From NCBI GenBank assembly GCA_001586195.1, contig CP014609.1:966001-1030000 (forward strand): a DNA stretch of 64,000 bases, written 5' to 3'. This DNA comes from Solibacillus silvestris (lineage in GTDB: Bacteria > Bacillota > Bacilli > Bacillales_A > Planococcaceae). Shown here piece after piece: positions 1 through 64,000 of this stretch. Each line of letters opens with the position of its first letter. Position 1 is the stretch's first letter. The notes beneath the pieces were generated by a model. That model searched no databases, was not told the DNA's origin, and was given only the letters and a program-made list of their open reading frames with translations. A program made the position numbers and the translations under genes.

Positions 1-128
1 ATAAACAAATCGATGAGGCATTATCATCATTTTATGAAGCGGAAAATGCGGAACAGCAGGGACAGGCACATGAACAGTTGATCGATGCGAAACATGCACT
101 GTTTACTATATTGAATGATTTGAAATAA
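1..128 (+). CDS. C-terminal end of an unidentified protein (runs off the left edge)
   Basis: The frame is open from the window edge to a TAA at 126-128 and gives the last 41 residues of a protein. The visible tail is acidic, rich in Ala, Glu and Gln, and predicted helical (it ends HALFTILNDLK). No motif allows a family call, and the start lies outside the window. No convincing terminator follows; the next 540 bases hold a repeat array. That this is a real gene end is inferred from codon usage and the clean helical pattern. Confidence 0.5.
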   Translation, partial: KQIDEALSSFYEAENAEQQGQAHEQLIDAKHALFTILNDLK

Positions 129-189
129 TATGGTCTGGGGCTCACGAACGCTTTGCAAGGAAGCGGGGCGTGGGCTTTTTTAAAGCTGA

Positions 190-572
190 AGTATTCATTA
201 ACACTACGGACGCTAATAAACCCGGCTCTTCACAAACAAAAGTCGAAAGTTCTAATATCCGTGCTGGAAGTTCTAATAAAACCGAAAAAGTTCTAATATA
301 TGGGCGATCTTCAAATATATGATGCGGTTTTTCTAATAAGTGTATCCGATTTTCTAATATCGCTGTCAGAAGTTCTAATATACCACTCCGATTATCTAAT
401 AAACTGAAAAAAGTTCTAATATAACAATGCCGGTGCATTCCAAAGCTCCCCTGAAACCCTATAAAAACCGGTTCTAAGGCCAAAAACACTTGATTTTCTA
501 ATAAAGCCATCAGAAGTTCTAATATGTCACTCCGATTATCTAATAAACCGAAAAAAGTTCTAATAAATCAAC
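190..572. repeat. Phased TCTAATA repeat array, about 20.5-bp period
   Basis: Exact TCTAATA occurs at 251, 272, 292, 332, 353, 374, 395, 415, 497, 518, 539 and 559, with degenerate copies near 212, 311 and 473. Neighbouring copies are 20 or 21 bp apart and larger gaps are near-multiples, so 15 steps span 308 bp. The stretch 353-421 is repeated at 497-565 (offset 144 bp, few mismatches), so a longer unit was duplicated. The array fills the gap between the gene end at 128 and the lia operon. Leftward reading frames across it look like heptad repeats only because the period is close to seven codons; the 20-bp steps break frame. Confidence 0.85.
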
Positions 573-589
573 GAAAGGCGTACGCCATA

Positions 590-628
590 CCCCCTTAAAG
601 CCCCTGCCACCCCCAAAAAAACCGCCCC
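590..628 (-). other. G-run cluster (possible G-quadruplex) downstream of the lia operon
   Basis: Read on the minus strand this stretch holds runs of 4, 2, 5, 2, 4 and 5 guanines separated by short loops, within otherwise AT-rich DNA. It lies about 45-80 bases beyond the stop of the last lia-operon gene and just before the TCTAATA array. It is not a classical hairpin terminator. Quadruplex formation is an inference from the G-run pattern. Confidence 0.35.
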
Positions 629-672
629 AAAAGTTATCAACTAACCTTCAGGGCAGCTTCAGCCATTCGCTA

Positions 673-987
673 CTATTTCTTCTTTTTATCCTTCACAAAC
701 GCAAACACGATTAATCCTAACTGAATCACAACGATTGCGATAAAAATGTAAAAGTTTTTCGAAGAACTTGCTAAATTTAGTTCATCTGCCAAAATTCCTG
801 CAATCGACTGCAATTGTGCACTTAATAAAATAATGAGCGCACCAATAAATAACATGATCTTAGGATTAATACTAAAGCCCAGCAGCACGATAATGAACAA
901 AGCTGAGAAAATCAGCAATAGGGTGAACAGGGGATCCAGTAATGTGAGTGTCCCGTCTTTTGCGAAGTTTTCGTACGTAAATGTCAT
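673..987 (-). CDS. Small membrane protein, last gene of the lia operon
   Basis: A 104-residue protein with a short N-terminal tail, three hydrophobic segments (about residues 17-38, 42-63 and 79-97) and a lysine-rich end (KDKKKK). The ATG is preceded by AAGGAG at good spacing. The gene begins 12 bp after the liaR stop and is co-directional, so it probably belongs to the liaIHFSR transcript. The family is not recognised. The position suggests a membrane-associated accessory of the envelope stress response, but nothing in the sequence shows a mechanism. Confidence 0.75.
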   Translation of the reverse strand: MTFTYENFAKDGTLTLLDPLFTLLLIFSALFIIVLLGFSINPKIMLFIGALIILLSAQLQSIAGILADELNLASSSKNFYIFIAIVVIQLGLIVFAFVKDKKKK

Positions 988-999
988 GAATAATTCTCC

Positions 1000-1629
1000 T
1001 TACTTTACTAAGCCATTTTGAAATGCATAGACGACAGCCTGTGTGCGGTCCTGCACTTCGAGTTTACTTAAAATGTTGCTGACATGGGTTTTGACCGTTT
1101 TTAATGCGATAAACAGTTCTTCCGCGATTTCCTGATTGGCAAGGCCGCGAGCCATACATAATAGGACTTCCATTTCCCGGTCTGTTAAATGGTTATGCAG
1201 GGCAGGTGTGGTACCGCGCATACGTGCCATTACCCGTGTCGTTGCTTCCGGCTCAAGAACCGTTTCTCCGTCCATCGTTTTCCGGATTGCGTCGGCAATC
1301 TGTTTGGCGTTGCTCGTTTTCAGTATATAGCTGACAGCGCCTGCTTCAAGGGCAGGGTATAATTTATCGTCATCGATAAAGCTCGTGACAATCATTACTT
1401 TTGCTTGCGGCCATTGTGCCAGAATTTCTGCAGTCGCTTCAGCACCCGTTTTAATCGGCATCACATTATCCATCAGCACAATATCCGGCTTCAATGCCAA
1501 CACTTTATCAATCGCTTCCTCACCGTTTGTCGCTTCACCGATGACTTCGATATCCGGTTGTGCCGATAAATACGCAGCAACGCCGATTCGAACCATTTCG
1601 TGATCATCTACTATGACAACTTTAATCAT
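1000..1629 (-). CDS. liaR: LiaR/VraR-type response regulator
   Basis: A 209-residue NarL/FixJ-class regulator. The receiver domain (about 1-120) has the acidic pair DD at 8-9, phospho-acceptor Asp54 in VLMDNVMP and Lys103 in ILKTS. A LuxR-type helix-turn-helix follows (about 143-205, starting LTDREMEVL). It overlaps liaS by 8 bp, which indicates translational coupling with its kinase. In Bacillales this pair answers to cell-wall and membrane-active antibiotics and activates the liaI promoter; that role is taken from the family and the operon context. Confidence 0.93.
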   Translation of the reverse strand: MIKVVIVDDHEMVRIGVAAYLSAQPDIEVIGEATNGEEAIDKVLALKPDIVLMDNVMPIKTGAEATAEILAQWPQAKVMIVTSFIDDDKLYPALEAGAVSYILKTSNAKQIADAIRKTMDGETVLEPEATTRVMARMRGTTPALHNHLTDREMEVLLCMARGLANQEIAEELFIALKTVKTHVSNILSKLEVQDRTQAVVYAFQNGLVK

Positions 1630-2647
1630 TCATTTGTTCCTCCTTTTTAAGCGGAACTTTCACTTCGACTATTGTTCCTTCATCCGGTACAGAGACAATC
1701 TTATACGTACAGCCAATTTCGACAGCGCGTTCGGCAATATTGCGCAGCCCGTACGAAGTCGTTTTATCTCCCTCCAAATTAAAGCCAAGGCCATTATCCT
1801 GAATGCGCAAAATCGCAAGCTGATCACGTGCGATTAATAACAGCTCGACTTCTGTTGCTTTTGCATGCCGTAAAGTATTTGATAAAGCTTCTTGGGCAAT
1901 ACGGAATAAATGATCTTCCTCCGCTTTCGATAATCCGATTTCTTCGATCTGGTAATCAATATTGAAATACACTTTTTCCTGTAATTCTACAATTAGATCT
2001 TCTAAACCTTCTGCCAAGCTTTTATTATGCAAAGCGACAGGTCGCAAGTGAAGGAGAAGGGCGCGCATTTCGAGCTGTGCCTGCTGGACGATTTTTTCCA
2101 CCTGTTTGAGCTGCTTTTGTGCAAGATCATCTTGACGCTGTTCTGTAAGCGCGGAGAGAAGCATGGATGCCGCAAACAGCTGTTGGGAAACAGAATCATG
2201 CAGTTCCCGCGCAAGACGCTGACGTTCTGCAAGGAGCCGCTCCTGGACGATGGCGTCATTTGTTTCCACTTTTTCATTGGAAAGTCGCTGTAAAGATGTC
2301 CGCTGTGTTTCAATTAATTCGTTCGTTTCGCGCAAGGCCTTTTTTAACGAACCATTTGCTTTCTTGAATTTTTGTGCAAAATCAGGCTCAGCTACTTTTT
2401 TCACGATGCGGGTCATCTGATTTTCTTTTATTTTTAATGAAATCGATATCCATAAAGAAATAAAGAAACTGGTCGTTGTTGCGGTAATGGCGATCACAGC
2501 GACAATCGGTATTGAATACTCATTGCTTTCCCATAAAAAACGCCAAGTCTCTTCCTGCGGCTGACCGAGCAGGAAAACAAAAATATTCAGAGCAAATGTC
2601 GCAAAAACCATCATCAATATAAAAAAACGTATTATAAATGCAATCAT
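1622..2647 (-). CDS. liaS: LiaS/VraS-type sensor histidine kinase
   Basis: A 341-residue kinase with two N-terminal membrane segments (about 5-27 and 46-70) and a short external loop, as in intramembrane-sensing kinases. A linker coiled coil leads to a HisKA_3 dimerisation domain with phospho-accepting His150 in RELHDSVSQQ. A HATPase_c domain follows, with N-box QEALSNTLRHA and G-box DNGLGF. The start overlaps the liaF stop by 4 bp (ATGA) and the end overlaps liaR by 8 bp. It is expected to phosphorylate LiaR and to be held inactive by LiaF without envelope stress. Confidence 0.93.
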   Translation of the reverse strand: MIAFIIRFFILMMVFATFALNIFVFLLGQPQEETWRFLWESNEYSIPIVAVIAITATTTSFFISLWISISLKIKENQMTRIVKKVAEPDFAQKFKKANGSLKKALRETNELIETQRTSLQRLSNEKVETNDAIVQERLLAERQRLARELHDSVSQQLFAASMLLSALTEQRQDDLAQKQLKQVEKIVQQAQLEMRALLLHLRPVALHNKSLAEGLEDLIVELQEKVYFNIDYQIEEIGLSKAEEDHLFRIAQEALSNTLRHAKATEVELLLIARDQLAILRIQDNGLGFNLEGDKTTSYGLRNIAERAVEIGCTYKIVSVPDEGTIVEVKVPLKKEEQMND

Positions 2648-3318
2648 CCGCGCTGCACCTCCACATCACCAATCCAAGATGTCACATAAAGGACAAGGAC
2701 ACGTTTTGCATCCATTTCTCCATCCTCAAAATGGAGCTGTTCATTAATACACTGCTTTGGCGCATAGTGCAGGCATGCTGCTTCACCATATAAAGTGGAA
2801 TAATGAAGCTGAATCGTCACTTCATAAGGTACGATAACCCGTACTTTTCCAAGAGATTGATGGATCACTATAATTGATTTCCCGTTTGGTAAAATGGTTT
2901 CGGTCGTATCGATAGTAATATCGCCGATAAAGCGTTGAATATGAATATCCTTCCAATGATAGCTTTCTGTCGGAGCACCCGTTGTTCCGATTAATATATT
3001 TTGATTGGATGTATTGGCAAGCTGACTTTTGATTTCCATCACTTGCTCTTTTTTCGTTAAGTATTGGTATAAAATAAAGACAAGCACACCAATTATTAAA
3101 AGGCGCAATGTCCAAATATTAATTATGGCAAAGAATAATAGAACGAGTCCCGTCCATAATAAGTAACGTTTCTTCTTTTTAAAGCTGAAAAAGAGAAACA
3201 GTGCACCTAAAATCAGTATAAACACGGTGCCATTATTGAAAAGAGTTAATTCGATTAATACGACAAGTGCCATACTCATCGCGATAATTGCAAGCTGATC
3301 AGACGTGATTTTCGGCAT
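2644..3318 (-). CDS. liaF: LiaF-type membrane inhibitor of the LiaRS system
   Basis: About 224 residues with four closely packed hydrophobic segments in the first 95 residues, then a soluble beta-rich C-terminal domain typical of LiaF/YvqF. I chose the ATG at 3316-3318 because a strong GGGGGAGG sits just in front of it; a longer in-frame start would lie upstream of that ribosome binding site. The gene sits between liaH and liaS, as in other Firmicutes, where LiaF keeps LiaS silent. A LiaG gene, present in B. subtilis, is missing here. Confidence 0.88.
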   Translation of the reverse strand: MPKITSDQLAIIAMSMALVVLIELTLFNNGTVFILILGALFLFFSFKKKKRYLLWTGLVLLFFAIINIWTLRLLIIGVLVFILYQYLTKKEQVMEIKSQLANTSNQNILIGTTGAPTESYHWKDIHIQRFIGDITIDTTETILPNGKSIIVIHQSLGKVRVIVPYEVTIQLHYSTLYGEAACLHYAPKQCINEQLHFEDGEMDAKRVLVLYVTSWIGDVEVQRG

Positions 3319-3385
3319 AGTGCCTCCCCCTATAACGTACAAAATGGAGAAAGCACGATGCCTTCTCCTTTAACGCATTATATCA

Positions 3386-4012
3386 TTATTTTTGCTGTTC
3401 TATGAGCTTTTGTTCTTTTTCAAGCTGTGCCAATCGAGCTTCAAAAGTAGTTATTTCATATTTACGCTCAATATTTTGTGATAATTCATCAATATAAGTT
3501 GATAGTTCATCGAAATTACCGGCATTGTCAGATGTAAGTACTTTATCCATCTGGTGGTTGGCACGCACAACATTTTCCTTGCCCATCAGCTCAAGTTGGC
3601 GCACTTTCATGTCTTTAATTTTATGTTTCATCGTTTCGAATTTGCGTTCCAGTGCAAAGTATTCAGTATTGGCCGCATCAATGCTTGCAAGAAGGGCATG
3701 CTTTCTGGCAGTGTAAGCTGTGACTTCTTCCTGTGCAAACGCAATCAGTTCAGCCTCTTCTGTGGAAAGTGCCAATTGAAGCTGTTTTTCACGCTTCTCA
3801 AGCATTTCGATTGTTTGGGAAAGCTGCAGTTCCAGTTCTTTTTTAAGCTGTGCCTGACGTGCAAGTAATTTACCTGTTTCTTCCGTTTGTTTTTCTGCTT
3901 CACGAATATAGTGGTTCAGCATTTTAATCGGGTTTTTGTCCACCTTTTTGTCAAACATCTCATGTAAATCTGCCTGTATTGAATACTTAAATTTTGTAAA
4001 TAAATTTTTCAT
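3386..4012 (-). CDS. liaH: LiaH, PspA/IM30-family membrane-stress protein
   Basis: A 208-residue, almost entirely helical, highly charged protein with long heptad stretches and the PspA N-terminal pattern (an amphipathic start, then FDKKVDKNPIKMLNHYIREA). PspA/IM30 proteins assemble into large rings or rods that support damaged membranes. The gene follows liaI closely (12 bp) and precedes liaF, so it should be strongly induced through LiaR. The ATG is preceded by AGGAG. The length is close to that of typical PspA proteins. Confidence 0.92.
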   Translation of the reverse strand: MKNLFTKFKYSIQADLHEMFDKKVDKNPIKMLNHYIREAEKQTEETGKLLARQAQLKKELELQLSQTIEMLEKREKQLQLALSTEEAELIAFAQEEVTAYTARKHALLASIDAANTEYFALERKFETMKHKIKDMKVRQLELMGKENVVRANHQMDKVLTSDNAGNFDELSTYIDELSQNIERKYEITTFEARLAQLEKEQKLIEQQK

Positions 4013-4024
4013 TGTCCATCGCTC

Positions 4025-4378
4025 CTATTTATTTAAATTTGCCCATTCACGTTCAAAGTTTGTAAATGGATCTTCTTCCTCTTTTTTGCCTGGTAAAAAT
4101 TCAATCTTTTCGTTTTTACGTGCTTTATAAAGATAAAACAATACGCCGATCGCAGCTAAACCGATAAAGCCTGGAATGTTTGATAATGCACTTACTAAAC
4201 CGGCTAAAGCGACAACAAGGCTCATTACTTTTCCGAAAGTTGATTTACTTTCTGTGTAATAGTGCAGACCCGCTGCTAAAAGTGCTCCTGAGATTAATAA
4301 GCCGGCTACCGGTGCGAGCAGGCAAAGTGCGATGATCGCTGTGATAAAAGCCGCTGAATATAAGAAAAACTTTTTCAT
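4025..4378 (-). CDS. liaI: LiaI-like small membrane protein, first gene of the lia operon
   Basis: A 117-residue protein with paired hydrophobic hairpins (about 5-42 and 52-88) and a charged cytoplasmic tail rich in Lys and Glu. It precedes liaH, the place of liaI in B. subtilis, where LiaI anchors LiaH to the membrane. AAGGAGG stands 7 bp before the ATG. A 15-bp palindrome about 95-110 bp upstream is a candidate LiaR operator. Sequence similarity to LiaI itself is loose, so the name rests mainly on size, topology and position. Confidence 0.72.
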   Translation of the reverse strand: MKKFFLYSAAFITAIIALCLLAPVAGLLISGALLAAGLHYYTESKSTFGKVMSLVVALAGLVSALSNIPGFIGLAAIGVLFYLYKARKNEKIEFLPGKKEEEDPFTNFEREWANLNK

Positions 4379-4472
4379 TATGTGTTCCTCCTTGTAGTTG
4401 ATATGTTCATGTTACCGTGGATTTAAAAATCCGATAACGACCTGTTACTGTATTTTCATCTAGGTCTCGAGG

Positions 4473-4487
4473 CTGAGATGGACTCAG
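4473..4487. promoter_or_regulatory. 15-bp palindrome upstream of liaI, candidate LiaR operator
   Basis: The sequence is CTGAG, five bases, CTCAG, a perfect 5-5-5 inverted repeat. It lies about 95 bp upstream of the liaI start on the minus strand. LiaR/VraR-type regulators bind inverted repeats upstream of their own operon. The assignment is inferred from symmetry and position; I cannot check it against a binding profile. Confidence 0.4.
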
Positions 4488-4557
4488 ACGGCTATTTGCA
4501 TGACTGAACTTCTGTCAGGAGAAGTTAAAATATATAGAAACGTAATAACTTTTATTG

Positions 4558-4563
4558 TATAAT
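4558..4563 (+). promoter_or_regulatory. -10 element TATAAT for yneF
   Basis: A perfect TATAAT lies about 50 bp upstream of the yneF ATG and is preceded by TTG. No good -35 hexamer is visible at 16-18 bp, so promoter strength is uncertain. Confidence 0.45.
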
Positions 4564-4615
4564 GCTTGTTGGAGAGTTTTTCTCGGTACATAAGTAGTGG
4601 AGGAGGTTGGACAAA

Positions 4616-4837
4616 ATGGCTTTATGGTTAGGTATTACACTTATCGTCGTAGCTTTAATCGGGGGCGTGGCAATTGGGTTCTACGCGGCTCGTCAATATA
4701 TGATGAAGTATTTAAAAGAAAACCCGCCAATTAATGAACAAATGATTCGCGTGATGATGGCACAAATGGGACGTAAACCGTCTGAAAAACAAGTGCGTCA
4801 AATGATGGCACAAATGAACAAGTTCCAAGATAAATAA
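4616..4837 (+). CDS. yneF: YneF/UPF0154 family small membrane protein
   Basis: A 73-residue protein with one N-terminal membrane helix (about 3-24, including [18 protein letters not shown]), then a conserved soluble part with [20 protein letters not shown]. This matches the UPF0154 (YneF) family of unknown function found throughout Firmicutes. The ATG at 4616 has GGAGGAGG nine bases upstream; an in-frame TTG at 4607 would overlap the end of that site and is rejected. A hairpin terminator follows. Confidence 0.9.
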
Positions 4838-4848
4838 TAAAAAGTTGG

Positions 4849-4894
4849 ACTACCTTTCGCATTCTATTGAGTGATGAAGGTAGTTTTTATTTTC
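4849..4894 (+). terminator. Rho-independent terminator after yneF
   Basis: ACTACCTT (4849-4856) pairs with AAGGTAGT (4877-4884) and is followed by a T-rich tail. Confidence 0.75.
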
Positions 4895-4920
4895 TCTAAA
4901 ACAAAATTCAGAATATTTTG

Positions 4921-4949
4921 TTGAAAAGGAAAATAATCTAGTCTATCCT
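4921..4949 (+). promoter_or_regulatory. SigA-type promoter of luxS
   Basis: TTGAAA (4921-4926), a 17-bp spacer and TATCCT (4944-4949) lie 33 bp before the luxS start. Confidence 0.5.
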
Positions 4950-4982
4950 TATATAGATTGTAAGTATTGGAGGGACAAATAA

Positions 4983-5456
4983 ATGGCAACAGAAAAAACG
5001 AATGTAGAGAGCTTTGATTTAGACCATACGATAGTGGCTGCACCGTATGTACGGTTAGCAGGCACAAAGGAAGGGGCAAAGGGCGATGTCGTGACAAAAT
5101 ATGATATCCGCTTCAAGCAGCCGAATAAAGAACATATGGAAATGCCGGCACTTCATTCACTGGAGCATTTAATGGCAGACCGTATCCGCAATCATAGTGA
5201 CGCAGTTGTTGATATCTCGCCAATGGGCTGTCAAACAGGCTTTTATGTCTCCTTTATGAACTATGATGACTACGAAGGTGTGTTATCGATTTTAGAAAAG
5301 ACTGTTCAGGATGTGTTGGCGGCGACTGCTGTACCTGCCTGCAATGAAGTCCAATGCGGTTGGGCGGCAAGCCATAGTTTGGAAGGTGCACAGCAGTTGG
5401 CCAAAGAATTTTTAGCAAAACGCGATGAATGGCATATCGTTTTTAATAATGAATAG
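4983..5456 (+). CDS. luxS: S-ribosylhomocysteine lyase (AI-2 synthase)
   Basis: A 157-residue LuxS. It cleaves S-ribosylhomocysteine to homocysteine and the AI-2 precursor in the activated methyl cycle. The metal site HxxEH is at 58-62 (HSLEH), the third metal ligand is Cys125 (NEVQCGW), and the catalytic Cys is at 83 (MGCQTG). Length and motif spacing are normal. GGAGG stands before the ATG. The gene stands alone between two terminators with its own promoter, as is common for luxS. Confidence 0.97.
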
Positions 5457-5468
5457 GTAATGTGAAGT

Positions 5469-5496
5469 GCCCTCAGATAAATGGGGGCTTTTTTGT
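5469..5496 (+). terminator. Rho-independent terminator after luxS
   Basis: GCCCTCA pairs with TGGGGGC (one G-T wobble), followed by TTTTTTG. Confidence 0.8.
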
Positions 5497-5536
5497 TTGG
5501 GCGGGGGATGAACATGGGGAATTAGTTCCGGTCCCA

Positions 5537-5580
5537 CTAAAAAAGCACTTTCTGTTCAATGACATGAACAGAAAGTGCTT
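5537..5580 (-). terminator. Strong terminator of the leftward hydrolase gene
   Basis: A perfect 16-bp stem (5543-5558 with 5565-5580, loop of 6) ends 7 bp past the stop of the leftward gene. On the minus strand it is followed by a run of T. Confidence 0.85.
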
Positions 5581-5587
5581 ATTACCT

Positions 5588-6541
5588 TTATAGTAAAGAA
5601 TCCGTTATATTGCGGTATGCCGGTACATAGTCGTGCAAGAACTTGGCAACCGTTTGCTCATAATCACCTGGGTTATCATTGAATGATTTCGCATGCTCTC
5701 CTTTTTCAAACAGTTTCAGCATTTTAGGTTCAGGTTTTTGTTCGTACAGTTCTTCGGTCATAGAGGAAGGAATGAAATCATCCGGTGTACTGTGAATAAA
5801 GAGGACAGGTTTTTGAATGTGTTTCACTGCATCAATCGGCATCACTTCTTTAACAGAATAGCCATCGCGAATCCGCATGAAAAAGTCGGCAAAAGGGAGT
5901 GTATATTTCGAATCAATTGGTACAACACTTTCAAAAATCCGCTTTAATAGTTCTGGGAAGTTTGAAAAAGCACAGTCGGAAACATAGAAATCTGCATTAT
6001 CGGCCAGCGTACCTGCATAGAGCAGGGTTGTAGCCGCACCCATTGATTCCCCGTGAATACCTAGCAGGGCGTCTTCACCGGTAATAGTTCGGATTGTCTC
6101 AACTGCTGCCTGTAAATCGTATTTTTCATAATGGCCGTAACTTGTTGTTTTCCCTTGTGATTCTCCGTGACGGCGATGATCGTACACAAATGCATTAAAA
6201 CCAAGACGTTCAAACATACGGGCATAGCGCATCGAGTTGATTTTATTTTCTGTGACACCATGACAGATAATCACTGTATTTTTCGTTTCCAGAGGTTTTA
6301 AATAGATGCCGCTTATTGTATAGCCATTTGGGGAATCGATCGTTAAAATTTCTTTTGGACAGCCTTCATACCATGCTTCGTCAAAGCGTTTTGCCGCTAT
6401 TTCACGTTCACGGATGAAAGCATCGTCCTTTTTCTTTATATACATAATGTGATTTGTCATCACGACACCAGTGATCGTTGTAGCAGCTGCCAGCAGCGTT
6501 GTTACAATACTGCCAGATAAAAACAGTGTACGTTTTTTCAT
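5588..6541 (-). CDS. Alpha/beta hydrolase, membrane-anchored (YqkD-like)
   Basis: A 317-residue serine hydrolase with an N-terminal hydrophobic anchor or signal (about 5-30). The fold shows an oxyanion motif (CHGVTENK), the nucleophile elbow GESMG, a likely acid Asp in STPDDF and the catalytic His in GEHAKS near the C-terminus. The closest family by memory is B. subtilis YqkD. Other yqk-cluster genes (yqkK, an aldo/keto reductase, nudF) lie nearby. I chose the ATG after AAGGAG rather than a GTG overlapping it. The substrate is unknown; family members hydrolyse esters or lipids. Confidence 0.85.
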   Translation of the reverse strand: MKKRTLFLSGSIVTTLLAAATTITGVVMTNHIMYIKKKDDAFIREREIAAKRFDEAWYEGCPKEILTIDSPNGYTISGIYLKPLETKNTVIICHGVTENKINSMRYARMFERLGFNAFVYDHRRHGESQGKTTSYGHYEKYDLQAAVETIRTITGEDALLGIHGESMGAATTLLYAGTLADNADFYVSDCAFSNFPELLKRIFESVVPIDSKYTLPFADFFMRIRDGYSVKEVMPIDAVKHIQKPVLFIHSTPDDFIPSSMTEELYEQKPEPKMLKLFEKGEHAKSFNDNPGDYEQTVAKFLHDYVPAYRNITDSLL

Positions 6542-6713
6542 GAAAATCACTCCTTAATTAATTTAATATTCGATGAATTATTGTGATAAATCAACTAATA
6601 TGTATCTATTTACTATTGGAAACTTTTGTGTGAAAAATACGAAATATTTGATAAAATCTTTGTAAGCTCATTTGCTCACAAAGGGACCATTCACAATAAA
6701 GGGGGATATATTC

Positions 6714-7892
6714 ATGACAGAAGTTGTAATAGTAAGTGCAGTACGTACGCCAATTGGTGCTTTTCAGGGGGCATTAAAAGATATTTCAGCTCCGACTTTA
6801 GGGAGTATCGTAATAAAAGAAGCGTTAAATCGGGTTCAATTGGATCCGACGACAGTTGATGAGGTGATTATGGGGAATGTTCTCGCAGCAGGTTTAGGTC
6901 AAAACCCGGCAAGACAGGCAAGTATTCAGGCTGGTCTTCCATACACCGTTCCAGCGATGACAATTAATAAAGTATGTGGTTCAGGCTTAAAGGCCGTTCA
7001 TTTAGCAGCACAAGCAATCATTGCCGGGGATGCAGATGTTGTTGTCGCTGGAGGCTTTGAAAATATGAGTCAAGCACCATATATTATGCGAAATGCAAGA
7101 GAAGGTTTCCGCATGGGCGATCAAAAAATTGTCGATACATTAATTCAGGATGGCTTATGGTGTGCATTTAATGATTATCATATGGGGATCACTGCTGAAA
7201 ACCTGTGTGATCAATATAACATTTCGCGTCAGGAACAGGATGAATTTGCAGCACGATCACAGGCTCGTGCATCTGAGGCGATTTCTGCAAATAAATTTGC
7301 TGAAGAAATTGTACCGGTAGAAATTCCTCAACGTAAAGGGGATCCGATTCTATTTACACAAGATGAATATGTGAAACATGGAACAACAGCAGAAAAATTA
7401 AGCGGATTACGACCTGCTTTCAAGAAAGAAGGTTCGGTTACTGCAGGGAACGCTTCAGGTATTAACGACGGAGCTGCAGCGGTTGTTGTTATGTCAAAGC
7501 AGCGGGCTTTTGAATTAGGCCTTACACCACTGGCTACAATCGTCGCAAATGCGAGCGCTGGGGTTGATCCTTCTGTGATGGGGATCGGACCGGTAACAGC
7601 GGTCAAAAAAGTCTTGGCGAAAGCGAATGTAACATTGGATGAAATGGATTTAATTGAAGCGAATGAAGCGTTTGCAGCACAGGCGATTGCAGTTGATCGC
7701 GAATTGACGTTCAATCATGATAAACTAAATGTAAATGGCGGGGCAATTGCACTTGGTCACCCAATTGGGGCAAGCGGAACACGCATTTTAGTTACTTTGT
7801 TACATGAAATGCAAAAACAAGATGCAAAATTAGGTCTTGCAACTTTATGTATTGGTGGGGGACAGGGTGTTGCAACAATTGTACAACGCTAA
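6714..7892 (+). CDS. Acetyl-CoA C-acetyltransferase (thiolase)
   Basis: A 392-residue thiolase of the degradative/biosynthetic type (AtoB, ThlA, MmgA family). It interconverts two acetyl-CoA with acetoacetyl-CoA. The acyl-accepting Cys88 is in NKVCGSG, the GHPIGASG motif carries the catalytic His, and the second active Cys lies in CIGGGQG. The ATG at 6714 follows AAAGGGGGA; the frame is open further upstream but has no binding site there. It stands alone, so its pathway (ketone body, mevalonate or fatty acid turnover) cannot be fixed from neighbours. Confidence 0.93.
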
Positions 7893-7913
7893 AATTAATT
7901 GTAGGTGAAAATA

Positions 7914-8168
7914 ATGGCAAAAAAGAAACAGCAAAGAACGACGAATGAATTCGAGCTTCCAAAGGATAAGGCGGCAACATTGGCCGATCAGCTAGGCGGC
8001 GATGTATTGGCCAAGCTAAAGGCAGCGAAGCAGGAAATGGTGGCAGACGAAAAGGCGAAAGAGGAAGAACGTCTGGCAAAAGCGGCATTTGAACGAAAAC
8101 AACGAGAAAAAAATATGAGCTTTGAAGAACTGTTAAATCAATACGGTGACAAAGGTTCAAAATTTTAA
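7914..8168 (+). CDS. yqkK: YqkK-like DUF3886 small charged protein
   Basis: An 84-residue, strongly charged and helical protein (many Lys, Glu and Ala) ending in MSFEELLNQYGDKGSKF. This fits the DUF3886/YqkK family of unknown function. The ATG at 7914 is preceded by AGGTG with a spacer of 6; an in-frame GTG at 7905 overlaps that site. It begins 21 bp after the thiolase stop and may be read through from it. YqkK lies in the same general cluster in B. subtilis. Confidence 0.8.
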   Translation: MAKKKQQRTTNEFELPKDKAATLADQLGGDVLAKLKAAKQEMVADEKAKEEERLAKAAFERKQREKNMSFEELLNQYGDKGSKF

Positions 8169-8227
8169 CGGGTATCCGAAACGGCCCGATAGAAGCTTAA
8201 ACAGAAAATTCTTATTAAGAAACGGAT

Positions 8228-8471
8228 TTTATAAAATTGATTGGAATGGAGGGCGAGTGTTCGTGCTGACGGTTTCACCTTTCGCACTGTGAAAACATTA
8301 GCTGAGGGCTATGCCTTTCGCTACAAGCAAGCTTCCTGCGGGAATAGCGTGACGCCTGAGACTAGGAACAAAAGCTAAGAACGCCACGTCCTGTGGCAAC
8401 GCTTTTGTGACCAACATCCTGTTGGCCTCACGCCCGCGGAAAGCGTCCCGGAATGGAAATCAATTTTTAAG
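8228..8471. repeat. Dispersed intergenic repeat with structured core (copy 1)
   Basis: This gene-free stretch is GC-richer than its flanks. Both ends carry AAATTGATT in inverted orientation next to GGAATGGA, and the right part reads GCCCGCGGAAAGCGTCCCGG. From memory, such ends are typical of intergenic repeats scattered through Bacillaceae genomes. Inside are hairpins, including a 57-nt core at 8369-8425 whose architecture recurs at 28045-28101. Left-arm CTGCGGG and CGTGA can also pair with right-arm CCCGCGG and TCACG. Confidence 0.65.
8369..8425 (+). other. 57-nt structured element, copy 1 (two tandem 5-bp hairpins)
   Basis: Outer stem CAAAAGC/GCTTTTG (8369-8375 with 8401-8407) encloses TAAGAAC and hairpin GCCAC-GTCCT-GTGGC. 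TGA and a second hairpin, CCAAC-ATCCT-GTTGG (8411-8425), follow. Copy 2 at 28045-28101 has the same lengths throughout with different stem sequences. The strand on which it acts, and whether it acts as RNA or DNA, are unknown. Confidence 0.65.
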
Positions 8472-8477
8472 CACAGC

Positions 8478-8513
8478 AAAAAGCCATTTTTCTCCCGGAG
8501 AAAAATGGCTTTT
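8478..8513 (-). terminator. Terminator of the VanZ-like/aldo-keto reductase operon
   Basis: A long stem of AAAGCCATTTTTCTCC with its complement starts at the stop of the leftward VanZ-like gene. The minus strand ends in a T run. Confidence 0.8.
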
Positions 8514-8515
8514 GG

Positions 8516-8995
8516 TTATGTCCTACCTACTTTTTTTAATATAACAAAAATAAGTTTTGCCAACACTAACAATGTCAGTGCGCCACATGCATCGAGTACG
8601 ACATCTTCAACGAGGCCGCTGCGACCCGGGATCGTACTTTGGCGATATTCATCGAGACTTGCGATCAGTACGGTAGTAATAAAGGCAAGCAATGCTGCAA
8701 AGCGCCATTTCAGTTTCCGATACAAAATATAGACTATAACCGCTAATAAACCGTAGCCGAAAAAATGCGTTGCTTTCCGAATAAGAAATTCAAGGAATTG
8801 AAAGTAGCCGCGAGTATCGACTGATATAATTTTTCCCCAATAAGGAATTTCAAATTGACTTAACCATTCTTCAAATGGCTTGTCTTTTAAAAGGTCTTTT
8901 AACGCCGGAATAATCGTTTGCTGTTCATAGCTCATATTGGACATGACGATGACCACCATTACCCCGACAATGACAAGAGCAATCCATTTTTTCAT
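8516..8995 (-). CDS. VanZ-like family membrane protein
   Basis: A 159-residue protein with an N-terminal membrane segment, an external loop and three more helices. The VanZ-family signature is visible as ATHFFGYGLLA followed by DEYRQSTIPGRSG and DVVLDACGAL. VanZ-like proteins occur widely in Firmicutes; the founding member gives low-level teicoplanin resistance, but most chromosomal relatives have no known function. It overlaps the upstream aldo/keto reductase by 4 bp, so the two form an operon. Confidence 0.85.
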   Translation of the reverse strand: MKKWIALVIVGVMVVIVMSNMSYEQQTIIPALKDLLKDKPFEEWLSQFEIPYWGKIISVDTRGYFQFLEFLIRKATHFFGYGLLAVIVYILYRKLKWRFAALLAFITTVLIASLDEYRQSTIPGRSGLVEDVVLDACGALTLLVLAKLIFVILKKVGRT

Positions 8996-9882
8996 CTATG
9001 CTCAGTGTAACGGTCGGTTTTCGTCCATTTGTCGATCTCCGAAATATTTTGCAGCGATTGCGCTTTTTCATAGGCATCCAGATTTTGTTTCAGTTGTGTA
9101 AGTGTACGCGCACCGATGACTGTTGAAGCAACCGTTGGATACTGTAAATTGAAAGCGAGGGCTGCTGCATGAACATCGCCGAATTGCTGTTCGATTTTCT
9201 GCAATACATCGTTTGCAGCCGCTTCATCGTAACTCATAAAGGGCTTTAAGCGTGTGCGCCATTCATTTGTCAGCAAGCCTTTTGCAATTGATCCGCGTGT
9301 TACCACAGAAGCGCCAGTCTGTTGAATCAAATCGAAGAATTCACTTGCACGTTCATCAAAAATATTAAACTGCATCATATTGCTGATTGCATCACTGTTT
9401 TGCAGAAATGGCATGAACACATTCGGTCGGATGGAGGAAATGCCATATTCGCGAATAAGTCCTTCTTTTTTCAGGCTTTCAAATGTGTCGGTAATTTCTT
9501 CCCAATTATCTTCAGTCGTTCCGCCATGTAGCTGGTAAAGATCCAGGTAATCGGTCTGTAGACGCTGCAGACTGTCACGTACAGCTTTATTAATATAATT
9601 TGCGGACGTATCCCAGCCCCATCCTTCCTTTCCTTCTTCCCAACGATTTCCGACTTTTGATGCCAGGTAAATATTGTGGCGGTGTTGTTTCAGTGCAGTG
9701 CCAACAACTTTTTCATTTTCTCCCTTATTATACAGGTCTGCGGTATCAAAATAATTAATGCCTGCATCAATTGCAGCATGAATGACCTCTTCTGCTTCTG
9801 CTGGATTTGGAGGTAATGACATACAGCCTAGACTAATTTCAGAAATATGAAGATTGCTTGTACCTAATTGTCGTTTTTTCAT
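8992..9882 (-). CDS. Aldo/keto reductase (YqkF-like)
   Basis: A 296-residue NAD(P)H-dependent oxidoreductase with the AKR barrel. The catalytic tetrad is visible: Asp and Tyr in FDTADLYNKGENE, Lys in LASKVGN and His in LYQLHGG. The C-terminal part has STVIGARTLTQLKQN, which binds the cofactor phosphate in this family. A good ribosome binding site precedes the ATG. Together with nudF next door this mirrors the yqkF-nudF neighbourhood of B. subtilis. The physiological substrate is unknown. Confidence 0.9.
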   Translation of the reverse strand: MKKRQLGTSNLHISEISLGCMSLPPNPAEAEEVIHAAIDAGINYFDTADLYNKGENEKVVGTALKQHRHNIYLASKVGNRWEEGKEGWGWDTSANYINKAVRDSLQRLQTDYLDLYQLHGGTTEDNWEEITDTFESLKKEGLIREYGISSIRPNVFMPFLQNSDAISNMMQFNIFDERASEFFDLIQQTGASVVTRGSIAKGLLTNEWRTRLKPFMSYDEAAANDVLQKIEQQFGDVHAAALAFNLQYPTVASTVIGARTLTQLKQNLDAYEKAQSLQNISEIDKWTKTDRYTEHR

Positions 9883-9970
9883 CTTAATTTCCTCCCTGGT
9901 TCAATATTTTAGAAAAGCTCTTACTAATGGTACAATGAATAGAAGCAAGAGAACAAGTGGAGGCATGGTC

Positions 9971-10516
9971 ATGAAAAAATTTGAAGAAAAAACAATTCAA
10001 TCTCAACCCATTTATTCCGGGAAGGTTATTTCATTAAAAGTAGACGATGTATCGCTTCCGAACGGTGAAACAGGGAAGCGCGAAATTATTAATCATCCAG
10101 GTGCAGTTGCAGTAATTGCCATCACAGAAAACAATAAATTTTTACTTGTGGAACAATACCGTAAAGCTCTTGAACGTTCCATTATAGAGATTCCTGCCGG
10201 TAAGCTGGAAAAAGGGGAGGAGCCTATTGTAACGGCTCGCCGTGAGCTGGAGGAAGAAACGGGGTATACGTCTGATCATTTCGAATTTGTTCAGGCTTTC
10301 GCAACTTCACCGGGATTTGCGGATGAAATTATTCATATTTACGTAGCCGAAAAGTTAAAAAAATTAGACATTCCGGTTGATTTGGATGAAGATGAATTTG
10401 TAGAGTTAATGGAAGTATCGCTGGAAGAAGCTGAAGCGATGGTTGCGGACGGCCGTATTTACGATGCCAAAACGGCTTTTGCGATTTTATGGTTGAAGTT
10501 AAAAATGAATATTTAA
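9971..10516 (+). CDS. nudF: ADP-ribose pyrophosphatase (Nudix)
   Basis: A 181-residue Nudix hydrolase. The Nudix box is complete: GKLEKGEEP followed by ARRELEEETGY. The N-terminal part (SQPIYSGKVISLKVDDVSL) and the proline-containing ATSPGFADE segment fit ADP-ribose pyrophosphatases of the NudF/YqkG type, which split ADP-ribose to AMP and ribose 5-phosphate. I chose the ATG at 9971, 7 bases after GGAGG; an ATG six bases earlier almost touches that site. It is divergent from the aldo/keto reductase gene. Confidence 0.93.
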   Translation: MKKFEEKTIQSQPIYSGKVISLKVDDVSLPNGETGKREIINHPGAVAVIAITENNKFLLVEQYRKALERSIIEIPAGKLEKGEEPIVTARRELEEETGYTSDHFEFVQAFATSPGFADEIIHIYVAEKLKKLDIPVDLDEDEFVELMEVSLEEAEAMVADGRIYDAKTAFAILWLKLKMNI

Positions 10517-10582
10517 ATCAATAATTGTTTACGCATAAGGACAATTTATGTGCATAAGTTGTATGGACAAGGAGGCGTCCAA

Positions 10583-11092
10583 ATGCGTAAATATCTATAT
10601 ATTCAATATACTTCGATGATTGTCGTATGTTTCATTTGTGGTGTGGTATGTTATCAGTTATTCGATATTGGACAAGTGCAGCAAATTATTAAATATAGTG
10701 ATCGTAGACTGCTCCAAATGGAAAAACCTGAATTGCTTTGGAGTGTAGTTCCTTTCATAGTTGCCTTAAGTATTGTATTATTCTTTTCGACACATAAATA
10801 TTTGCCGCGTATCGGCCTTATTTTTATTGCGATTAAAGTAACATTTTTAGGCTTTAGCTCGGTCTATTTACTCGTACAGCATGAATCTATTAAACTCTAT
10901 GCATTTTGGTGGTTTCCGTTTCAGTTAATATATTGTGTATTGTTAATTATGCTTTACCAAATAACAACTAAAACTACTAATAGACGAGCATTGAAAACGG
11001 TGATGCCATGGAAAAAGGTAATTTTCCTTATAGTGGTGATGATAATTGTTTTTGCAGTCGAATATTTAGCAATTACTTATTTATTTAAATAA
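10583..11092 (+). CDS. Five-helix membrane protein in the position of spoIIM
   Basis: A 169-residue protein with about five hydrophobic segments (6-28, 50-68, 76-99, 108-130 and 144-166) and little soluble sequence. The ATG follows AAGGAGG. It lies between nudF and fur, where B. subtilis has spoIIM, and the helix count matches SpoIIM. It is shorter than SpoIIM (about 210), however, and I do not see that family's conserved motifs. It may be a much diverged SpoIIM or an unrelated protein. Confidence 0.7.
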   Translation: MRKYLYIQYTSMIVVCFICGVVCYQLFDIGQVQQIIKYSDRRLLQMEKPELLWSVVPFIVALSIVLFFSTHKYLPRIGLIFIAIKVTFLGFSSVYLLVQHESIKLYAFWWFPFQLIYCVLLIMLYQITTKTTNRRALKTVMPWKKVIFLIVVMIIVFAVEYLAITYLFK

Positions 11093-11100
11093 TCATTATC
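11082..11100. promoter_or_regulatory. Candidate Fur box upstream of fur
   Basis: The right half TAATCATTATC matches the classic Fur box exactly, and 14 of 19 positions match overall. It directly abuts the -35 hexamer of the fur promoter, which suggests autoregulation. It overlaps the end of the upstream coding region. Confidence 0.45.
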
Positions 11101-11130
11101 TTGTAATGAGATTTACTCATTTGGTATAAT
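11101..11130 (+). promoter_or_regulatory. SigA-type promoter of fur
   Basis: TTGTAA (11101-11106), an 18-bp spacer and TATAAT (11125-11130), 26 bp before the start codon. Confidence 0.6.
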
Positions 11131-11156
11131 GAAAAGAGTTTAGGAGGGCGTCACAT

Positions 11157-11624
11157 ATGGAGAGCCGTATTGATCGAATTAAAAAGCAACTGCATAGTGC
11201 GAGCTATAAGCTGACGCCACAGCGAGAAGCAACAGTAGCGGTTTTATTGGAGCATGAGGAAGATCATTTAAGTGCTGAGGATGTTTACTTATTAGTAAAA
11301 GAAAAGGCACCAGAGATTGGACTAGCTACTGTATACCGTACACTGGAGCTTTTAACAGAGCTGAAAATTGTCGATAAAATTAATTTTGGTGATGGTGTAT
11401 CCCGTTATGATTTACGTCAAGAGGGCGCGAAGCATTTCCATCATCATTTAGTTTGTATCGAATGTGGCGCAGTAGATGAAATTCAAGAAGATTTACTAGA
11501 AGATGTAGAAGAAATTGTGGAGAAACGTTGGAACTTTATTATCAAAGATCACCGTCTGACATTCCATGGCATCTGCTGGCGTTGTCATGACAATAATGAC
11601 AACTCTGGAGACAGCGATGCATAA
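11157..11624 (+). CDS. fur: Ferric uptake regulator Fur
   Basis: A 155-residue Fur-family repressor. The N-terminal winged helix includes YKLTPQREATVAVLLEHEED and the recognition region GLATVYRTLELL. The metal-binding part has KHFHHHLVCIECG and a second Cys pair in GICWRCHD. The position between nudF and xerD matches ferric Fur of B. subtilis rather than PerR or Zur. AGGAGG precedes the ATG. A candidate Fur box at its own promoter supports autoregulation. Confidence 0.93.
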   Translation: MESRIDRIKKQLHSASYKLTPQREATVAVLLEHEEDHLSAEDVYLLVKEKAPEIGLATVYRTLELLTELKIVDKINFGDGVSRYDLRQEGAKHFHHHLVCIECGAVDEIQEDLLEDVEEIVEKRWNFIIKDHRLTFHGICWRCHDNNDNSGDSDA

Positions 11625-11633
11625 TCTATAATC

Positions 11634-11668
11634 AAAAAAAGAGCAGCGTATCCAGCTGTTCTTTTTTT
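11634..11668 (+). terminator. Rho-independent terminator after fur
   Basis: Stem GAGCAGC/GCTGTTC flanked by A7 and T7, so it can work in both directions. Confidence 0.8.
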
Positions 11669-11757
11669 GTGTGTAAAAATAGAATTGAAGAATTCTATGT
11701 TCACTGGCTCGTTCGTGGAATAGACGGAGAAATCCAATTAGTTCTCAGCAGACAGTA

Positions 11758-11800
11758 AAAAAACTCCATTTCCCTCATTTGAGGAAAATGGAGTTTTTAA
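11758..11800 (-). terminator. Terminator of the general stress gene
   Basis: A stem of AAACTCCATTT with its complement around CCTC/GAGG lies 10 bp beyond the leftward stop, with A/T runs on both sides. Confidence 0.75.
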
Positions 11801-11809
11801 TATTTTTAT

Positions 11810-12154
11810 TTATTTCCCAGGATGATGGGCAACAATCAGGACCTTACCTGCATCCAGATCATTCTTTGCTGATGCATGTTCACTTTCGCCTACACCAATA
11901 TCAGCAAGCTGGTGGTGCAGATCTTCAGGAGTACTTTGGAAGAAATTTTTGATCGATGCCAGGAATCCTTTGTCATCTTCCGTTGTTTCAGGCGTTTTGC
12001 TCGCATCCACATTGAAAAAGTCTGCAATGTCTTCTGCACGCTTGTTGCTGTTTGCGAAAACATGAATATGATCGCGATCATAGCCCTCGGTAATAAATGA
12101 TTCGATTACTGATTTTGCTTGCACACCGTTTTCTACTGATTTGATAATTGCCAT
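11810..12154 (-). CDS. General stress protein, YflT/17M family
   Basis: A 114-residue acidic soluble protein. The N-terminal half (KSVENGVQAKSVIESFITEGYDRDHIHVFANS) and the later STPEDLHHQLADIGVGE match the heat-induced stress protein YflT family. The exact function is unknown; members are SigB-dependent in B. subtilis. A SigB-like promoter lies 37-62 bp upstream, which agrees with that. The gene is monocistronic with its own terminator. Confidence 0.85.
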   Translation of the reverse strand: MAIIKSVENGVQAKSVIESFITEGYDRDHIHVFANSNKRAEDIADFFNVDASKTPETTEDDKGFLASIKNFFQSTPEDLHHQLADIGVGESEHASAKNDLDAGKVLIVAHHPGK

Positions 12155-12190
12155 ATATATACACTCTCCTTTTGTATGAATACTTATTGT

Positions 12191-12216
12191 ATTCCCGAAG
12201 CTCTTACAATTAAAAC
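12191..12216 (-). promoter_or_regulatory. SigB-type general stress promoter
   Basis: On the minus strand GTTTTA, a 14-bp spacer and GGGAAT; the SigB consensus is GTTTAA and GGGTAT with 12-15 bp. It lies just upstream of the YflT-family gene. Confidence 0.6.
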
Positions 12217-12290
12217 GTTACGAGATTCATACTGTCGTATTAAACTTTCAGGAGAATGTGCATACAGATGAAAATTATCTTGTATACAGG

Positions 12291-13607
12291 TTACTGTTCA
12301 ATAAGATCATGCACTTTTTTGATCTCTAAAAATTGTAGCTGATGACCATCAATTTCATGGATCTTAAATGCATAGTTTTCAAATATAAATGTATCTTCAA
12401 TATTCAGGTCAGGCATGTTTGTGAAGTACCAGCCGCCGATTGTATCAACATTCGCGTCTTCGATGTCCAGAAAGAGCAATTTAGAAATATCTTCAAGCAA
12501 TACTTTCGAGTAGACTAAATAATGGTCTTCACCGATTTTCCGAATATCTGAAACTTCATCATCGTCAAACTCATCACGGATTTCACCAACAAGTTCCTCC
12601 AATATATCTTCAACGGTAATCATGCCGCTCGTACCACCGTATTCATCGAGCAAAATGGCAATGTGAATACGTTTTTTCTGCATAATCTGAAGTAAACTTT
12701 GAATAGGGGTTGTTTCAATTGTATGGATAACGGGATTGATGAAGTCTTCAAGCTTAAATGTTGCCGGGTCAATCCGATTATTCATACCAAGTGTTAAAAA
12801 ATCTTTAATATTTAAAAAACCTAATATATTATCGCGGTCCCCATTGTAAACTGGGTAGCGGGTATAGCGTTCCTCTGAAACTTGTGTTAACACTTCCTCG
12901 AACGTTGCAGTTACATCGAAACCGATAATATCTGTTCGGGGAACCATAATTTCACGTGCGATTTTATCGTCGAATTCAAACACATTGTTTACATATTTTA
13001 ATTCATTGACATTAATCTCGCCGGATTTGTAGCTCTCCGATAGAAGAAGGCGCAATTCCTCTTCAGTATGTGAGAGTTCATGTTCGCTCGCTGGTCGCAT
13101 ACCGAACAATTTTAATAATAAACGTGCAGAACCATTTAATAGCCAGATTAAAGGGAACATAAGCTTATAGAATAATTGAATAGGCTTTGCGAATGCCAGT
13201 GTAATAGCTTCTGCTCTTTGAATAGCAATCGTTTTAGGTGCAAGTTCACCTACTACTACGTGGAAGAAAGTCGCTAAAAAGAATGCGCCACCTAATGTAA
13301 ACCAATGAATATATTCTGTGCCAATTCCGATCGATTCGAACAGTGGGTGAAGTATAAACTCAAATGTGGATTCACCGACCATACCGATTCCTAGTGCTGT
13401 TACCGTAATACCTAATTGACAGGCCGATAAATATTCATCAAGGTGGGTTGTTACATTTTTAGCTGAAACGGAACCGGCTTTACCTTCAGCTACAAGTTGG
13501 TCAATACGGGATTGACGTACTTTTACGATCGCAAATTCCGTTGCAACGAAAAAGGCAGTAAAAGCGATTAAAACCGAGAAAATAATTAAGTTAATGATTG
13601 TGGTCAA
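12291..13607 (-). CDS. CorC/HlyC-type transporter (DUF21-CBS), YhdP/MpfA-like
   Basis: A 438-residue protein with an N-terminal DUF21 membrane domain (four helices within about 1-190, with TAFFVATEFAIVKVR), two CBS domains (about 210-335) and a C-terminal CorC_HlyC domain (about 350-430). The family includes magnesium efflux proteins such as MpfA/YhdP. The upstream MerR-like gene fits the B. subtilis yhdQ-yhdP pair. The start codon appears to be TTG; the strong Shine-Dalgarno lies about 30 bases upstream with a 9-bp hairpin between (see findings). Confidence 0.85.
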   Translation of the reverse strand: MTTIINLIIFSVLIAFTAFFVATEFAIVKVRQSRIDQLVAEGKAGSVSAKNVTTHLDEYLSACQLGITVTALGIGMVGESTFEFILHPLFESIGIGTEYIHWFTLGGAFFLATFFHVVVGELAPKTIAIQRAEAITLAFAKPIQLFYKLMFPLIWLLNGSARLLLKLFGMRPASEHELSHTEEELRLLLSESYKSGEINVNELKYVNNVFEFDDKIAREIMVPRTDIIGFDVTATFEEVLTQVSEERYTRYPVYNGDRDNILGFLNIKDFLTLGMNNRIDPATFKLEDFINPVIHTIETTPIQSLLQIMQKKRIHIAILLDEYGGTSGMITVEDILEELVGEIRDEFDDDEVSDIRKIGEDHYLVYSKVLLEDISKLLFLDIEDANVDTIGGWYFTNMPDLNIEDTFIFENYAFKIHEIDGHQLQFLEIKKVHDLIEQ

Positions 13608-13612
13608 ACGAG

Positions 13613-13646
13613 CGTCCTACTCACGAAGTAGAACGTTCACCTCCTA
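13613..13646 (-). promoter_or_regulatory. Shine-Dalgarno plus hairpin ahead of a TTG start
   Basis: Minus-strand TAGGAGGTG (13638-13646) overlaps the stop of the upstream gene. Immediately after it a 9-bp stem (13613-13621 with 13627-13635, loop of 5) fills the space up to the TTG at 13607. Folding would bring the site close to the start codon. Confidence 0.5.
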
Positions 13647-14039
13647 GTTATTTAAAATTAATAATAGTGATTGCATGAGTGCAACACTTTCAGGCGACAC
13701 TTTTTTTCGAAGCTTCTGCCGCTCTTTGTCATCTAAATGCTCCATTAATACCGTTACATCATGTTCAAGCTTACGCATTTGCAATCGAATATCCTGAATA
13801 TCAATTTCTTCGGGTTCTTCTTTAGAAGGTCCAAGTAAGCTGTGAATCTCTTCAAGGCACTTGCCAAGCTTCTTCTGCTCTTCAATCCAGTGTATACGTT
13901 CAATCATCTCTTTATCATAATAGCGATAATTGGATGCCGAACGTTCAACTTTTAGAAGGCCCAAATTCGTATAATAATCAATAGTTCGTTTCGTTACACC
14001 TGTTGCTGCAGCAAGCTCTCCGATTTTTAGTTTGTCGAT
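13644..14039 (-). CDS. MerR-family regulator (YhdQ-like) without a normal start codon
   Basis: The frame encodes a MerR-type winged helix starting IDKLKIGELAAATGV and TKRTIDYYTNLGLLKVE, then NYRYYDKEMIERIHWIEEQKK and a dimerisation helix; about 131 residues. Upstream in frame comes TTT GGG ATC, preceded by TAA at 14046-14048, with no ATG, GTG or TTG before the recognition helix. The start drawn here is the ATC. A TTG with good SD spacing (GAGGTG) exists but is one base out of frame. A non-canonical start, a frameshift mutation or a sequencing error are all possible. It likely controls the CorC-type gene 36 bp downstream. Confidence 0.7.
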   Translation of the reverse strand: MDKLKIGELAAATGVTKRTIDYYTNLGLLKVERSASNYRYYDKEMIERIHWIEEQKKLGKCLEEIHSLLGPSKEEPEEIDIQDIRLQMRKLEHDVTVLMEHLDDKERQKLRKKVSPESVALMQSLLLILNN

Positions 14040-14229
14040 CCCAAATTATCACCTCTATCTGTCACGTTTTACTTTCAAGAATACCGCAAATAGTACATTT
14101 TGTAAATGGAAGCTATTACATATGAACAGTGTGTTTTGTTGAAAAAATGGATCATCGAAGGATAAAACGTCACTTCAATTGTACGAAAATGGTAATATAG
14201 ATGTATAGAATGCAAGAGGGGCGATTTTT

Positions 14230-15132
14230 ATGCAAGCTTTAAAAGATTCAATAGAAGATTATCTACATTTTATTAAAGTGGAACGGCAGCTTTCTGATAA
14301 TACACTACAATCCTATAAGCGTGATTTAGTCGCATATGCCCGTCACATCCATTTTGAACAGCAGATTATGGAATTTGATAACGTTATGCGCGAACATATT
14401 TTGCTTTATTTGGACAGCTTACGTTCTGTAGGGAAGTCATCGAAGACCATTTCAAGACAAATTTCATCGATTCGTTCCTTTCATCAGTTTTTATTGAGGG
14501 AAAAGGTGACAAATCAAGATCCTACCGTTCATTTAGAAATGCCTAAAAAAGAACTGTCCTTACCAAAAGTATTATCAATAGAAGAAATTGATGCACTTTT
14601 GACAGCACCGTCCGTTGAAAAACCACAGGGCACAAGGGATATAGCGATTTTGGAAATGATGTATGGTTCCGGTATGCGTATAAGCGAACTGATTGACCTG
14701 AACTTGGAGGATGTTCATTTGACGATGGGCTTTGTCCGTGTGTTTGGTAAAGGCGGTAAAGAGCGGATTATTCCACTCGGTCGAAGTGCGATTCAGGCAT
14801 GTATCAATTATTTGGAACAGGCGCGGCCTCAGCTTTTAGGTGATGCATTAAAAAATGATGCGTTTTTCATTACACAGAGAGGGAAAAGATTCACAAGACA
14901 AGGCTGCTGGAAGATCATTAAAGAGCATGCAGCAACAGCAGGTATTTCCAAAGAGATTACACCGCATGTTCTGCGTCATTCCTTTGCGACACATCTGATA
15001 GAAAACGGGGCAGATCTACGTGCAGTACAGGAGCTTTTAGGACACGCAGATATATCGACGACCCAGATTTATACACATGTAAGCAAAACTCGTTTATCGG
15101 AAGTATATAAACAATTCCATCCGCGTGCTTAA
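14230..15132 (+). CDS. xerD: Tyrosine site-specific recombinase XerD
   Basis: A 300-residue tyrosine recombinase. The N-terminal SAM-like domain starts DSIEDYLHFIKVERQLSDN. The catalytic domain shows Arg in GMRISELI, the HVLRHSF box with Arg and His, the second His in ELLGHADISTTQ and Tyr in IYTHVS. The length and the position before deoB match XerD/RipX, which with XerC resolves chromosome dimers at dif. GAGGGG precedes the ATG. Confidence 0.95.
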   Translation: MQALKDSIEDYLHFIKVERQLSDNTLQSYKRDLVAYARHIHFEQQIMEFDNVMREHILLYLDSLRSVGKSSKTISRQISSIRSFHQFLLREKVTNQDPTVHLEMPKKELSLPKVLSIEEIDALLTAPSVEKPQGTRDIAILEMMYGSGMRISELIDLNLEDVHLTMGFVRVFGKGGKERIIPLGRSAIQACINYLEQARPQLLGDALKNDAFFITQRGKRFTRQGCWKIIKEHAATAGISKEITPHVLRHSFATHLIENGADLRAVQELLGHADISTTQIYTHVSKTRLSEVYKQFHPRA

Positions 15133-15273
15133 AAACGGCATAAACGCGTAAGACTAATGGGAAGCTTACTTTTTTCTATTAAAAATAATTCTTTCTGAAA
15201 TCGGATGTCTGACCTTTACTTTATTTAGACGTTTTATGTAAAATAGAATGAAAGAAGAGGAGTTGAAAGCATT

Positions 15274-16452
15274 ATGCAACCGTTTAAAAAAATACATGTA
15301 ATTGTAATGGACTCTGTTGGTATCGGTGAAGCACCGGATGCCGATAAATTTGGCGATGCTGGCTCAAATACATTAGGACATATCGCAGAAAAAATGAATG
15401 GCTTAAATATGCCGAATATGGAGAAATTGGGTTTATCGAATATTCGTGAACTTAAAGGGATTAATAAAACTGAAGAACCGGCTGCATTTTACGGCATGAT
15501 GCAAGAAGCATCTGTTGGTAAAGATACAATGACGGGTCACTGGGAGATTATGGGGCTTAACATCGATACGCCGTTTAAAGTATATCCTGAAGGCTTTCCT
15601 GAAGAACTGATTTCTAAGTTGGAAGCTGCAACTGGCCGCAAGGTGCTTTGTAATTTACCGTACAGTGGAACCGCTGTCATTGACGATTACGGTCCGGAAC
15701 ATATGGAAACAGGTGCAATTATTGTGTATACATCGGCAGACCCGGTTATGCAAATTGCAGCACATGAAGAAATTATTCCAGTAGAAGAACTTTATAAAAT
15801 TTGTGAAATTGCACGTAAACTAACGTTGGACGCTGAATTTTTAGTAGGTCGTGTCATTGCCCGCCCGTTCGTTGGCCAACCAGGCAATTTTACGCGTACA
15901 TCAAACCGTCATGACTATGCATTAACGCCATTTGGACGCACAACAATGGCTGAAATGAAGGACTCGAATCTTGATGTCATTGCAATCGGTAAAATCTCGG
16001 ACATCTTTAATGGTGACGGGGTAACAGAAGCGATCCGTACGAAAGACAACACGGACGGTATGGATAAGATGGCGGAAGTTGTTCGTCGTGATTTCCATGG
16101 CATTAGCTTCTTGAACCTAGTGGACTTCGATGCGAATTTTGGACACCGACGTGATCCAATTGGCTATGGTCAAGCATTGGAAGAATTTGACCGTCGTTTA
16201 CCGGAAGTTCTGGATGCTTTGTCAGCAGATGATTTGCTGATTATTACGGCAGATCACGGGAACGACCCGACATTCCCTGGTACAGACCATACACGTGAAT
16301 ACGTACCATTAATTGTTTACTCACCGCGCTTTACAGCTGGGGCAGAATTAGAGTTACGTGAAACATTTGCGGATATTGCAGCAACAATTGCAGATAATTT
16401 TAATATTGCGGCACCGCAGTTCGGAAAAAGCTTTTTAGCAGAGCTGAAATAA
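15274..16452 (+). CDS. deoB: Phosphopentomutase
   Basis: A 392-residue alkaline-phosphatase-superfamily enzyme. It interconverts (deoxy)ribose 1- and 5-phosphate in nucleoside salvage. Metal ligands are visible at both ends ([32 protein letters not shown]) and the phosphorylated Thr lies in [16 protein letters not shown] precedes the ATG. pdp starts 14 bp after it, so the two form a nucleoside catabolism operon; the usual pupG/punA between them in B. subtilis is missing. Confidence 0.96.
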
Positions 16453-16466
16453 GGAGGATTTTCCAC

Positions 16467-17771
16467 ATGAGAATGGTAGATATTATTGAAAAAAAACGTA
16501 ACGGCGAAGAGTTGACAACCGCTGAGATTCGCTTCTTTGTAGAAGGATATACTGATGGCACGATTCCTGATTATCAGGCAAGTGCGTTATGTATGGCTAT
16601 TTACTTTCAGGATATGACAGATCGCGAACGCGCGGATTTAACAATGGCAATGGTTGAGTCTGGTGATCAAATAGACCTTTCTTCAATTGCTGGTGTAAAA
16701 GTAGACAAGCATTCAACAGGCGGAGTTGGCGATACAACGACATTACCATTAACTGCAATGGTAGCAGCTGTCGGTGTTCCGGTAGCAAAAATGAGTGGTC
16801 GCGGTTTAGGTCATACAGGCGGTACGATCGATAAGCTTGAAGCAATTGAAGGCTTCCACGTTGAGTTATCAAGTGAAGAGTTTTCAAAACAGGTAAATGA
16901 TATCGGAATGGCTGTAATTGGTCAATCAGGTAACTTAACACCAGCAGATAAAAAGCTTTATGCGCTACGTGACGTTACAGGAACAGTTTCAAGCATTCCG
17001 CTAATTGCCGGTTCAATCATGTCGAAGAAAATTGCTGCAGGTGCAGATGCGATTGTCCTCGATGTTAAAACTGGTGACGGCGCATTTATGAAAACAGTTG
17101 AAGATTCAATTAAATTGGCTGAAGCGATGGTGAAAATCGGAAACAGCGTTGGTCGTAAAACAATGGCGATTATTTCAGATATGAGTCAACCATTAGGATA
17201 TGCAATCGGAAATGCCCTTGAAGTTCAGGAAGCAATCGATACATTAAAAGGTAAAGGTCCAGCTGATTTAAATGAACTTTGCTATACATTAGGCTCTCAA
17301 ATGGTTGTTGTTGGCGGAAAAGCAAAAACAATCGAAGAAGCTCGAAAAATGTTGGAAGAAGTTGTTGCAAGTGGAGCAGCATTGGAAGTACTGAAAAAAT
17401 TCATCACTGCTCAAGGTGGGGATGCTTCAGTCGTTGATGACCCATCTCGTTTACCTCAGGCTAAATTCAAATTTGATGTGCCGGCGAAACAGGCGGGCTA
17501 TATTTCAAAAATTGAAGCGGATGATATCGGAACAGCTGCAATGCTTCTTGGCGCAGGTCGAGCTACGAAAGAATCTGAAATTGACTTAGCGGTAGGACTT
17601 GTCCTACATAAAAAAGTAGGCGATGAAGTAAAAGAAGGCGAATCGCTTATGACAATTCATGCTAATACAGAAAATGTCGACGCAGTATTGGAAAAGATTT
17701 ATGCACATATATTCATTTCTGCAGAAAAAGTCGAAGCTCCAAAATTAATCGAAGCAATTATTACACAATAA
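16467..17771 (+). CDS. pdp: Pyrimidine-nucleoside phosphorylase
   Basis: A 434-residue member of the thymidine/pyrimidine nucleoside phosphorylase family, which splits uridine and thymidine with phosphate. Phosphate-binding [13 protein letters not shown], the family signature [16 protein letters not shown] and the C-terminal domain are all present. AAGGAGG stands before the ATG. Its product, (deoxy)ribose 1-phosphate, is the substrate of DeoB encoded just upstream. Confidence 0.95.
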
Positions 17772-17782
17772 CAAAAATTTTG

Positions 17783-17823
17783 AGTCTTTCACAGTCTGGG
17801 ATGGATTGTGGAAGACTTTTTTG
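17783..17823 (+). terminator. Terminator of deoB-pdp
   Basis: AGTCTTTCACA pairs with TGTGGAAGACT (one wobble), followed by TTTTT. Confidence 0.8.
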
Positions 17824-17923
17824 TCCTTTAAATATTCTACAAATATGTTAAACTAAGAGTTGTATTACTGCTTAAGGTAATAAAAATTCTGCTTTATGAA
17901 TATTTATAAGAAGAAGGGATACT

Positions 17924-19705
17924 ATGAGAGTTAAGTGGTCTGGAAGGTTTGAAGGCTATTCATTTGCCCATTTCAAAAAGGATCTGTTATCTGGGACGAT
18001 TGTCGGGATTATTGCTGTACCGTTAGCGATGAGTTTTGCTATAGCTTCTGGGGTCAAACCGGAATACGGAATTTACACAGCAATTATCGCAGGGATTTTA
18101 ATTTCCTTACTAGGGGGTTCAAAATTTCAGATCGGCGGTCCGACAGGTGCGTTCGTTCCGATTTTGCTTGGGATTGTACTCGTTTACGGGTATGAAAACT
18201 TGCTCATCGCAGGTTTGATGGCAGGGATTATGCTGTTGCTGATGGGGATTTTTAAGTTGGGGTCACTGATTAAATTTATCCCGAGACCGGTTACTGTCGG
18301 TTTTACTGCCGGAATTGCCGTCATTATTTTTACTGGACAAATCGGAAATTTTTTAGGATTAACGAATATGGAGCAGCATGAGAAGTTCCATATGAACGTT
18401 TATGAAATCGCTTCCAATATTGATACCGTTAATTTTTATAGTTTACTTGTTGCAATGATAAGTTTCGCATTGATACTTATGGCACCGAAAGTTTTACCGA
18501 AAGTACCGGGTGCTCTTATAGGAATTATTGTGTCATCCGTTGTGACGGTTCTTTTTTTACAGGGGCATGTTGCAACAATTGGCTCCACGTATGGTGCAAT
18601 ACCGAATACACTGCCACAATTCCACATACCGGAAGTTACACTTGAACGTATTTACATGCTTATCGGACCAGCATTTGTTATTGCAATGCTCGGTGGGATT
18701 GAATCACTGTTATCAGCGGTTGTTGCAGATGGCATGACGAACAGCAAACATAACAGTAACCGTGAATTGATCGGGCAGGGGGTTGCCAATATCGTTACAC
18801 CGTTTTTTGGAGGGATACCTGCTACTGGGGCGATTGCCCGAACAGCTACGAATATTAAATCCGGTGCCGTGTCGCCATTGTCAGGGGTAATCCATGGTAT
18901 CTTCGTTTTAATCACACTATTGTTGCTCGCACCATTAGCGGTACATATTCCACTTGCGAGTTTAGCACCTGTCCTCATGATGGTCGCATGGAATATGAGC
19001 GAACGACACCATTTCGTACACATATTGAAACTAAAATCCGGTGATTCGCTTGTACTATGTATTACCTTTTTATTGACAGTATTTATGAGTTTAACGGTTG
19101 CCGTAATAGCCGGACTTATTTTGGCGGTGATTCTTTTTGCGAAAAGTATGAGCGATAGCCTTACTGTTTCCAAAGTGCTGCCGAACTTGAAGAACGAGAA
19201 TGGAAAGGTGCAGCCTCACGTCGTAGCGGATTTACATGAGTGTCCACAAATCAGTATATATACAATAGAAGGTCCTCTTTTCTTTGGCGCTGCCGAAAAG
19301 TTTGAACAGACGATGCTGAAGACGATACAGGAAAATCCGAAAGTATTTATCCTCCGTATGCGAAAAGTGCCGTATATCGATTCGACAGGGGAAGAATATT
19401 TCCGCAATATCCTTCAAAATATAAAGGCATCTGGCGGAATCGTTTTCTTAACAAATGTTCAGCCAGGATTAGAGCAAATGCTTAAACGAAGCGGATTGTA
19501 TAATTTAATGGAAGAAGAACATTTTTATCATACGACAAATGAGGCGATTTCAGCAGCATTCCAGTATATCCAGCTAAATAAATGTATTGGATGCACTCAT
19601 TATGAGTTAGAGGAATGCCGGTTGCTGTCTAATGGAGTGCCCCTGCCAGAGCAGGAATTGCTTGTACAGAAGAAATTGACCGAAGCAACAATATTGCGTG
19701 TATAA
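17924..19705 (+). CDS. SulP-family anion transporter with STAS domain
   Basis: A 593-residue membrane transporter. The SulP core spans about residues 15-415 with many helices (including GGPTGAFVPILLGIV and ARTATNIKSGAVSPLSG). A STAS domain follows (about 435-540, with YIDSTGEEYFRNIL). Family substrates are sulfate, bicarbonate or dicarboxylates; which applies here cannot be told. After the STAS domain there is an extra tail with three Cys (NKCIGCTHYELEECRLL), not usual for SulP proteins. It is monocistronic with its own terminator. Confidence 0.88.
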   Translation: MRVKWSGRFEGYSFAHFKKDLLSGTIVGIIAVPLAMSFAIASGVKPEYGIYTAIIAGILISLLGGSKFQIGGPTGAFVPILLGIVLVYGYENLLIAGLMAGIMLLLMGIFKLGSLIKFIPRPVTVGFTAGIAVIIFTGQIGNFLGLTNMEQHEKFHMNVYEIASNIDTVNFYSLLVAMISFALILMAPKVLPKVPGALIGIIVSSVVTVLFLQGHVATIGSTYGAIPNTLPQFHIPEVTLERIYMLIGPAFVIAMLGGIESLLSAVVADGMTNSKHNSNRELIGQGVANIVTPFFGGIPATGAIARTATNIKSGAVSPLSGVIHGIFVLITLLLLAPLAVHIPLASLAPVLMMVAWNMSERHHFVHILKLKSGDSLVLCITFLLTVFMSLTVAVIAGLILAVILFAKSMSDSLTVSKVLPNLKNENGKVQPHVVADLHECPQISIYTIEGPLFFGAAEKFEQTMLKTIQENPKVFILRMRKVPYIDSTGEEYFRNILQNIKASGGIVFLTNVQPGLEQMLKRSGLYNLMEEEHFYHTTNEAISAAFQYIQLNKCIGCTHYELEECRLLSNGVPLPEQELLVQKKLTEATILRV

Positions 19706-19728
19706 AATAATGAAAAAGCACAAATAAT

Positions 19729-19776
19729 AAGAGACTGAATGGAAAGCTAAAAACTTTCTGTTCAGTCTCTTTTTTC
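19729..19776 (+). terminator. Terminator after the SulP gene
   Basis: AGAGACTGAA and GGAAAG pair with CTTTC and TTCAGTCTCT, followed by a T run. Confidence 0.8.
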
Positions 19777-19875
19777 ACGTTTGAAATGATTAAAAATAGA
19801 ACGCGCTACCTATACTGAATTTAGTTGTCGCAGGAGCACTACTTTTAACGAATGAGCACTAGTTTTGTCAGTTAG

Positions 19876-19902
19876 ATAGGATAATTTCTGAACTTGCCGA
19901 AT
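19876..19902 (+). promoter_or_regulatory. SigH promoter of the spoIIA operon
   Basis: ATAGGATAA, 11 bases, GCCGAAT matches the SigH consensus RnAGGAwWW-N11/12-RnnGAAT at every constrained position. It is 27 bp upstream of spoIIAA, whose operon is SigH-driven in B. subtilis. Confidence 0.8.
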
Positions 19903-19928
19903 TTGCATGCAAGAAGGAGGCGATGTAG

Positions 19929-20291
19929 GTGAACTTTAATTTAACGATGTATCCAAATGATGTATTGATTGTCCAACTATTTGGCGAACTGGATCATCAT
20001 GAAACAGAAAAAGTGAGAACACATATATCGAAAGCTATTTTACAAGGAAATGTAAAATTACTCGTTTGGAATTTAGAGCATTTGCATTTTATGGACAGTT
20101 CCGGAATTGGTTTAGTGCTTGGGAGAATGCGAGAACTCCGAGCTGTCGATGGACAAACAATTTTGTTAAATCCGTCAAAAACGATGCAGAAAATATTCCA
20201 GTATTCCGGTTTAGGAAATCTTATACAATTTGCATCTGAACAGCAAGTTATTTCACACAGCGAGGGGGATTGTCAATGGATAACGAAATGA
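19929..20291 (+). CDS. spoIIAA: Anti-anti-sigma factor SpoIIAA
   Basis: A 120-residue STAS protein. The phosphorylated Ser lies in LHFMDSSGIGLVLGR. Unphosphorylated SpoIIAA frees SigF from SpoIIAB in the forespore. The start is GTG at 19929, eight bases after AAGGAGG. It overlaps spoIIAB by 16 bp and stands first in the SigH-controlled operon spoIIAA-spoIIAB-sigF. Confidence 0.95.
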   Translation: MNFNLTMYPNDVLIVQLFGELDHHETEKVRTHISKAILQGNVKLLVWNLEHLHFMDSSGIGLVLGRMRELRAVDGQTILLNPSKTMQKIFQYSGLGNLIQFASEQQVISHSEGDCQWITK

Positions 20292-20716
20292 CGCTAACTT
20301 TTTTGGCGCGCAGTGAAAATGAAGGGTTGGCACGTATTGCCGTTACAAGCTTTATGGCACAACTCGATCCGACAATTGAAGAGCTATCGGAATGTAAAAC
20401 AATCGTATCAGAAGCTGTATCGAATGCCATCATCCATGGTTATGCCGATAATCCGCATGGCATTATTACGGTTTATGCGGTTCGTTACGGTTCGGAAGTA
20501 AGTGTGACAATTAAAGATGAAGGTTGCGGAATTGAAGATATTGAACAGGCACGTGAGCCATTATTTACAACAAAGCCGGATCTAGAGCGTTCCGGAATGG
20601 GCTTTACAATTATGGAAAGTTTTTCGGATTTCCTGCAAGTAGAATCCGTACTAGGAAAAGGTACAGTCGTAACATTCACAAAACAAATTTTGCCAATAGG
20701 GACACTCGTGACATAA
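20276..20716 (+). CDS. spoIIAB: Anti-sigma F factor / serine kinase SpoIIAB
   Basis: A 146-residue GHKL ATPase/kinase. The N-box is visible in SEAVSNAIIHGY, the G1 box in DEGCGIEDI and the lid region in TTKPDLERSGMGFTIM. It binds SigF or phosphorylates SpoIIAA. The ATG at 20276 is seven bases after GAGGGGG; an earlier in-frame TTG is too close to that site. It overlaps spoIIAA, which points to translational coupling. Confidence 0.95.
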   Translation: MDNEMTLTFLARSENEGLARIAVTSFMAQLDPTIEELSECKTIVSEAVSNAIIHGYADNPHGIITVYAVRYGSEVSVTIKDEGCGIEDIEQAREPLFTTKPDLERSGMGFTIMESFSDFLQVESVLGKGTVVTFTKQILPIGTLVT

Positions 20717-20728
20717 CGAAATAAGGGG

Positions 20729-21496
20729 ATGGGGAACATCGAGCAGTCATCTGAAACGTTATTAACGCAAGCTTATATGCGTGAACTAATCGCAAAATCA
20801 CAACAAGGCGATCAAGTTGCGAGAAAAACGATGATTGAAGGAAATACTAGACTTGTCTGGTCTATCGTTCAACGCTTTGCATCAAGGGGTGTTGAACTGG
20901 AAGATTTGTTTCAAATTGGCTGTATTGGCTTAATGAAATCGGTTGATAAATTCGACTTGTCCTATGAAGTGAAATTTTCCACATATGCAGTGCCAATGAT
21001 TATTGGGGAGATTCAACGTTTTTTAAGAGATGACGGTATGGTAAAGGTTAGTCGTTCTATCCGAGAGTTGAATTATAAAATTCGCCATGCGACAGATGAC
21101 TATTTAAAAACGAATGAAAAACCTCCATCTGTTGCACAATTGGCTGAAATATTGCAAGTGTCCCAAGAAGATATTTTATTGGCAACTGATGCGATGCGTG
21201 ATCCGGCGAGTTTGCATGATCAGCTATTTGAAAATGATGGAGATTCCATAACGTTAATGGATCAGATGCGGGACGATAAGTCTGAGCTTGCATTTGATTA
21301 TGTTCCATTGAAAGACATGTTGAAGAGACTTGGAAAACGGGAACAGTCGATCATTTATTTCCGCTATTACCTGGATTTAACGCAAACGGAAATTGCTGAT
21401 CGTCTCGGTATTTCACAAGTACAAGTATCACGATTGGAAAAGAAAATACTAGCTCAGTTGAAATCATGGATGGATCAGTCTACATTAAGCAGATAA
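20729..21496 (+). CDS. sigF: Forespore sigma factor SigF
   Basis: A 255-residue sigma-70 family factor. Region 2 shows DLFQIGCIGLMKSVDKFDL and FSTYAVPMIIGEIQRFLRDDG; region 4 shows LDLTQTEIADRLGISQVQVSR. It directs early forespore transcription and is the target of SpoIIAB. The start is uncertain in detail: the ATG at 20729 directly abuts the AAGGGG that should serve as its ribosome binding site, with no other start before codon 18. Confidence 0.95.
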   Translation: MGNIEQSSETLLTQAYMRELIAKSQQGDQVARKTMIEGNTRLVWSIVQRFASRGVELEDLFQIGCIGLMKSVDKFDLSYEVKFSTYAVPMIIGEIQRFLRDDGMVKVSRSIRELNYKIRHATDDYLKTNEKPPSVAQLAEILQVSQEDILLATDAMRDPASLHDQLFENDGDSITLMDQMRDDKSELAFDYVPLKDMLKRLGKREQSIIYFRYYLDLTQTEIADRLGISQVQVSRLEKKILAQLKSWMDQSTLSR

Positions 21497-21557
21497 GTTA
21501 AGTGACCCGCAATTACTCCATGGTGTATTAGACTAAAAATGAATAAGCGGTGAAAAA

Positions 21558-23003
21558 ATGACAAATCAGCTTTTTACATCAATGAAAATTGCAGAAGGAT
21601 TTTTTAATTCACAATTTGAACCAGATAAAAATTTTGATTTATGTATTAAAGAAATTATGATCAAAAATTTGCCGACATTAACGGTATATGTGAGCGGGCT
21701 CGTAAATGGAGACAGTTTGACAGATATTCTTTCGGAATTACAGCGTGACAATGAGGAAGAAGAAATTCTGGATGAACAGGACTATTTTCACGCCCACTTC
21801 AATTATTATGGGGTAGATTTAGCGAAATCGATTGATGACTTTATGCTCGGCGTATTAAGTGGCCGGGTAGGCTTTGTAACGAAGAGCGGTTATTGTTATT
21901 TGGCTGAATTCCGAAATTATCCTGGTCGGAATCCGGAAGAGCCGGATAATGAAAAGGTTATTCGTGGTTCGCGCGATGGTTTTGCCGAAAATATTATTTT
22001 GAACACGGCATTAGTTCGTCGACGAATTCGAAGTGAAAAGCTGCGATTTCAAATGCACCATGTAACGACCTATAGTCAAACAGATGTCGTTCTTTCCTAT
22101 ATGAGTGATTTAGTCAATGATAAGCATCTTAACTGGCTTGTTGAACGACTTCAGCAAATTAGGCATGATGGGTTAACGATGAGTGACAAATCGCTGGAGG
22201 AATGGCTGTTTAAACAGAAATATCACCCGTTGCCATTTGTGCGTTATACGGAGCGACCCGATATTGTAGCCGCGCATATTTTAGAAGGACATATTGCAAT
22301 TATGGTCGATACATCACCTTCCGTCATGCTCGTCCCTGTAACAATGTTCCATTTGCTTCAGCATGCGGAAGAATATCGACAGGCACCGCTAGTCGGGACG
22401 ATGATGCGGTTCCTTCGTTTTGGAGCGGTCATTTTAAGCTTTCTATTACTTCCTTTCTGGTATTTACTCGTTACACATCCGGAACTACTCCCCGATAAGT
22501 TAGCGTTTATCGGGATAAATGAAAAAGGTGAAATTCCTATATTTCTGCAAATATTGATTGCCGATATAGGAATTGAATATTTGCGCATCGCTGCGATTCA
22601 TACACCGACACCGTTATCGACTGCAATGGGTTTAATCGCCGGTATTATCATCGGACAAATTGCAATCGACGTTGGATTATTTTCGAGTGAAATTGTATTG
22701 TATACAGCAATCACCGCAATTTTTACGTTTGCTATTCCGAACTACGAATTGAGTATTTCGGTGAAGGTATTCCGTTTGATGTTATTAAGTGCGACGGCGT
22801 TATTTGGTATCAATGGATTCTTTATTGGCGGATTCCTGATTTTTACGTACTTATGCTCATTAAAGCCGATGAATGTTCCGTATTTATGGCCTCTTGTTCC
22901 GTTTTTCCCAAAGGCGTTCGCACGTGTCATTATTCGGACACCAATGTCGGAGGATGCTCCAAGACCATTTATAGTGAACGCAAAAAAGCGAAAACGTGTA
23001 TAA
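21558..23003 (+). CDS. spoVAF: Stage V sporulation protein AF (GerA-family membrane protein)
   Basis: A 481-residue GerA-type protein with a soluble N-terminal half (to about 275, with MVDTSPSVMLVPVTMFH near the boundary) and a membrane half of about five helices. SpoVAF modulates germination and dipicolinate channel function. In B. subtilis it ends the spoVA operon, which lies between sigF and lysA. Here spoVAF keeps that position, but spoVAA-AE, which should stand before it, are absent. The start has only a weak binding site (GCGGTG). Confidence 0.9.
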   Translation: MTNQLFTSMKIAEGFFNSQFEPDKNFDLCIKEIMIKNLPTLTVYVSGLVNGDSLTDILSELQRDNEEEEILDEQDYFHAHFNYYGVDLAKSIDDFMLGVLSGRVGFVTKSGYCYLAEFRNYPGRNPEEPDNEKVIRGSRDGFAENIILNTALVRRRIRSEKLRFQMHHVTTYSQTDVVLSYMSDLVNDKHLNWLVERLQQIRHDGLTMSDKSLEEWLFKQKYHPLPFVRYTERPDIVAAHILEGHIAIMVDTSPSVMLVPVTMFHLLQHAEEYRQAPLVGTMMRFLRFGAVILSFLLLPFWYLLVTHPELLPDKLAFIGINEKGEIPIFLQILIADIGIEYLRIAAIHTPTPLSTAMGLIAGIIIGQIAIDVGLFSSEIVLYTAITAIFTFAIPNYELSISVKVFRLMLLSATALFGINGFFIGGFLIFTYLCSLKPMNVPYLWPLVPFFPKAFARVIIRTPMSEDAPRPFIVNAKKRKRV

Positions 23004-23020
23004 ACATGAATTGCATCACT

Positions 23021-23050
23021 TTGACACCTATGTTAAAGTTCTCATATAAT
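23021..23050 (+). promoter_or_regulatory. Consensus SigA promoter of lysA
   Basis: TTGACA (23021-23026), an 18-bp spacer and TATAAT (23045-23050). Both hexamers are perfect. Confidence 0.75.
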
Positions 23051-23106
23051 ATTTTGTGATTTTTGAGAATATTAGCGAGGATTAGCTAAAGTCAGGGGAG
23101 AATACG

Positions 23107-24426
23107 ATGCATTTATATGGAACACAGCAAATTAATGAACTCGGTCATTTAACAATTGGCGGAGTAGATACAATTGAGTTAGCAAAACAATACGGAACAC
23201 CGTTATTCGTTTATGATACAGCACTGATTCGTAAACGTTCACGCGGCTTCATCGATACATTTGAGCAATTAGGTGTAAAAGCACAAGTTGCCTATGCTTC
23301 AAAAGCATTCGCCTGTGTTGCTGCATATCAATTGGCTGCGCAGGAAAACCTGTCGCTGGATGTTGTATCGGGCGGAGAACTCTATACAGCGATTAAAGCT
23401 GGTTTCCCGGCAGATCGCATTCATTTCCATGGCAATAATAAATCGATTGCTGAACTTGAATTGGCGTTTGAAACGGGGATCGGTTGTATTGTAGTCGATA
23501 ACTTTTACGAAATTTCGTTAATTAAAGAAATCGCACAGCAGAAAACTCAAAAAATGAAAATTTTATTACGTGTGACACCAGGTGTTGAAGCACATACACA
23601 TGATTTTATTACTACAGGTCAAGCTGATTCTAAATTTGGCTTTGACTTAAATAATGGACAAGCTGATGAGGCATTTAAGCAAGTAGTAAACGATGAACAT
23701 ATCGAACTATTAGGTTTACATTGCCACATCGGCTCTCAAATTTTTGAAACAGAAGGCTTTAGTTTGGCTGCGGGCAAAGTAATGCAAAAAATGGGTGCAT
23801 GGAAAGAACAACATGGATTTGTTGCACAAGTACTGAATCTGGGCGGTGGCTTCGGAATCCGTTATACAGAAGAAGATAAGCCTTTAGAACCACATGAATA
23901 CGTGGCGGATATGATTCGCACAGTTCAGGATGAAAGTAAAAAGCTGAATTTAGCGATGCCGGAAATTTGGATTGAGCCAGGCCGTTCTTTAGTTGGAGAT
24001 GCAGGTACATCACTGTACACAATCGGTTCTCAGAAAACGGTACCAAATGTGCGTGACTATATTGCTGTCGATGGCGGAATGAGCGATAATATTCGACCAG
24101 CACTTTACGATGCGAAATATGAAGCGATTATTGCCAATAAAGCAAATGACCCAAAAACAAGTACATACACTGTTGCAGGTAAGCTATGTGAGTCAGGAGA
24201 TAAGTTAATTATTGATGCGTCTTTACAAAATGCACATACCGGGGATATTTTAGCGATGTTCTGTACTGGAGCATACGGTTATTCCATGGCATCAAACTAT
24301 AACCGTGTTCCAAGACCGGCAGTTGTATTCGTTGAAAACGGAGAGCACCAATTAGCAATTAAACGTGAAAGCTATGAAGACTTAGTGGTAAATGATTTGC
24401 CGTTAACATTAACAAAGGGTGAATAG
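23107..24426 (+). CDS. lysA: Diaminopimelate decarboxylase
   Basis: A 439-residue PLP-dependent group IV decarboxylase for the last step of lysine synthesis. The PLP lysine lies in YASKAFAC. Further family motifs are LGLHCHIGSQI, LNLGGGFGIRY, EPGRSLVGDAG and CESGDKL, with the C-terminal FCTGAYGYSMASNYN. GGGGAG precedes the ATG. It has its own strong promoter and a tiny membrane ORF directly behind it. Confidence 0.97.
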   Translation: MHLYGTQQINELGHLTIGGVDTIELAKQYGTPLFVYDTALIRKRSRGFIDTFEQLGVKAQVAYASKAFACVAAYQLAAQENLSLDVVSGGELYTAIKAGFPADRIHFHGNNKSIAELELAFETGIGCIVVDNFYEISLIKEIAQQKTQKMKILLRVTPGVEAHTHDFITTGQADSKFGFDLNNGQADEAFKQVVNDEHIELLGLHCHIGSQIFETEGFSLAAGKVMQKMGAWKEQHGFVAQVLNLGGGFGIRYTEEDKPLEPHEYVADMIRTVQDESKKLNLAMPEIWIEPGRSLVGDAGTSLYTIGSQKTVPNVRDYIAVDGGMSDNIRPALYDAKYEAIIANKANDPKTSTYTVAGKLCESGDKLIIDASLQNAHTGDILAMFCTGAYGYSMASNYNRVPRPAVVFVENGEHQLAIKRESYEDLVVNDLPLTLTKGE

Positions 24427-24429
24427 TCG

Positions 24430-24543
24430 TTGAAATTATCCAAGCAAGCTAAATGGGGTTTCGGTCTATTAATTGGAATTGTGATTTGGTCGCTCTTGTT
24501 CATCTACATTATTAGTCCGCTAATTTACAAATTTTCAAACTGA
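24430..24543 (+). CDS. 37-residue single-pass membrane protein behind lysA
   Basis: A short frame with a TTG start begins 3 bp after the lysA stop, with AAAGGGTGA seven bases upstream inside lysA. It encodes KLSKQAKWGF, one hydrophobic helix (about 11-31, with IVIWSLLFIYIISP) and a short polar end. The tight coupling to lysA and the positive-inside pattern argue for a real gene. The family is not recognised. Confidence 0.55.
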   Translation: MKLSKQAKWGFGLLIGIVIWSLLFIYIISPLIYKFSN

Positions 24544-24620
24544 ACGTTGGAAAATTGTGTTATTGCATTTCAGTCAATCTTTTGATAGGATTTGCAATGG
24601 TAGAATTGAGGGAATGTAAA

Positions 24621-24980
24621 ATGTTAGTTCGATATAAAAAAGCACTTGAAAAAATTGCAATGGGATTAATTTCGTTAATGCCACAAGAAAAAGATATTAA
24701 ACGCTTAATGGAAACCATTCAACAATATGAACAAAACGAAAATTGGACACTCTTCTTATGGAAAGATGGCGAAGAATATGTAGGAGCTATAGGAATTGCA
24801 GAGGAAAATGATGCTGCAATCGTTCAACATATTACAGTCATCCCATCGTATCGCGGGGAAGGTGTCGCATTAAAAATGTTACACGAACTGCGGAATATGG
24901 GGTATGAGCATATTCAAGCGAATGAAGATACAAGTGCATTTGTCCAAAAGTGTATACCTATATTAAAAGAAGTCGACTAA
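24621..24980 (+). CDS. ribT: RibT, GNAT-family acetyltransferase
   Basis: A 119-residue GNAT protein starting MLVRYKKALEKIAMGLISLMP, as in RibT of Bacillus. The acetyl-CoA loop is seen as ITVIPSYRGEGVALKM. In B. subtilis RibT closes the riboflavin operon; here it stands without rib genes but keeps the ribT-ypuF-scpA order. I chose the ATG after GAGGGA because it gives the family N-terminus. A bidirectional terminator overlaps its stop codon. Confidence 0.85.
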   Translation: MLVRYKKALEKIAMGLISLMPQEKDIKRLMETIQQYEQNENWTLFLWKDGEEYVGAIGIAEENDAAIVQHITVIPSYRGEGVALKMLHELRNMGYEHIQANEDTSAFVQKCIPILKEVD

Positions 24981-25003
24981 TTTACTGTCGACTTCTTTTT
25001 TTT
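24965..25003. terminator. Bidirectional terminator between ribT and ypuF
   Basis: A perfect 13-bp stem (24965-24977 with 24987-24999) flanked by A and T runs. It overlaps both convergent stop codons. Confidence 0.88.
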
Positions 25004-25482
25004 AATTCTCTTGCTTCGAGTATTTCTGTACGGTCCCGAAGCATATGTTTATTGAAAATAAAGTGTGAATCCATCAGAGGAATCGTCTTTATTCTTTGCT
25101 GTACCAATTCTTGCAGCTGCCGATCTGTAATAGGGAGTTTGAAATGTTTAAATGGTTCATTTTCCTGTATTTTTCGGTGCTGATTTTTCATTATCAGGAG
25201 CAGTTGTTTTAAATCAATAAACTCGAAAAATTCACTATTGCGATTGAGCTCAAAATTAAGAATGGCTTTCTCTATTATGCGTGCAGCGCCAGTTACGTTT
25301 GACCGTCGCCAATGGTACATACCTGTCGCAAGCTGGACATAGCCTACTAGCGGATGAAGCTTTTCTTTTGGTGCAATTTCCTTCCAATATTCTTCTAAAA
25401 CTTCATGGCATTCAAAATAGTCATTATTGCCGTTGAAATAGGCGCAATAATCGATAAATAGTGGATGAAACAAAGGATGCAT
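24982..25482 (-). CDS. ypuF: DUF309 protein (YpuF-like)
   Basis: A 166-residue soluble helical protein with the DUF309 signature YFECHEVLEEYWKE and further LVGYVQLATGMYHWRRSN. The function is unknown; the family is common in Firmicutes and some archaea. AAAGGGG precedes the ATG. Its place between ribT and scpA matches B. subtilis ypuF. It is transcribed opposite to its neighbours. Confidence 0.88.
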   Translation of the reverse strand: MHPLFHPLFIDYCAYFNGNNDYFECHEVLEEYWKEIAPKEKLHPLVGYVQLATGMYHWRRSNVTGAARIIEKAILNFELNRNSEFFEFIDLKQLLLIMKNQHRKIQENEPFKHFKLPITDRQLQELVQQRIKTIPLMDSHFIFNKHMLRDRTEILEARELKKRSRQ

Positions 25483-25630
25483 TGTTGTCCCCTTTCCTCT
25501 ATACTAATTAAATAGGTTCTGCTATATTTTGTTGAATTTTGACGAATAAAGTAACTAGCAAAACGTAAAATTAATCATAGCGCGAATTAGATGCTAATGA
25601 TAATTTCCGATTAACGATAGGTGGTATTTT

Positions 25631-26413
25631 ATGTCTTACGAAGTGAAACTAGACGCCTTTAGTGGGCCACTAGATTTATTATTGCATTTAATTCATCGTT
25701 TGGAAATTGATATATATGATATTCCAATGGCGGAATTAACGGAACAGTATATTGATCACATCCATGCGATGCAAACATTGGAACTGAATGAAGCGAGCGA
25801 ATATTTAGTAATGGCCGCAACATTATTGGCGATTAAAAGCCGTATGCTCATTCCGATTAATGAAAATGAAATCGATGCAGAGGAGCTCGAAATTGATGAG
25901 GTCGATCCACGGGAAGAGCTTGTTGCACGTTTAATCGAATATAAAAAATATAAAGAAGCAGCTGTCCAACTTCAGGAATTGGAAACAGAACGTGGGCAAG
26001 TGTTCACGAAAGCGCCAGCGGACTTGTCGGAATTTATGCCGGAAGAACAATTAGCGCTTTTTGATCAAAATGTAAATGTTTACGATATGTTAAGTGCGTT
26101 TCAAAAACTAATGCGTCGTAAACAATTAAAAAAACCGTTGTCAACGCGCATCGCAAGACAGGAAATTTCAGTGAAGGAACAAATGCGTTCCGTTGTAAGC
26201 ATTTTAAAAAATGCAGGCGGAAGAGTGATGTTCTCGCAATTGTTTGAAGCAGAGGATAAGCCAATGCTTGTTTTGACGTTTTTAACATTACTGGAATTAA
26301 TGAAGCGCCAAGTGATTTTTGTCGAACAACAAAATAACTTCGATGATTTATCCGTATTATTGACAAAGGAGGAGATCAATGATGAATACGAACAACTTAC
26401 TGAGCCGAATTGA
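25631..26413 (+). CDS. scpA: Segregation and condensation protein A
   Basis: A 260-residue kleisin of the SMC-ScpAB condensin. It starts with the family pattern FSGPLDLLLHLIHRLEIDIYD, has YLVMAATLLAIKSRML in the N-terminal domain and a C-terminal winged-helix part (FLTLLELMKRQVIFVEQ). It overlaps scpB by 35 bp, so the two are translationally coupled. It acts in chromosome segregation together with SMC and ScpB. Confidence 0.95.
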   Translation: MSYEVKLDAFSGPLDLLLHLIHRLEIDIYDIPMAELTEQYIDHIHAMQTLELNEASEYLVMAATLLAIKSRMLIPINENEIDAEELEIDEVDPREELVARLIEYKKYKEAAVQLQELETERGQVFTKAPADLSEFMPEEQLALFDQNVNVYDMLSAFQKLMRRKQLKKPLSTRIARQEISVKEQMRSVVSILKNAGGRVMFSQLFEAEDKPMLVLTFLTLLELMKRQVIFVEQQNNFDDLSVLLTKEEINDEYEQLTEPN

Positions 26414-26969
26414 AGCACTGTTATTCGTAGCTGGTGATGAAGGTATGACCGTTAAACAACTGGCACAATATATAGAAGTAGAGCCAATGGATATTGAAGC
26501 AGGATTAAGCGAACTCCTGTCTCATTACAATGAGGAGGAAATGCGGGGGATTACATTAAAACAACTTGCCGGTACATATCAGTTAACAACAAAACCGGAA
26601 ATAACCGACACGTTAAAAAAATTAATTGAAAACCCGACAAATCAAGTATTAACCGCTGCTTCATTAGAGGTTCTGGCAATTATAGCGTATAAGCAGCCGA
26701 TTACGCGCGCGGAAGTGGAAGATCTGCGCGGGGTGAAAAGCGAACGTCCGATTGCAACACTTGTTTCAAGGGCGCTTGTACAGGAAGTTGGCAGAGCGGA
26801 AGGAACAGGACGGGCAATCTTATATGGGACGACAAAAGAATTTCTGAATTATTTTGGGTTAAAAAACATTAAAGAATTGCCGCCGTTACCGGAAGAAGTC
26901 GATCAGGAAGATGATCAGCCGACAGATTTATTTTTAACGAAGTTCCAGGAAACATTTAACCAAAATTAA
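26379..26969 (+). CDS. scpB: Segregation and condensation protein B
   Basis: A 196-residue protein with two winged-helix domains, containing ALLFVAGDEGMTVKQLAQ and AIIAYKQPITRAEVEDLRGV, the ScpB hallmark. ATGATG starts lie after AAAGGAGGAG inside the end of scpA. It binds ScpA and SMC. The next gene begins 12 bp downstream, so transcription likely continues into the carboxypeptidase gene. Confidence 0.95.
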   Translation: MMNTNNLLSRIEALLFVAGDEGMTVKQLAQYIEVEPMDIEAGLSELLSHYNEEEMRGITLKQLAGTYQLTTKPEITDTLKKLIENPTNQVLTAASLEVLAIIAYKQPITRAEVEDLRGVKSERPIATLVSRALVQEVGRAEGTGRAILYGTTKEFLNYFGLKNIKELPPLPEEVDQEDDQPTDLFLTKFQETFNQN

Positions 26970-26981
26970 AGGAGTGGCCTG

Positions 26982-27956
26982 TTGAAAAAGTGGTTTGTTT
27001 CTATTGTTGTAATGTTCGTATTTTTGAGTGGTTCGTCACAAATTCAGGCGGCGTCTAATAGCTATGTTGTTATCGACGCGGAAAATGGGCGGACATTAAT
27101 GGGCGTGAATGAACATGCACGCCTTCCGATCGCCAGCCTCACAAAAATCTGGACTGCCCTAGTTGTTTTGGAAAATAGTGAGCTTACCGATGAAGTGGTT
27201 ATTTCGAAGGAAGCCTCACTTGTGGAAGGCTCATCGATTTATTTACTGGAAAACGAGACATATACGATTGATTACTTGCTTCATGGTTTAATGATGCAAT
27301 CAGGGAATGATGCCGCTACTGCGCTGGCAGAGCATATTGGCGGATCTGTAGAAGGTTTTGTTCAGCTTATGAACGAAAAGGCCGAGCTTTATCAATTGCA
27401 TGAAACAACTTTTACAAATCCTACAGGGCTGCACAATGAGGCCCATCTATCCTCTGCCTACGATACGGCAAAAATGCTGCAAATTGCGATGATGAATCCA
27501 CAATTCAGAAAAATTGCATCTACTCAAAATTTTTCGGATGGCAGGCAGTGGAAAAATAAACATCGACTTATGCATGAAAAGATAGGCGCCATTGCAGGAA
27601 AAACAGGCTACACAAAAGTGGCTGGACGAACATTGGCAACTTTCTTTGAACGGGAACAAAAATCATTTGTTGTCGTTACTATTAATGAAGGAAATGATTG
27701 GAATATCCACCGTAACTTGGCGGATTTTATCGACAATAATTTTGAGCAACAAACGATTGTGAAAAAAGGGAAGTATAATGCGAATGGATTGGCCATCGAG
27801 TTAGATGAACCGTTCCAAATGCTGCTTCATAAGAAAGAACGGCCGAATTTTGAGCATATTGTTAAAGTTTCACGGCTGAAAGGGTCAAATCGAGGGGTTT
27901 GGCTTTTATATGCAGATGAAATGCTCGTATCATCAAAACTTGTTACAGTAAAATAA
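26982..27956 (+). CDS. D-alanyl-D-alanine carboxypeptidase (DacB/DacF type)
   Basis: A 324-residue penicillin-binding protein of the S11 family. A signal peptide (about 1-23) precedes the catalytic SLTK at 52-55; the SGN motif lies in MMQSGNDAAT and KTG in GKTGYTKVAGRT. It trims stem peptides of peptidoglycan; in B. subtilis the enzyme at this position (DacB) acts on spore cortex. Start codon TTG after GGAG. It is shorter than DacB or DacF (about 380), so it lacks part of the C-terminal domain. Confidence 0.9.
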   Translation: MKKWFVSIVVMFVFLSGSSQIQAASNSYVVIDAENGRTLMGVNEHARLPIASLTKIWTALVVLENSELTDEVVISKEASLVEGSSIYLLENETYTIDYLLHGLMMQSGNDAATALAEHIGGSVEGFVQLMNEKAELYQLHETTFTNPTGLHNEAHLSSAYDTAKMLQIAMMNPQFRKIASTQNFSDGRQWKNKHRLMHEKIGAIAGKTGYTKVAGRTLATFFEREQKSFVVVTINEGNDWNIHRNLADFIDNNFEQQTIVKKGKYNANGLAIELDEPFQMLLHKKERPNFEHIVKVSRLKGSNRGVWLLYADEMLVSSKLVTVK

Positions 27957-27989
27957 TCCGAAAAGTGAAATATCTTTAACTTCAGGATT

Positions 27990-28140
27990 GAAGTTAAGCC
28001 TCCGGTGGATGTCATGGATTCGAAAAGGAGTTCTAAAAAAGGAAGCCAGCTTAAAAGCGTCGCATCATGCGACAACAGCTGACTGACCCACATCCTGTGA
28101 GCCTCATAGCCCAGTCCGGACGCGATTACACCAAGGCATA
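27990..28140. repeat. Dispersed intergenic element, copy 2, in place of spmAB
   Basis: The 361-bp gap between the carboxypeptidase gene and rluB holds no gene. It contains the same structured core as the repeat at 8.4 kb and ends in AATTGATT. From memory, similar sequences recur in related genomes; that needs a search. Confidence 0.55.
28045..28101 (+). other. 57-nt structured element, copy 2
   Basis: GCCAGCT/AGCTGAC (one mismatch) encloses TAAAAGC and hairpin GTCGC-ATCAT-GCGAC. TGA and hairpin CCCAC-ATCCT-GTGAG (one mismatch) follow. All segment lengths equal those of copy 1 at 8369-8425, and stem bases differ in a compensating way. Confidence 0.65.
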
Positions 28141-28317
28141 ATTGATTAAGTTCTGAAAGTATGACATAATTTTTATTCGTTAAGGATTTATTTTCGCTCG
28201 TAATTGTGGATTGCAGCAATGATATTTAAAATTTAACAGAGCAGTAAACGAAAAGTGCAAAGGCGAATGCTGAAGAAGTATGCGTCTTTGCAGTTTATCA
28301 ATCAATGAGGTGAACTT

Positions 28318-29061
28318 ATGGAAAGATTACAAAAAGTGATTGCCTATGCAGGCGTTGCATCACGACGTAAAGCAGAGCAATTAATCGTAGAAGGTAAAGT
28401 AAAAGTAAATGGAGTCGTAGTAAAAGAGCTTGGAACAAAAGTATCCAACTCGGACACGATTGAAGTAGAAGGCGTAAAGCTTGAAAAAGAAGATAAAGTA
28501 TATTTCTTACTATATAAACCACGTGCCTATATTTCGGCAGTTACTGATGATAAAGGGCGAAAAACGGTTACAGACATTTTTAAGAAACATGTTCATCAGC
28601 GTATTTTCCCGGTAGGGCGTTTAGATTATGATACGACAGGGTTATTGCTTTTAACGAATGACGGCGAGTTTTCAAACTTAATGACGCATCCGAAATTCAA
28701 AATCGACAAAACGTATATTGCGCGTGTTAAAGGAATTCCTACAAAGCAAGGTTTAATGAAACTGCAAAGCGGGATTAAGCTGGAGGACGGTAAAACGGCT
28801 CCTGCAAAAGTAAGCATGACTAGCTTTGATGAGAATGCCGGTAAAGCAATTTGTGAGATTACGATCCATGAAGGGCGAAATCGCCAAGTCCGCCGTATGT
28901 TTGAAGCAATCGGTACACCTGTCGTGAAATTAAAACGCGAGCGCTTTGCATTTTTGGATTTAACAGGTCTTAGTCCAGGAGAATACCGTCAGCTGACTAA
29001 ACATGAAGTAAAACTACTTCGTGTATTAGCGGAGACAGGTAAAGTTGATTATAACAATTAA
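28318..29061 (+). CDS. rluB: 23S rRNA pseudouridine synthase RluB
   Basis: A 247-residue RsuA-family pseudouridine synthase. An N-terminal S4 RNA-binding domain (ASRRKAEQLIVEGKVKVNG) precedes the catalytic domain with active Asp in VGRLDYDTTGLLLLTNDG. The later HEGRNRQVRRMFEAIG is also conserved. It modifies helix 89 of 23S rRNA in relatives. GAGGTG precedes the ATG. Its place before resA matches B. subtilis ypuL. Confidence 0.94.
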   Translation: MERLQKVIAYAGVASRRKAEQLIVEGKVKVNGVVVKELGTKVSNSDTIEVEGVKLEKEDKVYFLLYKPRAYISAVTDDKGRKTVTDIFKKHVHQRIFPVGRLDYDTTGLLLLTNDGEFSNLMTHPKFKIDKTYIARVKGIPTKQGLMKLQSGIKLEDGKTAPAKVSMTSFDENAGKAICEITIHEGRNRQVRRMFEAIGTPVVKLKRERFAFLDLTGLSPGEYRQLTKHEVKLLRVLAETGKVDYNN

Positions 29062-29167
29062 TTGTTTATGATATGCATAAACCCTTCTGAAAGAAAAGAA
29101 TTTAAATTTTGTAATAATTTGCTATAATAGGCAACAGTACTTGCTGAAGTGGAAGGGGGTTTTTTAT

Positions 29168-29701
29168 TTGGAAAAAAAGAAACAACGTTCTGTGACTCGC
29201 GGCATCATTTTAACCATTTTAGCAATCGCAATCGGATATACAGTTTACGCTGCCGTAACGAAAGATAAAATAAATATTGTACAAGCCGGGGCACAGGCGC
29301 CTGATTTTGAAGTAGTAGATTTACAAGGGGAAAAACATAGATTGAAAGACTACGAGGGAAAGGGTGTCGTACTGAATTTCTGGGGTACATGGTGTGAGCC
29401 GTGTGAACGAGAATTCCCTGCAATGACGCGTCAATATGCGGAATTTAAGGGCCAGGATGTTCAAATTATTGCCGTTAACTTCGCACAGTCTGAATTTGAA
29501 GTGAAAAAATATGTGGCGAATATGGGGATGACGTTCCCGGTTGCGATCGATAAAACGAAAAGTGTTTTCACTGCCTATAATATTGGACCCCTGCCTACAT
29601 CAATTTTCATTAAACCCGACGGTACAATAGACCGTATTATTACTGGAGAAATGACCGAGAAGGAAATTGTGCAATATATGGAGTCAATCAAGCCGGAATA
29701 G
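29168..29701 (+). CDS. resA: Thiol-disulfide oxidoreductase ResA
   Basis: A 177-residue membrane-anchored thioredoxin-like protein. One N-terminal helix (about 12-30) is followed by an extracytoplasmic thioredoxin fold with the CEPC active site at 76-79 (FWGTWCEPCEREFP). ResA reduces apocytochrome c thiols before heme attachment. The TTG at 29168 is preceded by GGAAGGGGG. It is the first gene of resABC and 13 bp upstream of resB. Confidence 0.94.
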   Translation: MEKKKQRSVTRGIILTILAIAIGYTVYAAVTKDKINIVQAGAQAPDFEVVDLQGEKHRLKDYEGKGVVLNFWGTWCEPCEREFPAMTRQYAEFKGQDVQIIAVNFAQSEFEVKKYVANMGMTFPVAIDKTKSVFTAYNIGPLPTSIFIKPDGTIDRIITGEMTEKEIVQYMESIKPE

Positions 29702-29714
29702 GAGTTTTTACGCA

Positions 29715-31373
29715 ATGAATAAACTACTTTGTGAATGCGGGCATGAAAATCCTGAAGGTACAACGCTCTGCCAAAAATGCGGTTCTCCATTATCCGCAGA
29801 AGAAAAAAGCAAAAAAATTGCAGATATGCGGTACGAAGGGACAGCCATACGTTCAAAAACTTATAACAAGTCAATTATTGATAAGATTTGGAATTTTTTC
29901 TCAAGTGTGAAAGTCGGAATTACGCTCATTATTATCAATTTAATAGCAGCATCAATTGGTACAATCCTGCCTCAGGAGTTTTACATAAGCGTAGCGACAG
30001 ACGCTGAGAAGGAAAAGTACTATTCGGATGTTTATGGATGGTTCGGTGAAATATACTACGCGTTAGGTTTATCGGATCTTTATTCATCCTTATGGTTCCA
30101 ATTACTTGTATTAATGTTAGGCGTGTCCATTATTATTGCAAGTATAGATAGAGGTATTCCATTACATAAATCTTTAAAAAACCAACGAGTTAAACGACAT
30201 TCAAACTTTATGAAGCGTCAGCGAATTATTGGTGAGGGGAAACCAACTGAAACGCCCGATCAAACACTTCAGCTCGTTGAACAATCTTTAAAAACATTGA
30301 AATACAATGTCCGACGTGAGGATGATTCCATCTTAGCGGAACGTGGACGTTTTTCGCGCTATGGTGCCTATGTAAACCATGTTGGATTAATTGTCTTTTT
30401 AATTGGGGTCATGCTCCATTTAGTCCCGGGCATGTACGTTGATGAATCGATGTGGCTTCGTGAAGGCGAGACACGTGCTGTACCGGGTATGGACGGGTAT
30501 TTCCTGAAGAATGATAAATTTATTTTGGAGACTTACGATAATGTTCCGCAAGGCGAGCAGATCAAACAAGGGGTCAATGTAGTCGCAAAAAATTACCAGA
30601 CAGACGTGACATTGTATAAACAGCAGGAAAATAGCGTACCAGGACAGGCGGAAAACCTGGAAAAAGTGAAGCAATACGGAATTCAGGTAAACCATCCGCT
30701 CAAGCATGAGGGCTATGCATTTTATCAGATGGATTTCCGATTAAATGAGATTAAAACAATGGTTTTTGATTTAATCAATAAGGAAACAGAACAATCGCTA
30801 GGCCAATTAAGCATTGATTTAACGAACCCACAGGAAGTATATACGCTCGAAAATGGCGCACAGGTCGAATTAATGGGTTTTTATCCGGACTTTTCAGGTT
30901 TTGAAGATGGTGTACCGCAAACTGCTACCCAAACACCGAATAATCCGGCATTTATTTTTAAAATGACTACCCCTGAAACACCAGATGGGGAGACAAGCTT
31001 TGTTGCGATCCAACAAACACTGGAGCCAGAGGGTGACAATATTTATAAAATGAAGTTTTCGAATGTGGAAACGCGACATATGTCGGGTTTAACGATCCGT
31101 TATGACCGGACAATCCCTATTTTAATCGTAGGGGGCATTATCTTTATGATTGGCGTTGTAATCGGTTCCTATTGGAATCATCGCCGTATATGGATTGAAC
31201 AGTTGGCTGATGGAACAATACGCATGGCAGCACATACGAATAAAAACTGGTTTAGTATGAAAAAAGATTTAGATGCATTAACGAAGCATGCTCATTTACC
31301 ACAATACGTAGATCAACAGGAAATAGAAAACAACGAACATGTTGAAACAGAAAAGGATGGTAAAACCTTATGA
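29715..31373 (+). CDS. resB: Cytochrome c biogenesis protein ResB
   Basis: A 552-residue membrane protein of system II cytochrome c maturation. ResB-type helices lie near 70-95, 135-155, 220-240 and 475-495, with a large extracytoplasmic domain between the last two. An N-terminal zinc ribbon precedes them (CECGHENPEGTTLCQKCG), an extension not found in B. subtilis ResB. The ATG follows GGAG. It overlaps resC by 4 bp; ResB and ResC act as the heme handling and ligation complex. Confidence 0.92.
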   Translation: MNKLLCECGHENPEGTTLCQKCGSPLSAEEKSKKIADMRYEGTAIRSKTYNKSIIDKIWNFFSSVKVGITLIIINLIAASIGTILPQEFYISVATDAEKEKYYSDVYGWFGEIYYALGLSDLYSSLWFQLLVLMLGVSIIIASIDRGIPLHKSLKNQRVKRHSNFMKRQRIIGEGKPTETPDQTLQLVEQSLKTLKYNVRREDDSILAERGRFSRYGAYVNHVGLIVFLIGVMLHLVPGMYVDESMWLREGETRAVPGMDGYFLKNDKFILETYDNVPQGEQIKQGVNVVAKNYQTDVTLYKQQENSVPGQAENLEKVKQYGIQVNHPLKHEGYAFYQMDFRLNEIKTMVFDLINKETEQSLGQLSIDLTNPQEVYTLENGAQVELMGFYPDFSGFEDGVPQTATQTPNNPAFIFKMTTPETPDGETSFVAIQQTLEPEGDNIYKMKFSNVETRHMSGLTIRYDRTIPILIVGGIIFMIGVVIGSYWNHRRIWIEQLADGTIRMAAHTNKNWFSMKKDLDALTKHAHLPQYVDQQEIENNEHVETEKDGKTL

Positions 31374-32554
31374 GTTTAATCGATTTAAGCGGTTATTTAC
31401 TGTATGCGGCATTTATTAGTTATTTGGTAGGGACATTTTTATTTGCAGGCGCAATTAAAGTGAAAAATGACACAGCAGCAGCTCGGGCAGATAAATACGG
31501 TAAAATTGCCCTTGTTGTTACAATTATCGGTTTTGTTGCGCAGTTAGGTTATTTTATTACACGTTGGATTTATACAGGACATGCACCGGTTAGTAATATG
31601 TTTGAATTTACGACAGCATTCGGTATGTTCATCGTACTATCCTTTATCGTTATTTACTTTACGTATAAAGTTGCAGCATTAGGGGTTATTGCTTTACCAA
31701 TTGCATTATTGATTATTGCATATGCCTCTATGTTCCCGACAGAGGTAAGTCCATTAGTACCGTCACTGCAAAGTCATTGGCTGACGATCCATGTTACAAC
31801 TGCAGCGTTAGGGCAATCGATTTTTGGGATTAGTGCGGTAGCAGGACTTATTTATTTGCTGAGAAATGTGAATATGGACGAGCGCTCAAAAGAAAGTTTT
31901 TGGCTGGAAGCAGTCATGTTCTGCTGTGTATTAGTTGTAGGATTCGTTGCGGCAACGGTTACATTTAATGCAATGGATTATGAAGCGAAGTATGAATATG
32001 TTGATACATTGGATCAGGTCAGTACTTCAACGTATTTGATGCCGGCTATTTTCGGTATGAATGAGTATGTGGAGCTGTCTGAAGACCGTATGACACCGAT
32101 ATTTGAGTTACCGGCATTGATCGATGCACGGAAACTCACAACTGTTTTTTGGTCTGCTCTATTCGGTACAATTATTTATATACTCATTCGACTAATCTTT
32201 AGAAGAAAGATAGCGAAAATGTTTCAGCCATTAGTTAAACGGGTGAACTCGACGCTGATGGACGAAATTGCCTACCGTTCGATTTTAATTGCTTTTCCGA
32301 TTTTTACATTAGGCGCGCTTATTTTTGCGATGATCTGGGCACAGGAAGCATGGGGACGATTTTGGGGCTGGGATCCGAAAGAAGTATGGGCCCTTATTAC
32401 ATGGCTGTTCTATGCAGCATTTTTACACCTGCGTCTGTCAAAAGGCTGGGAAGGAAAAAAGAGTGCTTGGCTAACGGTAATTGGTTTCCTAATCATCTTA
32501 TTCAATTTAGTCGTTGTAAATCTTGTTATTGCAGGATTACACTCTTATGCATAA
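31370..32554 (+). CDS. resC: Cytochrome c biogenesis protein ResC (CcsA type)
   Basis: A 394-residue polytopic protein with the tryptophan-rich heme-binding motif of the CcmC/CcsA family (WGRFWGWDPKEVWALITWL) near residues 327-345. It has about eight helices and conserved His in SHWLTIHV and AFLHLRL. With ResB it transports and attaches heme to cytochromes c on the outer membrane face. The start overlaps the resB stop (ATGA). Confidence 0.94.
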   Translation: MSLIDLSGYLLYAAFISYLVGTFLFAGAIKVKNDTAAARADKYGKIALVVTIIGFVAQLGYFITRWIYTGHAPVSNMFEFTTAFGMFIVLSFIVIYFTYKVAALGVIALPIALLIIAYASMFPTEVSPLVPSLQSHWLTIHVTTAALGQSIFGISAVAGLIYLLRNVNMDERSKESFWLEAVMFCCVLVVGFVAATVTFNAMDYEAKYEYVDTLDQVSTSTYLMPAIFGMNEYVELSEDRMTPIFELPALIDARKLTTVFWSALFGTIIYILIRLIFRRKIAKMFQPLVKRVNSTLMDEIAYRSILIAFPIFTLGALIFAMIWAQEAWGRFWGWDPKEVWALITWLFYAAFLHLRLSKGWEGKKSAWLTVIGFLIILFNLVVVNLVIAGLHSYA

Positions 32555-32646
32555 TGTGACAATAACTGCTTTTCAACCTATCGTTAAAGCAATTATAATA
32601 GTTTCCAATTCTATACAAAATAATTAATAAACAGTCATAAAGTTCG

Positions 32647-32680
32647 AAAAGTTCAATCACAATGATTGGGCTTTTCTTTT
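32647..32680 (+). terminator. Terminator-like hairpin between resC and resD
   Basis: AAAAGTTCAATC pairs with GATTGGGCTTTT (wobbles) before TCTTTT. A -10-like TACAAT follows at 32700-32705, so resDE probably have their own promoter as well. Confidence 0.65.
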
Positions 32681-32742
32681 CAATCGTTCACTAAAAAGGT
32701 ACAATAGAGAAGAGAAATAGAGTTTTGAAAGGGGCAACACCA

Positions 32743-33459
32743 GTGTCTGAAAATATTTCTGTGTTGATAGTGGATGACGAGGATCGAATTCGTCGTTTGT
32801 TAAAAATGTATTTAGAGCGTGAGGGCTATTTAGTAGAAGAAGCGGAAAATGGAGAACAAGCACTTTCGATGGCACTTGAAAAAGATTATCATTGTATTTT
32901 GTTGGATATTATGATGCCTGAAAAAGATGGTTTGGAAGTTTGTGCTGAACTGCGCGAAAAGAAAACAACGCCTATTATATTGTTGACGGCAAAAGGTGAA
33001 GAAGCAAACCGTGTACAAGGATTTGAGCTTGGTGCGGATGATTATATTGTGAAACCATTTAGTCCGCGAGAAGTCGTGTTGCGTGTAAAAGCAATATTAC
33101 GACGTTCAGCAGTATTTTCACCTGTTTCAAATTCTTCATCATCTAAAGATCTAGTTGTGTTCCCGCATTTAACAATTGATCATGATGCACATCGTGTGAC
33201 AGCAGATGGAACGGAAGTAAATTTAACACCGAAAGAATACGAATTATTATACTTTTTGGCGAAATCACCCGATAAAGTTTTCGACCGTGAGCAATTATTA
33301 AAAGAAGTTTGGCATTATGATTTCTTTGGTGATCTGCGCACAGTTGATACACATGTAAAGCGCCTGCGTGAAAAACTGAACCGTGTCTCTGAAAATGCAG
33401 CGAAAATGATTGTAACGGTTTGGGGAGTAGGCTATAAATTCGAGGTCGTAAATGATTAG
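32743..33459 (+). CDS. resD: Response regulator ResD
   Basis: A 238-residue OmpR-type regulator. The receiver shows DDED near the start, the phospho-acceptor Asp in ILLDIMMPEKDG, and Lys in DDYIVKPFSPRE. The winged-helix domain includes LTPKEYELLYFLAKSPDKVF and TVDTHVKRLREKL. ResD controls respiration and anaerobic genes. The start is taken as GTG at 32743, eight bases after AAAGGGG; an upstream TTG overlaps that site. It overlaps resE by 8 bp. Confidence 0.94.
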   Translation: MSENISVLIVDDEDRIRRLLKMYLEREGYLVEEAENGEQALSMALEKDYHCILLDIMMPEKDGLEVCAELREKKTTPIILLTAKGEEANRVQGFELGADDYIVKPFSPREVVLRVKAILRRSAVFSPVSNSSSSKDLVVFPHLTIDHDAHRVTADGTEVNLTPKEYELLYFLAKSPDKVFDREQLLKEVWHYDFFGDLRTVDTHVKRLREKLNRVSENAAKMIVTVWGVGYKFEVVND

Positions 33460-35230
33460 AATAGCAACAAGTATTGTCGGGAAGCTATGGGGAACCATTT
33501 TGCTTCTCGTTTCATTTGTCCTGTTTATTTTCACCATTTTCATGTTGGAGTTTCTTGAAAACTATCATAACGAGCAGTCCGAGGCTTCATTAAGGCAAAC
33601 AGCTGCAGCTATTGCGAGCATTATCGATGAGGAAGAAATCGATGATAAGCAGTTTGCGATTATTTCGGAATTATTAACGGAAACAACAAATGTACTTATC
33701 GCCAAAAATTCAGATGAAATATTGTATGCAAGACAAGAAGGAATCAATAAAGAAGAAATTCAGCAAAAAATCATAAGCAGTAAAGCATTTGAAGAAGTAT
33801 ATGCATCATCAGAGCCGATTGTAGAGGAACTGAAGCTGCCTTCAAATCGGGAAGAAGATGCGAGCGACACCAATTATATTGTATTAGGTTTCCCGCTGAA
33901 AAGTGTTGAAGACTTACATGGGGCCGTTTTTATATACAAAAATCCTGATGCGTTACACCAGACAAGTAATGAAACAACGAAAATTGTTGTTATAGCTGCA
34001 GCCATCGCATTTATATTGACGACCATTTTTGCATTTTTCCTATCTTCTAAAATAACGCTTCCATTGCGTAAAATGAGAGAGCATGCATTCGAATTGGCGA
34101 AAGGACGTTTCGATTCGAAAATTGAAACGAAGCAAAATGATGAAATTGGTCAGCTTGCCGTTGCGTTTAACCAGATGGGTCGCCAATTGAAGCATCATTT
34201 GGAAGTGATCAACCAGGAAAAAGAACAATTATCGAGTATTTTAACATCGATGACCGATTCCGTTATTACATTTAATCGTGATAAAACGATTTTAGTGAGC
34301 AATCCTCCTGCAGAGCGACTACTGCAAAAATGGTTCGTCGAAAAAGGATTGGACAGCTCCAAGCCGATACCTGATGAACTTTATCAAATGCTTGATCATG
34401 TATTGAATTTTGAAGATCAGCTGGACGAAGAGTTTGAAATGGGCAAATCCTATTACAGTATAACGATTAGTCCGCTGTACAGCAGGGACTCCATTCGTGG
34501 GGCAGTCGCTGTTATACGAGATAAAACCGAGGAAACAAAACTGGAAAAGCTGAAATCGGATTTTATCGCCAATGTTTCACATGAACTTCGAACACCAATC
34601 GCGATGCTTCAAGGCTATTCAGAGGCGATTATTGATGGGGTTGTGACAACAGAGGAAGAACGTATAGATATGATCCGTGTAATATATGATGAATCACAGC
34701 GTATGAGTCGTCTTGTAACAGATTTACTTGACTTGGCGCGGATGGAATCGGGACATATGACCCTGTATAAGGAAGAAGTACCATTAGTTACAGTTATTGA
34801 AAGAATGACACATAAGTTTGACCAAACAGCGAAAGAAAACCATGTGCAACTGCAGATTGAAACAGACTTTTCGGACGAAACGCTTATTTCGATTGATGAG
34901 GACCGCATCGAGCAAGTGTTAACGAACTTAATTGATAATGCGATTCGCCATACACCAGCCGATGGATCCGTGACTGTTTCTATGATAAATGAGCAAAATT
35001 ACGCAAAAATTCAAGTGAAAGATACAGGGCAAGGCATTCCTCAAGATGATTTGCCATATGTATTCGAACGGTTCTACAAAGCTGATAAAGCACGTACTCG
35101 CTCAAAAGGCGGAACGGGCTTAGGTCTGGCCATTACGAAAAATATTGTGGAAGCACATAACGGAAGAATTTCTGTTGATAGTGTCGAACAGCAAGGTACA
35201 ACCTTTACATTTTACTTGCCATTACCTTAA
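33452..35230 (+). CDS. resE: Sensor histidine kinase ResE
   Basis: A 592-residue kinase with two membrane helices (about 11-33 and 175-197) flanking an extracytoplasmic domain. HAMP, a PAS domain (about 250-360), HisKA with the His in NVSHELRTPIAML and HATPase_c (NLIDNAIRHTP, DTGQGIP, GGTGLGLAI) follow. It phosphorylates ResD in response to oxygen limitation or redox state. A strong terminator follows 30 bp after the stop. Confidence 0.94.
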   Translation: MIRIATSIVGKLWGTILLLVSFVLFIFTIFMLEFLENYHNEQSEASLRQTAAAIASIIDEEEIDDKQFAIISELLTETTNVLIAKNSDEILYARQEGINKEEIQQKIISSKAFEEVYASSEPIVEELKLPSNREEDASDTNYIVLGFPLKSVEDLHGAVFIYKNPDALHQTSNETTKIVVIAAAIAFILTTIFAFFLSSKITLPLRKMREHAFELAKGRFDSKIETKQNDEIGQLAVAFNQMGRQLKHHLEVINQEKEQLSSILTSMTDSVITFNRDKTILVSNPPAERLLQKWFVEKGLDSSKPIPDELYQMLDHVLNFEDQLDEEFEMGKSYYSITISPLYSRDSIRGAVAVIRDKTEETKLEKLKSDFIANVSHELRTPIAMLQGYSEAIIDGVVTTEEERIDMIRVIYDESQRMSRLVTDLLDLARMESGHMTLYKEEVPLVTVIERMTHKFDQTAKENHVQLQIETDFSDETLISIDEDRIEQVLTNLIDNAIRHTPADGSVTVSMINEQNYAKIQVKDTGQGIPQDDLPYVFERFYKADKARTRSKGGTGLGLAITKNIVEAHNGRISVDSVEQQGTTFTFYLPLP

Positions 35231-35260
35231 AAAAATGGGGTAATGGAATAATGAGTATAA

Positions 35261-35308
35261 AAAAGTTTATCATTTTGAATCGCTCAAAGTGATAAACTTT
35301 TCTTTTTA
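35261..35308 (+). terminator. Strong terminator after resE
   Basis: An 18-bp stem with one wobble (35261-35278 with 35284-35301), then TCTTTTT. Confidence 0.85.
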
Positions 35309-35340
35309 AATGACTAGTTCGTTTATAAACGGATGATTAT

Positions 35341-35366
35341 TGTAACTTTTTTGTTTCGAAAACGAC
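35341..35366 (+). promoter_or_regulatory. SigX-type ECF promoter of sigX-rsiX
   Basis: TGTAAC (35341-35346), a 16-bp spacer and CGAC (35363-35366) match the known SigX consensus (GTAAC, CGAC). It lies just ahead of sigX, so it is probably autoregulatory. Confidence 0.7.
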
Positions 35367-35392
35367 AAATTACGTGAATGGAGGTGGGATGG

Positions 35393-35926
35393 GTGCAGCA
35401 ATCCATTTTCCATCGATTATACGATACGTATCATCAGGATGTTTTTAATTTTTTGTTCTACTTAGTAAAAGACCGTACCACAGCTGAGGATCTTGCCCAT
35501 GAAGTGTATGTTCGTGTATTAAAATCATACGACCGTTTCGAAGGGAAAAGCTCTGAAAAAACCTGGCTGTTTTCAATAGCAAAAAATGTAGCGATCGATT
35601 ATTTCAGAAAAAAACAAGTACGTGATAAGCATGCATTTACAGCATTTGATTGGGAGACAGAGCAACTCGTAAGCCCAATCCCTTCACCTGAACAATTTAC
35701 CGAATTAAATGATCAGCTCCATCAATTATTGGTTGCATTGGAAGAATGTTCAGGAGATCAGAAAATGGTTATTATTATGCGATTTATTCAAGAACTGTCC
35801 ATCCAGGAAACAGCTGAAATTTTAGGGTGGACGCCCGGCAAAGTTAAAACGACACAGCACCGTGCTTTAAAGAATCTACGGCTGCTATTGTTAGCGCAAG
35901 AAGGAAGGGAGGCGAATCCATTATGA
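35393..35926 (+). CDS. sigX: ECF sigma factor SigX
   Basis: A 177-residue ECF sigma factor. Region 2 includes DVFNFLFYLVKDRTTAEDLAHEVYVRVL and TWLFSIAKNVAIDYFRKK; region 4 includes QELSIQETAEILGWTPGKVKTTQHRA. Its place behind resE with a long anti-sigma gene behind it matches B. subtilis sigX-rsiX, which governs cell-surface charge and cationic peptide resistance. Start GTG at 35393 after GGAGGTG. It overlaps rsiX by 4 bp. Confidence 0.9.
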   Translation: MQQSIFHRLYDTYHQDVFNFLFYLVKDRTTAEDLAHEVYVRVLKSYDRFEGKSSEKTWLFSIAKNVAIDYFRKKQVRDKHAFTAFDWETEQLVSPIPSPEQFTELNDQLHQLLVALEECSGDQKMVIIMRFIQELSIQETAEILGWTPGKVKTTQHRALKNLRLLLLAQEGREANPL

Positions 35927-37146
35927 AAAAGGAGCATTGGGATGAAAAAGAGATTGAACTTTTTCTGAAAAAAGCACCGAAAGTAACCGATCATCGTTCA
36001 AAAGATGAGGTATTTAATCGATTAAAGGATGATGGAGCATTTAATGAAGATCCGCCTCATATACAGCAAAACAATCAAAAAGGAATCCGTTGGGCACCGT
36101 TATTCGTTTCGATTGCATCAATATTTATTATTGTTTTAATCAGCGCACAATTTATAGGGAATAATGAGTCCGTCACAATGCAAAATGAAACATTTGACAT
36201 TCAGACTCCAGAAACGGAAGAAAATATGACGATGAGTGCAAAAGAAGATGCGTCTACACAAAATGAGCGCTCCATGATTAATAGTTTTACGACGGAAGCT
36301 CAACCGGAGCAAACGTTAGTTTATGAAAATGAGCTCGCCGACAACACATTATTTGAAATTGGTCTTGCAGGGGATGATGCAGAAAGCGTACCAGTGAGCA
36401 TATTAATTCCAAATGAAGTTGTTGCTGAAAAAACAGGTACAGAAAATCCGTCAAAGCTGGAACTTTATAATACATTCAGTCCGTTGCTTGATGAACAGTC
36501 GCTCGGATTTAATGAATATCATCCTTACAAGGGTGAATTGCGAGAAGAAGGGAACACGCTAGTTCACATATTGCCGGAGGGTCACCAATACGATGCAGGA
36601 ACAGCTTCCTTATCGAATTATCTTGGTTCACTTGTCGATACTTTCAGTGATGCATATACGGAAGTGCAAATAGAAAATATCTCCGGAAAACCAATTTACT
36701 TCGATCATATTGGCGATGTAAATGAGCCGTTTCTATTAAATGATGAGAACGCTCAATATAATTATTTTATGTATCAGATGCGCAATGGGGCGGTATATTT
36801 AAGTCCGAATTTCCGAATGAGCTTTACAAATGTCGAAGAAGCAATCAAAAATATGACGGTGGAAGCGAACGATATATATAGAACGGTTATATTGCCAGGT
36901 GTATATTTAAAAGTTGAAGACGCTGAATCAGTCGTTACGATTACATTTGAAGAGCCTTTAAACTTGGAGAATTACGAGCCTGCACAAGCAATGCGAATGA
37001 TTGAAGGGTTAATAATGACAGCGGCAAGTTTTGATAAACAAGTCAAATTCGAAAATATTGTACAGGAACAATGGGGCGGTTTTGATTTCACAAAACCAGT
37101 GGAGAAGCCGATTGCTGCAAATCGTATCCATTATGAATTTCAATAA
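35923..37146 (+). CDS. rsiX: Anti-sigma factor RsiX
   Basis: A 407-residue single-pass membrane protein with a short cytoplasmic N-terminal domain that should bind SigX (about 1-57), one helix (about 58-78, SIASIFIIVLIS) and a long extracytoplasmic part. The topology and length fit RsiX. It is translationally coupled to sigX. The extracytoplasmic part has no motif I can name. A terminator follows the stop. Confidence 0.85.
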   Translation: MKKEHWDEKEIELFLKKAPKVTDHRSKDEVFNRLKDDGAFNEDPPHIQQNNQKGIRWAPLFVSIASIFIIVLISAQFIGNNESVTMQNETFDIQTPETEENMTMSAKEDASTQNERSMINSFTTEAQPEQTLVYENELADNTLFEIGLAGDDAESVPVSILIPNEVVAEKTGTENPSKLELYNTFSPLLDEQSLGFNEYHPYKGELREEGNTLVHILPEGHQYDAGTASLSNYLGSLVDTFSDAYTEVQIENISGKPIYFDHIGDVNEPFLLNDENAQYNYFMYQMRNGAVYLSPNFRMSFTNVEEAIKNMTVEANDIYRTVILPGVYLKVEDAESVVTITFEEPLNLENYEPAQAMRMIEGLIMTAASFDKQVKFENIVQEQWGGFDFTKPVEKPIAANRIHYEFQ

Positions 37147-37163
37147 TCCAAATTAATTTACTA

Positions 37164-37201
37164 GGAATTGTAAGCAATGGGCTTTACAATTCCTTTTTTT
37201 T
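37164..37201 (+). terminator. Terminator after rsiX
   Basis: GGAATTGTAA pairs with TTTACAATTCC, followed by T8. Confidence 0.85.
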
Positions 37202-37254
37202 ATATATAATAAGAATTGTAGCAAGGTAATTGTTACATAATTTCATATTGATTC

Positions 37255-37420
37255 ATCTTCGGGGCAGGGTGTAACTCCCGACCGGCGGTAATAAAAGTGA
37301 TAATCTCTGACCATTTACTTGGAGGAAGTTATGTTAAACTTTTCGAGCCCGCGAGCCACTTTTGTGTGCAGGATTTGGTGCGATTCCAAAGCCGACAGTA
37401 TAGTCTGGATGGGAGAAGGT
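37255..37420 (+). ncRNA. FMN riboswitch (RFN element) aptamer
   Basis: Conserved blocks stand in order: GGGGCAGGGTG, CTCCCGACCGGCGGT, AGCCCGCGAGCC, GATTTGGTGCGATTCC, AAAGCCGACAGTATAGTCTG and GATGGGAGAAGG. Closing stem P1 is ATCTTC with GAAGGT. The variable arm after GGCGGT is long (about 60 nt). In the apo form the 3' part GGGAGAA could instead pair with TTCTCCC at 37567-37573, which overlaps the terminator stem, so FMN binding should turn transcription of ribU off. Confidence 0.96.
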
Positions 37421-37570
37421 GAAGGTACGGTCGTCATTTTTTGAAAATGCCGTGCTTTGCAGTACTTATTTTCAAGTTCCTTATTTGTTGCGGAATATTT
37501 TTTCGTATACAAAAATCAGGAATTGCTGCAAATGCACTGATAGACCCTTTATTTAAGTGTGCCTATTTCT

Positions 37571-37604
37571 CCCTTATGCTCTATTTGAGTATAAGGGTTT
37601 TTTC
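37571..37604 (+). terminator. Riboswitch-controlled terminator before ribU
   Basis: CCCTTAT-g-CTC pairs with GAG-t-ATAAGGG, followed by T6. About 150 nt separate it from the aptamer end. Confidence 0.88.
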
Positions 37605-37667
37605 ATGAAATGATTTGATACGTCCTTTCTTCTTGCGAGATGGAATCAGCAAAGAGGAGAGATTTAT

Positions 37668-38243
37668 ATGCAAAAAAGAAGTTTAAAGTTACGATCATTC
37701 GTAACAATCGCAATGCTGAGTGGAGTTTCATTTGTTCTAATGTTGTTAAACTTCCCACTACCATGGTTCCCAGTGTTTTTACAAATTGATTTCAGTGATG
37801 TGCCAGCATTGATTGCGGCAATTACAATGGGTCCTGTTGCGGGTATTCTAGTTGAACTTGTCAAAAATGTGCTTGACTGGATTTACACAGGGGCTCCTGA
37901 AGGGATTCCGGTAGGTCATATGGCAAACTTTGCTACAGGTGTATTATTCATTTTACCAGCTTACTATATTTATAAAAAATTCCCTTCTGCAAAAGGGTTA
38001 ATGACAGGCTTAGTGGTTTCTACGGTTGTTATGTCACTAGGAATGGCAGCATTAAATTATGTGGCGTTCTTACCGCTGTATACGTACTTACTAGGCTTCG
38101 AATATAATATGTACGAAACAATCGTACTGGGTATTTTACCATTTAATATTGTTAAAGGAATTATAATGATTGTTGTCGTGACGATGCTTTACCGTACAAT
38201 GCGTGTATGGATTGAAAATCAGCGCCGACAATATTTGGCTTAA
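37668..38243 (+). CDS. ribU: Riboflavin ECF transporter S component RibU
   Basis: A 191-residue membrane protein with six helices typical of ECF S components. The N-terminal helix contains LSGVSFVLMLLNFPLP, followed by LQIDFSDVPALIAAITMGPVAG, a RibU-specific stretch near the ligand site. It captures riboflavin and works with the EcfA/A'/T module encoded elsewhere. The FMN riboswitch in the leader confirms the vitamin. AGAGGAGAG precedes the ATG. Confidence 0.95.
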   Translation: MQKRSLKLRSFVTIAMLSGVSFVLMLLNFPLPWFPVFLQIDFSDVPALIAAITMGPVAGILVELVKNVLDWIYTGAPEGIPVGHMANFATGVLFILPAYYIYKKFPSAKGLMTGLVVSTVVMSLGMAALNYVAFLPLYTYLLGFEYNMYETIVLGILPFNIVKGIIMIVVVTMLYRTMRVWIENQRRQYLA

Positions 38244-38259
38244 TTAAATAATAAAATTT

Positions 38260-38306
38260 GGAGCGATGTCGTAAAAGTGTTAACTTTATGACACCGCTCC
38301 TTTTAT
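38260..38306 (+). terminator. Terminator after ribU
   Basis: GGAGCG-a-TGTC with inner TAAA pairs with TTTA-GACA-c-CGCTCC, followed by TTTTATAT. Confidence 0.75.
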
Positions 38307-38420
38307 ATTTACTATTACTATTGTCATTCTGTTATAGGGCTGATATGATATTGTACATTGTTAAGAAAATTAGGACGTTTCATTAAAACACCATGAAATG
38401 ACATCTTGGGAGAGAATATG

Positions 38421-39773
38421 ATGGACAAAAAAATACCATTTTCAACCTATGCAGTAATTGGAACGATGCTGTTTGGTATGTTTTTTGGAGCGGGAAATTT
38501 AATATTTCCGATTCAAATGGGGCAATTGGCAGGAACGAATTATTGGTTTGCGCTAATTGGCTTTTTAGTTACGGCGATTGGTTTGCCGTTTTTAGGAATT
38601 CTGGCAATCGGATTGTCGGGAAGTAATGGATTGCGTGATTTGGCAAGTAAAGTACATCCGGTATTTGGATTGTTTTTTGCGTTGGCTTTATATTTAACGA
38701 TCGGACCGTTTTTTGCAATTCCACGTACAGCAACCGTACCGTTTGTCGTTGGATTTGAACCGTTTATCGATCCTTCGCAGGCAACATTGTGGCTAGCGGT
38801 ATTCAGTTTTATTTTCTTCGCGATAGTTTTTTACTTTTCGTTAAATCCGGCGAAAATAATGGACATTATCGGAAAATACTTAACGCCAGCCTTTTTAATC
38901 TTTTTATTTGTATTAATCGGAATTAGTCTATTTTCTCCGATGGGGAAATTTGTTGAGCCTGCTGGGGTTTATATTAACGAGGCGTTTATGACAGGATTTA
39001 AAGAAGGGTATAATACGATGGATGCACTTGCTTCACTTGCGTTCGGTATTGTAGTCATCCATGCGATTAAACGGACAGGTATTACAGATAAAAAAGAAAT
39101 TGCAAAAGCTACTTGGAAATCGGGTATTTTTGCAATGGCATTAATGATGCTAATATACGGTCTGATTGCTTACATGGGAGCATCAAGTGTAACCGCAATT
39201 GGTACATTTGAAAATGGCGGGCAAATTTTTGCGGCTGTTGCTGATCGTTACTTCGGCTCATACGGTGCGATTTTGTTGGCAATTATTATTGTACTTGCAT
39301 GCTTGAAAACGAGTATTGGGCTCATTACTTCATGCAGTGAGTTTTTCCATGAAGTGTTTCCGAAAATCAGCTATAAAACATTTGTAGTGATGCTATGTGC
39401 TGTTTCTTTTATCATTGCGAACTTTGGGTTAACGAATATTATTACATATGCGATTCCGGTGTTGATGTTCCTTTACCCGCTGGCAATTGTGTTAATAATC
39501 CTGGCACTTTTAGGACCGTTGTTTCACTATAAAAAACCTGTATTTACCGGTGCGATTGTGCTGGTATTCTTTATTAGTATAATTGATGGATACAATGCAT
39601 TGATCGGTAGTGTACCGGCATTTGAAGTAAGTTTGTTGTCCTCTATTTCAACAATCTATGCGGACTACTTGCCGCTTTATTCAATTGGCTTAGGATGGAT
39701 TGTACCGGCTGTAGTTGGGGCGGTTATCGGATTATGTATTCCGAATCGCAGCGGTGAAGTAAATACGAATTAA
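38421..39773 (+). CDS. brnQ: Branched-chain amino acid transporter BrnQ
   Basis: A 450-residue LIVCS-family sodium-coupled carrier with about 12 helices. Typical motifs are FFGAGNLIFPIQMGQLAG near the N-terminus and FYFSLNPAKIMDIIGKYLTP, plus ACLKTSIGLITSCSEFF in the middle. It takes up leucine, isoleucine and valine. The ATG at 38421 is six bases after GGGAGAG; an ATG one codon earlier is also possible. It is monocistronic, with a convergent neighbour sharing a bidirectional terminator. Confidence 0.92.
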   Translation: MDKKIPFSTYAVIGTMLFGMFFGAGNLIFPIQMGQLAGTNYWFALIGFLVTAIGLPFLGILAIGLSGSNGLRDLASKVHPVFGLFFALALYLTIGPFFAIPRTATVPFVVGFEPFIDPSQATLWLAVFSFIFFAIVFYFSLNPAKIMDIIGKYLTPAFLIFLFVLIGISLFSPMGKFVEPAGVYINEAFMTGFKEGYNTMDALASLAFGIVVIHAIKRTGITDKKEIAKATWKSGIFAMALMMLIYGLIAYMGASSVTAIGTFENGGQIFAAVADRYFGSYGAILLAIIIVLACLKTSIGLITSCSEFFHEVFPKISYKTFVVMLCAVSFIIANFGLTNIITYAIPVLMFLYPLAIVLIILALLGPLFHYKKPVFTGAIVLVFFISIIDGYNALIGSVPAFEVSLLSSISTIYADYLPLYSIGLGWIVPAVVGAVIGLCIPNRSGEVNTN

Positions 39774-39822
39774 AAAATGGGTGTGTAAGAGGAAAAATTT
39801 CCTTTTACACACCCATTTTCTG
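39772..39822. terminator. Bidirectional terminator between brnQ and yitT-family gene
   Basis: A perfect 15-bp stem, 39774-39788 with 39805-39819, lies between two convergent stops. Confidence 0.85.
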
Positions 39823-39824
39823 TT

Positions 39825-40682
39825 TTAGTGGATATTTTGCTTTTTGAAGTTTCCGCCTTTAACTTCGACTACTTCATACACCGTCACAAAGGCATTCGGA
39901 TCGATTTCACGAATGATTCCTTTTATTTTGCTTTCCTCCATTCGGTTAATTACACAAGTGATTTCTTGGAACTCCTGATGCGAGTAAGCACCGTATACCG
40001 TATTGAATGTGGCGCTTCGTCCTAAGCGGTCCCGGATCGTTTCGACCATTTTAAGAGGCTCTTTCGTAATGATTTTATATGTTTTAGAACCACTTAGTCC
40101 TTCTTCAACGATTATGATAACTTTTGATGCGATATAATAGGCAATCGCTGATAACAAAGCACCTTTAAAGCCGAATACAAATGAGACGACGATGAAAACG
40201 AAAAAGTTTAAAAATAGAATGAGATCACTTGTACTGAAAGGCAGTTTTCTTGAAAGTAACACGGCAAGCATGTCTATCCCGTCAAGGGCACCACCATTAC
40301 GAAGTGCTAATCCCATACCGACACCTAAAATGATTCCTCCTACAACTGTAATGAGCAATGCATCTCCAGTAATGATTGTCGGTACATGGTGCATGAGTGA
40401 AGTACCAATCGCTAATGATGCAATCCCGATAACAGAATTGATAGCAAAGGTTTTTCCGATTTGTTTATATCCTAAATAAATAAACGGGATGTTTAGTAAG
40501 GCGATCAGCAGGCCTAATGATATTGGCGTTAGCTGGGAAATAACGATACTAATCCCCGTAATTCCGCCATCCGATACGTTATTTGGTATTAATACTGCTT
40601 CTAATCCATAAGCGGCGATTAAACCGCCAATAATAACAATGATTTTTTGTCCGATTGACTTTGCGATGTCTTGCTTCGACAT
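39825..40682 (-). CDS. YitT-family membrane protein (DUF161 + DUF2179)
   Basis: A 285-residue protein with five to six helices in the first 200 residues (IIVIIGGLIAAYGLEAVLIP; NGGALDGIDMLAVLLSRK) and a soluble C-terminal DUF2179 domain (EEGLSGSKTYKIITKEP; FQEITCVINRMEESKIKGII). The function of the family is not established. The ATG is 6 bases after GAGGGGG; a longer in-frame TTG start overlaps that site. It is transcribed toward brnQ. Confidence 0.88.
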   Translation of the reverse strand: MSKQDIAKSIGQKIIVIIGGLIAAYGLEAVLIPNNVSDGGITGISIVISQLTPISLGLLIALLNIPFIYLGYKQIGKTFAINSVIGIASLAIGTSLMHHVPTIITGDALLITVVGGIILGVGMGLALRNGGALDGIDMLAVLLSRKLPFSTSDLILFLNFFVFIVVSFVFGFKGALLSAIAYYIASKVIIIVEEGLSGSKTYKIITKEPLKMVETIRDRLGRSATFNTVYGAYSHQEFQEITCVINRMEESKIKGIIREIDPNAFVTVYEVVEVKGGNFKKQNIH

Positions 40683-40909
40683 AAAATTCCCCCTCAATTT
40701 GCATGGTAATAATTATACATGAATTTCGGCCAGATGACTTTTCAACGAGTAAATTAACCAACTTTTTTGCAAAAAAAATAGCATCAATGTATATAGTAAT
40801 GAAATTTTACGTCACTTAATTACGGGATATGTACTGAAACGTAACATGGATTAAAAAACCATTTAAGGGAATGTTCGAATTATGCGATAAGATCGTTCTA
40901 AAAAACGTA

Positions 40910-40926
40910 TGTTAGTTTTTATAACA
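40910..40926. promoter_or_regulatory. GlnR operator upstream of glnRA
   Basis: TGTTA, 7 bases, TAACA is a perfect match to the GlnR/TnrA box TGTNA-N7-TNACA. A second copy with one mismatch (TGTAC-N7-TAACA) lies at 40830-40846, 80 bp upstream. A TTGACA follows at 40932-40937 with only a weak -10. Confidence 0.75.
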
Positions 40927-40988
40927 TTAAATTGACAAAGGATATTACATTGGTTTAAAGTAAATGGTAAGAAGAGGGAGGCGAGATA

Positions 40989-41384
40989 ATGAGTCGAGAG
41001 TTTCGAAGAGCTATGCCGTTACTGCCGATTAGCATGGTTATGCAATTGACGGAATTAACGGCCAGACAAATTCGCTATTATGAGGAACATGAACTAATCG
41101 TCCCTGCCAGATCAGAAGGGAATCGCCGGATGTTTTCTCTTGATGATATTGATGCATTGCTGGAAATAAGAGAGTTACTCGACCAGGGCATTAATATGGC
41201 GGGTGTCAAAAAGGTATTTGCAATGAGATCGAAAGAGTATGTAAAGAAACCTGACGTGGTACGCGTGACAGATACAGAATTGCGGACTATATTGCGTGAA
41301 GAAATGCTACAGGCACAGCGCATGCAAAAAACATCGCTACGTCAAGGCGATTTATCGCGTTTCTTTCAATATAAAACTGAGTAG
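40989..41384 (+). CDS. glnR: Nitrogen regulator GlnR (MerR family)
   Basis: A 131-residue MerR-type repressor with RRAMPLLPISMVMQLTELTAR, RQIRYYEEHELIVPAR and EGNRRMFSLDDIDALLEI. The C-terminal tail, bound by feedback-inhibited glutamine synthetase in relatives, ends RQGDLSRFFQ. GGGAGG precedes the ATG. It is the first gene of the glnRA operon and sits behind GlnR boxes, so it should repress itself when nitrogen is plentiful. Confidence 0.95.
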   Translation: MSREFRRAMPLLPISMVMQLTELTARQIRYYEEHELIVPARSEGNRRMFSLDDIDALLEIRELLDQGINMAGVKKVFAMRSKEYVKKPDVVRVTDTELRTILREEMLQAQRMQKTSLRQGDLSRFFQYKTE

Positions 41385-41412
41385 GACCAACTAAAAAGGA
41401 GAGTGTTGAAGT

Positions 41413-42771
41413 ATGGCAAATGTAATGGTGAATGGAACAAGCAAAGCAACGAAAGAAAGCATTAAGAAAATTGTAGCAGATAAAAATGTTAAATTTATTC
41501 GTCTGCAATTTACCGATATTTTAGGAACAATTAAAAACGTTGAAATTCCGGTAAGTCAGTTAGACAAAGCACTGGATAACAAAATGATGTTTGACGGTTC
41601 TTCAATTGAAGGCTTCGTACGCATCGAAGAATCTGACATGTATTTGCGCCCGGACCTAGATACATTTATGATTTTCCCATGGACTGCAGAAAAAGGGAAA
41701 GTAGCCCGACTAATTTGTGACATCGCACGTCCGGACGGCTCTCCTTTTGAAGGGGATCCTCGCTCTAATTTAAAAAGAATGTTAAAAGAAATGGAGGAAT
41801 TAGGTTTTACAAGCTTTAACTTAGGACCTGAACCAGAATTCTTCTTATTTAAATTAGATGAAAAAGGCAACCCGACATTAGAGTTGAACGATGATGGTGG
41901 CTACTTCGACTTGGCACCGACAGATTTAGGGGAAAACTGCCGCCGCGATATCGTATTGGAATTGGAGGAAATGGGCTTTGAAATTGAAGCATCGCACCAT
42001 GAAGTTGCTCCGGGTCAACACGAAATTGACTTCAAATATGCCAACGCGGTGGAAGCATGCGATAACATCCAAACATTCAAATTAGTAGTAAAAACAATTG
42101 CGCGTAAACATGGCTTACATGCGACATTTATGCCAAAACCATTATTCGGCGTGAACGGTTCAGGAATGCATTTCAACTTATCATTATTCCAAGGAAGCAA
42201 AAATGCATTTTGGGATGAAGGGGAAGACTTACAGTTATCAAAAACGGCAAAACATTTCTTAGCGGGTGTATTAAAGCATGTTCAAGGATTTACAGCGGTG
42301 ACGAATCCGACTGTCAACTCATACAAACGTTTAGTACCTGGCTACGAAGCACCTTGTTATGTGGCATGGTCACCAAAAAACCGTTCACCATTAGTACGTA
42401 TTCCGGAATCTCGCGGTCTATCAACTCGTATTGAATTACGCTCAGTTGACCCATCTGCAAACCCTTACTTAGCAATGGCTGTTATTTTGGCTGCAGGATT
42501 GGATGGCGTAAAAAATGAAATCGAGCCACCAGCACCGGTTGATCGTAACATTTATGTGATGAATGCTGAAGAGCGTGCAGCTTATGGTATTGCAAGTTTA
42601 CCAGGTTCATTGGATGCTGCATTAAGTACTTTAGCGAAAGATGAAGTAATCATCGATGCGTTAGGTGAACATATTTATGCAAACTTTAAAGAAGCAAAAG
42701 AAGTGGAGTTTGATATGTTCCGCACTACCGTTACACAGTGGGAACGTGACCAATATATGAAGATGTACTAA
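41413..42771 (+). CDS. glnA: Glutamine synthetase type I
   Basis: A 452-residue GSI-alpha enzyme that makes glutamine from glutamate, ammonia and ATP. Motifs include [35 protein letters not shown] and the ATP loop in [12 protein letters not shown]. The B. subtilis enzyme has 444 residues; this one has a slightly longer N-terminus. The last 50 bases plus the terminator form the left direct repeat of an integrative element. The gene stays intact because the element supplies a matching 3' end. Confidence 0.97.
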
Positions 42772-42809
42772 GAGGAAAGCGTTGGGGCTGCATGCTCCAA
42801 CGCGTTTTT
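42721..42809. repeat. attL-like direct repeat: glnA 3' end plus terminator
   Basis: An 89-bp stretch repeated at 48591-48679 (offset 5870) with four mismatches. It covers the last 17 codons of glnA, the stop and the terminator. Taken as the left boundary of the inserted element. Confidence 0.85.
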
Positions 42810-42812
42810 TAT
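42779..42812 (+). terminator. glnA terminator
   Basis: GCGTTGGGGC pairs with GCTCCAACGC, followed by a T run. The same hairpin recurs at 48649-48680, and with a shorter loop at 49221-49254. Confidence 0.88.
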
Positions 42813-42818
42813 TTTTAC

Positions 42819-42860
42819 TGTCCACAAGCTGATTTTTCCTTGTCCACATTTTGCCCACAA
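42819..42860. repeat. Left-end integrase arm-type repeats
   Basis: TGTCCACAA (42819-42827), TTGTCCACA (42840-42848) and TTGCCCACAA (42851-42860), all in the same orientation, just inside the left direct repeat. Confidence 0.6.
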
Positions 42861-42872
42861 ACTTTTTTATTG

Positions 42873-43200
42873 CTAAGCCATTGGACAAATTTCCTGTAAG
42901 TACATATCTCCAAAAGCAGGGCCTGCATGATCGCGAATTGCATTGCGGTATGTTTTGTAAGTATTGGGCTTCAATTTATCTTTTACATAATTCTCAAGCC
43001 ACATCTCTCCAAATACTTTAAAGAGCATTTTACCACCATGATGTTCGTTATTTTTTAATTCAACTTCTTTCTCCATGGCTGCTTTGCGAGCTTCTGGTTT
43101 CGAATGAAAGCCACTTTCCGAATACTCCGTCCACTCATCATTAAATCCTTTTACACGTATACGATAGGACCAATACTTGCCACGTTTGCTGAATGTGTAA
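42873..43200 (-). pseudogene. Integrase fragment (N-terminal part of a phage-type tyrosine recombinase)
   Basis: The frame encodes an AP2-like arm-binding domain ([20 protein letters not shown], then FHSKPEARKAA) and the start of the core-binding domain (LFKVFGEMWLENYVKDKLKP, then TYRNAIRDHAGPAFGDMYLQEI). It stops after about 108 recognisable residues, so the whole catalytic domain with the Arg-His-Arg-Tyr residues is missing. The frame stays open upstream to 43274 only across antisense of a dnaB fragment, which indicates a junction near 43200. It lies next to the left att-like repeat, as expected of an element integrase. Confidence 0.8.
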
Positions 43201-43380
43201 ATGGCACGTGAGTTTAATTGTCCTGTTGTCTGTCTGTCACAGTTGAATCGTAGCGTGGAGCAACGCCAGGACAAGCGCCCGGTAAAGAGTGATATTCGGG
43301 ATTCAGGAAATATCGAACAAGATGCCGATGTAATTGCCTTCCTATACTGTGATGATTACTACGACAAAGAAAATATATAA
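43201..43380 (+). pseudogene. DnaB replicative helicase fragment
   Basis: A 59-residue frame from ATG to TAA matches an internal C-terminal piece of Dna[21 protein letters not shown], then [20 protein letters not shown] and [18 protein letters not shown]. The Walker region and everything upstream are absent, and the family continues beyond this point for about 60 more residues. It abuts the integrase fragment in the opposite orientation, so both were cut by deletion. The LNRSVEQ form resembles phage helicases, but a chromosomal origin is not excluded. Confidence 0.8.
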
Positions 43381-43435
43381 AAATGGTTTCTGGTTGATAA
43401 ATTAAAGCATAAAAATTTAGTTGTTTATAATTTCT

Positions 43436-43918
43436 TTATGCCAAGCTGTTTTGAGTTGGCTTTATATATTTAATGAATATAAAACGCACAATTGGCCCCA
43501 TGACAATGATTTGTAAAGGTAATGCCACAATGAAGTTTTTCCCAAACACTGAAAGGTATTCTATCAAAATTGAGTTAGAAGAATAACCGTCATGGAAATA
43601 AGTTGCAACTAAACCGTAGATTGACATGAAAAACGCCATACCTATAACCATACATGTTGAAATGGTTAGGACTTTATACAACGTTTTTGTTGTATTCGCT
43701 GTTAGCTTCAAAGCAATTTTCTTAGCATGAGGTCCTACCAGGTATAGGTCAAGCACTAATGCAATGAAAAACCCAATTAAAAAATCAGATATCCCTTGCA
43801 GGAAAGTAATACTTCCAAACATGTCATTAAGGTACAAATTATATAAGGTCATGAAAAATACCATTCCAAAACACATTATTAAACCAAAATAGAGACTTTC
43901 TTTTCTAGTAGTTGGCAT
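43436..43918 (-). CDS. DUF2798 family membrane protein
   Basis: A 160-residue protein of four helices arranged as two similar halves: ESLYFGLIMCFGMVFFMTLYN with GISDFLIGFFIALVLDLYLVGP, then LTISTCMVIGMAFFMSIYG with IVALPLQIIVMGPIVRFIF. This internal duplication is the DUF2798 pattern; function unknown. The ATG follows AAGGAAGGAG. It is cargo of the glnA element and oriented opposite to the next gene. Confidence 0.8.
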   Translation of the reverse strand: MPTTRKESLYFGLIMCFGMVFFMTLYNLYLNDMFGSITFLQGISDFLIGFFIALVLDLYLVGPHAKKIALKLTANTTKTLYKVLTISTCMVIGMAFFMSIYGLVATYFHDGYSSNSILIEYLSVFGKNFIVALPLQIIVMGPIVRFIFIKYIKPTQNSLA

Positions 43919-44172
43919 AGTCAACACTCCTTCCTTTTACTTGAGTTAGTATATAGTTTTGATAAATTCTCCGTAAGTGACAATTTTGTGACGGTTTTAT
44001 GTACAACGAGATTGTTTATTTACTGAACATTATGAGAATTTTGTTGAGTAAATAGCCATAAAAAAGACTCAAGCCACAGCTCAAGTCAGCCATTTCTTGT
44101 TAAAACTTGATTTAATCATTTAGTATTGTTACCCTGTTCAATAGAATATCTAATAAGATAGGATTTGTATTT

Positions 44173-45069
44173 ATGTCGAAACAAGAAAAAATAGAACGCA
44201 GGATATTACTACTATCATTGTGTACGGGTATATTATTTGTAATCTTTGAATTTATTGTGGCTATCTATACAAAGTCGCAAGCGGTTCTTATGGATGCTGC
44301 GTATGATGCATCCGAATTATTAATGATAGGTTTAACTTTATTCTTAATACCTTTATTTCATCGTTCTATTTCAGAAAAACACCCCTTTGGATATGCCCAG
44401 ATTGAGTCATTTCTAGTGATAATTAAGGGATTTATGCTATTAGCAGTTACTCTAGGATTATCGGCAAATAGTGTAGAAGTTTTATTATCTGGGGGGAATA
44501 TCATAGACGGGCGTTTAATATCTTTCTTCCAATTTATTATTGCTATATCAAGTATGATTGTACTTATTATAATGTTAAGGATGAATCGTGCGATTTCATC
44601 TCCAATAGTTAAAGCGGAAATTTATGGATGGAAAATTGATGTAGCGTATAGTATTGGAATGGGAGTTGCTTTCTTTATTTCAACTCTATTAGTGGAAACA
44701 AGATTAGCGTTCATTACCCCTTTTTTTGATCAAATAATTGCAGTACTTATAATTCTGTTTATGTTACCTGAGGCATTAAAAATGCTTTTAAGAGCGATTA
44801 AGGATGTTTTTTTATTTTCACCTGAGAAGGAAACAATGGAAGAAATTAAGGACATTTGTGGTGGGATTTTAGGGGATACGGAATTAAATGATGTATTTTA
44901 TGATGTGACGCGAACAGGACGAAGAATGTGGGTTGCAATATATTTTGAAGTGGAAAGTGAATATATTCATGTCCAAACAATGAATGAAATCACTCTTAAA
45001 ATTAATAATGCATTATCTAAGCGATTTGAATATTGTGTTTGTGAATTAATATTAGCTAAAAATGAATAA
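44173..45069 (+). CDS. Cation diffusion facilitator-type transporter
   Basis: A 298-residue CDF/cation-efflux family protein with six helices and a C-terminal cytoplasmic domain. Helix 2 has LMDAAYDASELLMIG with the paired Asp of the metal site, followed by HPFGYAQIESF. Helix 5 has EIYGWKIDVAYSIG, where relatives carry the other two metal ligands; only one Asp is evident there, so metal choice or activity may differ. Such proteins export Zn, Fe, Mn or Co. It is cargo of the element, with a modest SD (TAGGA). Confidence 0.8.
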   Translation: MSKQEKIERRILLLSLCTGILFVIFEFIVAIYTKSQAVLMDAAYDASELLMIGLTLFLIPLFHRSISEKHPFGYAQIESFLVIIKGFMLLAVTLGLSANSVEVLLSGGNIIDGRLISFFQFIIAISSMIVLIIMLRMNRAISSPIVKAEIYGWKIDVAYSIGMGVAFFISTLLVETRLAFITPFFDQIIAVLIILFMLPEALKMLLRAIKDVFLFSPEKETMEEIKDICGGILGDTELNDVFYDVTRTGRRMWVAIYFEVESEYIHVQTMNEITLKINNALSKRFEYCVCELILAKNE

Positions 45070-45238
45070 ATTCAATTAATAGGATCAAGTCTCAACAAAA
45101 ATAAGAACCTGGTCATTTTTATTTTGTCGAAAACACCGCCAAATAAGATGAATGCGAAATATTAACCTTAGTTGGGAATATTTTCGCTAACATAGGATTT
45201 AATTATAATTAACAAAGCGCAAATTAGAGGTGGTTAAA

Positions 45239-45793
45239 ATGGAGAAGCAGGTTGTTTTATTTCATTCATTAGAGGGTGAAAAAATCTACTTCAAAGAATT
45301 AAGGGTAGAGGATGCTCAAGAGATACATCATTATGCGTCAGATCAAGAAGTTTCACGATTTATTGGGTGGAATTTGATGAATACCTTGGAGGAAACTTCG
45401 CAGTTCATTGAAATAATGTTGAAACGTGAGTCGGCAGGAACTCATTTATATTCCTCTATTGTTGATAAATTAACTCAATCAATTATTGGAACAGCTATAA
45501 TTTTCAACTTTGATCAAGAAGCAAACCAAGCTGAAATTGGTTATGTGTTGCATAAACATCATTGGAGTAAGGGGTATGGCACAGAGATTGTTGCATTAAT
45601 GAGTGATTTTGCATTTAAATCACTTAATCTTCATAAGCTCCATGCTATAGTAGTGCATGCCAATATTGGCTCTGCACGTATACTTGAAAAGAACGGGTAT
45701 GTATCAGAAGGACGATTAAAAGACCACTATTTTATAGAGGATAAGTATTATGATGCATTACTTTTCGGCAAAATTACTAACCTGGAAACTTAG
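45239..45793 (+). CDS. GNAT acetyltransferase (RimJ/RimL type)
   Basis: A 184-residue acetyltransferase. Typical features are LRVEDAQEIHHYASDQEVSRF near the start, IGYVLHKHHWSKGYGTEIV (acetyl-CoA loop) and HAIVVHANIGSARILEKNGY. RimJ/RimL-type enzymes acetylate N-terminal amines of proteins or detoxify small molecules; the substrate here is unknown. The ATG at 45239 lies 7 bases after GAGGTG. A terminator follows at 45868. Confidence 0.88.
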   Translation: MEKQVVLFHSLEGEKIYFKELRVEDAQEIHHYASDQEVSRFIGWNLMNTLEETSQFIEIMLKRESAGTHLYSSIVDKLTQSIIGTAIIFNFDQEANQAEIGYVLHKHHWSKGYGTEIVALMSDFAFKSLNLHKLHAIVVHANIGSARILEKNGYVSEGRLKDHYFIEDKYYDALLFGKITNLET

Positions 45794-45867
45794 AGTTCAT
45801 GTCCAGATAAAATGAAGAGATTTGTTGACAATAATTTCAATAATATTTAGTACCTTCATAATCCATT

Positions 45868-45904
45868 AAAGGGCACAATTCTTGAATAGGAATTGTGCCT
45901 TCCT
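45868..45904. terminator. Terminator after the acetyltransferase gene
   Basis: GGCACAATTC pairs perfectly with GAATTGTGCC, with a short pyrimidine tail. Confidence 0.6.
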
Positions 45905-46000
45905 CAGCTAAAGGACCAGATTGTTGAACAACATTCTTAAGATATAATATCCCGCGTTTCGCAAGGTATAGACCGTCACCCATACAAGACATATATAAAG

Positions 46001-46031
46001 GACCATTGTTGAGGCAACGGTCTTCTTTTTT
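46001..46031 (+). terminator. Terminator-like hairpin in the 45.8-46.2 kb gap
   Basis: GACCATTG with CAACGGTC (one mismatch) and then TTCTTTTTTT. No gene is seen directly before it. Confidence 0.5.
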
Positions 46032-46060
46032 ATTGCGTTTTTTCCTTAATTGATAAACGT

Positions 46061-46094
46061 GTTATTCAACAATCGGGCCATATTGTTGAATAAC
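46061..46094. repeat. 13-bp inverted repeat
   Basis: GTTATTCAACAAT (46061-46073) is the exact complement of ATTGTTGAATAAC (46082-46094), with an 8-bp centre CGGGCCAT. A related half site, ACCAGATTGTTGAACAAC, lies near 45911. The rest of the 420-bp gap shows only hairpins. Confidence 0.7.
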
Positions 46095-46214
46095 TTTCTA
46101 TGGAATAGCAATAGAAAAATGCGGTTTTATAACGATACGAAATATACATTAGAGAGGGTTTTCGGTTTATGTTAAAGAATAGTTTAAGATGTAAACTATA
46201 AGGGGTTGATTAGA

Positions 46215-46625
46215 ATGAAATTTATCAAACTAAAAATATTTACAACAATTGTTAATTCATTGTTAGTTTCAGCAGCTTTAGCATTTAATTATATTTATTT
46301 TTTACATAATCGACCCAACTATGATGAATTTTTTATTAGCCTATTTGGTTATAGCCTTTATGTCCTCCCATTATTTGTTGTTGGTGCAAGTGTTTCTTTT
46401 ATTTTAGACTTTAAAATCAAAAACAATTTTTATAATTTTGTTAGTTATATTTTTAGTGGGTGCTTAGTTGGAATTCTATTTTGTTTTATAGCTTTTCGAG
46501 GGATATCCATTAGAGATCACATATCTTTAATGATGATATTAGGCATCATCTGTGCAATTTTATTTTGGTTAACGCAAAAAATATTAAAAAAAGCATTTTT
46601 TAAACATTCAACTACTGATCTTTGA
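46215..46625 (+). CDS. Four-helix membrane protein (UPF0715-like, tentative)
   Basis: A 136-residue protein with four hydrophobic segments (about 8-30, 43-65, 74-96 and 104-124) and a basic C-terminus. The pattern and the motif SFILDFKIKNNFYNFVSYIFSG recall the UPF0715 family (YoaG/YwlA) from memory, but I am not sure. AGGGG stands nine bases before the ATG. It looks very AT-rich, like the rest of the element. It lies between a palindromic repeat region and an IS110 element. Confidence 0.6.
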   Translation: MKFIKLKIFTTIVNSLLVSAALAFNYIYFLHNRPNYDEFFISLFGYSLYVLPLFVVGASVSFILDFKIKNNFYNFVSYIFSGCLVGILFCFIAFRGISIRDHISLMMILGIICAILFWLTQKILKKAFFKHSTTDL

Positions 46626-46870
46626 ATTCCATGTTCTTTATCAATTTTTCATTTGAATCTTCTTAAAAAGAGATAATAAATATGTATTATCTAGATCAGT
46701 GTTTATGTATAAATCTGATGCCACCCTTATACAACAAAACCAGCTAATAGTTGTCAATAATTTTCATTAAAAATAATAAAAATATCATGTTATACTAAAT
46801 TTGTGCATGCCAAATAACCGTCCAAATTTTTGATTTGGAAAGTTTAGGTTTGCTTGGTTAAATTGTTAAA

Positions 46871-48106
46871 TCAAGATATGTCTTGGAAAGAAGTTTTGTT
46901 TTTTAATAGTGCATAAATCCAATGTAAGAGTTTGTTTGCACAAGCTATTACAGCTACTCTAAATGGTTTTCCTTCTTCACGTTTTTTATCATAAAACGCC
47001 CGTAGTTTCTTATTACGAGGAAGGATTTCATCTGTAGTTTTCTGTTTTCGACAATCACGAATTGCACATTTAACAGCCATATACAAAGCTTGCCGTAGTC
47101 TGCTAGAGCCTCTTTTTGTTATTCGGTTGTAAGTGCCTTTGAATGTACCTGATTCAAAGATACTTGGATCAAGACCGGCAAATGCGACTAGTTTCTTAGG
47201 GTGATTAAACCTTTCAATTTCCCCAATTTCAGATATAATCGTGGCAGCGATTTTTTCTCCGATACCAGGAATAGATTGGATAATCTTCGATTCTTCAATA
47301 CTTTTGGCCAAAGCATCTATCTCATTTTCAAGTAGGGATAGGTGTTTTTTGTATTCAAAGATCATGTTAATATACATATCTAAACTTAGGGCAAGGCTAG
47401 AATATAAAGCCTGTTGAAATGGATTTTGAGCTGCTGCAGTCATTAGCTTTTCAGCCTGTTGATTTGCCCATTGTAGAGAACGAGAATTACAGAATTCTTT
47501 TATTTTAGTTGTTAATACTTCGTTATTGGCGCTCAATATATCTTCTGAAGTAGGATAAGTCTGTAGTATTTTTAAAGAAACATTCGAATATAAGTCGCCA
47601 AAAACATTACTATATTCAGGGAATACTTGATCTAAGACTGCCTGGAATTGTAGTTTAGTTTGTACAAACATGCCTGTAATATTATCGTGCTGTCTCGTAA
47701 GATGACGTAAGTTCGCAAGTTGGATGCCACGCTTTTTATAAGGCTCTAAATCCTCTTTATAATACAGCTCACAGAGATGATTGGCATCAACGATATCTGT
47801 TTTTACCTTTCGTAAACTAGAACTTTTCGTCTTATAAGAGATGAGTGGATTTACGATAATGATTAAATAACCTTTGTCTTCAAAATATTGAACAACTGGT
47901 GTGTGATAATGGCCTGTAGACTCCATAACTAGGGGAGGGCGCTCTCCTGAAATATCTTCTACTTCTTTAATAAAATCTAATAAACTAGCTAACCCATCAA
48001 GATCATGTTTTACTTTAAAGCTTTTCTTGTAGGGCTTCTTTCTTTCTAAATAAGCTTGAACCTGACTTTCACCTTTAGCTACATCCAGGCCAATGACTGG
48101 ATTCAT
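46871..48106 (-). CDS. IS110-family transposase (DEDD recombinase)
   Basis: A 411-residue protein with a RuvC-like N-terminal domain (Asp8 in VIGLDVAKG, Glu62 in VMESTGHY, Asp104 and Asp107 in VKTDIVDANHL) and a C-terminal Tnp_20 domain (SIPGIGEKIAATIISEIG; AFAGLDPSIFESG). The catalytic Ser lies in the region ITKRGSSRLRQALYMA. The reading frame is full length with intact acidic residues, so it may be active. Family members integrate using a bridge RNA from the element end. AGGAGGAATTAT stands before the ATG. Confidence 0.92.
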   Translation of the reverse strand: MNPVIGLDVAKGESQVQAYLERKKPYKKSFKVKHDLDGLASLLDFIKEVEDISGERPPLVMESTGHYHTPVVQYFEDKGYLIIIVNPLISYKTKSSSLRKVKTDIVDANHLCELYYKEDLEPYKKRGIQLANLRHLTRQHDNITGMFVQTKLQFQAVLDQVFPEYSNVFGDLYSNVSLKILQTYPTSEDILSANNEVLTTKIKEFCNSRSLQWANQQAEKLMTAAAQNPFQQALYSSLALSLDMYINMIFEYKKHLSLLENEIDALAKSIEESKIIQSIPGIGEKIAATIISEIGEIERFNHPKKLVAFAGLDPSIFESGTFKGTYNRITKRGSSRLRQALYMAVKCAIRDCRKQKTTDEILPRNKKLRAFYDKKREEGKPFRVAVIACANKLLHWIYALLKNKTSFQDIS

Positions 48107-48300
48107 TATAATTCCTCCTTTAAAATGATAATTGCCGGTAACCCCTAAATCCTCTTTGTAGTGTCATAGCTTCGCTTGTTATACGAGATCACTGTCCCAA
48201 CCAGCCTCAAACATGTTTCTACAAGTAGGGGGTGAACTGTTTTGCGGACGAGGTCTTAGCCCCACGGGCGCGAACGTTCTACCTCGGCTACCGTTATCAT
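48107..48300 (-). ncRNA. Candidate IS110 bridge RNA region
   Basis: The non-coding stretch upstream of the transposase is GC-rich and folds. On the minus strand CGAGGT/ACCTCG (48249-48254 with 48281-48286) encloses GCCC/GGGC, and a second stem AGTG/CACT encloses a region around ATAGC/GCTTGTTAT. In IS110-subgroup elements this 5' non-coding end gives the bridge RNA whose loops recognise target and donor DNA. The RNA boundaries and guide loops are not determined here. Confidence 0.6.
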
Positions 48301-48317
48301 ATATCGATATAAAAAAT

Positions 48318-48346
48318 GGTCAACCAGAAATATTTTCTGGCTGACC
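48318..48346. other. 29-bp hairpin at the right flank of the IS
   Basis: GGTCAACCAGAAA pairs with TTTCTGGCTGACC (one wobble or mismatch). It lies just outside the presumed IS end and has no clear T tail on the plus strand. Confidence 0.5.
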
Positions 48347-48440
48347 TAATAATACGATCGGGCGCGATTATTGAAGAAGAGTTCCTAGGGTAAACATTGT
48401 GTATGATACTTGCCAATATGCATATTTTCTTGTATAAAAT

Positions 48441-48484
48441 TTGCCCACAAATGATTTTCTGCTTTGCCCACAAATTGCCCACAA
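48441..48484. repeat. Right-end integrase arm-type repeats
   Basis: TTGCCCACAA occurs three times exactly, at 48441-48450, 48464-48473 and 48475-48484, in the same orientation as the left-end copies and about 107 bp inside the right att-like repeat. Confidence 0.65.
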
Positions 48485-48590
48485 TCTAATAATTTTCTAC
48501 AGTGTTTTATAATGAACGAACTCCTCAAAATATTGATTTATCAGCATTCTTAGTGAACTAATATTTCTCCTATTATATAGGAACAGAATC

Positions 48591-48679
48591 CGTACAACCG
48601 TTACACAGTGGGAACGCGACCAATATATGAAGATGTACTAAGAGGAAAGCGTTGGGGCTGCATGCTCCAACGCGTTTTT
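48591..48679. repeat. attR-like direct repeat: displaced glnA tail and terminator
   Basis: The partner of 42721-42809. It encodes [16 protein letters not shown] and stop, identical in protein to the glnA end but with three synonymous codon changes. The fourth difference lies in the terminator tail. There is no start codon or upstream coding part, so it is a gene remnant. Confidence 0.85.
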
Positions 48680-48780
48680 CATATCAACAGATATACGATA
48701 TGTAGGATCTTGATTTCATCCGTATGTTGTAGAGTATTTTTCTCCTTTTCTATCTAAAATGGAAGAAGGAGGGGATGTAA

Positions 48781-49191
48781 ATGAAACAGTGGACAGAAAC
48801 ATTACATGTAGCACAATTTCGTATCGCACGGCCAACTGATCAATTAGAACAAATCGAACGTTTTTACTGTGAAGGTCTTGGTCTTAAGAAGCTTGGTGGC
48901 TTTAAAGGGCATCGTGGATATACCGGCATCATGATTGGCTTACCGGATGCATCGAATCATTTGGAATTTACTGAGCATGTTGATGGAAGTCCATGTCCTG
49001 CACCAACGGAAGATAATTTGCTCGTTTTTTATATGCCTAATGTCAAACAAATTCAAACTGCACAGTCTCGACTCGCTAATATGGGATACGATGAAGTTCC
49101 ACCGGAAAATCCGTATTGGGCAGAAAAAGGTGTGACGATTGCGGATCCGGATGGCTGGCGTATTGTATTGATGAACACGGACGGTATTTAA
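48781..49191 (+). CDS. VOC-family (glyoxalase/dioxygenase fold) protein
   Basis: A 136-residue protein with two beta-alpha-beta-beta-beta modules. It starts QFRIARPTDQLEQIERFYCEGLGLKK and ends GVTIADPDGWRIVLMNT, the common VOC pattern. HLEFTEH in the middle and the C-terminal Asp region may hold a metal. The reaction is unknown; related small VOC proteins include glyoxalases and resistance proteins. AAGGAGGGG precedes the ATG. Without the integrative element it would directly follow glnA. Confidence 0.85.
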   Translation: MKQWTETLHVAQFRIARPTDQLEQIERFYCEGLGLKKLGGFKGHRGYTGIMIGLPDASNHLEFTEHVDGSPCPAPTEDNLLVFYMPNVKQIQTAQSRLANMGYDEVPPENPYWAEKGVTIADPDGWRIVLMNTDGI

Positions 49192-49220
49192 TTGTGTATA
49201 TACAAAAATATAATAAAAAG

Positions 49221-49254
49221 AAAGCGTTGGGGCTTATGCTCCAACGCTTTTTTA
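49221..49254 (+). terminator. Terminator after the VOC gene
   Basis: AAAGCGTTGGGGC pairs with GCTCCAACGCTTT; nearly the same stem as the glnA terminator. Confidence 0.85.
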
Positions 49255-49325
49255 ATAACAAAACATAAATACGGCAGGTCTACGTACAGAACCTGAGCGA
49301 CATTATTTATGTATTCTCTCTATTG

Positions 49326-49502
49326 TTATGCAGCAGTATCCGAATACTTATTAAGTAATTCGTCTAACTCTTGACTGCAATGTACTACTTCAGGGTGTGT
49401 GAATCCTAGATCATTTGCTTTTTTGTACATGTCTTTTCTTTTAGATTCAATTCTTATTCTCAATCTTAGTCTGAATATTTTTTTGAAAAATAAAAATCTC
49501 AT
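49326..49502 (-). CDS. Spo0E-like aspartyl-phosphate phosphatase, 58 residues
   Basis: A small frame carrying the Spo0E family signature VVHCSQELDELLNKY preceded by IESKRKDMYKKANDLGF. Spo0E-type proteins dephosphorylate Spo0A-P (or related regulators) and delay sporulation. The ATG at 49502 gives 58 residues with an unusual basic N-terminus (RFLFFKKIFRLRLRIRI); the nearest SD (AAAGGA) is about 14 bases away. An internal TTG or ATG start would give the usual shorter form. It is antisense-free in practice: no convincing gene opposes it. Confidence 0.8.
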   Translation of the reverse strand: MRFLFFKKIFRLRLRIRIESKRKDMYKKANDLGFTHPEVVHCSQELDELLNKYSDTAA

Positions 49503-49830
49503 TGCTAAATTTATATTCCTTTCTGAAGTATTACGATGTTTTACTATTTTTTGGTTAAATAGAACAGCGCTTATTCATCGTAACTTATTACAAAATAATA
49601 CAGTGTCGAATCATGTTAGAAACAAAAAGTTCACAATTTTGTAAAAAACAGGTGTATTATATAAAAATAATTTTATCTCATATTGACTTCAGTTATGAAA
49701 CGAAATAGTTAAAGGAGAGTAGTGAATTTAGAAGGATTTTCTTCCTTTTTATTGAAAATTTACCTTTTAGTTTGAAAATTATTAATTGATAGATTATTCT
49801 AATAAAGTACCTGTTTTTGAACTTTAGGTT

Positions 49831-49844
49831 TGTAAACGTTTTCA
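49831..49844. promoter_or_regulatory. cre site (CcpA operator) upstream of the ABC operon
   Basis: TGTAAACGTTTTCA fits the cre consensus TGWAANCGNTNWCA at every fixed position. It lies 34 bp before the start codon of the first permease gene. The rest of the 375-bp gap 49503-49877 is AT-rich and holds only a hairpin near 49730-49752 (GAAGGA/TCCTTC). Confidence 0.65.
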
Positions 49845-49877
49845 ATGTCGATATATAGAAGGGGAGGGAGATTATCT

Positions 49878-50993
49878 ATGTTGCAGGCGTTAAAAGTAGG
49901 GTTATTAATCGAACGCTCCAACCGAAAAAATATTGTCGCGTTACTTGCAGTGATCGTCATTGTGTTCGGCTGTATGTTTTTTATTAAAGCACAGTCAGTA
50001 GGGGATCAGCTCAATGAAAAAAGGGGCGACTACTACAGTTCGCGTGCTGTATTATCCAAGTTCCAAGTGCAGGATGCCTCAAGGGACGGGGATGGCAGTG
50101 AATTATTTAAAAATCTGACACAACAAAAAAGTGCCGTCGCTTTACAAATTGCCTCATTAACTGTAGAAAATTATCCGATGTATTATGAGGCGTCCTACCG
50201 TATTGCAGAACTGCGTCAACAAGCTTTTGATATGGAAGAGTATGAAAAAGTGGAGGATTTACTGCCTTCCAAGTTCCAAAATTCATTAAACTATTTATAT
50301 TTTAAAACGATGTACGAATCGGGCAAAAATACGATTAGTGATTTATCTCATTACATACCATTTTTATTGTATTTCTTTAGTTTAGTAGGTGTTGGCTGGT
50401 ACATATTCATGAGCTTCTATACGAGCTCGATTTTGCTGGATGATTTTGAGCATTCAAGTATTATTAAAGGCTATCCTGTTCGTTTTGACCAATATATGAT
50501 ATCCAAATGTATCATTGCCTTTTTATATGTTGTTGCATTTATTGTACTCATCTTTATTAGTGCGTCGCCATTGTTATTTAATGGTTTGGGAGATAGTTCC
50601 GAAAAAGTAGCCGTTTATTTAGGTGAGCCGGCATTAATTTCAAGTGTGTACTATATTGTACTATGTATTGTCTACATGATCGTCATCTCGATATTTGTAA
50701 TGCTCTTATCAATTATTTTAAATGTTCTGCTGAAAAATATGTATTTAACATTGTTTGTTCATTTTATTCTATTCTTTTTACCTATTATTTTCCCTTCAAT
50801 TATTAGTATGTTCCCGTACAATCCGTTCCATTTTATGAACTTCAATGAAATTTTAAATGGAATGCCGTTAGATTTAGTACGTCCTGTGGATGTAACGATG
50901 AATATCGGATTACTGATTATGAGTATTTATATTTTAATCATGTTATTCGTCATTAAAACATTCTTCTCTACAGGAAGAATTAAAAGGGCCTAG
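49878..50993 (+). CDS. ABC-2-type transporter permease, first subunit
   Basis: A 371-residue membrane protein with one N-terminal helix (about 19-38), a large extracytoplasmic domain (to about 155) and five to six C-terminal helices. This layout is common in ABC-2 exporter permeases. GGGGAGGGAG is seven bases before the ATG. It is followed after 11 bp by a second permease and then an ATPase, so the three make one exporter. The substrate is unknown; no biosynthesis, peptide or immunity gene is adjacent. Confidence 0.82.
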   Translation: MLQALKVGLLIERSNRKNIVALLAVIVIVFGCMFFIKAQSVGDQLNEKRGDYYSSRAVLSKFQVQDASRDGDGSELFKNLTQQKSAVALQIASLTVENYPMYYEASYRIAELRQQAFDMEEYEKVEDLLPSKFQNSLNYLYFKTMYESGKNTISDLSHYIPFLLYFFSLVGVGWYIFMSFYTSSILLDDFEHSSIIKGYPVRFDQYMISKCIIAFLYVVAFIVLIFISASPLLFNGLGDSSEKVAVYLGEPALISSVYYIVLCIVYMIVISIFVMLLSIILNVLLKNMYLTLFVHFILFFLPIIFPSIISMFPYNPFHFMNFNEILNGMPLDLVRPVDVTMNIGLLIMSIYILIMLFVIKTFFSTGRIKRA

Positions 50994-51004
50994 GGGGGAA
51001 AGAA

Positions 51005-52219
51005 ATGTACGGATATTTTAAATTTGAACTGAAACAGTTTTTTACGAATAAGAAAAACTTGGCGATCTATTTTCTACTGGCATTTGCTGCGATATTTTAT
51101 GCATTTAAAATCGCACCTGCCTATGATCCGATTGAAAAGGTCGATCGGGAGGAAATTGAAGCCCGCTATTTAACGCGTCAGGAATTTATTGATGATTTAA
51201 GTAAGAGGGATTTATGGGAAGTACATCCGACATCAGTTAAAGCATATTATGATTTTGCTGATATCAACCCGCTGGATAAGGCAAGAATGGATGCCCTTGA
51301 TGCAAATGATCTGAAAAAGTATGCGGAAGTAACAAGCGCCTGGTATGTTCAAATGAACTATTTGACTTTTTATAATGAACACCTTTTCTATAATGACCGA
51401 TATTATGTGGCAGACAGGGAATTTGCAAATGTTGAAGGTGCTTTAAATGCGATGGATCAACATTACCGGTACGGTGCTTTTAATGAGGCGAATTACGAGT
51501 TGTCGATTGGTGTTTTTGAACAACGTACGGCATTGCAGACGTTTGAGCGACTTCTGAAAGGCCCGCTTCCTTTAATATTAATTATTTGTACCTTATTACT
51601 GGCGATCGATATTGTGACGAAGGATCGTCGTCACCCGTCGCTGTTAAAAGGTTTTCCGATTGCCGACTGGAAGAAGCTGCTCGTAAAAATATGTGTTGCT
51701 TTTATCGGCAGTATTACATTATTTGTTCCTTTACTTATTGGTTTTATGATAATCGGGGCTCAATCAGGTTTCGGCCATCTTAAACTGCCATCACCCGAGT
51801 ATGCTTTTAATTTCTTGCAATGGGGGAATGAGAGTTTAGCTAATATGATGACATTAGGCATGTTTTTGGGTCGGTCTTTATCATTACTGCTTGTATGGTT
51901 CATTGTCATTATTAATGTAGTTATTTTAAGCAGTGTACTGTTCCGCCAAGAAATGGTGAACTTGGCGGCCGGACTATTAGTCATTTTTGGCGAAAAGTTT
52001 TATTTAAGCCGCGGTATCGGGTATTTTTGGGGAGTGGAAAAAGTTCCTACAACGTATATCCATGTCGGAAAAGTTGTGTCTAGTTATCAGAACTATTATT
52101 TAGGAAGTGAGAATGTAGATTATCAATACGGCCTGCTGTTATTGTCAATATGCGCAGTTGTCCTATTGGTCATTACGCTGCTCATTTCATTTAATAAACG
52201 TTTTAAGCTTATAAAATAA
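51005..52219 (+). CDS. ABC-2-type transporter permease, second subunit
   Basis: A 404-residue permease with the same architecture as its upstream partner: N-terminal helix (about 17-35), extracytoplasmic domain (about 40-180), then six helices. RRHPSLLKGFPIADWKKLLVKI resembles the coupling segment DFEHSSIIKGYPVRFDQYMI of the first permease, so the two are paralogous. The SD is AGGGGGG. It forms a heterodimeric membrane part with its neighbour. Confidence 0.82.
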   Translation: MYGYFKFELKQFFTNKKNLAIYFLLAFAAIFYAFKIAPAYDPIEKVDREEIEARYLTRQEFIDDLSKRDLWEVHPTSVKAYYDFADINPLDKARMDALDANDLKKYAEVTSAWYVQMNYLTFYNEHLFYNDRYYVADREFANVEGALNAMDQHYRYGAFNEANYELSIGVFEQRTALQTFERLLKGPLPLILIICTLLLAIDIVTKDRRHPSLLKGFPIADWKKLLVKICVAFIGSITLFVPLLIGFMIIGAQSGFGHLKLPSPEYAFNFLQWGNESLANMMTLGMFLGRSLSLLLVWFIVIINVVILSSVLFRQEMVNLAAGLLVIFGEKFYLSRGIGYFWGVEKVPTTYIHVGKVVSSYQNYYLGSENVDYQYGLLLLSICAVVLLVITLLISFNKRFKLIK

Positions 52220-52233
52220 AGGGGGGACAACGA

Positions 52234-53145
52234 ATGATTGCTATTGAAAATATTACCGTTCAATTTGCTGAAAAGAAAGTACTCAACGATATTTCAATCA
52301 AGTTTGAACAGGGCGAGATGATCGGGCTAGTTGCACCAAACGGAACCGGAAAATCCACTTTGATGAATGTCATAATGAACTATTTGCCGCCAACAAGCGG
52401 GAAAGTATCGTTTAACGGTAATCTTAGCTATTCAAGTAAATCAAACGAGGTGAAAATTCACGAGTTTGTGTCGATGATGCCGGATCAAAGTGATTTATAT
52501 AACCATTTAAGCGGTCGTGCCCATTTAAAAATGTTCGCAACGATGTGGAAGTCCGATCCGAAAATGATCGACGAAACAATTGAAGCGCTGAATATGGGCC
52601 ATTATGTAAATAAAAAAACGGGTACTTATTCACTCGGTATGCGTCAGCGTCTTTGTTTTGCAATGCAAATTGTAGCAAATACAGACATTATGATGATGGA
52701 CGAAGTAATGAACGGGCTCGACCCGAATAATATTGAAATCATTTCTAAGATTTTAATGAAGAAAAAGGCCGAGGGGAAAATGATCATCATCGCCTCGCAT
52801 TTACTCGATAATCTGGAAAAATATGCGGACCGGATTTTCCTGTTTAATGAAGGGAAGCTGGTCGATACGAATGAAATTATTGAAGGGTTCAGCCAGGCGA
52901 AAATCAAAACAGTACGGGTAAAAAATATGGAGGAATCCGTTAAAGCGCTGCTAAAGGAGAAATATCCGCTAATTGAGCAGCAAACACTCGTTACAGATAT
53001 GACACTGTTACATCTTCCTAGTTCGGAACCGATGCTGTTAAGCGAGCTAACTGAATTTTTGGTGGATAACAATGTAATGGATTTTGCATTTGGCAAAGTG
53101 ACATTGAATGATTTATATGCGCTTTACTATCATGAAGTTGTATAA
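52234..53145 (+). CDS. ABC transporter ATP-binding protein
   Basis: A 303-residue ATPase. Walker A is APNGTGKST (Lys40), the signature YSLGMRQRL, Walker B IMMMDEVMNGLD with catalytic Glu, and the H-loop lies in IIASHLLDN. A C-terminal extension of about 85 residues follows, typical of exporter ATPases of the CcmA type. GGGGGG precedes the ATG. It powers the two permeases encoded upstream. A strong terminator closes the operon. Confidence 0.92.
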   Translation: MIAIENITVQFAEKKVLNDISIKFEQGEMIGLVAPNGTGKSTLMNVIMNYLPPTSGKVSFNGNLSYSSKSNEVKIHEFVSMMPDQSDLYNHLSGRAHLKMFATMWKSDPKMIDETIEALNMGHYVNKKTGTYSLGMRQRLCFAMQIVANTDIMMMDEVMNGLDPNNIEIISKILMKKKAEGKMIIIASHLLDNLEKYADRIFLFNEGKLVDTNEIIEGFSQAKIKTVRVKNMEESVKALLKEKYPLIEQQTLVTDMTLLHLPSSEPMLLSELTEFLVDNNVMDFAFGKVTLNDLYALYYHEVV

Positions 53146-53148
53146 TAA

Positions 53149-53186
53149 AAAGCCTTCGTCAATCAATTTTGACGAAGGCTTTATTT
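53149..53186. terminator. Terminator of the ABC operon
   Basis: A perfect 13-bp stem (53149-53161 with 53170-53182) flanked by A and T runs; usable from both sides. Confidence 0.85.
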
Positions 53187-53247
53187 ATAACGAACACAAG
53201 TTTGAATGGTATGCTTGTAAGTTATAAAAGAGTAGAAATTTTACTTT

Positions 53248-54492
53248 TTAAACATTTAATTTTTTCTTCCAGTTCAATGAGAAGATACTTGAAGAAATAA
53301 CAACTACAAATAACGTAATTACCGTAATAAATACGATGTAGTAAGAACCAGTTGTATCGAAAATATAACTGAATAAAGTAGTACCGACTGCAACACCTAA
53401 TGTAGAAGCAGACATGATTGTAGTATAAATGGATGCATAGTCTCTACCGCCAAATACTTCACGAATAACCATTGGAGGTAAAAGGGTAGACCCTGAGAAA
53501 CCGATACCGAATAATAATGCACCTAAATACATCATAGCGATGCCGAATGAATCAGAGAACAGTAGCGCAATCGTACCTAAAATACCACTGCCGATACCAG
53601 TCAACAATGCTAATTTAACGCCAAATTTATCGTTAACCGCACCGATCAGAAACTTCCCGCCTGTTTGACCGATCGTTACACATGTAACACCTGTAGCGGC
53701 CATTGCAGCAGAGAAACCAACTGATTGGATAAAGTTTGGTACGTGGAAGCCAACTGTAGATGCTAAACCAAATAAACCTGTAAATCCTAAAATTAAATAG
53801 AATGGAATTGTTTTGATGGCAACGTTTTTCATTACCCCAGTTTCAGGTTGTGCTTGTACAGCAACTTTATTTGTTGTTTCTTCAGCTCCATAAGGCTGTT
53901 TATTCATATCTTCTGGTTTTGAACGAATAACGAATAATGTAAATGGCAAAATTAATAGGGCGATACATACACCTAAAATCATGTATGTTGGACGCCAGCC
54001 GATTGATTCGATTAACGCACCAGTGATTTGAGCGAAAATCGCACCACCAATACCCATGAAGGCCATCGCAAAACCTAATGCTGTACCGGCTTTTGCTTTA
54101 AACCAATTGTTGATTAGTAATGGAATCGTACCATAAATCAGGAATGTACTACCGATACCAAGTGCAACACCTGAGATGTAGAAATTCCAGGCAGATGTAT
54201 AGAAGCCCATTAATCCGAATGCGAGTGCATTTATAATACCAGCTATTGTTAAAATATAACGAACATCGAATTTATTTAAAAACTTCCCTGCAAACGGTAA
54301 GAAAATTGTTACTGTTAAATACATAATTGAAGTATACAAACTAATATCAGATACACCAACACCGAAATCTTGTGCTACAGCGCGATATAATAGACCAGCA
54401 CAGCTTACGATAATACCGACACTTGCCGCATAAATTGCAGCACTTGCGATCATGATCCACCAGGCATAGTGCATTTTCCCTTGTTTTTCCAT
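53248..54492 (-). CDS. MFS transporter, oxalate:formate antiporter-like (OFA) family
   Basis: A 414-residue major facilitator with 12 helices. It starts KMHYAWWIMIASAAIYAASV, has LNKFDVRYILTIAGIINAL in the loop 2-3 region and GIGGAIFAQITGALIESIGWR in helix 5, features of OFA-type carriers for small organic acids. The ATG follows AAAAAGGAG; a longer frame upstream is not needed. A hairpin (GGAGAAGC and its complement, 54513-54536) separates it from the SDR gene, so expression of the two may differ. Confidence 0.87.
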   Translation of the reverse strand: MEKQGKMHYAWWIMIASAAIYAASVGIIVSCAGLLYRAVAQDFGVGVSDISLYTSIMYLTVTIFLPFAGKFLNKFDVRYILTIAGIINALAFGLMGFYTSAWNFYISGVALGIGSTFLIYGTIPLLINNWFKAKAGTALGFAMAFMGIGGAIFAQITGALIESIGWRPTYMILGVCIALLILPFTLFVIRSKPEDMNKQPYGAEETTNKVAVQAQPETGVMKNVAIKTIPFYLILGFTGLFGLASTVGFHVPNFIQSVGFSAAMAATGVTCVTIGQTGGKFLIGAVNDKFGVKLALLTGIGSGILGTIALLFSDSFGIAMMYLGALLFGIGFSGSTLLPPMVIREVFGGRDYASIYTTIMSASTLGVAVGTTLFSYIFDTTGSYYIVFITVITLFVVVISSSIFSLNWKKKLNV

Positions 54493-54512
54493 GTTATCTC
54501 CTTTTTTATATC

Positions 54513-54536
54513 GGAGAAGCAGATGAATGCTTCTCC
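54513..54536 (-). other. Intercistronic hairpin between SDR and MFS genes
   Basis: GGAGAAGCA and TGCTTCTCC pair perfectly around a 6-base loop. No T run follows, so it may be a processing or attenuating structure rather than a full terminator. Confidence 0.5.
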
Positions 54537-54557
54537 TCATAATTTATGCAAAATAAT

Positions 54558-55295
54558 TTATTGAATTGTGAAACCGCCATCAATTGTTACCGCAGTACCG
54601 CTCATGAATTTCGCTTCATCAGATGCTAAAAATACAGCTAAGTCTGCTACTTCTTCAACTTGACCGAATGTACGTGTCGGTACAGCTTCTTTAGAAAGAC
54701 CAGCTAAAACGTCTTTTACTAAAGGCGTTTCAATTGTACCCGGGCAAATTGCGTTGATTTTAATCCCGTAGCGAGCGTATTCGCTAGATAAATGTTTTGT
54801 ATAACCAATTGCACCGTGTTTAGAAGCTGTGTATGCTGCTCCACCTTTACCTGCAACTAAACCGGCAACAGAACAAATGTTTACGATTGCGCCAGTTTGA
54901 CGCTCGATCATGCTTGGTAATACAGCGTTACAGAATTCGAACATGCTTGTTAAATTAATATCAATTAAAAATTTCCATTGATCTAATGTAGTTTCAAGCG
55001 ATTTTTGATATTTGTCGAATACACCGGCATTGTTAACTAGCACATCAACTGGACCGAAAGTTTCTTCCGTCACTTTGATACAGTTTAAAATATCCTCTGT
55101 TTTCATGACATTTACTGATACAGCGATTGCTTCGCCACCAGCTGCTTTAATTTCTTCTGCAACTGCTTGTGCACCCTCAAAGTTTAAGTCTGCAACAACG
55201 ACTTTTGCACCTTCTTTTGCAAACCGAATTGCTTCGCCTTGACCCATTCCGGAGGCTGCTCCTGTAATAATGGCAACTTTATTTTGTAAACGCAT
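54558..55295 (-). CDS. Short-chain dehydrogenase/reductase (FabG-like)
   Basis: A 245-residue classical SDR. The cofactor loop is TGAASGMGQG, the NNAG motif lies in VLVNNAGVFDKY, and the catalytic set is Ser in ICSVAGLV and YTASKHG. An Asp after beta-2 (VVADLNFEG) suggests NAD(H). The substrate is unknown. It is first in an operon with the MFS carrier and divergent from a LysR regulator, so it is probably part of an inducible organic acid or alcohol pathway. Confidence 0.9.
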   Translation of the reverse strand: MRLQNKVAIITGAASGMGQGEAIRFAKEGAKVVVADLNFEGAQAVAEEIKAAGGEAIAVSVNVMKTEDILNCIKVTEETFGPVDVLVNNAGVFDKYQKSLETTLDQWKFLIDINLTSMFEFCNAVLPSMIERQTGAIVNICSVAGLVAGKGGAAYTASKHGAIGYTKHLSSEYARYGIKINAICPGTIETPLVKDVLAGLSKEAVPTRTFGQVEEVADLAVFLASDEAKFMSGTAVTIDGGFTIQ

Positions 55296-55370
55296 AGTAG
55301 ATCTCTCCTTAAATCAATTTTTTAATAATTGCTTGTGCGCAATTTATATCTTAAACTTAGGACATATATA

Positions 55371-55419
55371 ATTAAAAATACTTATTTTTTATTTTGATAT
55401 AACTTAAAGTTATTAAGAG
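55371..55419. repeat. LysR promoter-region sequence, duplicated at 56629-56677
   Basis: About 49 bp upstream of the LysR gene recur downstream of it (offset 1258) with about three mismatches. The copy has no gene behind it. Confidence 0.75.
55399..55413. promoter_or_regulatory. Palindrome ATAACTT-A-AAGTTAT, candidate LysR operator
   Basis: A perfect 7-1-7 inverted repeat in the divergent SDR/LysR promoter region, 19 bp before the LysR start. LysR regulators bind such dyads between divergent genes. Confidence 0.55.
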
Positions 55420-55431
55420 GAGGTGATTTGA

Positions 55432-56313
55432 ATGGATTTAGTAAAACTGCGCTATTTTTATGAAACAGCCAAAGTGCAAAATATGTCGCATGCTGCAAAA
55501 GAACTTTTGATTTCACAACCGGCATTAAGTAAGGCAATTGCCCAGCTGGAAGAAGAATTGGAGATGGATCTTTTTTACCGAAACGGCAAACGTATTACAC
55601 TAAATTCAAATGGTGAGTTTTTATTTAAACGAGCGGAGCGGATTTTTGCTGAAATACTGGATCTGGAGAGAGGTCTACGTGAATTTCGTGAGCAGGGGAA
55701 TGGGGAACTGTCCATTGTTACAACGTTACCTTATACATTCACGAATATATTGAATGAGTTTTTGAATTTCTATCCAACCATAAAATACAAGCAAGTACCT
55801 TTATCGAAGGATAATCTTGAACAATTTATTGAATATGGAAAGTTTGATTTGTGCATCACAACGGAGAAGTTGAACCATCCGAATGTAGAGTGGCTTCCAT
55901 TGTTCAACGAAGAAATATTTTTAACGGTACCTTCGACATACCCGGAAGCTAAATTGGAGTCGGTTCATCTTTCCGAATTGCGTTCTTTACCATTCATTGG
56001 TCTGACTGCTGAATACCGTTTCCGTCAACTGACGGATAATTTTTGCCAGGAGAACGGTTATACACCTGAATACCAAGTGGAAGTAGAAGAAGCAACGACA
56101 ATATTACAGCTTGTAAAAAATGGTCGTGGAGCTGCCTTTACACCTGAAACGTCGATGAATATGTATGATGATAAAATCAAGCATGTTCGCATTGAAAATG
56201 GGGAATTTACTCGAACGATTGGATTATTAAAACATAAATATACTTATGCTACAGCCATTTCTAAAGCATTTATCCAGCATTGCTATGATTATTTCGAGAA
56301 TACACATAAATAA
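55432..56313 (+). CDS. LysR-family transcriptional regulator
   Basis: A 293-residue LTTR. The N-terminal helix-turn-helix reads RYFYETAKVQNMSHAAKELL, then ISQPALSKAIAQLEEELEM; the co-inducer domain follows from about residue 90. AGGAGGTG precedes the ATG. It is divergent from the SDR-MFS operon and most likely controls it. The effector is unknown. A GC-rich hairpin (CCCCG-CTAT with ATAG-CGGGG) follows the stop without a good T tail. Confidence 0.9.
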   Translation: MDLVKLRYFYETAKVQNMSHAAKELLISQPALSKAIAQLEEELEMDLFYRNGKRITLNSNGEFLFKRAERIFAEILDLERGLREFREQGNGELSIVTTLPYTFTNILNEFLNFYPTIKYKQVPLSKDNLEQFIEYGKFDLCITTEKLNHPNVEWLPLFNEEIFLTVPSTYPEAKLESVHLSELRSLPFIGLTAEYRFRQLTDNFCQENGYTPEYQVEVEEATTILQLVKNGRGAAFTPETSMNMYDDKIKHVRIENGEFTRTIGLLKHKYTYATAISKAFIQHCYDYFENTHK

Positions 56314-56628
56314 CACGATAAAAGACGAATTCCCCGCCTATTGAACATAGACGGGGACATTTAAATATTAGGGGGGAGTTGATTGTTTTGTCGAACAATG
56401 TATTGTAATAGTTTAGTAGTCATTCGTTGAGCAGAACTTAATAAACTATAATTCGTCCAAATTTCTTCCAAGAAATTTGATGGTTCTGAATTTTATAGTT
56501 GGAGGCTGTAAAATCCAGTAGTAGACTGAGTAAAAGTCCTGAATTAGAAAAATCGTAATTTAAATTCGATTATTTGTGCTGCAAAATTAATCTTTTGCAC
56601 AAGTAAAATATACACGCATTTCTATATC

Positions 56629-56677
56629 ATTAAAAATACTTATTTTTTATTCTGATATAACTTATGGTTATTAAGAG
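56629..56677. repeat. Second copy of the LysR promoter-region sequence
   Basis: Matches 55371-55419, with the palindrome degraded to ATAACTTATGGTTAT. Apart from a hairpin AAATTTCTT/AAGAAATTT near 56459-56478, the 517-bp gap 56314-56830 shows nothing else recognisable. Confidence 0.75.
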
Positions 56678-56693
56678 CCTGCTACTTAAAAGC

Positions 56694-56728
56694 AAAACGC
56701 CATTTCTTTAATAAGAAATGGCGTTAAT
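56694..56728 (-). terminator. Terminator, probably of the DUF3231 gene
   Basis: AACGCCATTTCTT (56696-56708) pairs perfectly with AAGAAATGGCGTT (56713-56725). The minus strand continues with TTTTGCTTTT. Confidence 0.65.
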
Positions 56729-56830
56729 GATTGTATGGTGAATGGGGATCTGTATCACAGTGCAATATAATATTTAGTAAAAAAATATCTATTCAAGTTG
56801 AATATTTTGTGCACTAATTACTTTCTTTCA

Positions 56831-57340
56831 TTAATGCAACGGATGGTGCAGATGCAATGGTGGTGGGATTAGCCAGCCTTTTGCTTTGTTTAAGCGTAAT
56901 AACTTTGCCCCAAGCTGTGCCTTTGCTGTATGGAATTGACCATACATCATTCCGATATCTTCTCGCATTGTCATACCCATAGCCTGACTGCAAGCAACTA
57001 AACCGGCAGCGACATCTACAGATAATGCGGCACTAATTTCAGGATCATTGAATCTTGCTCCTGGCGGGATATTTTCGATTCGTGCTTCAGGACGTTCTGG
57101 TGGTGCAGGAGGAAGTCCAACTCCATTTAATTTAAGAATTTTTTCTAATTGCTTAACTTCATCTCTTGCAAATTGGATAAAGTCTTCAATTATTTTTTTC
57201 AAGTCCTGGTCACCGGCATGATTATAAAAAGTCTGATACCCTGCAATCATACTGTAACCTGCAGCCAAACTTGTCCAAATGTTAAAAACTTCTCCATAAT
57301 GTAACGGTTCGTCTTTTGGGTTACCCGTTAATATTCCCAT
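56831..57340 (-). CDS. DUF3231 family protein, likely spore-related
   Basis: A 169-residue helical protein. Visible family features include GEVFNIWTSLAAGYSMIAGY, FARDEVKQLEKILKLNGVGL, PPAPPERP and ALSVDVAAGLVACSQAMGMT. It ends in a His-rich tail (PPPLHLHHPLH). DUF3231 proteins are ferritin-like helical bundles of unknown function. A SigG-type promoter upstream suggests expression in the forespore. The start is taken as the second of two adjacent ATG codons, after AAGGAAG. Confidence 0.85.
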   Translation of the reverse strand: MGILTGNPKDEPLHYGEVFNIWTSLAAGYSMIAGYQTFYNHAGDQDLKKIIEDFIQFARDEVKQLEKILKLNGVGLPPAPPERPEARIENIPPGARFNDPEISAALSVDVAAGLVACSQAMGMTMREDIGMMYGQFHTAKAQLGAKLLRLNKAKGWLIPPPLHLHHPLH

Positions 57341-57382
57341 CATTACACTTCCTTTCAAAATTAGGTGAATTTCATACAACGG

Positions 57383-57412
57383 TAGTATGAGCATTAAAAG
57401 TGTTTTAATTCA
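57383..57412 (-). promoter_or_regulatory. SigG-type forespore promoter
   Basis: On the minus strand TGAATT, 17 bp, CATACTA; the SigG consensus is TGMATA and CATAHTA with 17-18 bp. It lies about 45 bp upstream of the DUF3231 start. Confidence 0.55.
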
Positions 57413-57515
57413 TTAATAAATGAAAAAAATATGATTGCAGCACCTGTTTTTGCAAAGGAAGTGAACAAATAATCGAAAAAATTCACCTAATGAATAAAAA
57501 GTGAATTGAAAATAA

Positions 57516-57542
57516 GACGCTTGCATTAAAATAGCAAACGCC
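57516..57542 (-). terminator. Terminator-like hairpin downstream of the CarD-family gene
   Basis: On the minus strand GGCGTTTGC pairs with GCAAGCGTC (wobbles), followed by TTATTTTC. A second, stronger hairpin without T tail (GTTGAAGTAAA with TTTACTTCAAC, 57598-57624) lies nearer the CarD stop. Confidence 0.55.
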
Positions 57543-57653
57543 TTAGTTGAATGTGTTTTTTATGTATAAAGTGGTAAATCAATCCGTAACGAGTATTGTT
57601 GAAGTAAACGGAATTTACTTCAACTCGTTAATAAGGAAAGCTGATTTTGACAA

Positions 57654-58157
57654 TCAGGTAGTAGGTCCTTGAACTCTTTTGTAAATTTCCTTTTCAATCG
57701 TATCTTTTGGCTTTTTAAGCGCGATTTCCAGGACATCTAATATAATCGTTGAGAGTTGTTGTAAAATTTGTGAATCTTGGGATGTTATTTTTTTCTCGTC
57801 TTTTTGTAATTCTAAATCTTTTCTTAGGAGAGTATTCATTAACTGGGCAGCTTCTAGATGATTGTTCGCACTTAAGATTTCTGCGTGATTTCTTTGACGG
57901 TTTGTGCTGCGGTCATTCCATTCGCTTGGTTCATTTGAGAAACAATCCATAATTTGAACTGCTTCATCATAGCTCAATATTTTTTCAAGTTGTGAGTTTT
58001 TACTTTCAACTGGATGATATAGTGTTACTCCCGGTCTAATTTTTGATTGCATAACATAGTAAAGCATAGGTTCTCCTGTGAAGTTTTGTTCTACAATGCC
58101 CTCAATCTGGCAAATACCATGGGATTTATAAAACGTTAAGTCACCAATTTTATACAT
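57654..58157 (-). CDS. CarD/TRCF-family transcriptional regulator
   Basis: A 167-residue protein beginning MYKIGDLTFYKSHGICQIEG, followed by YYVMQSKIRPGVTLYHPVE. This is the CarD/Mfd RNA-polymerase-interacting fold, joined to a helical C-terminal half. CarD-type factors bind the polymerase beta subunit and change promoter opening. GGAGG stands seven bases before the ATG; the frame is open further upstream. Its promoter lies within a 29-bp palindrome shared with a divergent MarR-type gene. Confidence 0.85.
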   Translation of the reverse strand: MYKIGDLTFYKSHGICQIEGIVEQNFTGEPMLYYVMQSKIRPGVTLYHPVESKNSQLEKILSYDEAVQIMDCFSNEPSEWNDRSTNRQRNHAEILSANNHLEAAQLMNTLLRKDLELQKDEKKITSQDSQILQQLSTIILDVLEIALKKPKDTIEKEIYKRVQGPTT

Positions 58158-58188
58158 ATATACGCCTCCGGAAAAAGTTATAAATTTA

Positions 58189-58217
58189 ATTTTAAAGTAA
58201 TTTTGCATTTAAGTCAA
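58189..58217 (-). promoter_or_regulatory. SigA-type promoter of the CarD-family gene
   Basis: On the minus strand TTGACT (58212-58217), a 17-bp spacer and TAAAAT (58189-58194). The -35 lies inside the 29-bp palindrome. Confidence 0.6.
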
Positions 58218-58234
58218 CTAAGTTGACTTAAATG
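58206..58234. promoter_or_regulatory. 29-bp perfect palindrome, probable MarR-type operator
   Basis: CATTTAAGTCAACT, a central A, and AGTTGACTTAAATG are exact complements (14-1-14). It lies between the divergent CarD- and MarR-type genes and covers a TTGACT -35 on each strand. MarR proteins bind such dyads at their own promoters. Confidence 0.7.
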
Positions 58235-58330
58235 TCCTATTAGTATCGTGAACTTGAATTAATATTTTTCCTTTAGTATGATGCTTGAGAATATTTAAGA
58301 ATTATGTTGATAGAAAGAAGGGAAAAAGCC

Positions 58331-58744
58331 ATGATTGACTTTATAGAATTATTGTATCGCCAACATAAACATTTGCGCCAAATGGCTGAAATGATGTGGA
58401 ATGAAAATAATGACCTTCATATAACGAGTTCGGAATGGTTTGTACTGAAAAACATATATGAGGGCTATGTAACAGTACCTGAATTAGTTAAACAATTGGA
58501 CATTTCAAAGCAAGGGGTTCATAAATTTGTGACTTCCTTACAAGAAAAGGAATTAATTACGACCGAATTAATAAAAGGGTCGAAAGTTCAAAAGATGGCT
58601 CATTTGACCGAAAAGGGAATCATTATTTTTAATGAAAGCAAAAAGATGGAGCTGGAAATAGAAAAGATGGTAAGAGATACAATCGGGGATAAAGAATATG
58701 AAATGCTGCTGGAAATGCTCAAAAAGCCGCTCTTGAAAATTTAA
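58331..58744 (+). CDS. MarR-type winged-helix regulator
   Basis: A 137-residue protein with the MarR pattern: a helical start, ITSSEWFVLKNIYEGYVTV, PELVKQLDISKQGVHKFVTS (recognition helix), LQEKELITTELIKGSKVQK (wing) and a C-terminal dimer helix. AGAAGGGA precedes the ATG at good spacing. It is divergent from the CarD-type gene; the long palindrome between them is the likely operator. No effector can be inferred. Confidence 0.85.
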   Translation: MIDFIELLYRQHKHLRQMAEMMWNENNDLHITSSEWFVLKNIYEGYVTVPELVKQLDISKQGVHKFVTSLQEKELITTELIKGSKVQKMAHLTEKGIIIFNESKKMELEIEKMVRDTIGDKEYEMLLEMLKKPLLKI

Positions 58745-58775
58745 ATGCGATACTTTCAAAATGAAGACAACAGAA

Positions 58776-58808
58776 AACCGCACGAAAGAGTACTTCCTTC
58801 ATGCGGTT
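58776..58808. terminator. Convergent terminator between the MarR-type and nitroreductase genes
   Basis: AACCGCA-c-GAA pairs with TTC-a-TGCGGTT. The minus strand continues with TTTTCTG. Confidence 0.65.
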
Positions 58809-58828
58809 ACTTCAATACATTTTATTAC

Positions 58829-59392
58829 TTATTTAAACGAACCCTCAAATACAATTTCATTTAATGGGCGTCGGCCTGACGGTGTCTCACGTGCCTGTAA
58901 TTCAGGAGAGAGCATTTCTTTATCGCCTTTGTAACCAATAGCAATTGCTAAATGCACATCAAACGTATCCGGAATGTTAAACGCTTCTTTTGCCACATCT
59001 TTATAAATACCGCTCATTGGATGAGTGATTAATCCTTCTTTAGCTGCCTGAAGTGACAGGAAGCCCCATGCTGTACCTGAATCAAACTCATGTGAACCTT
59101 TTGTATTGTCTGAAACGACTAATACTAAAACGGGTGCACGTTTTGCCCATACTAAGTTACCTTCCATTAATACAGGGTGGAATTTTGCTAAATCCTCTTC
59201 TGTTTTCGCTACGATAAAACGCCAAGGTTGGTTATTGCCTGCTGAAGGAGCCCAACGAGCTGCTTCAAATAAACGGTTTAATACATCTTCTGCAACAGGT
59301 GTGTCTGCATAGGCGCGCGGTGACCAACGATTTAAAAATACTTCAGAAATGTCGTGCTCAGCAGTTCGAAATTCTTTTGCTTGTAATACCAT
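58829..59392 (-). CDS. Nitroreductase family protein
   Basis: A 187-residue FMN-dependent nitroreductase-like enzyme. FMN contacts are visible: FLNRWSPRAYADTPV (RWSPR) at the start, AARWAPSAGNNQPWRFIV, GFLSLQAAKEGLITHPMSG and the C-terminal GRRPLNEIV. Such enzymes reduce nitro compounds or quinones with NAD(P)H. The ATG follows AGGAGG; the frame upstream is open but has no binding site. It is monocistronic. Confidence 0.9.
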   Translation of the reverse strand: MVLQAKEFRTAEHDISEVFLNRWSPRAYADTPVAEDVLNRLFEAARWAPSAGNNQPWRFIVAKTEEDLAKFHPVLMEGNLVWAKRAPVLVLVVSDNTKGSHEFDSGTAWGFLSLQAAKEGLITHPMSGIYKDVAKEAFNIPDTFDVHLAIAIGYKGDKEMLSPELQARETPSGRRPLNEIVFEGSFK

Positions 59393-59576
59393 GAAAAAAA
59401 TCCTCCTAGTTCTATGTAATACATCTCCTATATTAACCAACGCGAAAATATAATTGCAAATAAAATGCTTACAAAAAGTAAGTAAATAATCATTAGTTAG
59501 TAATTGAGAATTATTAATGGAAATCCAGGTCATCTATTGTAAGAAAGGCAGAAGCAGATAAAGTTGTTTTTAATAG

Positions 59577-59605
59577 TAGACAAATGCAATTTTTTGCTAT
59601 ATACT
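59577..59605 (+). promoter_or_regulatory. SigA-type promoter of the cold-shock gene
   Basis: TAGACA (59577-59582), a 17-bp spacer and TATACT (59600-59605). It predicts a leader of about 140 nt. Confidence 0.55.
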
Positions 59606-59635
59606 AAGGTCAATGAGATAGTTACAAGACATTAA

Positions 59636-59699
59636 ATTCACCTATTACAAAAAGTATTCGTGGTTTAGTTGGTACTTTTTGTAATATGTGAATTTTTTT
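59636..59699 (+). terminator. Attenuator-like terminator in the cold-shock gene leader
   Basis: A 21-position stem with one mismatch (59636-59656 with 59673-59693, loop of 16) followed by T6. No gene precedes it on this strand, so it sits in the 5' leader of the csp gene. Confidence 0.75.
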
Positions 59700-59751
59700 C
59701 TTTTGGAAGAATTGCGATCTTATTAAATTTAATTAATTGGAGGTCATTTAA

Positions 59752-59952
59752 ATGACACAAGGTACAGTAAAATGGTTTAACTCAGAAAAAGGTTTCGGTT
59801 TCATCGAAGTTGAAGGCGGTTCTGACGTATTCGCTCACTTCTCAGCTATTCAAGGCGACGGTTTCAAAACTCTTGAAGAAGGTCAAAAAGTTGAGTTTTC
59901 AGTAGAAGACGGTCAACGTGGACCACAAGCTACAAACATCGTAAAACTTTAA
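59752..59952 (+). CDS. cspB: Cold-shock protein (CspB/CspD type)
   Basis: A 66-residue single OB-fold RNA chaperone. RNP1 is KGFGFIEV and RNP2 VFAHFSAI, with the usual start [18 protein letters not shown] stands before the ATG. The gene has a long leader with a terminator-like hairpin, so its expression is probably controlled after initiation, as in other cold-shock genes. Several paralogues usually exist in Bacillales, so the exact gene letter is uncertain. Confidence 0.94.
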
Positions 59953-59970
59953 TTTTAATGATGTAATCAT

Positions 59971-60007
59971 AAAAGAGGGATCCTTACATTAGGATTCCTC
60001 TTTTTTT
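59971..60007 (+). terminator. Terminator after the cold-shock gene
   Basis: AAAGAGGGATCCT pairs with AGGATTCCTCTTT (one mismatch), then a T run. Confidence 0.88.
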
Positions 60008-60177
60008 GTATATTTTTATTTAAAATTTTGCAGATGAAATTGGAACTGCTATTTGTCGTATCTATAAGTAGTAAGGATTTACAATTTATCTTATTTCACC
60101 GGGAATTTAACGGCAAGTTAGCATGATAAATACGACTTTGACGATAAATTGGCAAGAGTTGATGGGGGTTTAGGGTT

Positions 60178-60345
60178 ATGGAAATTCCGAGATTTCTACA
60201 TTATCCCAGTAGTAAGTGGAGTATGACGGATTGGATTGTCAGCCATATGCCTTTTGGTGGTTCAGTGGATTTAGTAGTTGAATCAGAATGTAGAGAAATC
60301 GAATTCAGAAGAAAGGCCACTTTCTTTAATAAAGTGGCCCCCTGA
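60178..60345 (+). pseudogene. Remnant of a D12-class DNA adenine methylase
   Basis: A 55-residue frame begins EIPRFLHYPSSKWSMTDWI, then VSHMP, which strongly recalls the N-terminus of phage-type Dam methylases (LHYPGSKW, AdoMet motif I). The conserved Gly of PGSKW is Ser. After SHMP the sequence no longer follows the family until FFNK near the end, so an internal part was lost or scrambled. The catalytic DPPY region is missing. GGGGG precedes the ATG. Probably non-functional. Confidence 0.55.
60311..60341 (-). terminator. Terminator of the Cys-rich gene
   Basis: GGCCACTTT pairs perfectly with AAAGTGGCC nine bases beyond the leftward stop; the minus strand continues TTTCTTC. It lies inside the methylase remnant. 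Confidence 0.7.
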
Positions 60346-60349
60346 TTAC

Positions 60350-60625
60350 TTAGTCTGCTTCGATTCGTATTGCATCTATTCTTTGGCAATCTACGATAAG
60401 TGTTGAACCACGTTCTGTTGTAGGATCAATGAAGACTGCACAGCAATGATTATGGTCAAATCTTTTAAAAACAACATCTTCTAATATTTGACCTCCTGAT
60501 AAGAAAACGTCAACTTCTGTCCCTTTTCTTAATTCTCTTAATAGGTCACAGATACAACCTTTACAACGATTCTTATTATTGTTAGAACTTAATTCCCTTG
60601 TACATTTGCTACAATTACAACCCAT
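60350..60625 (-). CDS. Small Cys-rich protein, possibly spore-associated
   Basis: A 91-residue protein. The N-terminal part is Cys-rich (MGCNCSKCTREL and KNRCKGCICDLL); the C-terminal part looks like a small beta barrel (GTEVDVFLSGGQILEDVVFK, HNHCCAVFIDP, STLIVDCQRIDAIRI). The family is not recognised; Cys-rich small proteins are common in spore coats. A SigK-like promoter lies upstream, which supports that idea. The ATG follows AAGGGTG at seven bases. Confidence 0.75.
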   Translation of the reverse strand: MGCNCSKCTRELSSNNNKNRCKGCICDLLRELRKGTEVDVFLSGGQILEDVVFKRFDHNHCCAVFIDPTTERGSTLIVDCQRIDAIRIEAD

Positions 60626-60679
60626 TTGTAACACCCTTTTCTTATCTGAATTTGTAAGGTTAGCCTTACATTATTAGAA

Positions 60680-60707
60680 TATGGTATGAAAATGAAACGA
60701 ACTAGGT
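60680..60707 (-). promoter_or_regulatory. SigK-like mother-cell promoter
   Basis: On the minus strand AC, 17 bp, CATACCATA, fitting the SigK consensus AC-N17-CATANNNTA. It is about 55 bp upstream of the Cys-rich gene. Confidence 0.45.
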
Positions 60708-61130
60708 AACGTAACTAGTGAGAAAATAGAACATTTGATAAAAAACATCTTAACCGAGCAAATAGATTATTTAAATCAACAATTAAGAGAAAAGGATGTC
60801 TTTAATATCGAAGAGGTATTATTTGCAATTATAGAGACAAATGGGACATTAACAGTATTAAAAAAGCCTCAATTTAGAAATGTCAATAAACAAGATTTAA
60901 TGATACCGATAACCCCTGAATTTAATTTACCAATTGAACAAATCATGGATGGAGAAGTAATGTAGCAGAATTTAGATCAGAATAACTTAACCGAACAATG
61001 GTTACATTCTGAATTAAAGCAACGTAACTTGGTTCAAAGTAATGTATTATACGCAGTATTATCCGGTAATGGAAATATGTATATTGATACATATGAGAAT
61101 CATATTCAATCTCCAATTGATAAAGAATAA
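60696..61130 (+). pseudogene. DUF421 (YetF-type) C-terminal domain remnant with in-frame stop
   Basis: One frame runs from 60696 to TAA at 61128-61130, interrupted by TAG at 60963-60965. The first half holds LNQQLREKDVFNIEEVLFAI and ETNGTLTVLKKPQF; the second holds LTEQWLHSELKQRNLVQSNV, LYAVLSGNGNMYIDT. These are the two repeated segments of the DUF421 soluble domain. The membrane domain that should precede them is absent and no proper start exists, only a TTG at 60735. This is a dead C-terminal fragment. Confidence 0.65.
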
Positions 61131-61249
61131 ATGATTAACCATTTGTTTTATAGGGAAATTGGGGGCATTGGCTTCTGAAAAGAGGTAATTAAGAATTTCA
61201 GTAAAAGTGACATTGAAGTGGCGACGACATAACTAATTTCAGTTCACAA

Positions 61250-61282
61250 AAAATCGAAATTGCACCATGCAATTTCGATTTT
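61250..61282. terminator. Bidirectional terminator before the YusW-like gene
   Basis: A perfect 15-bp stem, 61250-61264 with 61268-61282, with a 3-base loop and A/T tails. Confidence 0.8.
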
Positions 61283-61327
61283 CTGCTTAATAGGGAAGAG
61301 TTCTATAGAATAGCCCTCTTAGCACAA

Positions 61328-61846
61328 TTATTTATTATGATGATAATGTTTTTCTTCACCGTTTTGGAATTTTACTTCAAGTTCAAATGACTGATAATTC
61401 TCATCTAGAGCAAATGCCTTTAGAACTTCTTTACGAACATCCTCATCACTGGTATTTTTATCAAATGTAAGTTGTTTTAATGCATCGGCAAAATTGTCGT
61501 AGGCTTTATCGCCATTATATTTAACACCATTAAGATCATCATCTAGTTCAGCATAAATATTGTTTCCATCGTTCTCATATTCAACATCGTATGATTTATG
61601 GTCTGCATATTCTACGTCTAAATCAAAATCAGTAAAAGTATAATTTACATCTGCAACTTTTATTCCTGTCCGTTCATCTTCTTCATTTTCTGTATTATTA
61701 GTGGCATTATTATTCGTTGTTTCATCAACCACACTATTATTTCCTGTAACTTCTTTATCCTTATCTACATTTGCATCTTCATTGTTACAGGCATACAATA
61801 ATCCCAATAATAATGGCATTGTAAGAATTCCTTTAAATAATTTCAT
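61328..61846 (-). CDS. YusW-like lipoprotein
   Basis: A 172-residue secreted lipoprotein. The signal peptide ends in lipobox LLYAC (Cys20). A low-complexity Asn/Asp/Thr/Glu linker follows, then an acidic domain (VNYTFTDFDLDVEYADHKSY; FDKNTSDEDVRKEVLKAF; FELEVKFQNGEEKHYHHNK) of the YusW type; function unknown. AAAGGAGAG precedes the ATG. It stands alone between terminators. Confidence 0.85.
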   Translation of the reverse strand: MKLFKGILTMPLLLGLLYACNNEDANVDKDKEVTGNNSVVDETTNNNATNNTENEEDERTGIKVADVNYTFTDFDLDVEYADHKSYDVEYENDGNNIYAELDDDLNGVKYNGDKAYDNFADALKQLTFDKNTSDEDVRKEVLKAFALDENYQSFELEVKFQNGEEKHYHHNK

Positions 61847-62120
61847 TAAACTCTCTCCTTTAAAAGTGTCATTAATAAATACTATTAAAAAAGAGTATTC
61901 CCAAATTAAAATGATCTATCCATGTTTACTTCAATTAAAAATGCCTTCTTGCCGAATTTTGCGAGAATACCTTTCAAAATGTAAATTCAGAACTATGCCA
62001 CATTTATTGAATTTAAAGTTAAGGACACCGGTCATATAGTAATTCTACACAAAACAAAAGAAGTAAAAATTAATGAAATTAAGTATTAACTCAGACCTTA
62101 TACAGTACATTGAAAAATAA

Positions 62121-62156
62121 AAATAAGCCTTCCACTAAATTGCGGAAGGCTTATTT
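62121..62156. terminator. Terminator of the 59-residue gene
   Basis: A perfect 13-bp stem, 62121-62133 with 62144-62156, T-rich on both strands. Nothing gene-like is seen from 61847 to 62206. Confidence 0.75.
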
Positions 62157-62206
62157 TTATTTTAGGGTACAAAAGAGTATGTACCGTGTATTAAATTTAA
62201 AATAGT

Positions 62207-62386
62207 CTAGCCCACTAAGTTATGCTTAACTACTTCATACGCTTGGCAAATATTTTTATAAGAATCTTTATGCTGAGCAATCATTTCAACTGCAATTTCA
62301 TATAAGTCAGAAGAGTCTGTTGTGACTAAATCATTAAGTAAAGCTGCTTCCATTTTTTCTACAAATGACAAAATTTCCGTATTCAT
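62207..62386 (-). CDS. 59-residue acidic helical protein, unknown
   Basis: A small frame from ATG (62386) to TAG. It encodes NTEILSFVEKMEAALLNDLV, then TTDSSDLYEIAVEMIAQHKD and SYKNICQAYEVVKHNLVG, predicted as three helices. GGAGATG stands at a suitable distance before the ATG, and a strong terminator follows 50 bp after the stop, so it is probably a real monocistronic gene. The family is not recognised. Confidence 0.72.
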   Translation of the reverse strand: MNTEILSFVEKMEAALLNDLVTTDSSDLYEIAVEMIAQHKDSYKNICQAYEVVKHNLVG

Positions 62387-62561
62387 AATTTCATCTCCGA
62401 ATCGTTAGTTGTTACTAAAAATATACAGTAAACAGACGTCTGACTTCAAAGGAGATGGGAGTGAAAACGAGTAAAACTTTTAAAGTTTGACGATAAAATG
62501 AACTTCACGATTTTTAGCTCTTTGAAAGCGTTTTTCTAATAATAATCTAAATATTTACATA

Positions 62562-62600
62562 AAAACCTGTTTTCAGAAGAATTTCTGTGAAACAGGTTTT
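62562..62600 (-). terminator. Terminator of the glycerophosphodiesterase gene
   Basis: AAAACCTGTTT-CAG pairs with CTG-AAACAGGTTTT eight bases beyond the leftward stop. Confidence 0.78.
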
Positions 62601-62607
62601 AGTTATT

Positions 62608-63306
62608 TTATAGGTTTACTACGTCAGAAAAAACAGCATCGATGCCGAGTGATTCCATTTGCCGGGCTATTGCGCCATCATTTACTGTATAAGCTCGGAC
62701 GATTATCCCGTTCTTAACGGCTTGCTGAACAATGGATCGCATCCCGTAATAATAGGGGATATGTATAGCATCAGTATTGAACTTCTTAATATATTCCTCT
62801 AAGTTCATAATAAGCGAAGCAAATAGCAATGCGGTTTTCACATTAGGCATAATTTGCTGGAAGCGTGCAATGCTTTCATGATTAAAGGAAGAAATAATGA
62901 CCCGATCTTCTAAATTAAAGGCATGTATTTCATTTGCAATGAGCGCTTCAATGCCTGGATATTCAAAAATGTCTGACTTAATCTCAATATTGATCTGGAA
63001 AGGGGTCGCTTTGAAAACTGTCAGTACTTCCGCCAATGTAGGTATTTTTTGACCCGCAAATTCCGGAGCAAACCATAAGCCATAATCGAATGTTTGCAAT
63101 TCCTCCAGCGTCATATCTTTCACAAAGCCTTTTCCCGTTGAAGTCCGGTTGATTGATTCATCATGAATGACGACTAACTGGTTGTCCTTTGTTAAATGGA
63201 CATCAAATTCAACTCCCCAAATATTCAACTTTGCGGCTTCCAGAAAAGCGATCATCGTATTTTCCGGATATTTGACACTGTAACCACGGTGAGCGAGAAT
63301 TTTCAT
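62608..63306 (-). CDS. Glycerophosphodiester phosphodiesterase
   Basis: A 232-residue GDPD-family TIM barrel (UgpQ type) that releases glycerol 3-phosphate from deacylated phospholipids. Catalytic residues are seen in ILAHRGYSVKYPENTMIAF (His, Arg, Glu), EFDVHLTKDNQLVVIHDES (metal Glu/Asp, second His) and later IEIKS. No signal peptide, so it is cytoplasmic. AGGAG lies about 11 bases before the ATG, 14 bp after the Excalibur gene, so they may be co-transcribed. Confidence 0.92.
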   Translation of the reverse strand: MKILAHRGYSVKYPENTMIAFLEAAKLNIWGVEFDVHLTKDNQLVVIHDESINRTSTGKGFVKDMTLEELQTFDYGLWFAPEFAGQKIPTLAEVLTVFKATPFQINIEIKSDIFEYPGIEALIANEIHAFNLEDRVIISSFNHESIARFQQIMPNVKTALLFASLIMNLEEYIKKFNTDAIHIPYYYGMRSIVQQAVKNGIIVRAYTVNDGAIARQMESLGIDAVFSDVVNL

Positions 63307-63320
63307 CTATTTCACAACTC

Positions 63321-63596
63321 CTATTTTTCGCAAGCAATGCCGTCATTATCGCGGTCACTTTTCTCGTTTAATTTATAAAGTTCGGCTGATACGAATGGTT
63401 TATATTTTGTTTTTCCGCCTTTGTTCGTTGTTTTTGCGTCTTTTGATACGCCGCCTTTGTAAACTTTGTTTAATTCTGTGCAATTTTTATAAGCGACTGC
63501 TTTTACTTTTGCAGCTCCTTCTACTTCCATTGTCGAAAACGAGAAACTTATTATTAAAACAGTACCCATTAACATTGCGGAAATATACTTTTTCAT
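63321..63596 (-). CDS. Secreted Excalibur-domain protein
   Basis: A 91-residue exported protein with a signal peptide (about 1-27, ISAMLMGTVLIISFSF) and one Excalibur domain. It shows YKNCTELNKVYKGGVSK at the start and the calcium-type loop DRDNDGIACEK at the end. Excalibur domains occur on Firmicute surface proteins and secreted nucleases; here it stands alone. GGGAGG lies ten bases before the ATG. It precedes the glycerophosphodiesterase gene. Confidence 0.9.
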   Translation of the reverse strand: MKKYISAMLMGTVLIISFSFSTMEVEGAAKVKAVAYKNCTELNKVYKGGVSKDAKTTNKGGKTKYKPFVSAELYKLNEKSDRDNDGIACEK

Positions 63597-63646
63597 TGGA
63601 AAAAACCTCCCAAACCTGTATTTTCCAATATTTTACCATAGAAAAA

Positions 63647-63678
63647 AGCGAATTCACAAGGGAGGTAGTGAATTCGCT
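63647..63678. terminator. Terminator of fabI
   Basis: AGCGAATTCAC pairs perfectly with GTGAATTCGCT; the minus strand continues with TTTTTTC. Confidence 0.78.
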
Positions 63679-63683
63679 CAGGA

Positions 63684-64000
63684 CTAACCCATAATATTAT
63701 AACCGCTATCGATATAAATCGTTTCGCCAGTCACACCGCGGGATAGATGGCTTAACATCACGATCGTCATGTCAGCAACTTCTTCCTGGTTTGTGTTGCG
63801 TTTTAACGGAGATGTTTCTTCGATTTTGTGCAGGATCTGATTGAAACTTGGCACACCTTTTGCTGCCAATGTCCGGATAGCACCAGCTGAAATCGCATTT
63901 ACACGAATATTTTCTGCACCAACATCCGCTGCTAAATAGCGCATCGATGCTTCAAGTGCTGCTTTAGCAACGCCCATTACATTGTAGCCGTCAAGCACAC
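63684..64000 (-). CDS. fabI: Enoyl-ACP reductase FabI, C-terminal part (runs off the right edge)
   Basis: About 104 residues of the C-terminal part of an NADH-type enoyl-ACP reductase, which completes each fatty acid elongation round. Visible are GYNVMGVAKAALEASMRYLA with the catalytic Lys, NIRVNAISAGAIRTLAAKGV, SPLKRNTNQEEVADM and GVTGETIYIDSGYNIMG. The frame continues past the window edge and the catalytic Tyr region lies outside. A terminator follows the stop. Confidence 0.93.
   Translation of the reverse strand, partial: VLDGYNVMGVAKAALEASMRYLAADVGAENIRVNAISAGAIRTLAAKGVPSFNQILHKIEETSPLKRNTNQEEVADMTIVMLSHLSRGVTGETIYIDSGYNIMG

Follow-up and report, generated by a model that had tools for sequence, protein, structure and literature searches.

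Bacillaceae-1 elements of Solibacillus silvestris as an optional structured module of dispersed intergenic repeats

A stretch of 64,000 nucleotides from Solibacillus silvestris (contig CP014609.1, positions 966,001 to 1,030,000), termed here the window, harbors two elements of 57 nt separated by 19.7 kb, whose stems differ in sequence. A preliminary description held that both share one layout without a named family, that pairing was kept in both while the loops stayed close to ATCCT, and that the structure had been selected, either as an RNA or as a DNA hairpin recognized by a protein. The question raised by this locus is therefore what the element belongs to, and on which nucleic acid selection has acted.

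The search of the 64-kb window against the Rfam 15 covariance models settled the first part, since both elements matched RF01690, the Bacillaceae-1 RNA, with 79.1 and 64.2 bits against a gathering cut-off of 35; the two copies are members of this family, and the statement that no named family has this layout was refuted. Rfam types RF01690 as "Gene; sRNA", its hairpin loop consensus is RUCCU, and a 2010 paper reportedly lists the motif, while to our knowledge this widespread family has no known function. The window further contains an FMN riboswitch (RF00050, 37251-37424, + strand) and a cspA thermoregulator (RF01766, 59625-60004, + strand), both above the curated cut-off. A tRNA or tmRNA identity was rejected, as ARAGORN found neither in the window. 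The parts of the two cores are as follows.

8369-8425, + strand: Bacillaceae-1 core, copy 1 (RF01690 match 8359-8425, 79.1 bits; 17/17 pairs)
8369-8375/8401-8407, + strand: stem A of copy 1
8376-8382, + strand: linker TAAGAAC of copy 1
8383-8397, + strand: hairpin B of copy 1, loop 8388-8392
8398-8400, + strand: AAC of copy 1
8408-8410, + strand: TGA of copy 1
8411-8425, + strand: hairpin C of copy 1, loop 8416-8420
28045-28101, + strand: Bacillaceae-1 core, copy 2 (RF01690 match 28035-28101, 64.2 bits; 15/17 pairs)
28045-28051/28077-28083, + strand: stem A of copy 2, with one C·A
28059-28073, + strand: hairpin B of copy 2
28087-28101, + strand: hairpin C of copy 2, with one C·A

Read from the sequence, the coordinates and the segment lengths (7-7-5/5/5-3-7-3-5/5/5) proved exact for both copies, which have the linkers TAANANC, AAC and TGA in common. 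The claim of kept pairing holds for copy 1, where all 17 pairs are Watson-Crick, and was overstated for copy 2, where 15 of 17 are paired and two C·A mismatches had been overlooked, one at the second pair of the outer stem GCCAGCT/AGCTGAC and another at the second pair of the last hairpin CCCAC/GTGAG; in the best + strand fold of copy 2 with DNA energies, the outer stem is absent. Likewise, the loop ATCCT occurs once per copy, and the other loops read GTCCT in copy 1 and ATCAT in copy 2, the latter a variant of the RUCCU loop; the wider loop consensus is RTCNT. When folded as single-stranded DNA, copy 1 surpassed 200 of 200 shuffles on both strands, and for copy 2, folds at least as good were obtained from 1 of 200 + strand shuffles and 2 of 200 - strand shuffles. 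The likeness of the two copies is well beyond chance, as judged from the RF01690 scores, the further copies in the genome and the shuffled folds.

A search for more than these two copies yielded 39 RF01690 matches in the genome of the window itself (G000), so that the finding of two copies alone, named in the preliminary description as a refutation, did not occur. All 16 Solibacillus genomes contain the family, with 3 (G012) to 107 (G011) copies each, and it was encountered in 202 of 261 genomes of the bacterial family and in 146 of 200 genomes drawn from the order, where all of those listed belong to that same bacterial family; the filters of these two scans were stricter, and no more than 18 or 24 candidates were scored in any genome, which makes their copy numbers minimum values. 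Among named genomes, a pattern scan detected at least 119 loci, and the 80 listed include Bacillus, Sporosarcina, Lysinibacillus, Halobacillus, Oceanobacillus, Peribacillus and others. A passage of the BSGatlas report gives eight Bacillaceae-1 structures in B. subtilis, obtained by Rfam scan (PMC8208703).

Selection on the structure, as proposed from two copies, was supported by the covariation among 53 chosen copies (49 distinct), with a score of 0.506 against 0.144 for shuffles. In this set, which consists mostly of top-scoring hits and is thus biased toward paired stems, 97.5% of 833 cells were paired, compared with a shuffled mean of 78.9% and with 29-38% in slid controls. Two-sided changes were found at 14 of the 17 pairs; double changes occupied 148 cells and one-sided changes 2 cells, both to G·U, which amounted to 2 of 812 standard pairs, and the number of further pair types showed no excess over shuffles (25 versus 25.9). 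Between subfamilies, the helices co-vary almost wholly through double Watson-Crick changes. An excess also appeared inside subfamilies, with 6 double changes at the finest setting, all Watson-Crick, where 2.4 were expected; 21 (20 Watson-Crick) against 6.4 at the next setting; 27 (25 Watson-Crick) against 9.5 at a coarser one; and 64 (63 paired) against 27.8 in coarse groups. This excess opposes a purely neutral decay of the copies, and it may reflect either leftover subfamily structure or some remaining constraint.

The extent of the conserved unit was obtained from 51 copies of other genomes (54 loci chosen among the 80 listed, 3 of which lacked a usable window), detected by a search pattern that fixed core bases 7-32 and left the borders free. 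Conservation spans positions -6 (AAGGAA) to +58 (CC), and outside these borders it is at most 0.3 bits in the range of positions printed. Outside rRNA operons, the conserved unit is accordingly a module of about 65 nt, comprising AAGGAA, three helices and CC, and it constitutes an optional part within several unrelated families of dispersed, hairpin-rich intergenic repeats, whose flanking portions are referred to as scaffolds. In the window, these units are as follows.

8363-8427, + strand: module copy 1, with TAGGAA before and CC after (borders as conserved in the 51 copies)
8237-8463, + strand: scaffold of type A, TTGATTGGAATGGAGGG ... GGAATGGAAATCAA, enclosing the module (aligned copies and consensus)
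28039-28103, + strand: module copy 2, with the borders AAGGAA and CC (sequence and border definition)
27981-28146, + strand: type S1 (B) scaffold around copy 2, which begins directly after TAAC and ends with GGCATAATTGAT (sequence and aligned S1 copies)

Type A, which holds window copy 1, accounts for 20 of the 39 copies of the genome, while window copy 2 is held by the S1 or B scaffold (GGCGGATGTCACAGATTTT ... AAATCTGGACGCAATTACGCC); types C and D occur in the same genome, and types E and F together with the S1 type B7 in genome G007. In other genera, the module is surrounded by an AAGCGGAAGCGCC-like repeat and further scaffolds. Five copies in the window's genome possess an identical core sequence and similar scaffolds, and are therefore recent. 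The type A scaffold (e.g., L001 and L010) is often found within a larger inverted repeat with an GAGGTTGGGACA-like start and an GGGTTATGTCC-like end, and near type A copies there is a strong A/T-rich hairpin resembling a terminator.

The optional nature of the module is evident from scaffolds that exist without it. The right arm of S1 has 106 matches in G007 with at most 3 mismatches, and among 100 listed arms, 28 have a core within 260 bp and 72 have none. An E scaffold lacking the module has, by eye, the sequence GGCTGAAT-CAAGTTA-AAGCCCC; where the module is present, it takes the place of about seven bases. The sole clean pair of loci at the module level comes from two genomes of another genus, where the orthologous loci L103 and L102 were judged by eye to carry a simple hairpin and the module inside, respectively; they differ by about the module alone, plus about 6 nt beside it, so that gene conversion or deletion may instead be the cause. 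Nesting and inversion were observed as well. At L258 a type F core is nested, by eye, within a type E core; of the 28 S1 arms with a core in G007, 23 have the same orientation as the core and 5 the opposite one; and the 20 copies labeled B7 were divided by eye into 11 and 8 by core orientation, with one mislabeled. L051 (G008) and L112 (G201) also contain two or three cores resembling Bacillaceae-1, arranged in tandem or nested.

Whole elements differ in presence between species at orthologous sites. At the first window site, the element is absent in the four aligned relatives G014, G006, G005 and G008 (locus L243), and the missing interval, counted by eye and with fuzzy ends, is as follows.

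8202-8491 (approximate), no strand: DNA without a counterpart at the orthologous site of the four aligned relatives

Continuous matches indicate its absence in G003, G004 and G015 too, while gaps of 281 bp in G009 and 343 bp in G010 imply that the site may be occupied there. In the grpE-dnaK interval, the element is present in the window's genome alone among six aligned genomes, with other extra DNA in G001, and TAAC is missing in the element-free relatives. The element at the second window site is old, being present in G009, G005 and G006 and degenerate in G014; no empty site was found there, as the G010 copy is internally deleted with both ends retained. At three G007 sites, the element is missing in relatives, with a possible remnant in G011 at one site, and begins directly after TAAC; of the 8 rows without the element, 5 contain TAAC, with one or more such rows at every site, and 3 do not. 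A TAAC start was likewise observed in 22 of the 26 type E copies (of 59) found by motif, a count that leans on a motif already demanding a similar start. Judged from these junctions, insertion of S1 elements apparently occurs 3' of (T)TAAC, and type E copies of G007, as well as L428, L431 and L434, seem to begin directly behind TAAC. The TAA of this TAAC doubles as the stop codon of the upstream gene at two of the three sites in G007, and TAAC-adjacent insertion may explain the frequent upstream stop codon about 89 nt before the core. No target-site duplications were visible at these junctions, which are fuzzy against diverged relatives.

Candidate mobilizing enzymes were sought in the 16 Solibacillus genomes, and no mobilizer of the elements was found among them. 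Y1_Tnp was detected in nine of them and was not found in the high-copy genomes G000, G001, G002 and G007, while the single Y1_Tnp of G011, the genome with 107 copies, is interrupted by a stop. Neither Bacillaceae-1 matches (0/18) nor S1 arms (0/20) were found at Y1 loci, and one of 20 such loci (L070) has a weak type A motif; mobilization by RAYT or Y1 enzymes is thus unsupported in the four high-copy genomes. A link to IS110 (PF02371), which is present in 14 of 16 genomes, was rejected with the core at 0 of 30 fetched loci and the type A motif at 2 of 30. TnpB, occurring in 6 of 16 genomes and in neither G000 nor G007, was likewise dismissed, as some scaffold motif lay at 4 of 29 loci (two of them S1 arms, none of them cores) at chance-like distances. 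The window itself contains an IS110-family transposase domain (PF02371) in a 430-aa frame at 47051-47287 on the - strand (genome 1013051-1013287).

The genomic context varies with the scaffold. Among scored copies, a co-directional gene precedes the element in 12/12 cases for type A and 15/16 for type F, after 8 of 20 type A and 3 of 19 type F copies had been dropped for an overlapping predicted frame; over both genomes, 21 of 138 copies were dropped because such a frame overlapped the core. Type E follows a co-directional gene in 33 of 55 scored copies; its copies are spread over all four gene arrangements, those of B7 over three. With the origin assumed at position 1, 69 of 99 copies in G007 point with replication (p = 0.0001), an effect derived from types E and F, with 9 of 20 for B7; in the window's genome 23 of 39 copies do so (p = 0.34). 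From origin to terminus, the successive fifths of G007 contain 18, 30, 33, 12 and 6 copies, which are scarce near the presumed terminus.

An association with rRNA operons is part of the general description of Bacillaceae-1 RNA. In the window's genome, one of the 39 copies is located between 23S and 5S, corresponding to one of four spacers examined; L054, the one fetched of the three matches in G012, is also located in a 23S-5S spacer, and one copy of Bacillus sp. FJAT-50079 lies directly upstream of 16S. By eye, both rRNA-spacer copies are Watson-Crick paired, and neither window copy is rRNA-linked. The copies in 23S-5S spacers and the 16S leader probably form a separate class, which may act in the rRNA transcript. 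According to the title of a 2022 paper in Gene, the Bacillaceae-1 motif is said to comprise two distinct classes, which might mean the rRNA class and the dispersed class; part of this split is, by that title, already in print. In the literature covered (titles, abstract beginnings and passages, with the 2022 paper by its title), Bacillaceae-1 was not found described as a mobile module. Table 2 of a 2008 survey places a single group of hairpin repeats within rRNA in B. subtilis, and likewise one in B. halodurans (PMC2267715); these groups may be Bacillaceae-1.

The choice between RNA and DNA was approached through the mispairs of decaying copies, since G·U on one strand corresponds to A·C on the opposite strand. 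The 39 copies of the window's genome, together with 99 from G007 that exceed the cut-off, gave 138, of which 18 were omitted for length and 120 aligned to the structure, with one loop base cut from the 68-nt type B7 cores. Their stem pairs comprised 1808 Watson-Crick, 63 G·U, 71 A·C and 98 others, 5 of the last arising from the rRNA-spacer copy, which was misaligned at helix C. G·U and A·C did not differ in these 120 copies (63 versus 71, p = 0.55), and hence neither strand is favored, whereas the acceptor and T stems of 18 distinct tRNAs from the same fetched DNA, taken as a control, had 20 G·U versus 2 A·C. Since A·C and G·U occur at similar frequency in decaying copies, the DNA hairpin left open by the preliminary description fits somewhat better than an RNA maintained copy by copy, which is no proof of a DNA role. 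Our reading is that selection acts on the helices at the founding of a new subfamily and that copies, once inserted, largely decay. That the dispersed copies act as DNA hairpins is plausible, with the chances about evenly balanced.

Overall, a structured module of non-autonomous mobile intergenic repeats, on which selection acted during the spread of founders, perhaps in the form of single-stranded DNA, is the explanation regarded with moderate confidence. The repeats would be non-autonomous mobile elements, and the module would serve as their structural recognition part, read by a protein as a hairpin, probably of extruded or single-stranded DNA. Those founders whose helices are intact would multiply, and the inserted copies would afterwards mostly decay. 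If the target rule of S1 holds, it may point to a HUH-like, single-strand mode. A bolder version, in which Bacillaceae-1 is itself a mobile three-helix DNA module of about 65 nt that enters repeats and rRNA spacers across Bacillales without the Y1, TnpB or IS110 enzymes tested, is put forward as a tentative idea at most; independent movement of the module is possible, yet doubtful.

Several other explanations deserve consideration. Were each copy transcribed, the folded RNA could serve as an sRNA or, within 3' UTRs and rRNA precursors, as a signal for processing or stability; the Rfam type, the copies in the 23S-5S spacers of G000 and G012 and upstream of 16S in FJAT-50079, and the above-chance double changes within fine subfamilies agree with such a true RNA, and the 12/12 and 15/16 positions of types A and F after co-directional genes could mean a transcript role. 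However, the copies show no G·U preference where tRNAs do, they number 3-107 within one genus, their unrelated flanks oppose one conserved transcript, and every one of the four gene arrangements is represented among type E copies and three of them among B7 copies, so that a true RNA is considered unlikely. It is conceivable, with a low probability in our estimate, that the module is immobile itself and that inner hairpins are exchanged among scaffolds by gene conversion or template switching. Scaffolds with and without the module do have common arms on both sides, the few bases beside the module differ together with it at L102/L103, and the 106 S1 arm matches in G007 are possible donors; against such an exchange, the same module resides in scaffolds without common arms, in both S1 orientations, nested in another core and in rRNA spacers.

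REP- or REPIN-like elements moved by a RAYT-type (REP-associated tyrosine) transposase would account for high-copy intergenic palindromes with covarying stems, and S1 apparently inserts next to TAAC, much as in the HUH/Y1 mode. This origin is nevertheless regarded as quite improbable, for no Y1_Tnp was found in the four high-copy genomes, among them the window's genome with its recent copies, the only Y1_Tnp of G011 has a stop, and none of 18 Y1 loci has a Bacillaceae-1 match. The least credible of the candidates, with hardly any weight assigned to it, is an RNA decoy for CsrA on the reverse strand. CsrA recognizes AGGA in a hairpin loop, and the reverse complement of copy 1 displays AGGA in both loops, which read ACAGGACGT and ACAGGATGT; the fourth base of RTCNT, however, departs from the group consensus in 0.28-0.29 of copies, and for type E the decoy was rejected, as both consensus loops are RTCGT and provide no GGA on the reverse strand.

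If the dispersed copies belong to mobile repeats instead of being RNA genes, the sRNA annotations in many Bacillales genomes would be misleading, and strong covariation by itself would be no proof of a functional RNA. Moreover, loci with and without the module, together with the apparent TAAC rule of S1, make the mechanism directly testable in soil bacteria that are harmless.

Compared with known systems, the elements share sequence, structure and hairpin order with Rfam Bacillaceae-1, including the rRNA-linked copies; Rfam treats the family as an sRNA gene, whereas most copies of the window's genome are parts of dispersed repeats. REP, BIME and REPIN sequences with RAYT are alike in their high-copy palindromes and possible single-strand mode, while Bacillaceae-1 differs by its larger three-helix core and the lack of linkage to Y1. 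PATE-like elements are non-autonomous elements of the IS200/IS605 type, with which S1 agrees in its apparent start after TAAC, a hairpin near each end and no duplication seen; here, by contrast, no Y1 gene was found in the four high-copy genomes, and the Bacillaceae-1 module itself displays no target of this sort. As stated in a passage of PMC3733652, bcr1-like repeats and bacterial MITEs are short, non-coding, structured and dispersed, and are often located beside coding sequences; the present repeats resemble them in these features, but no target-site duplication or classical terminal inverted repeats were demonstrated here, and the 57-nt core recurs within unrelated repeat families.
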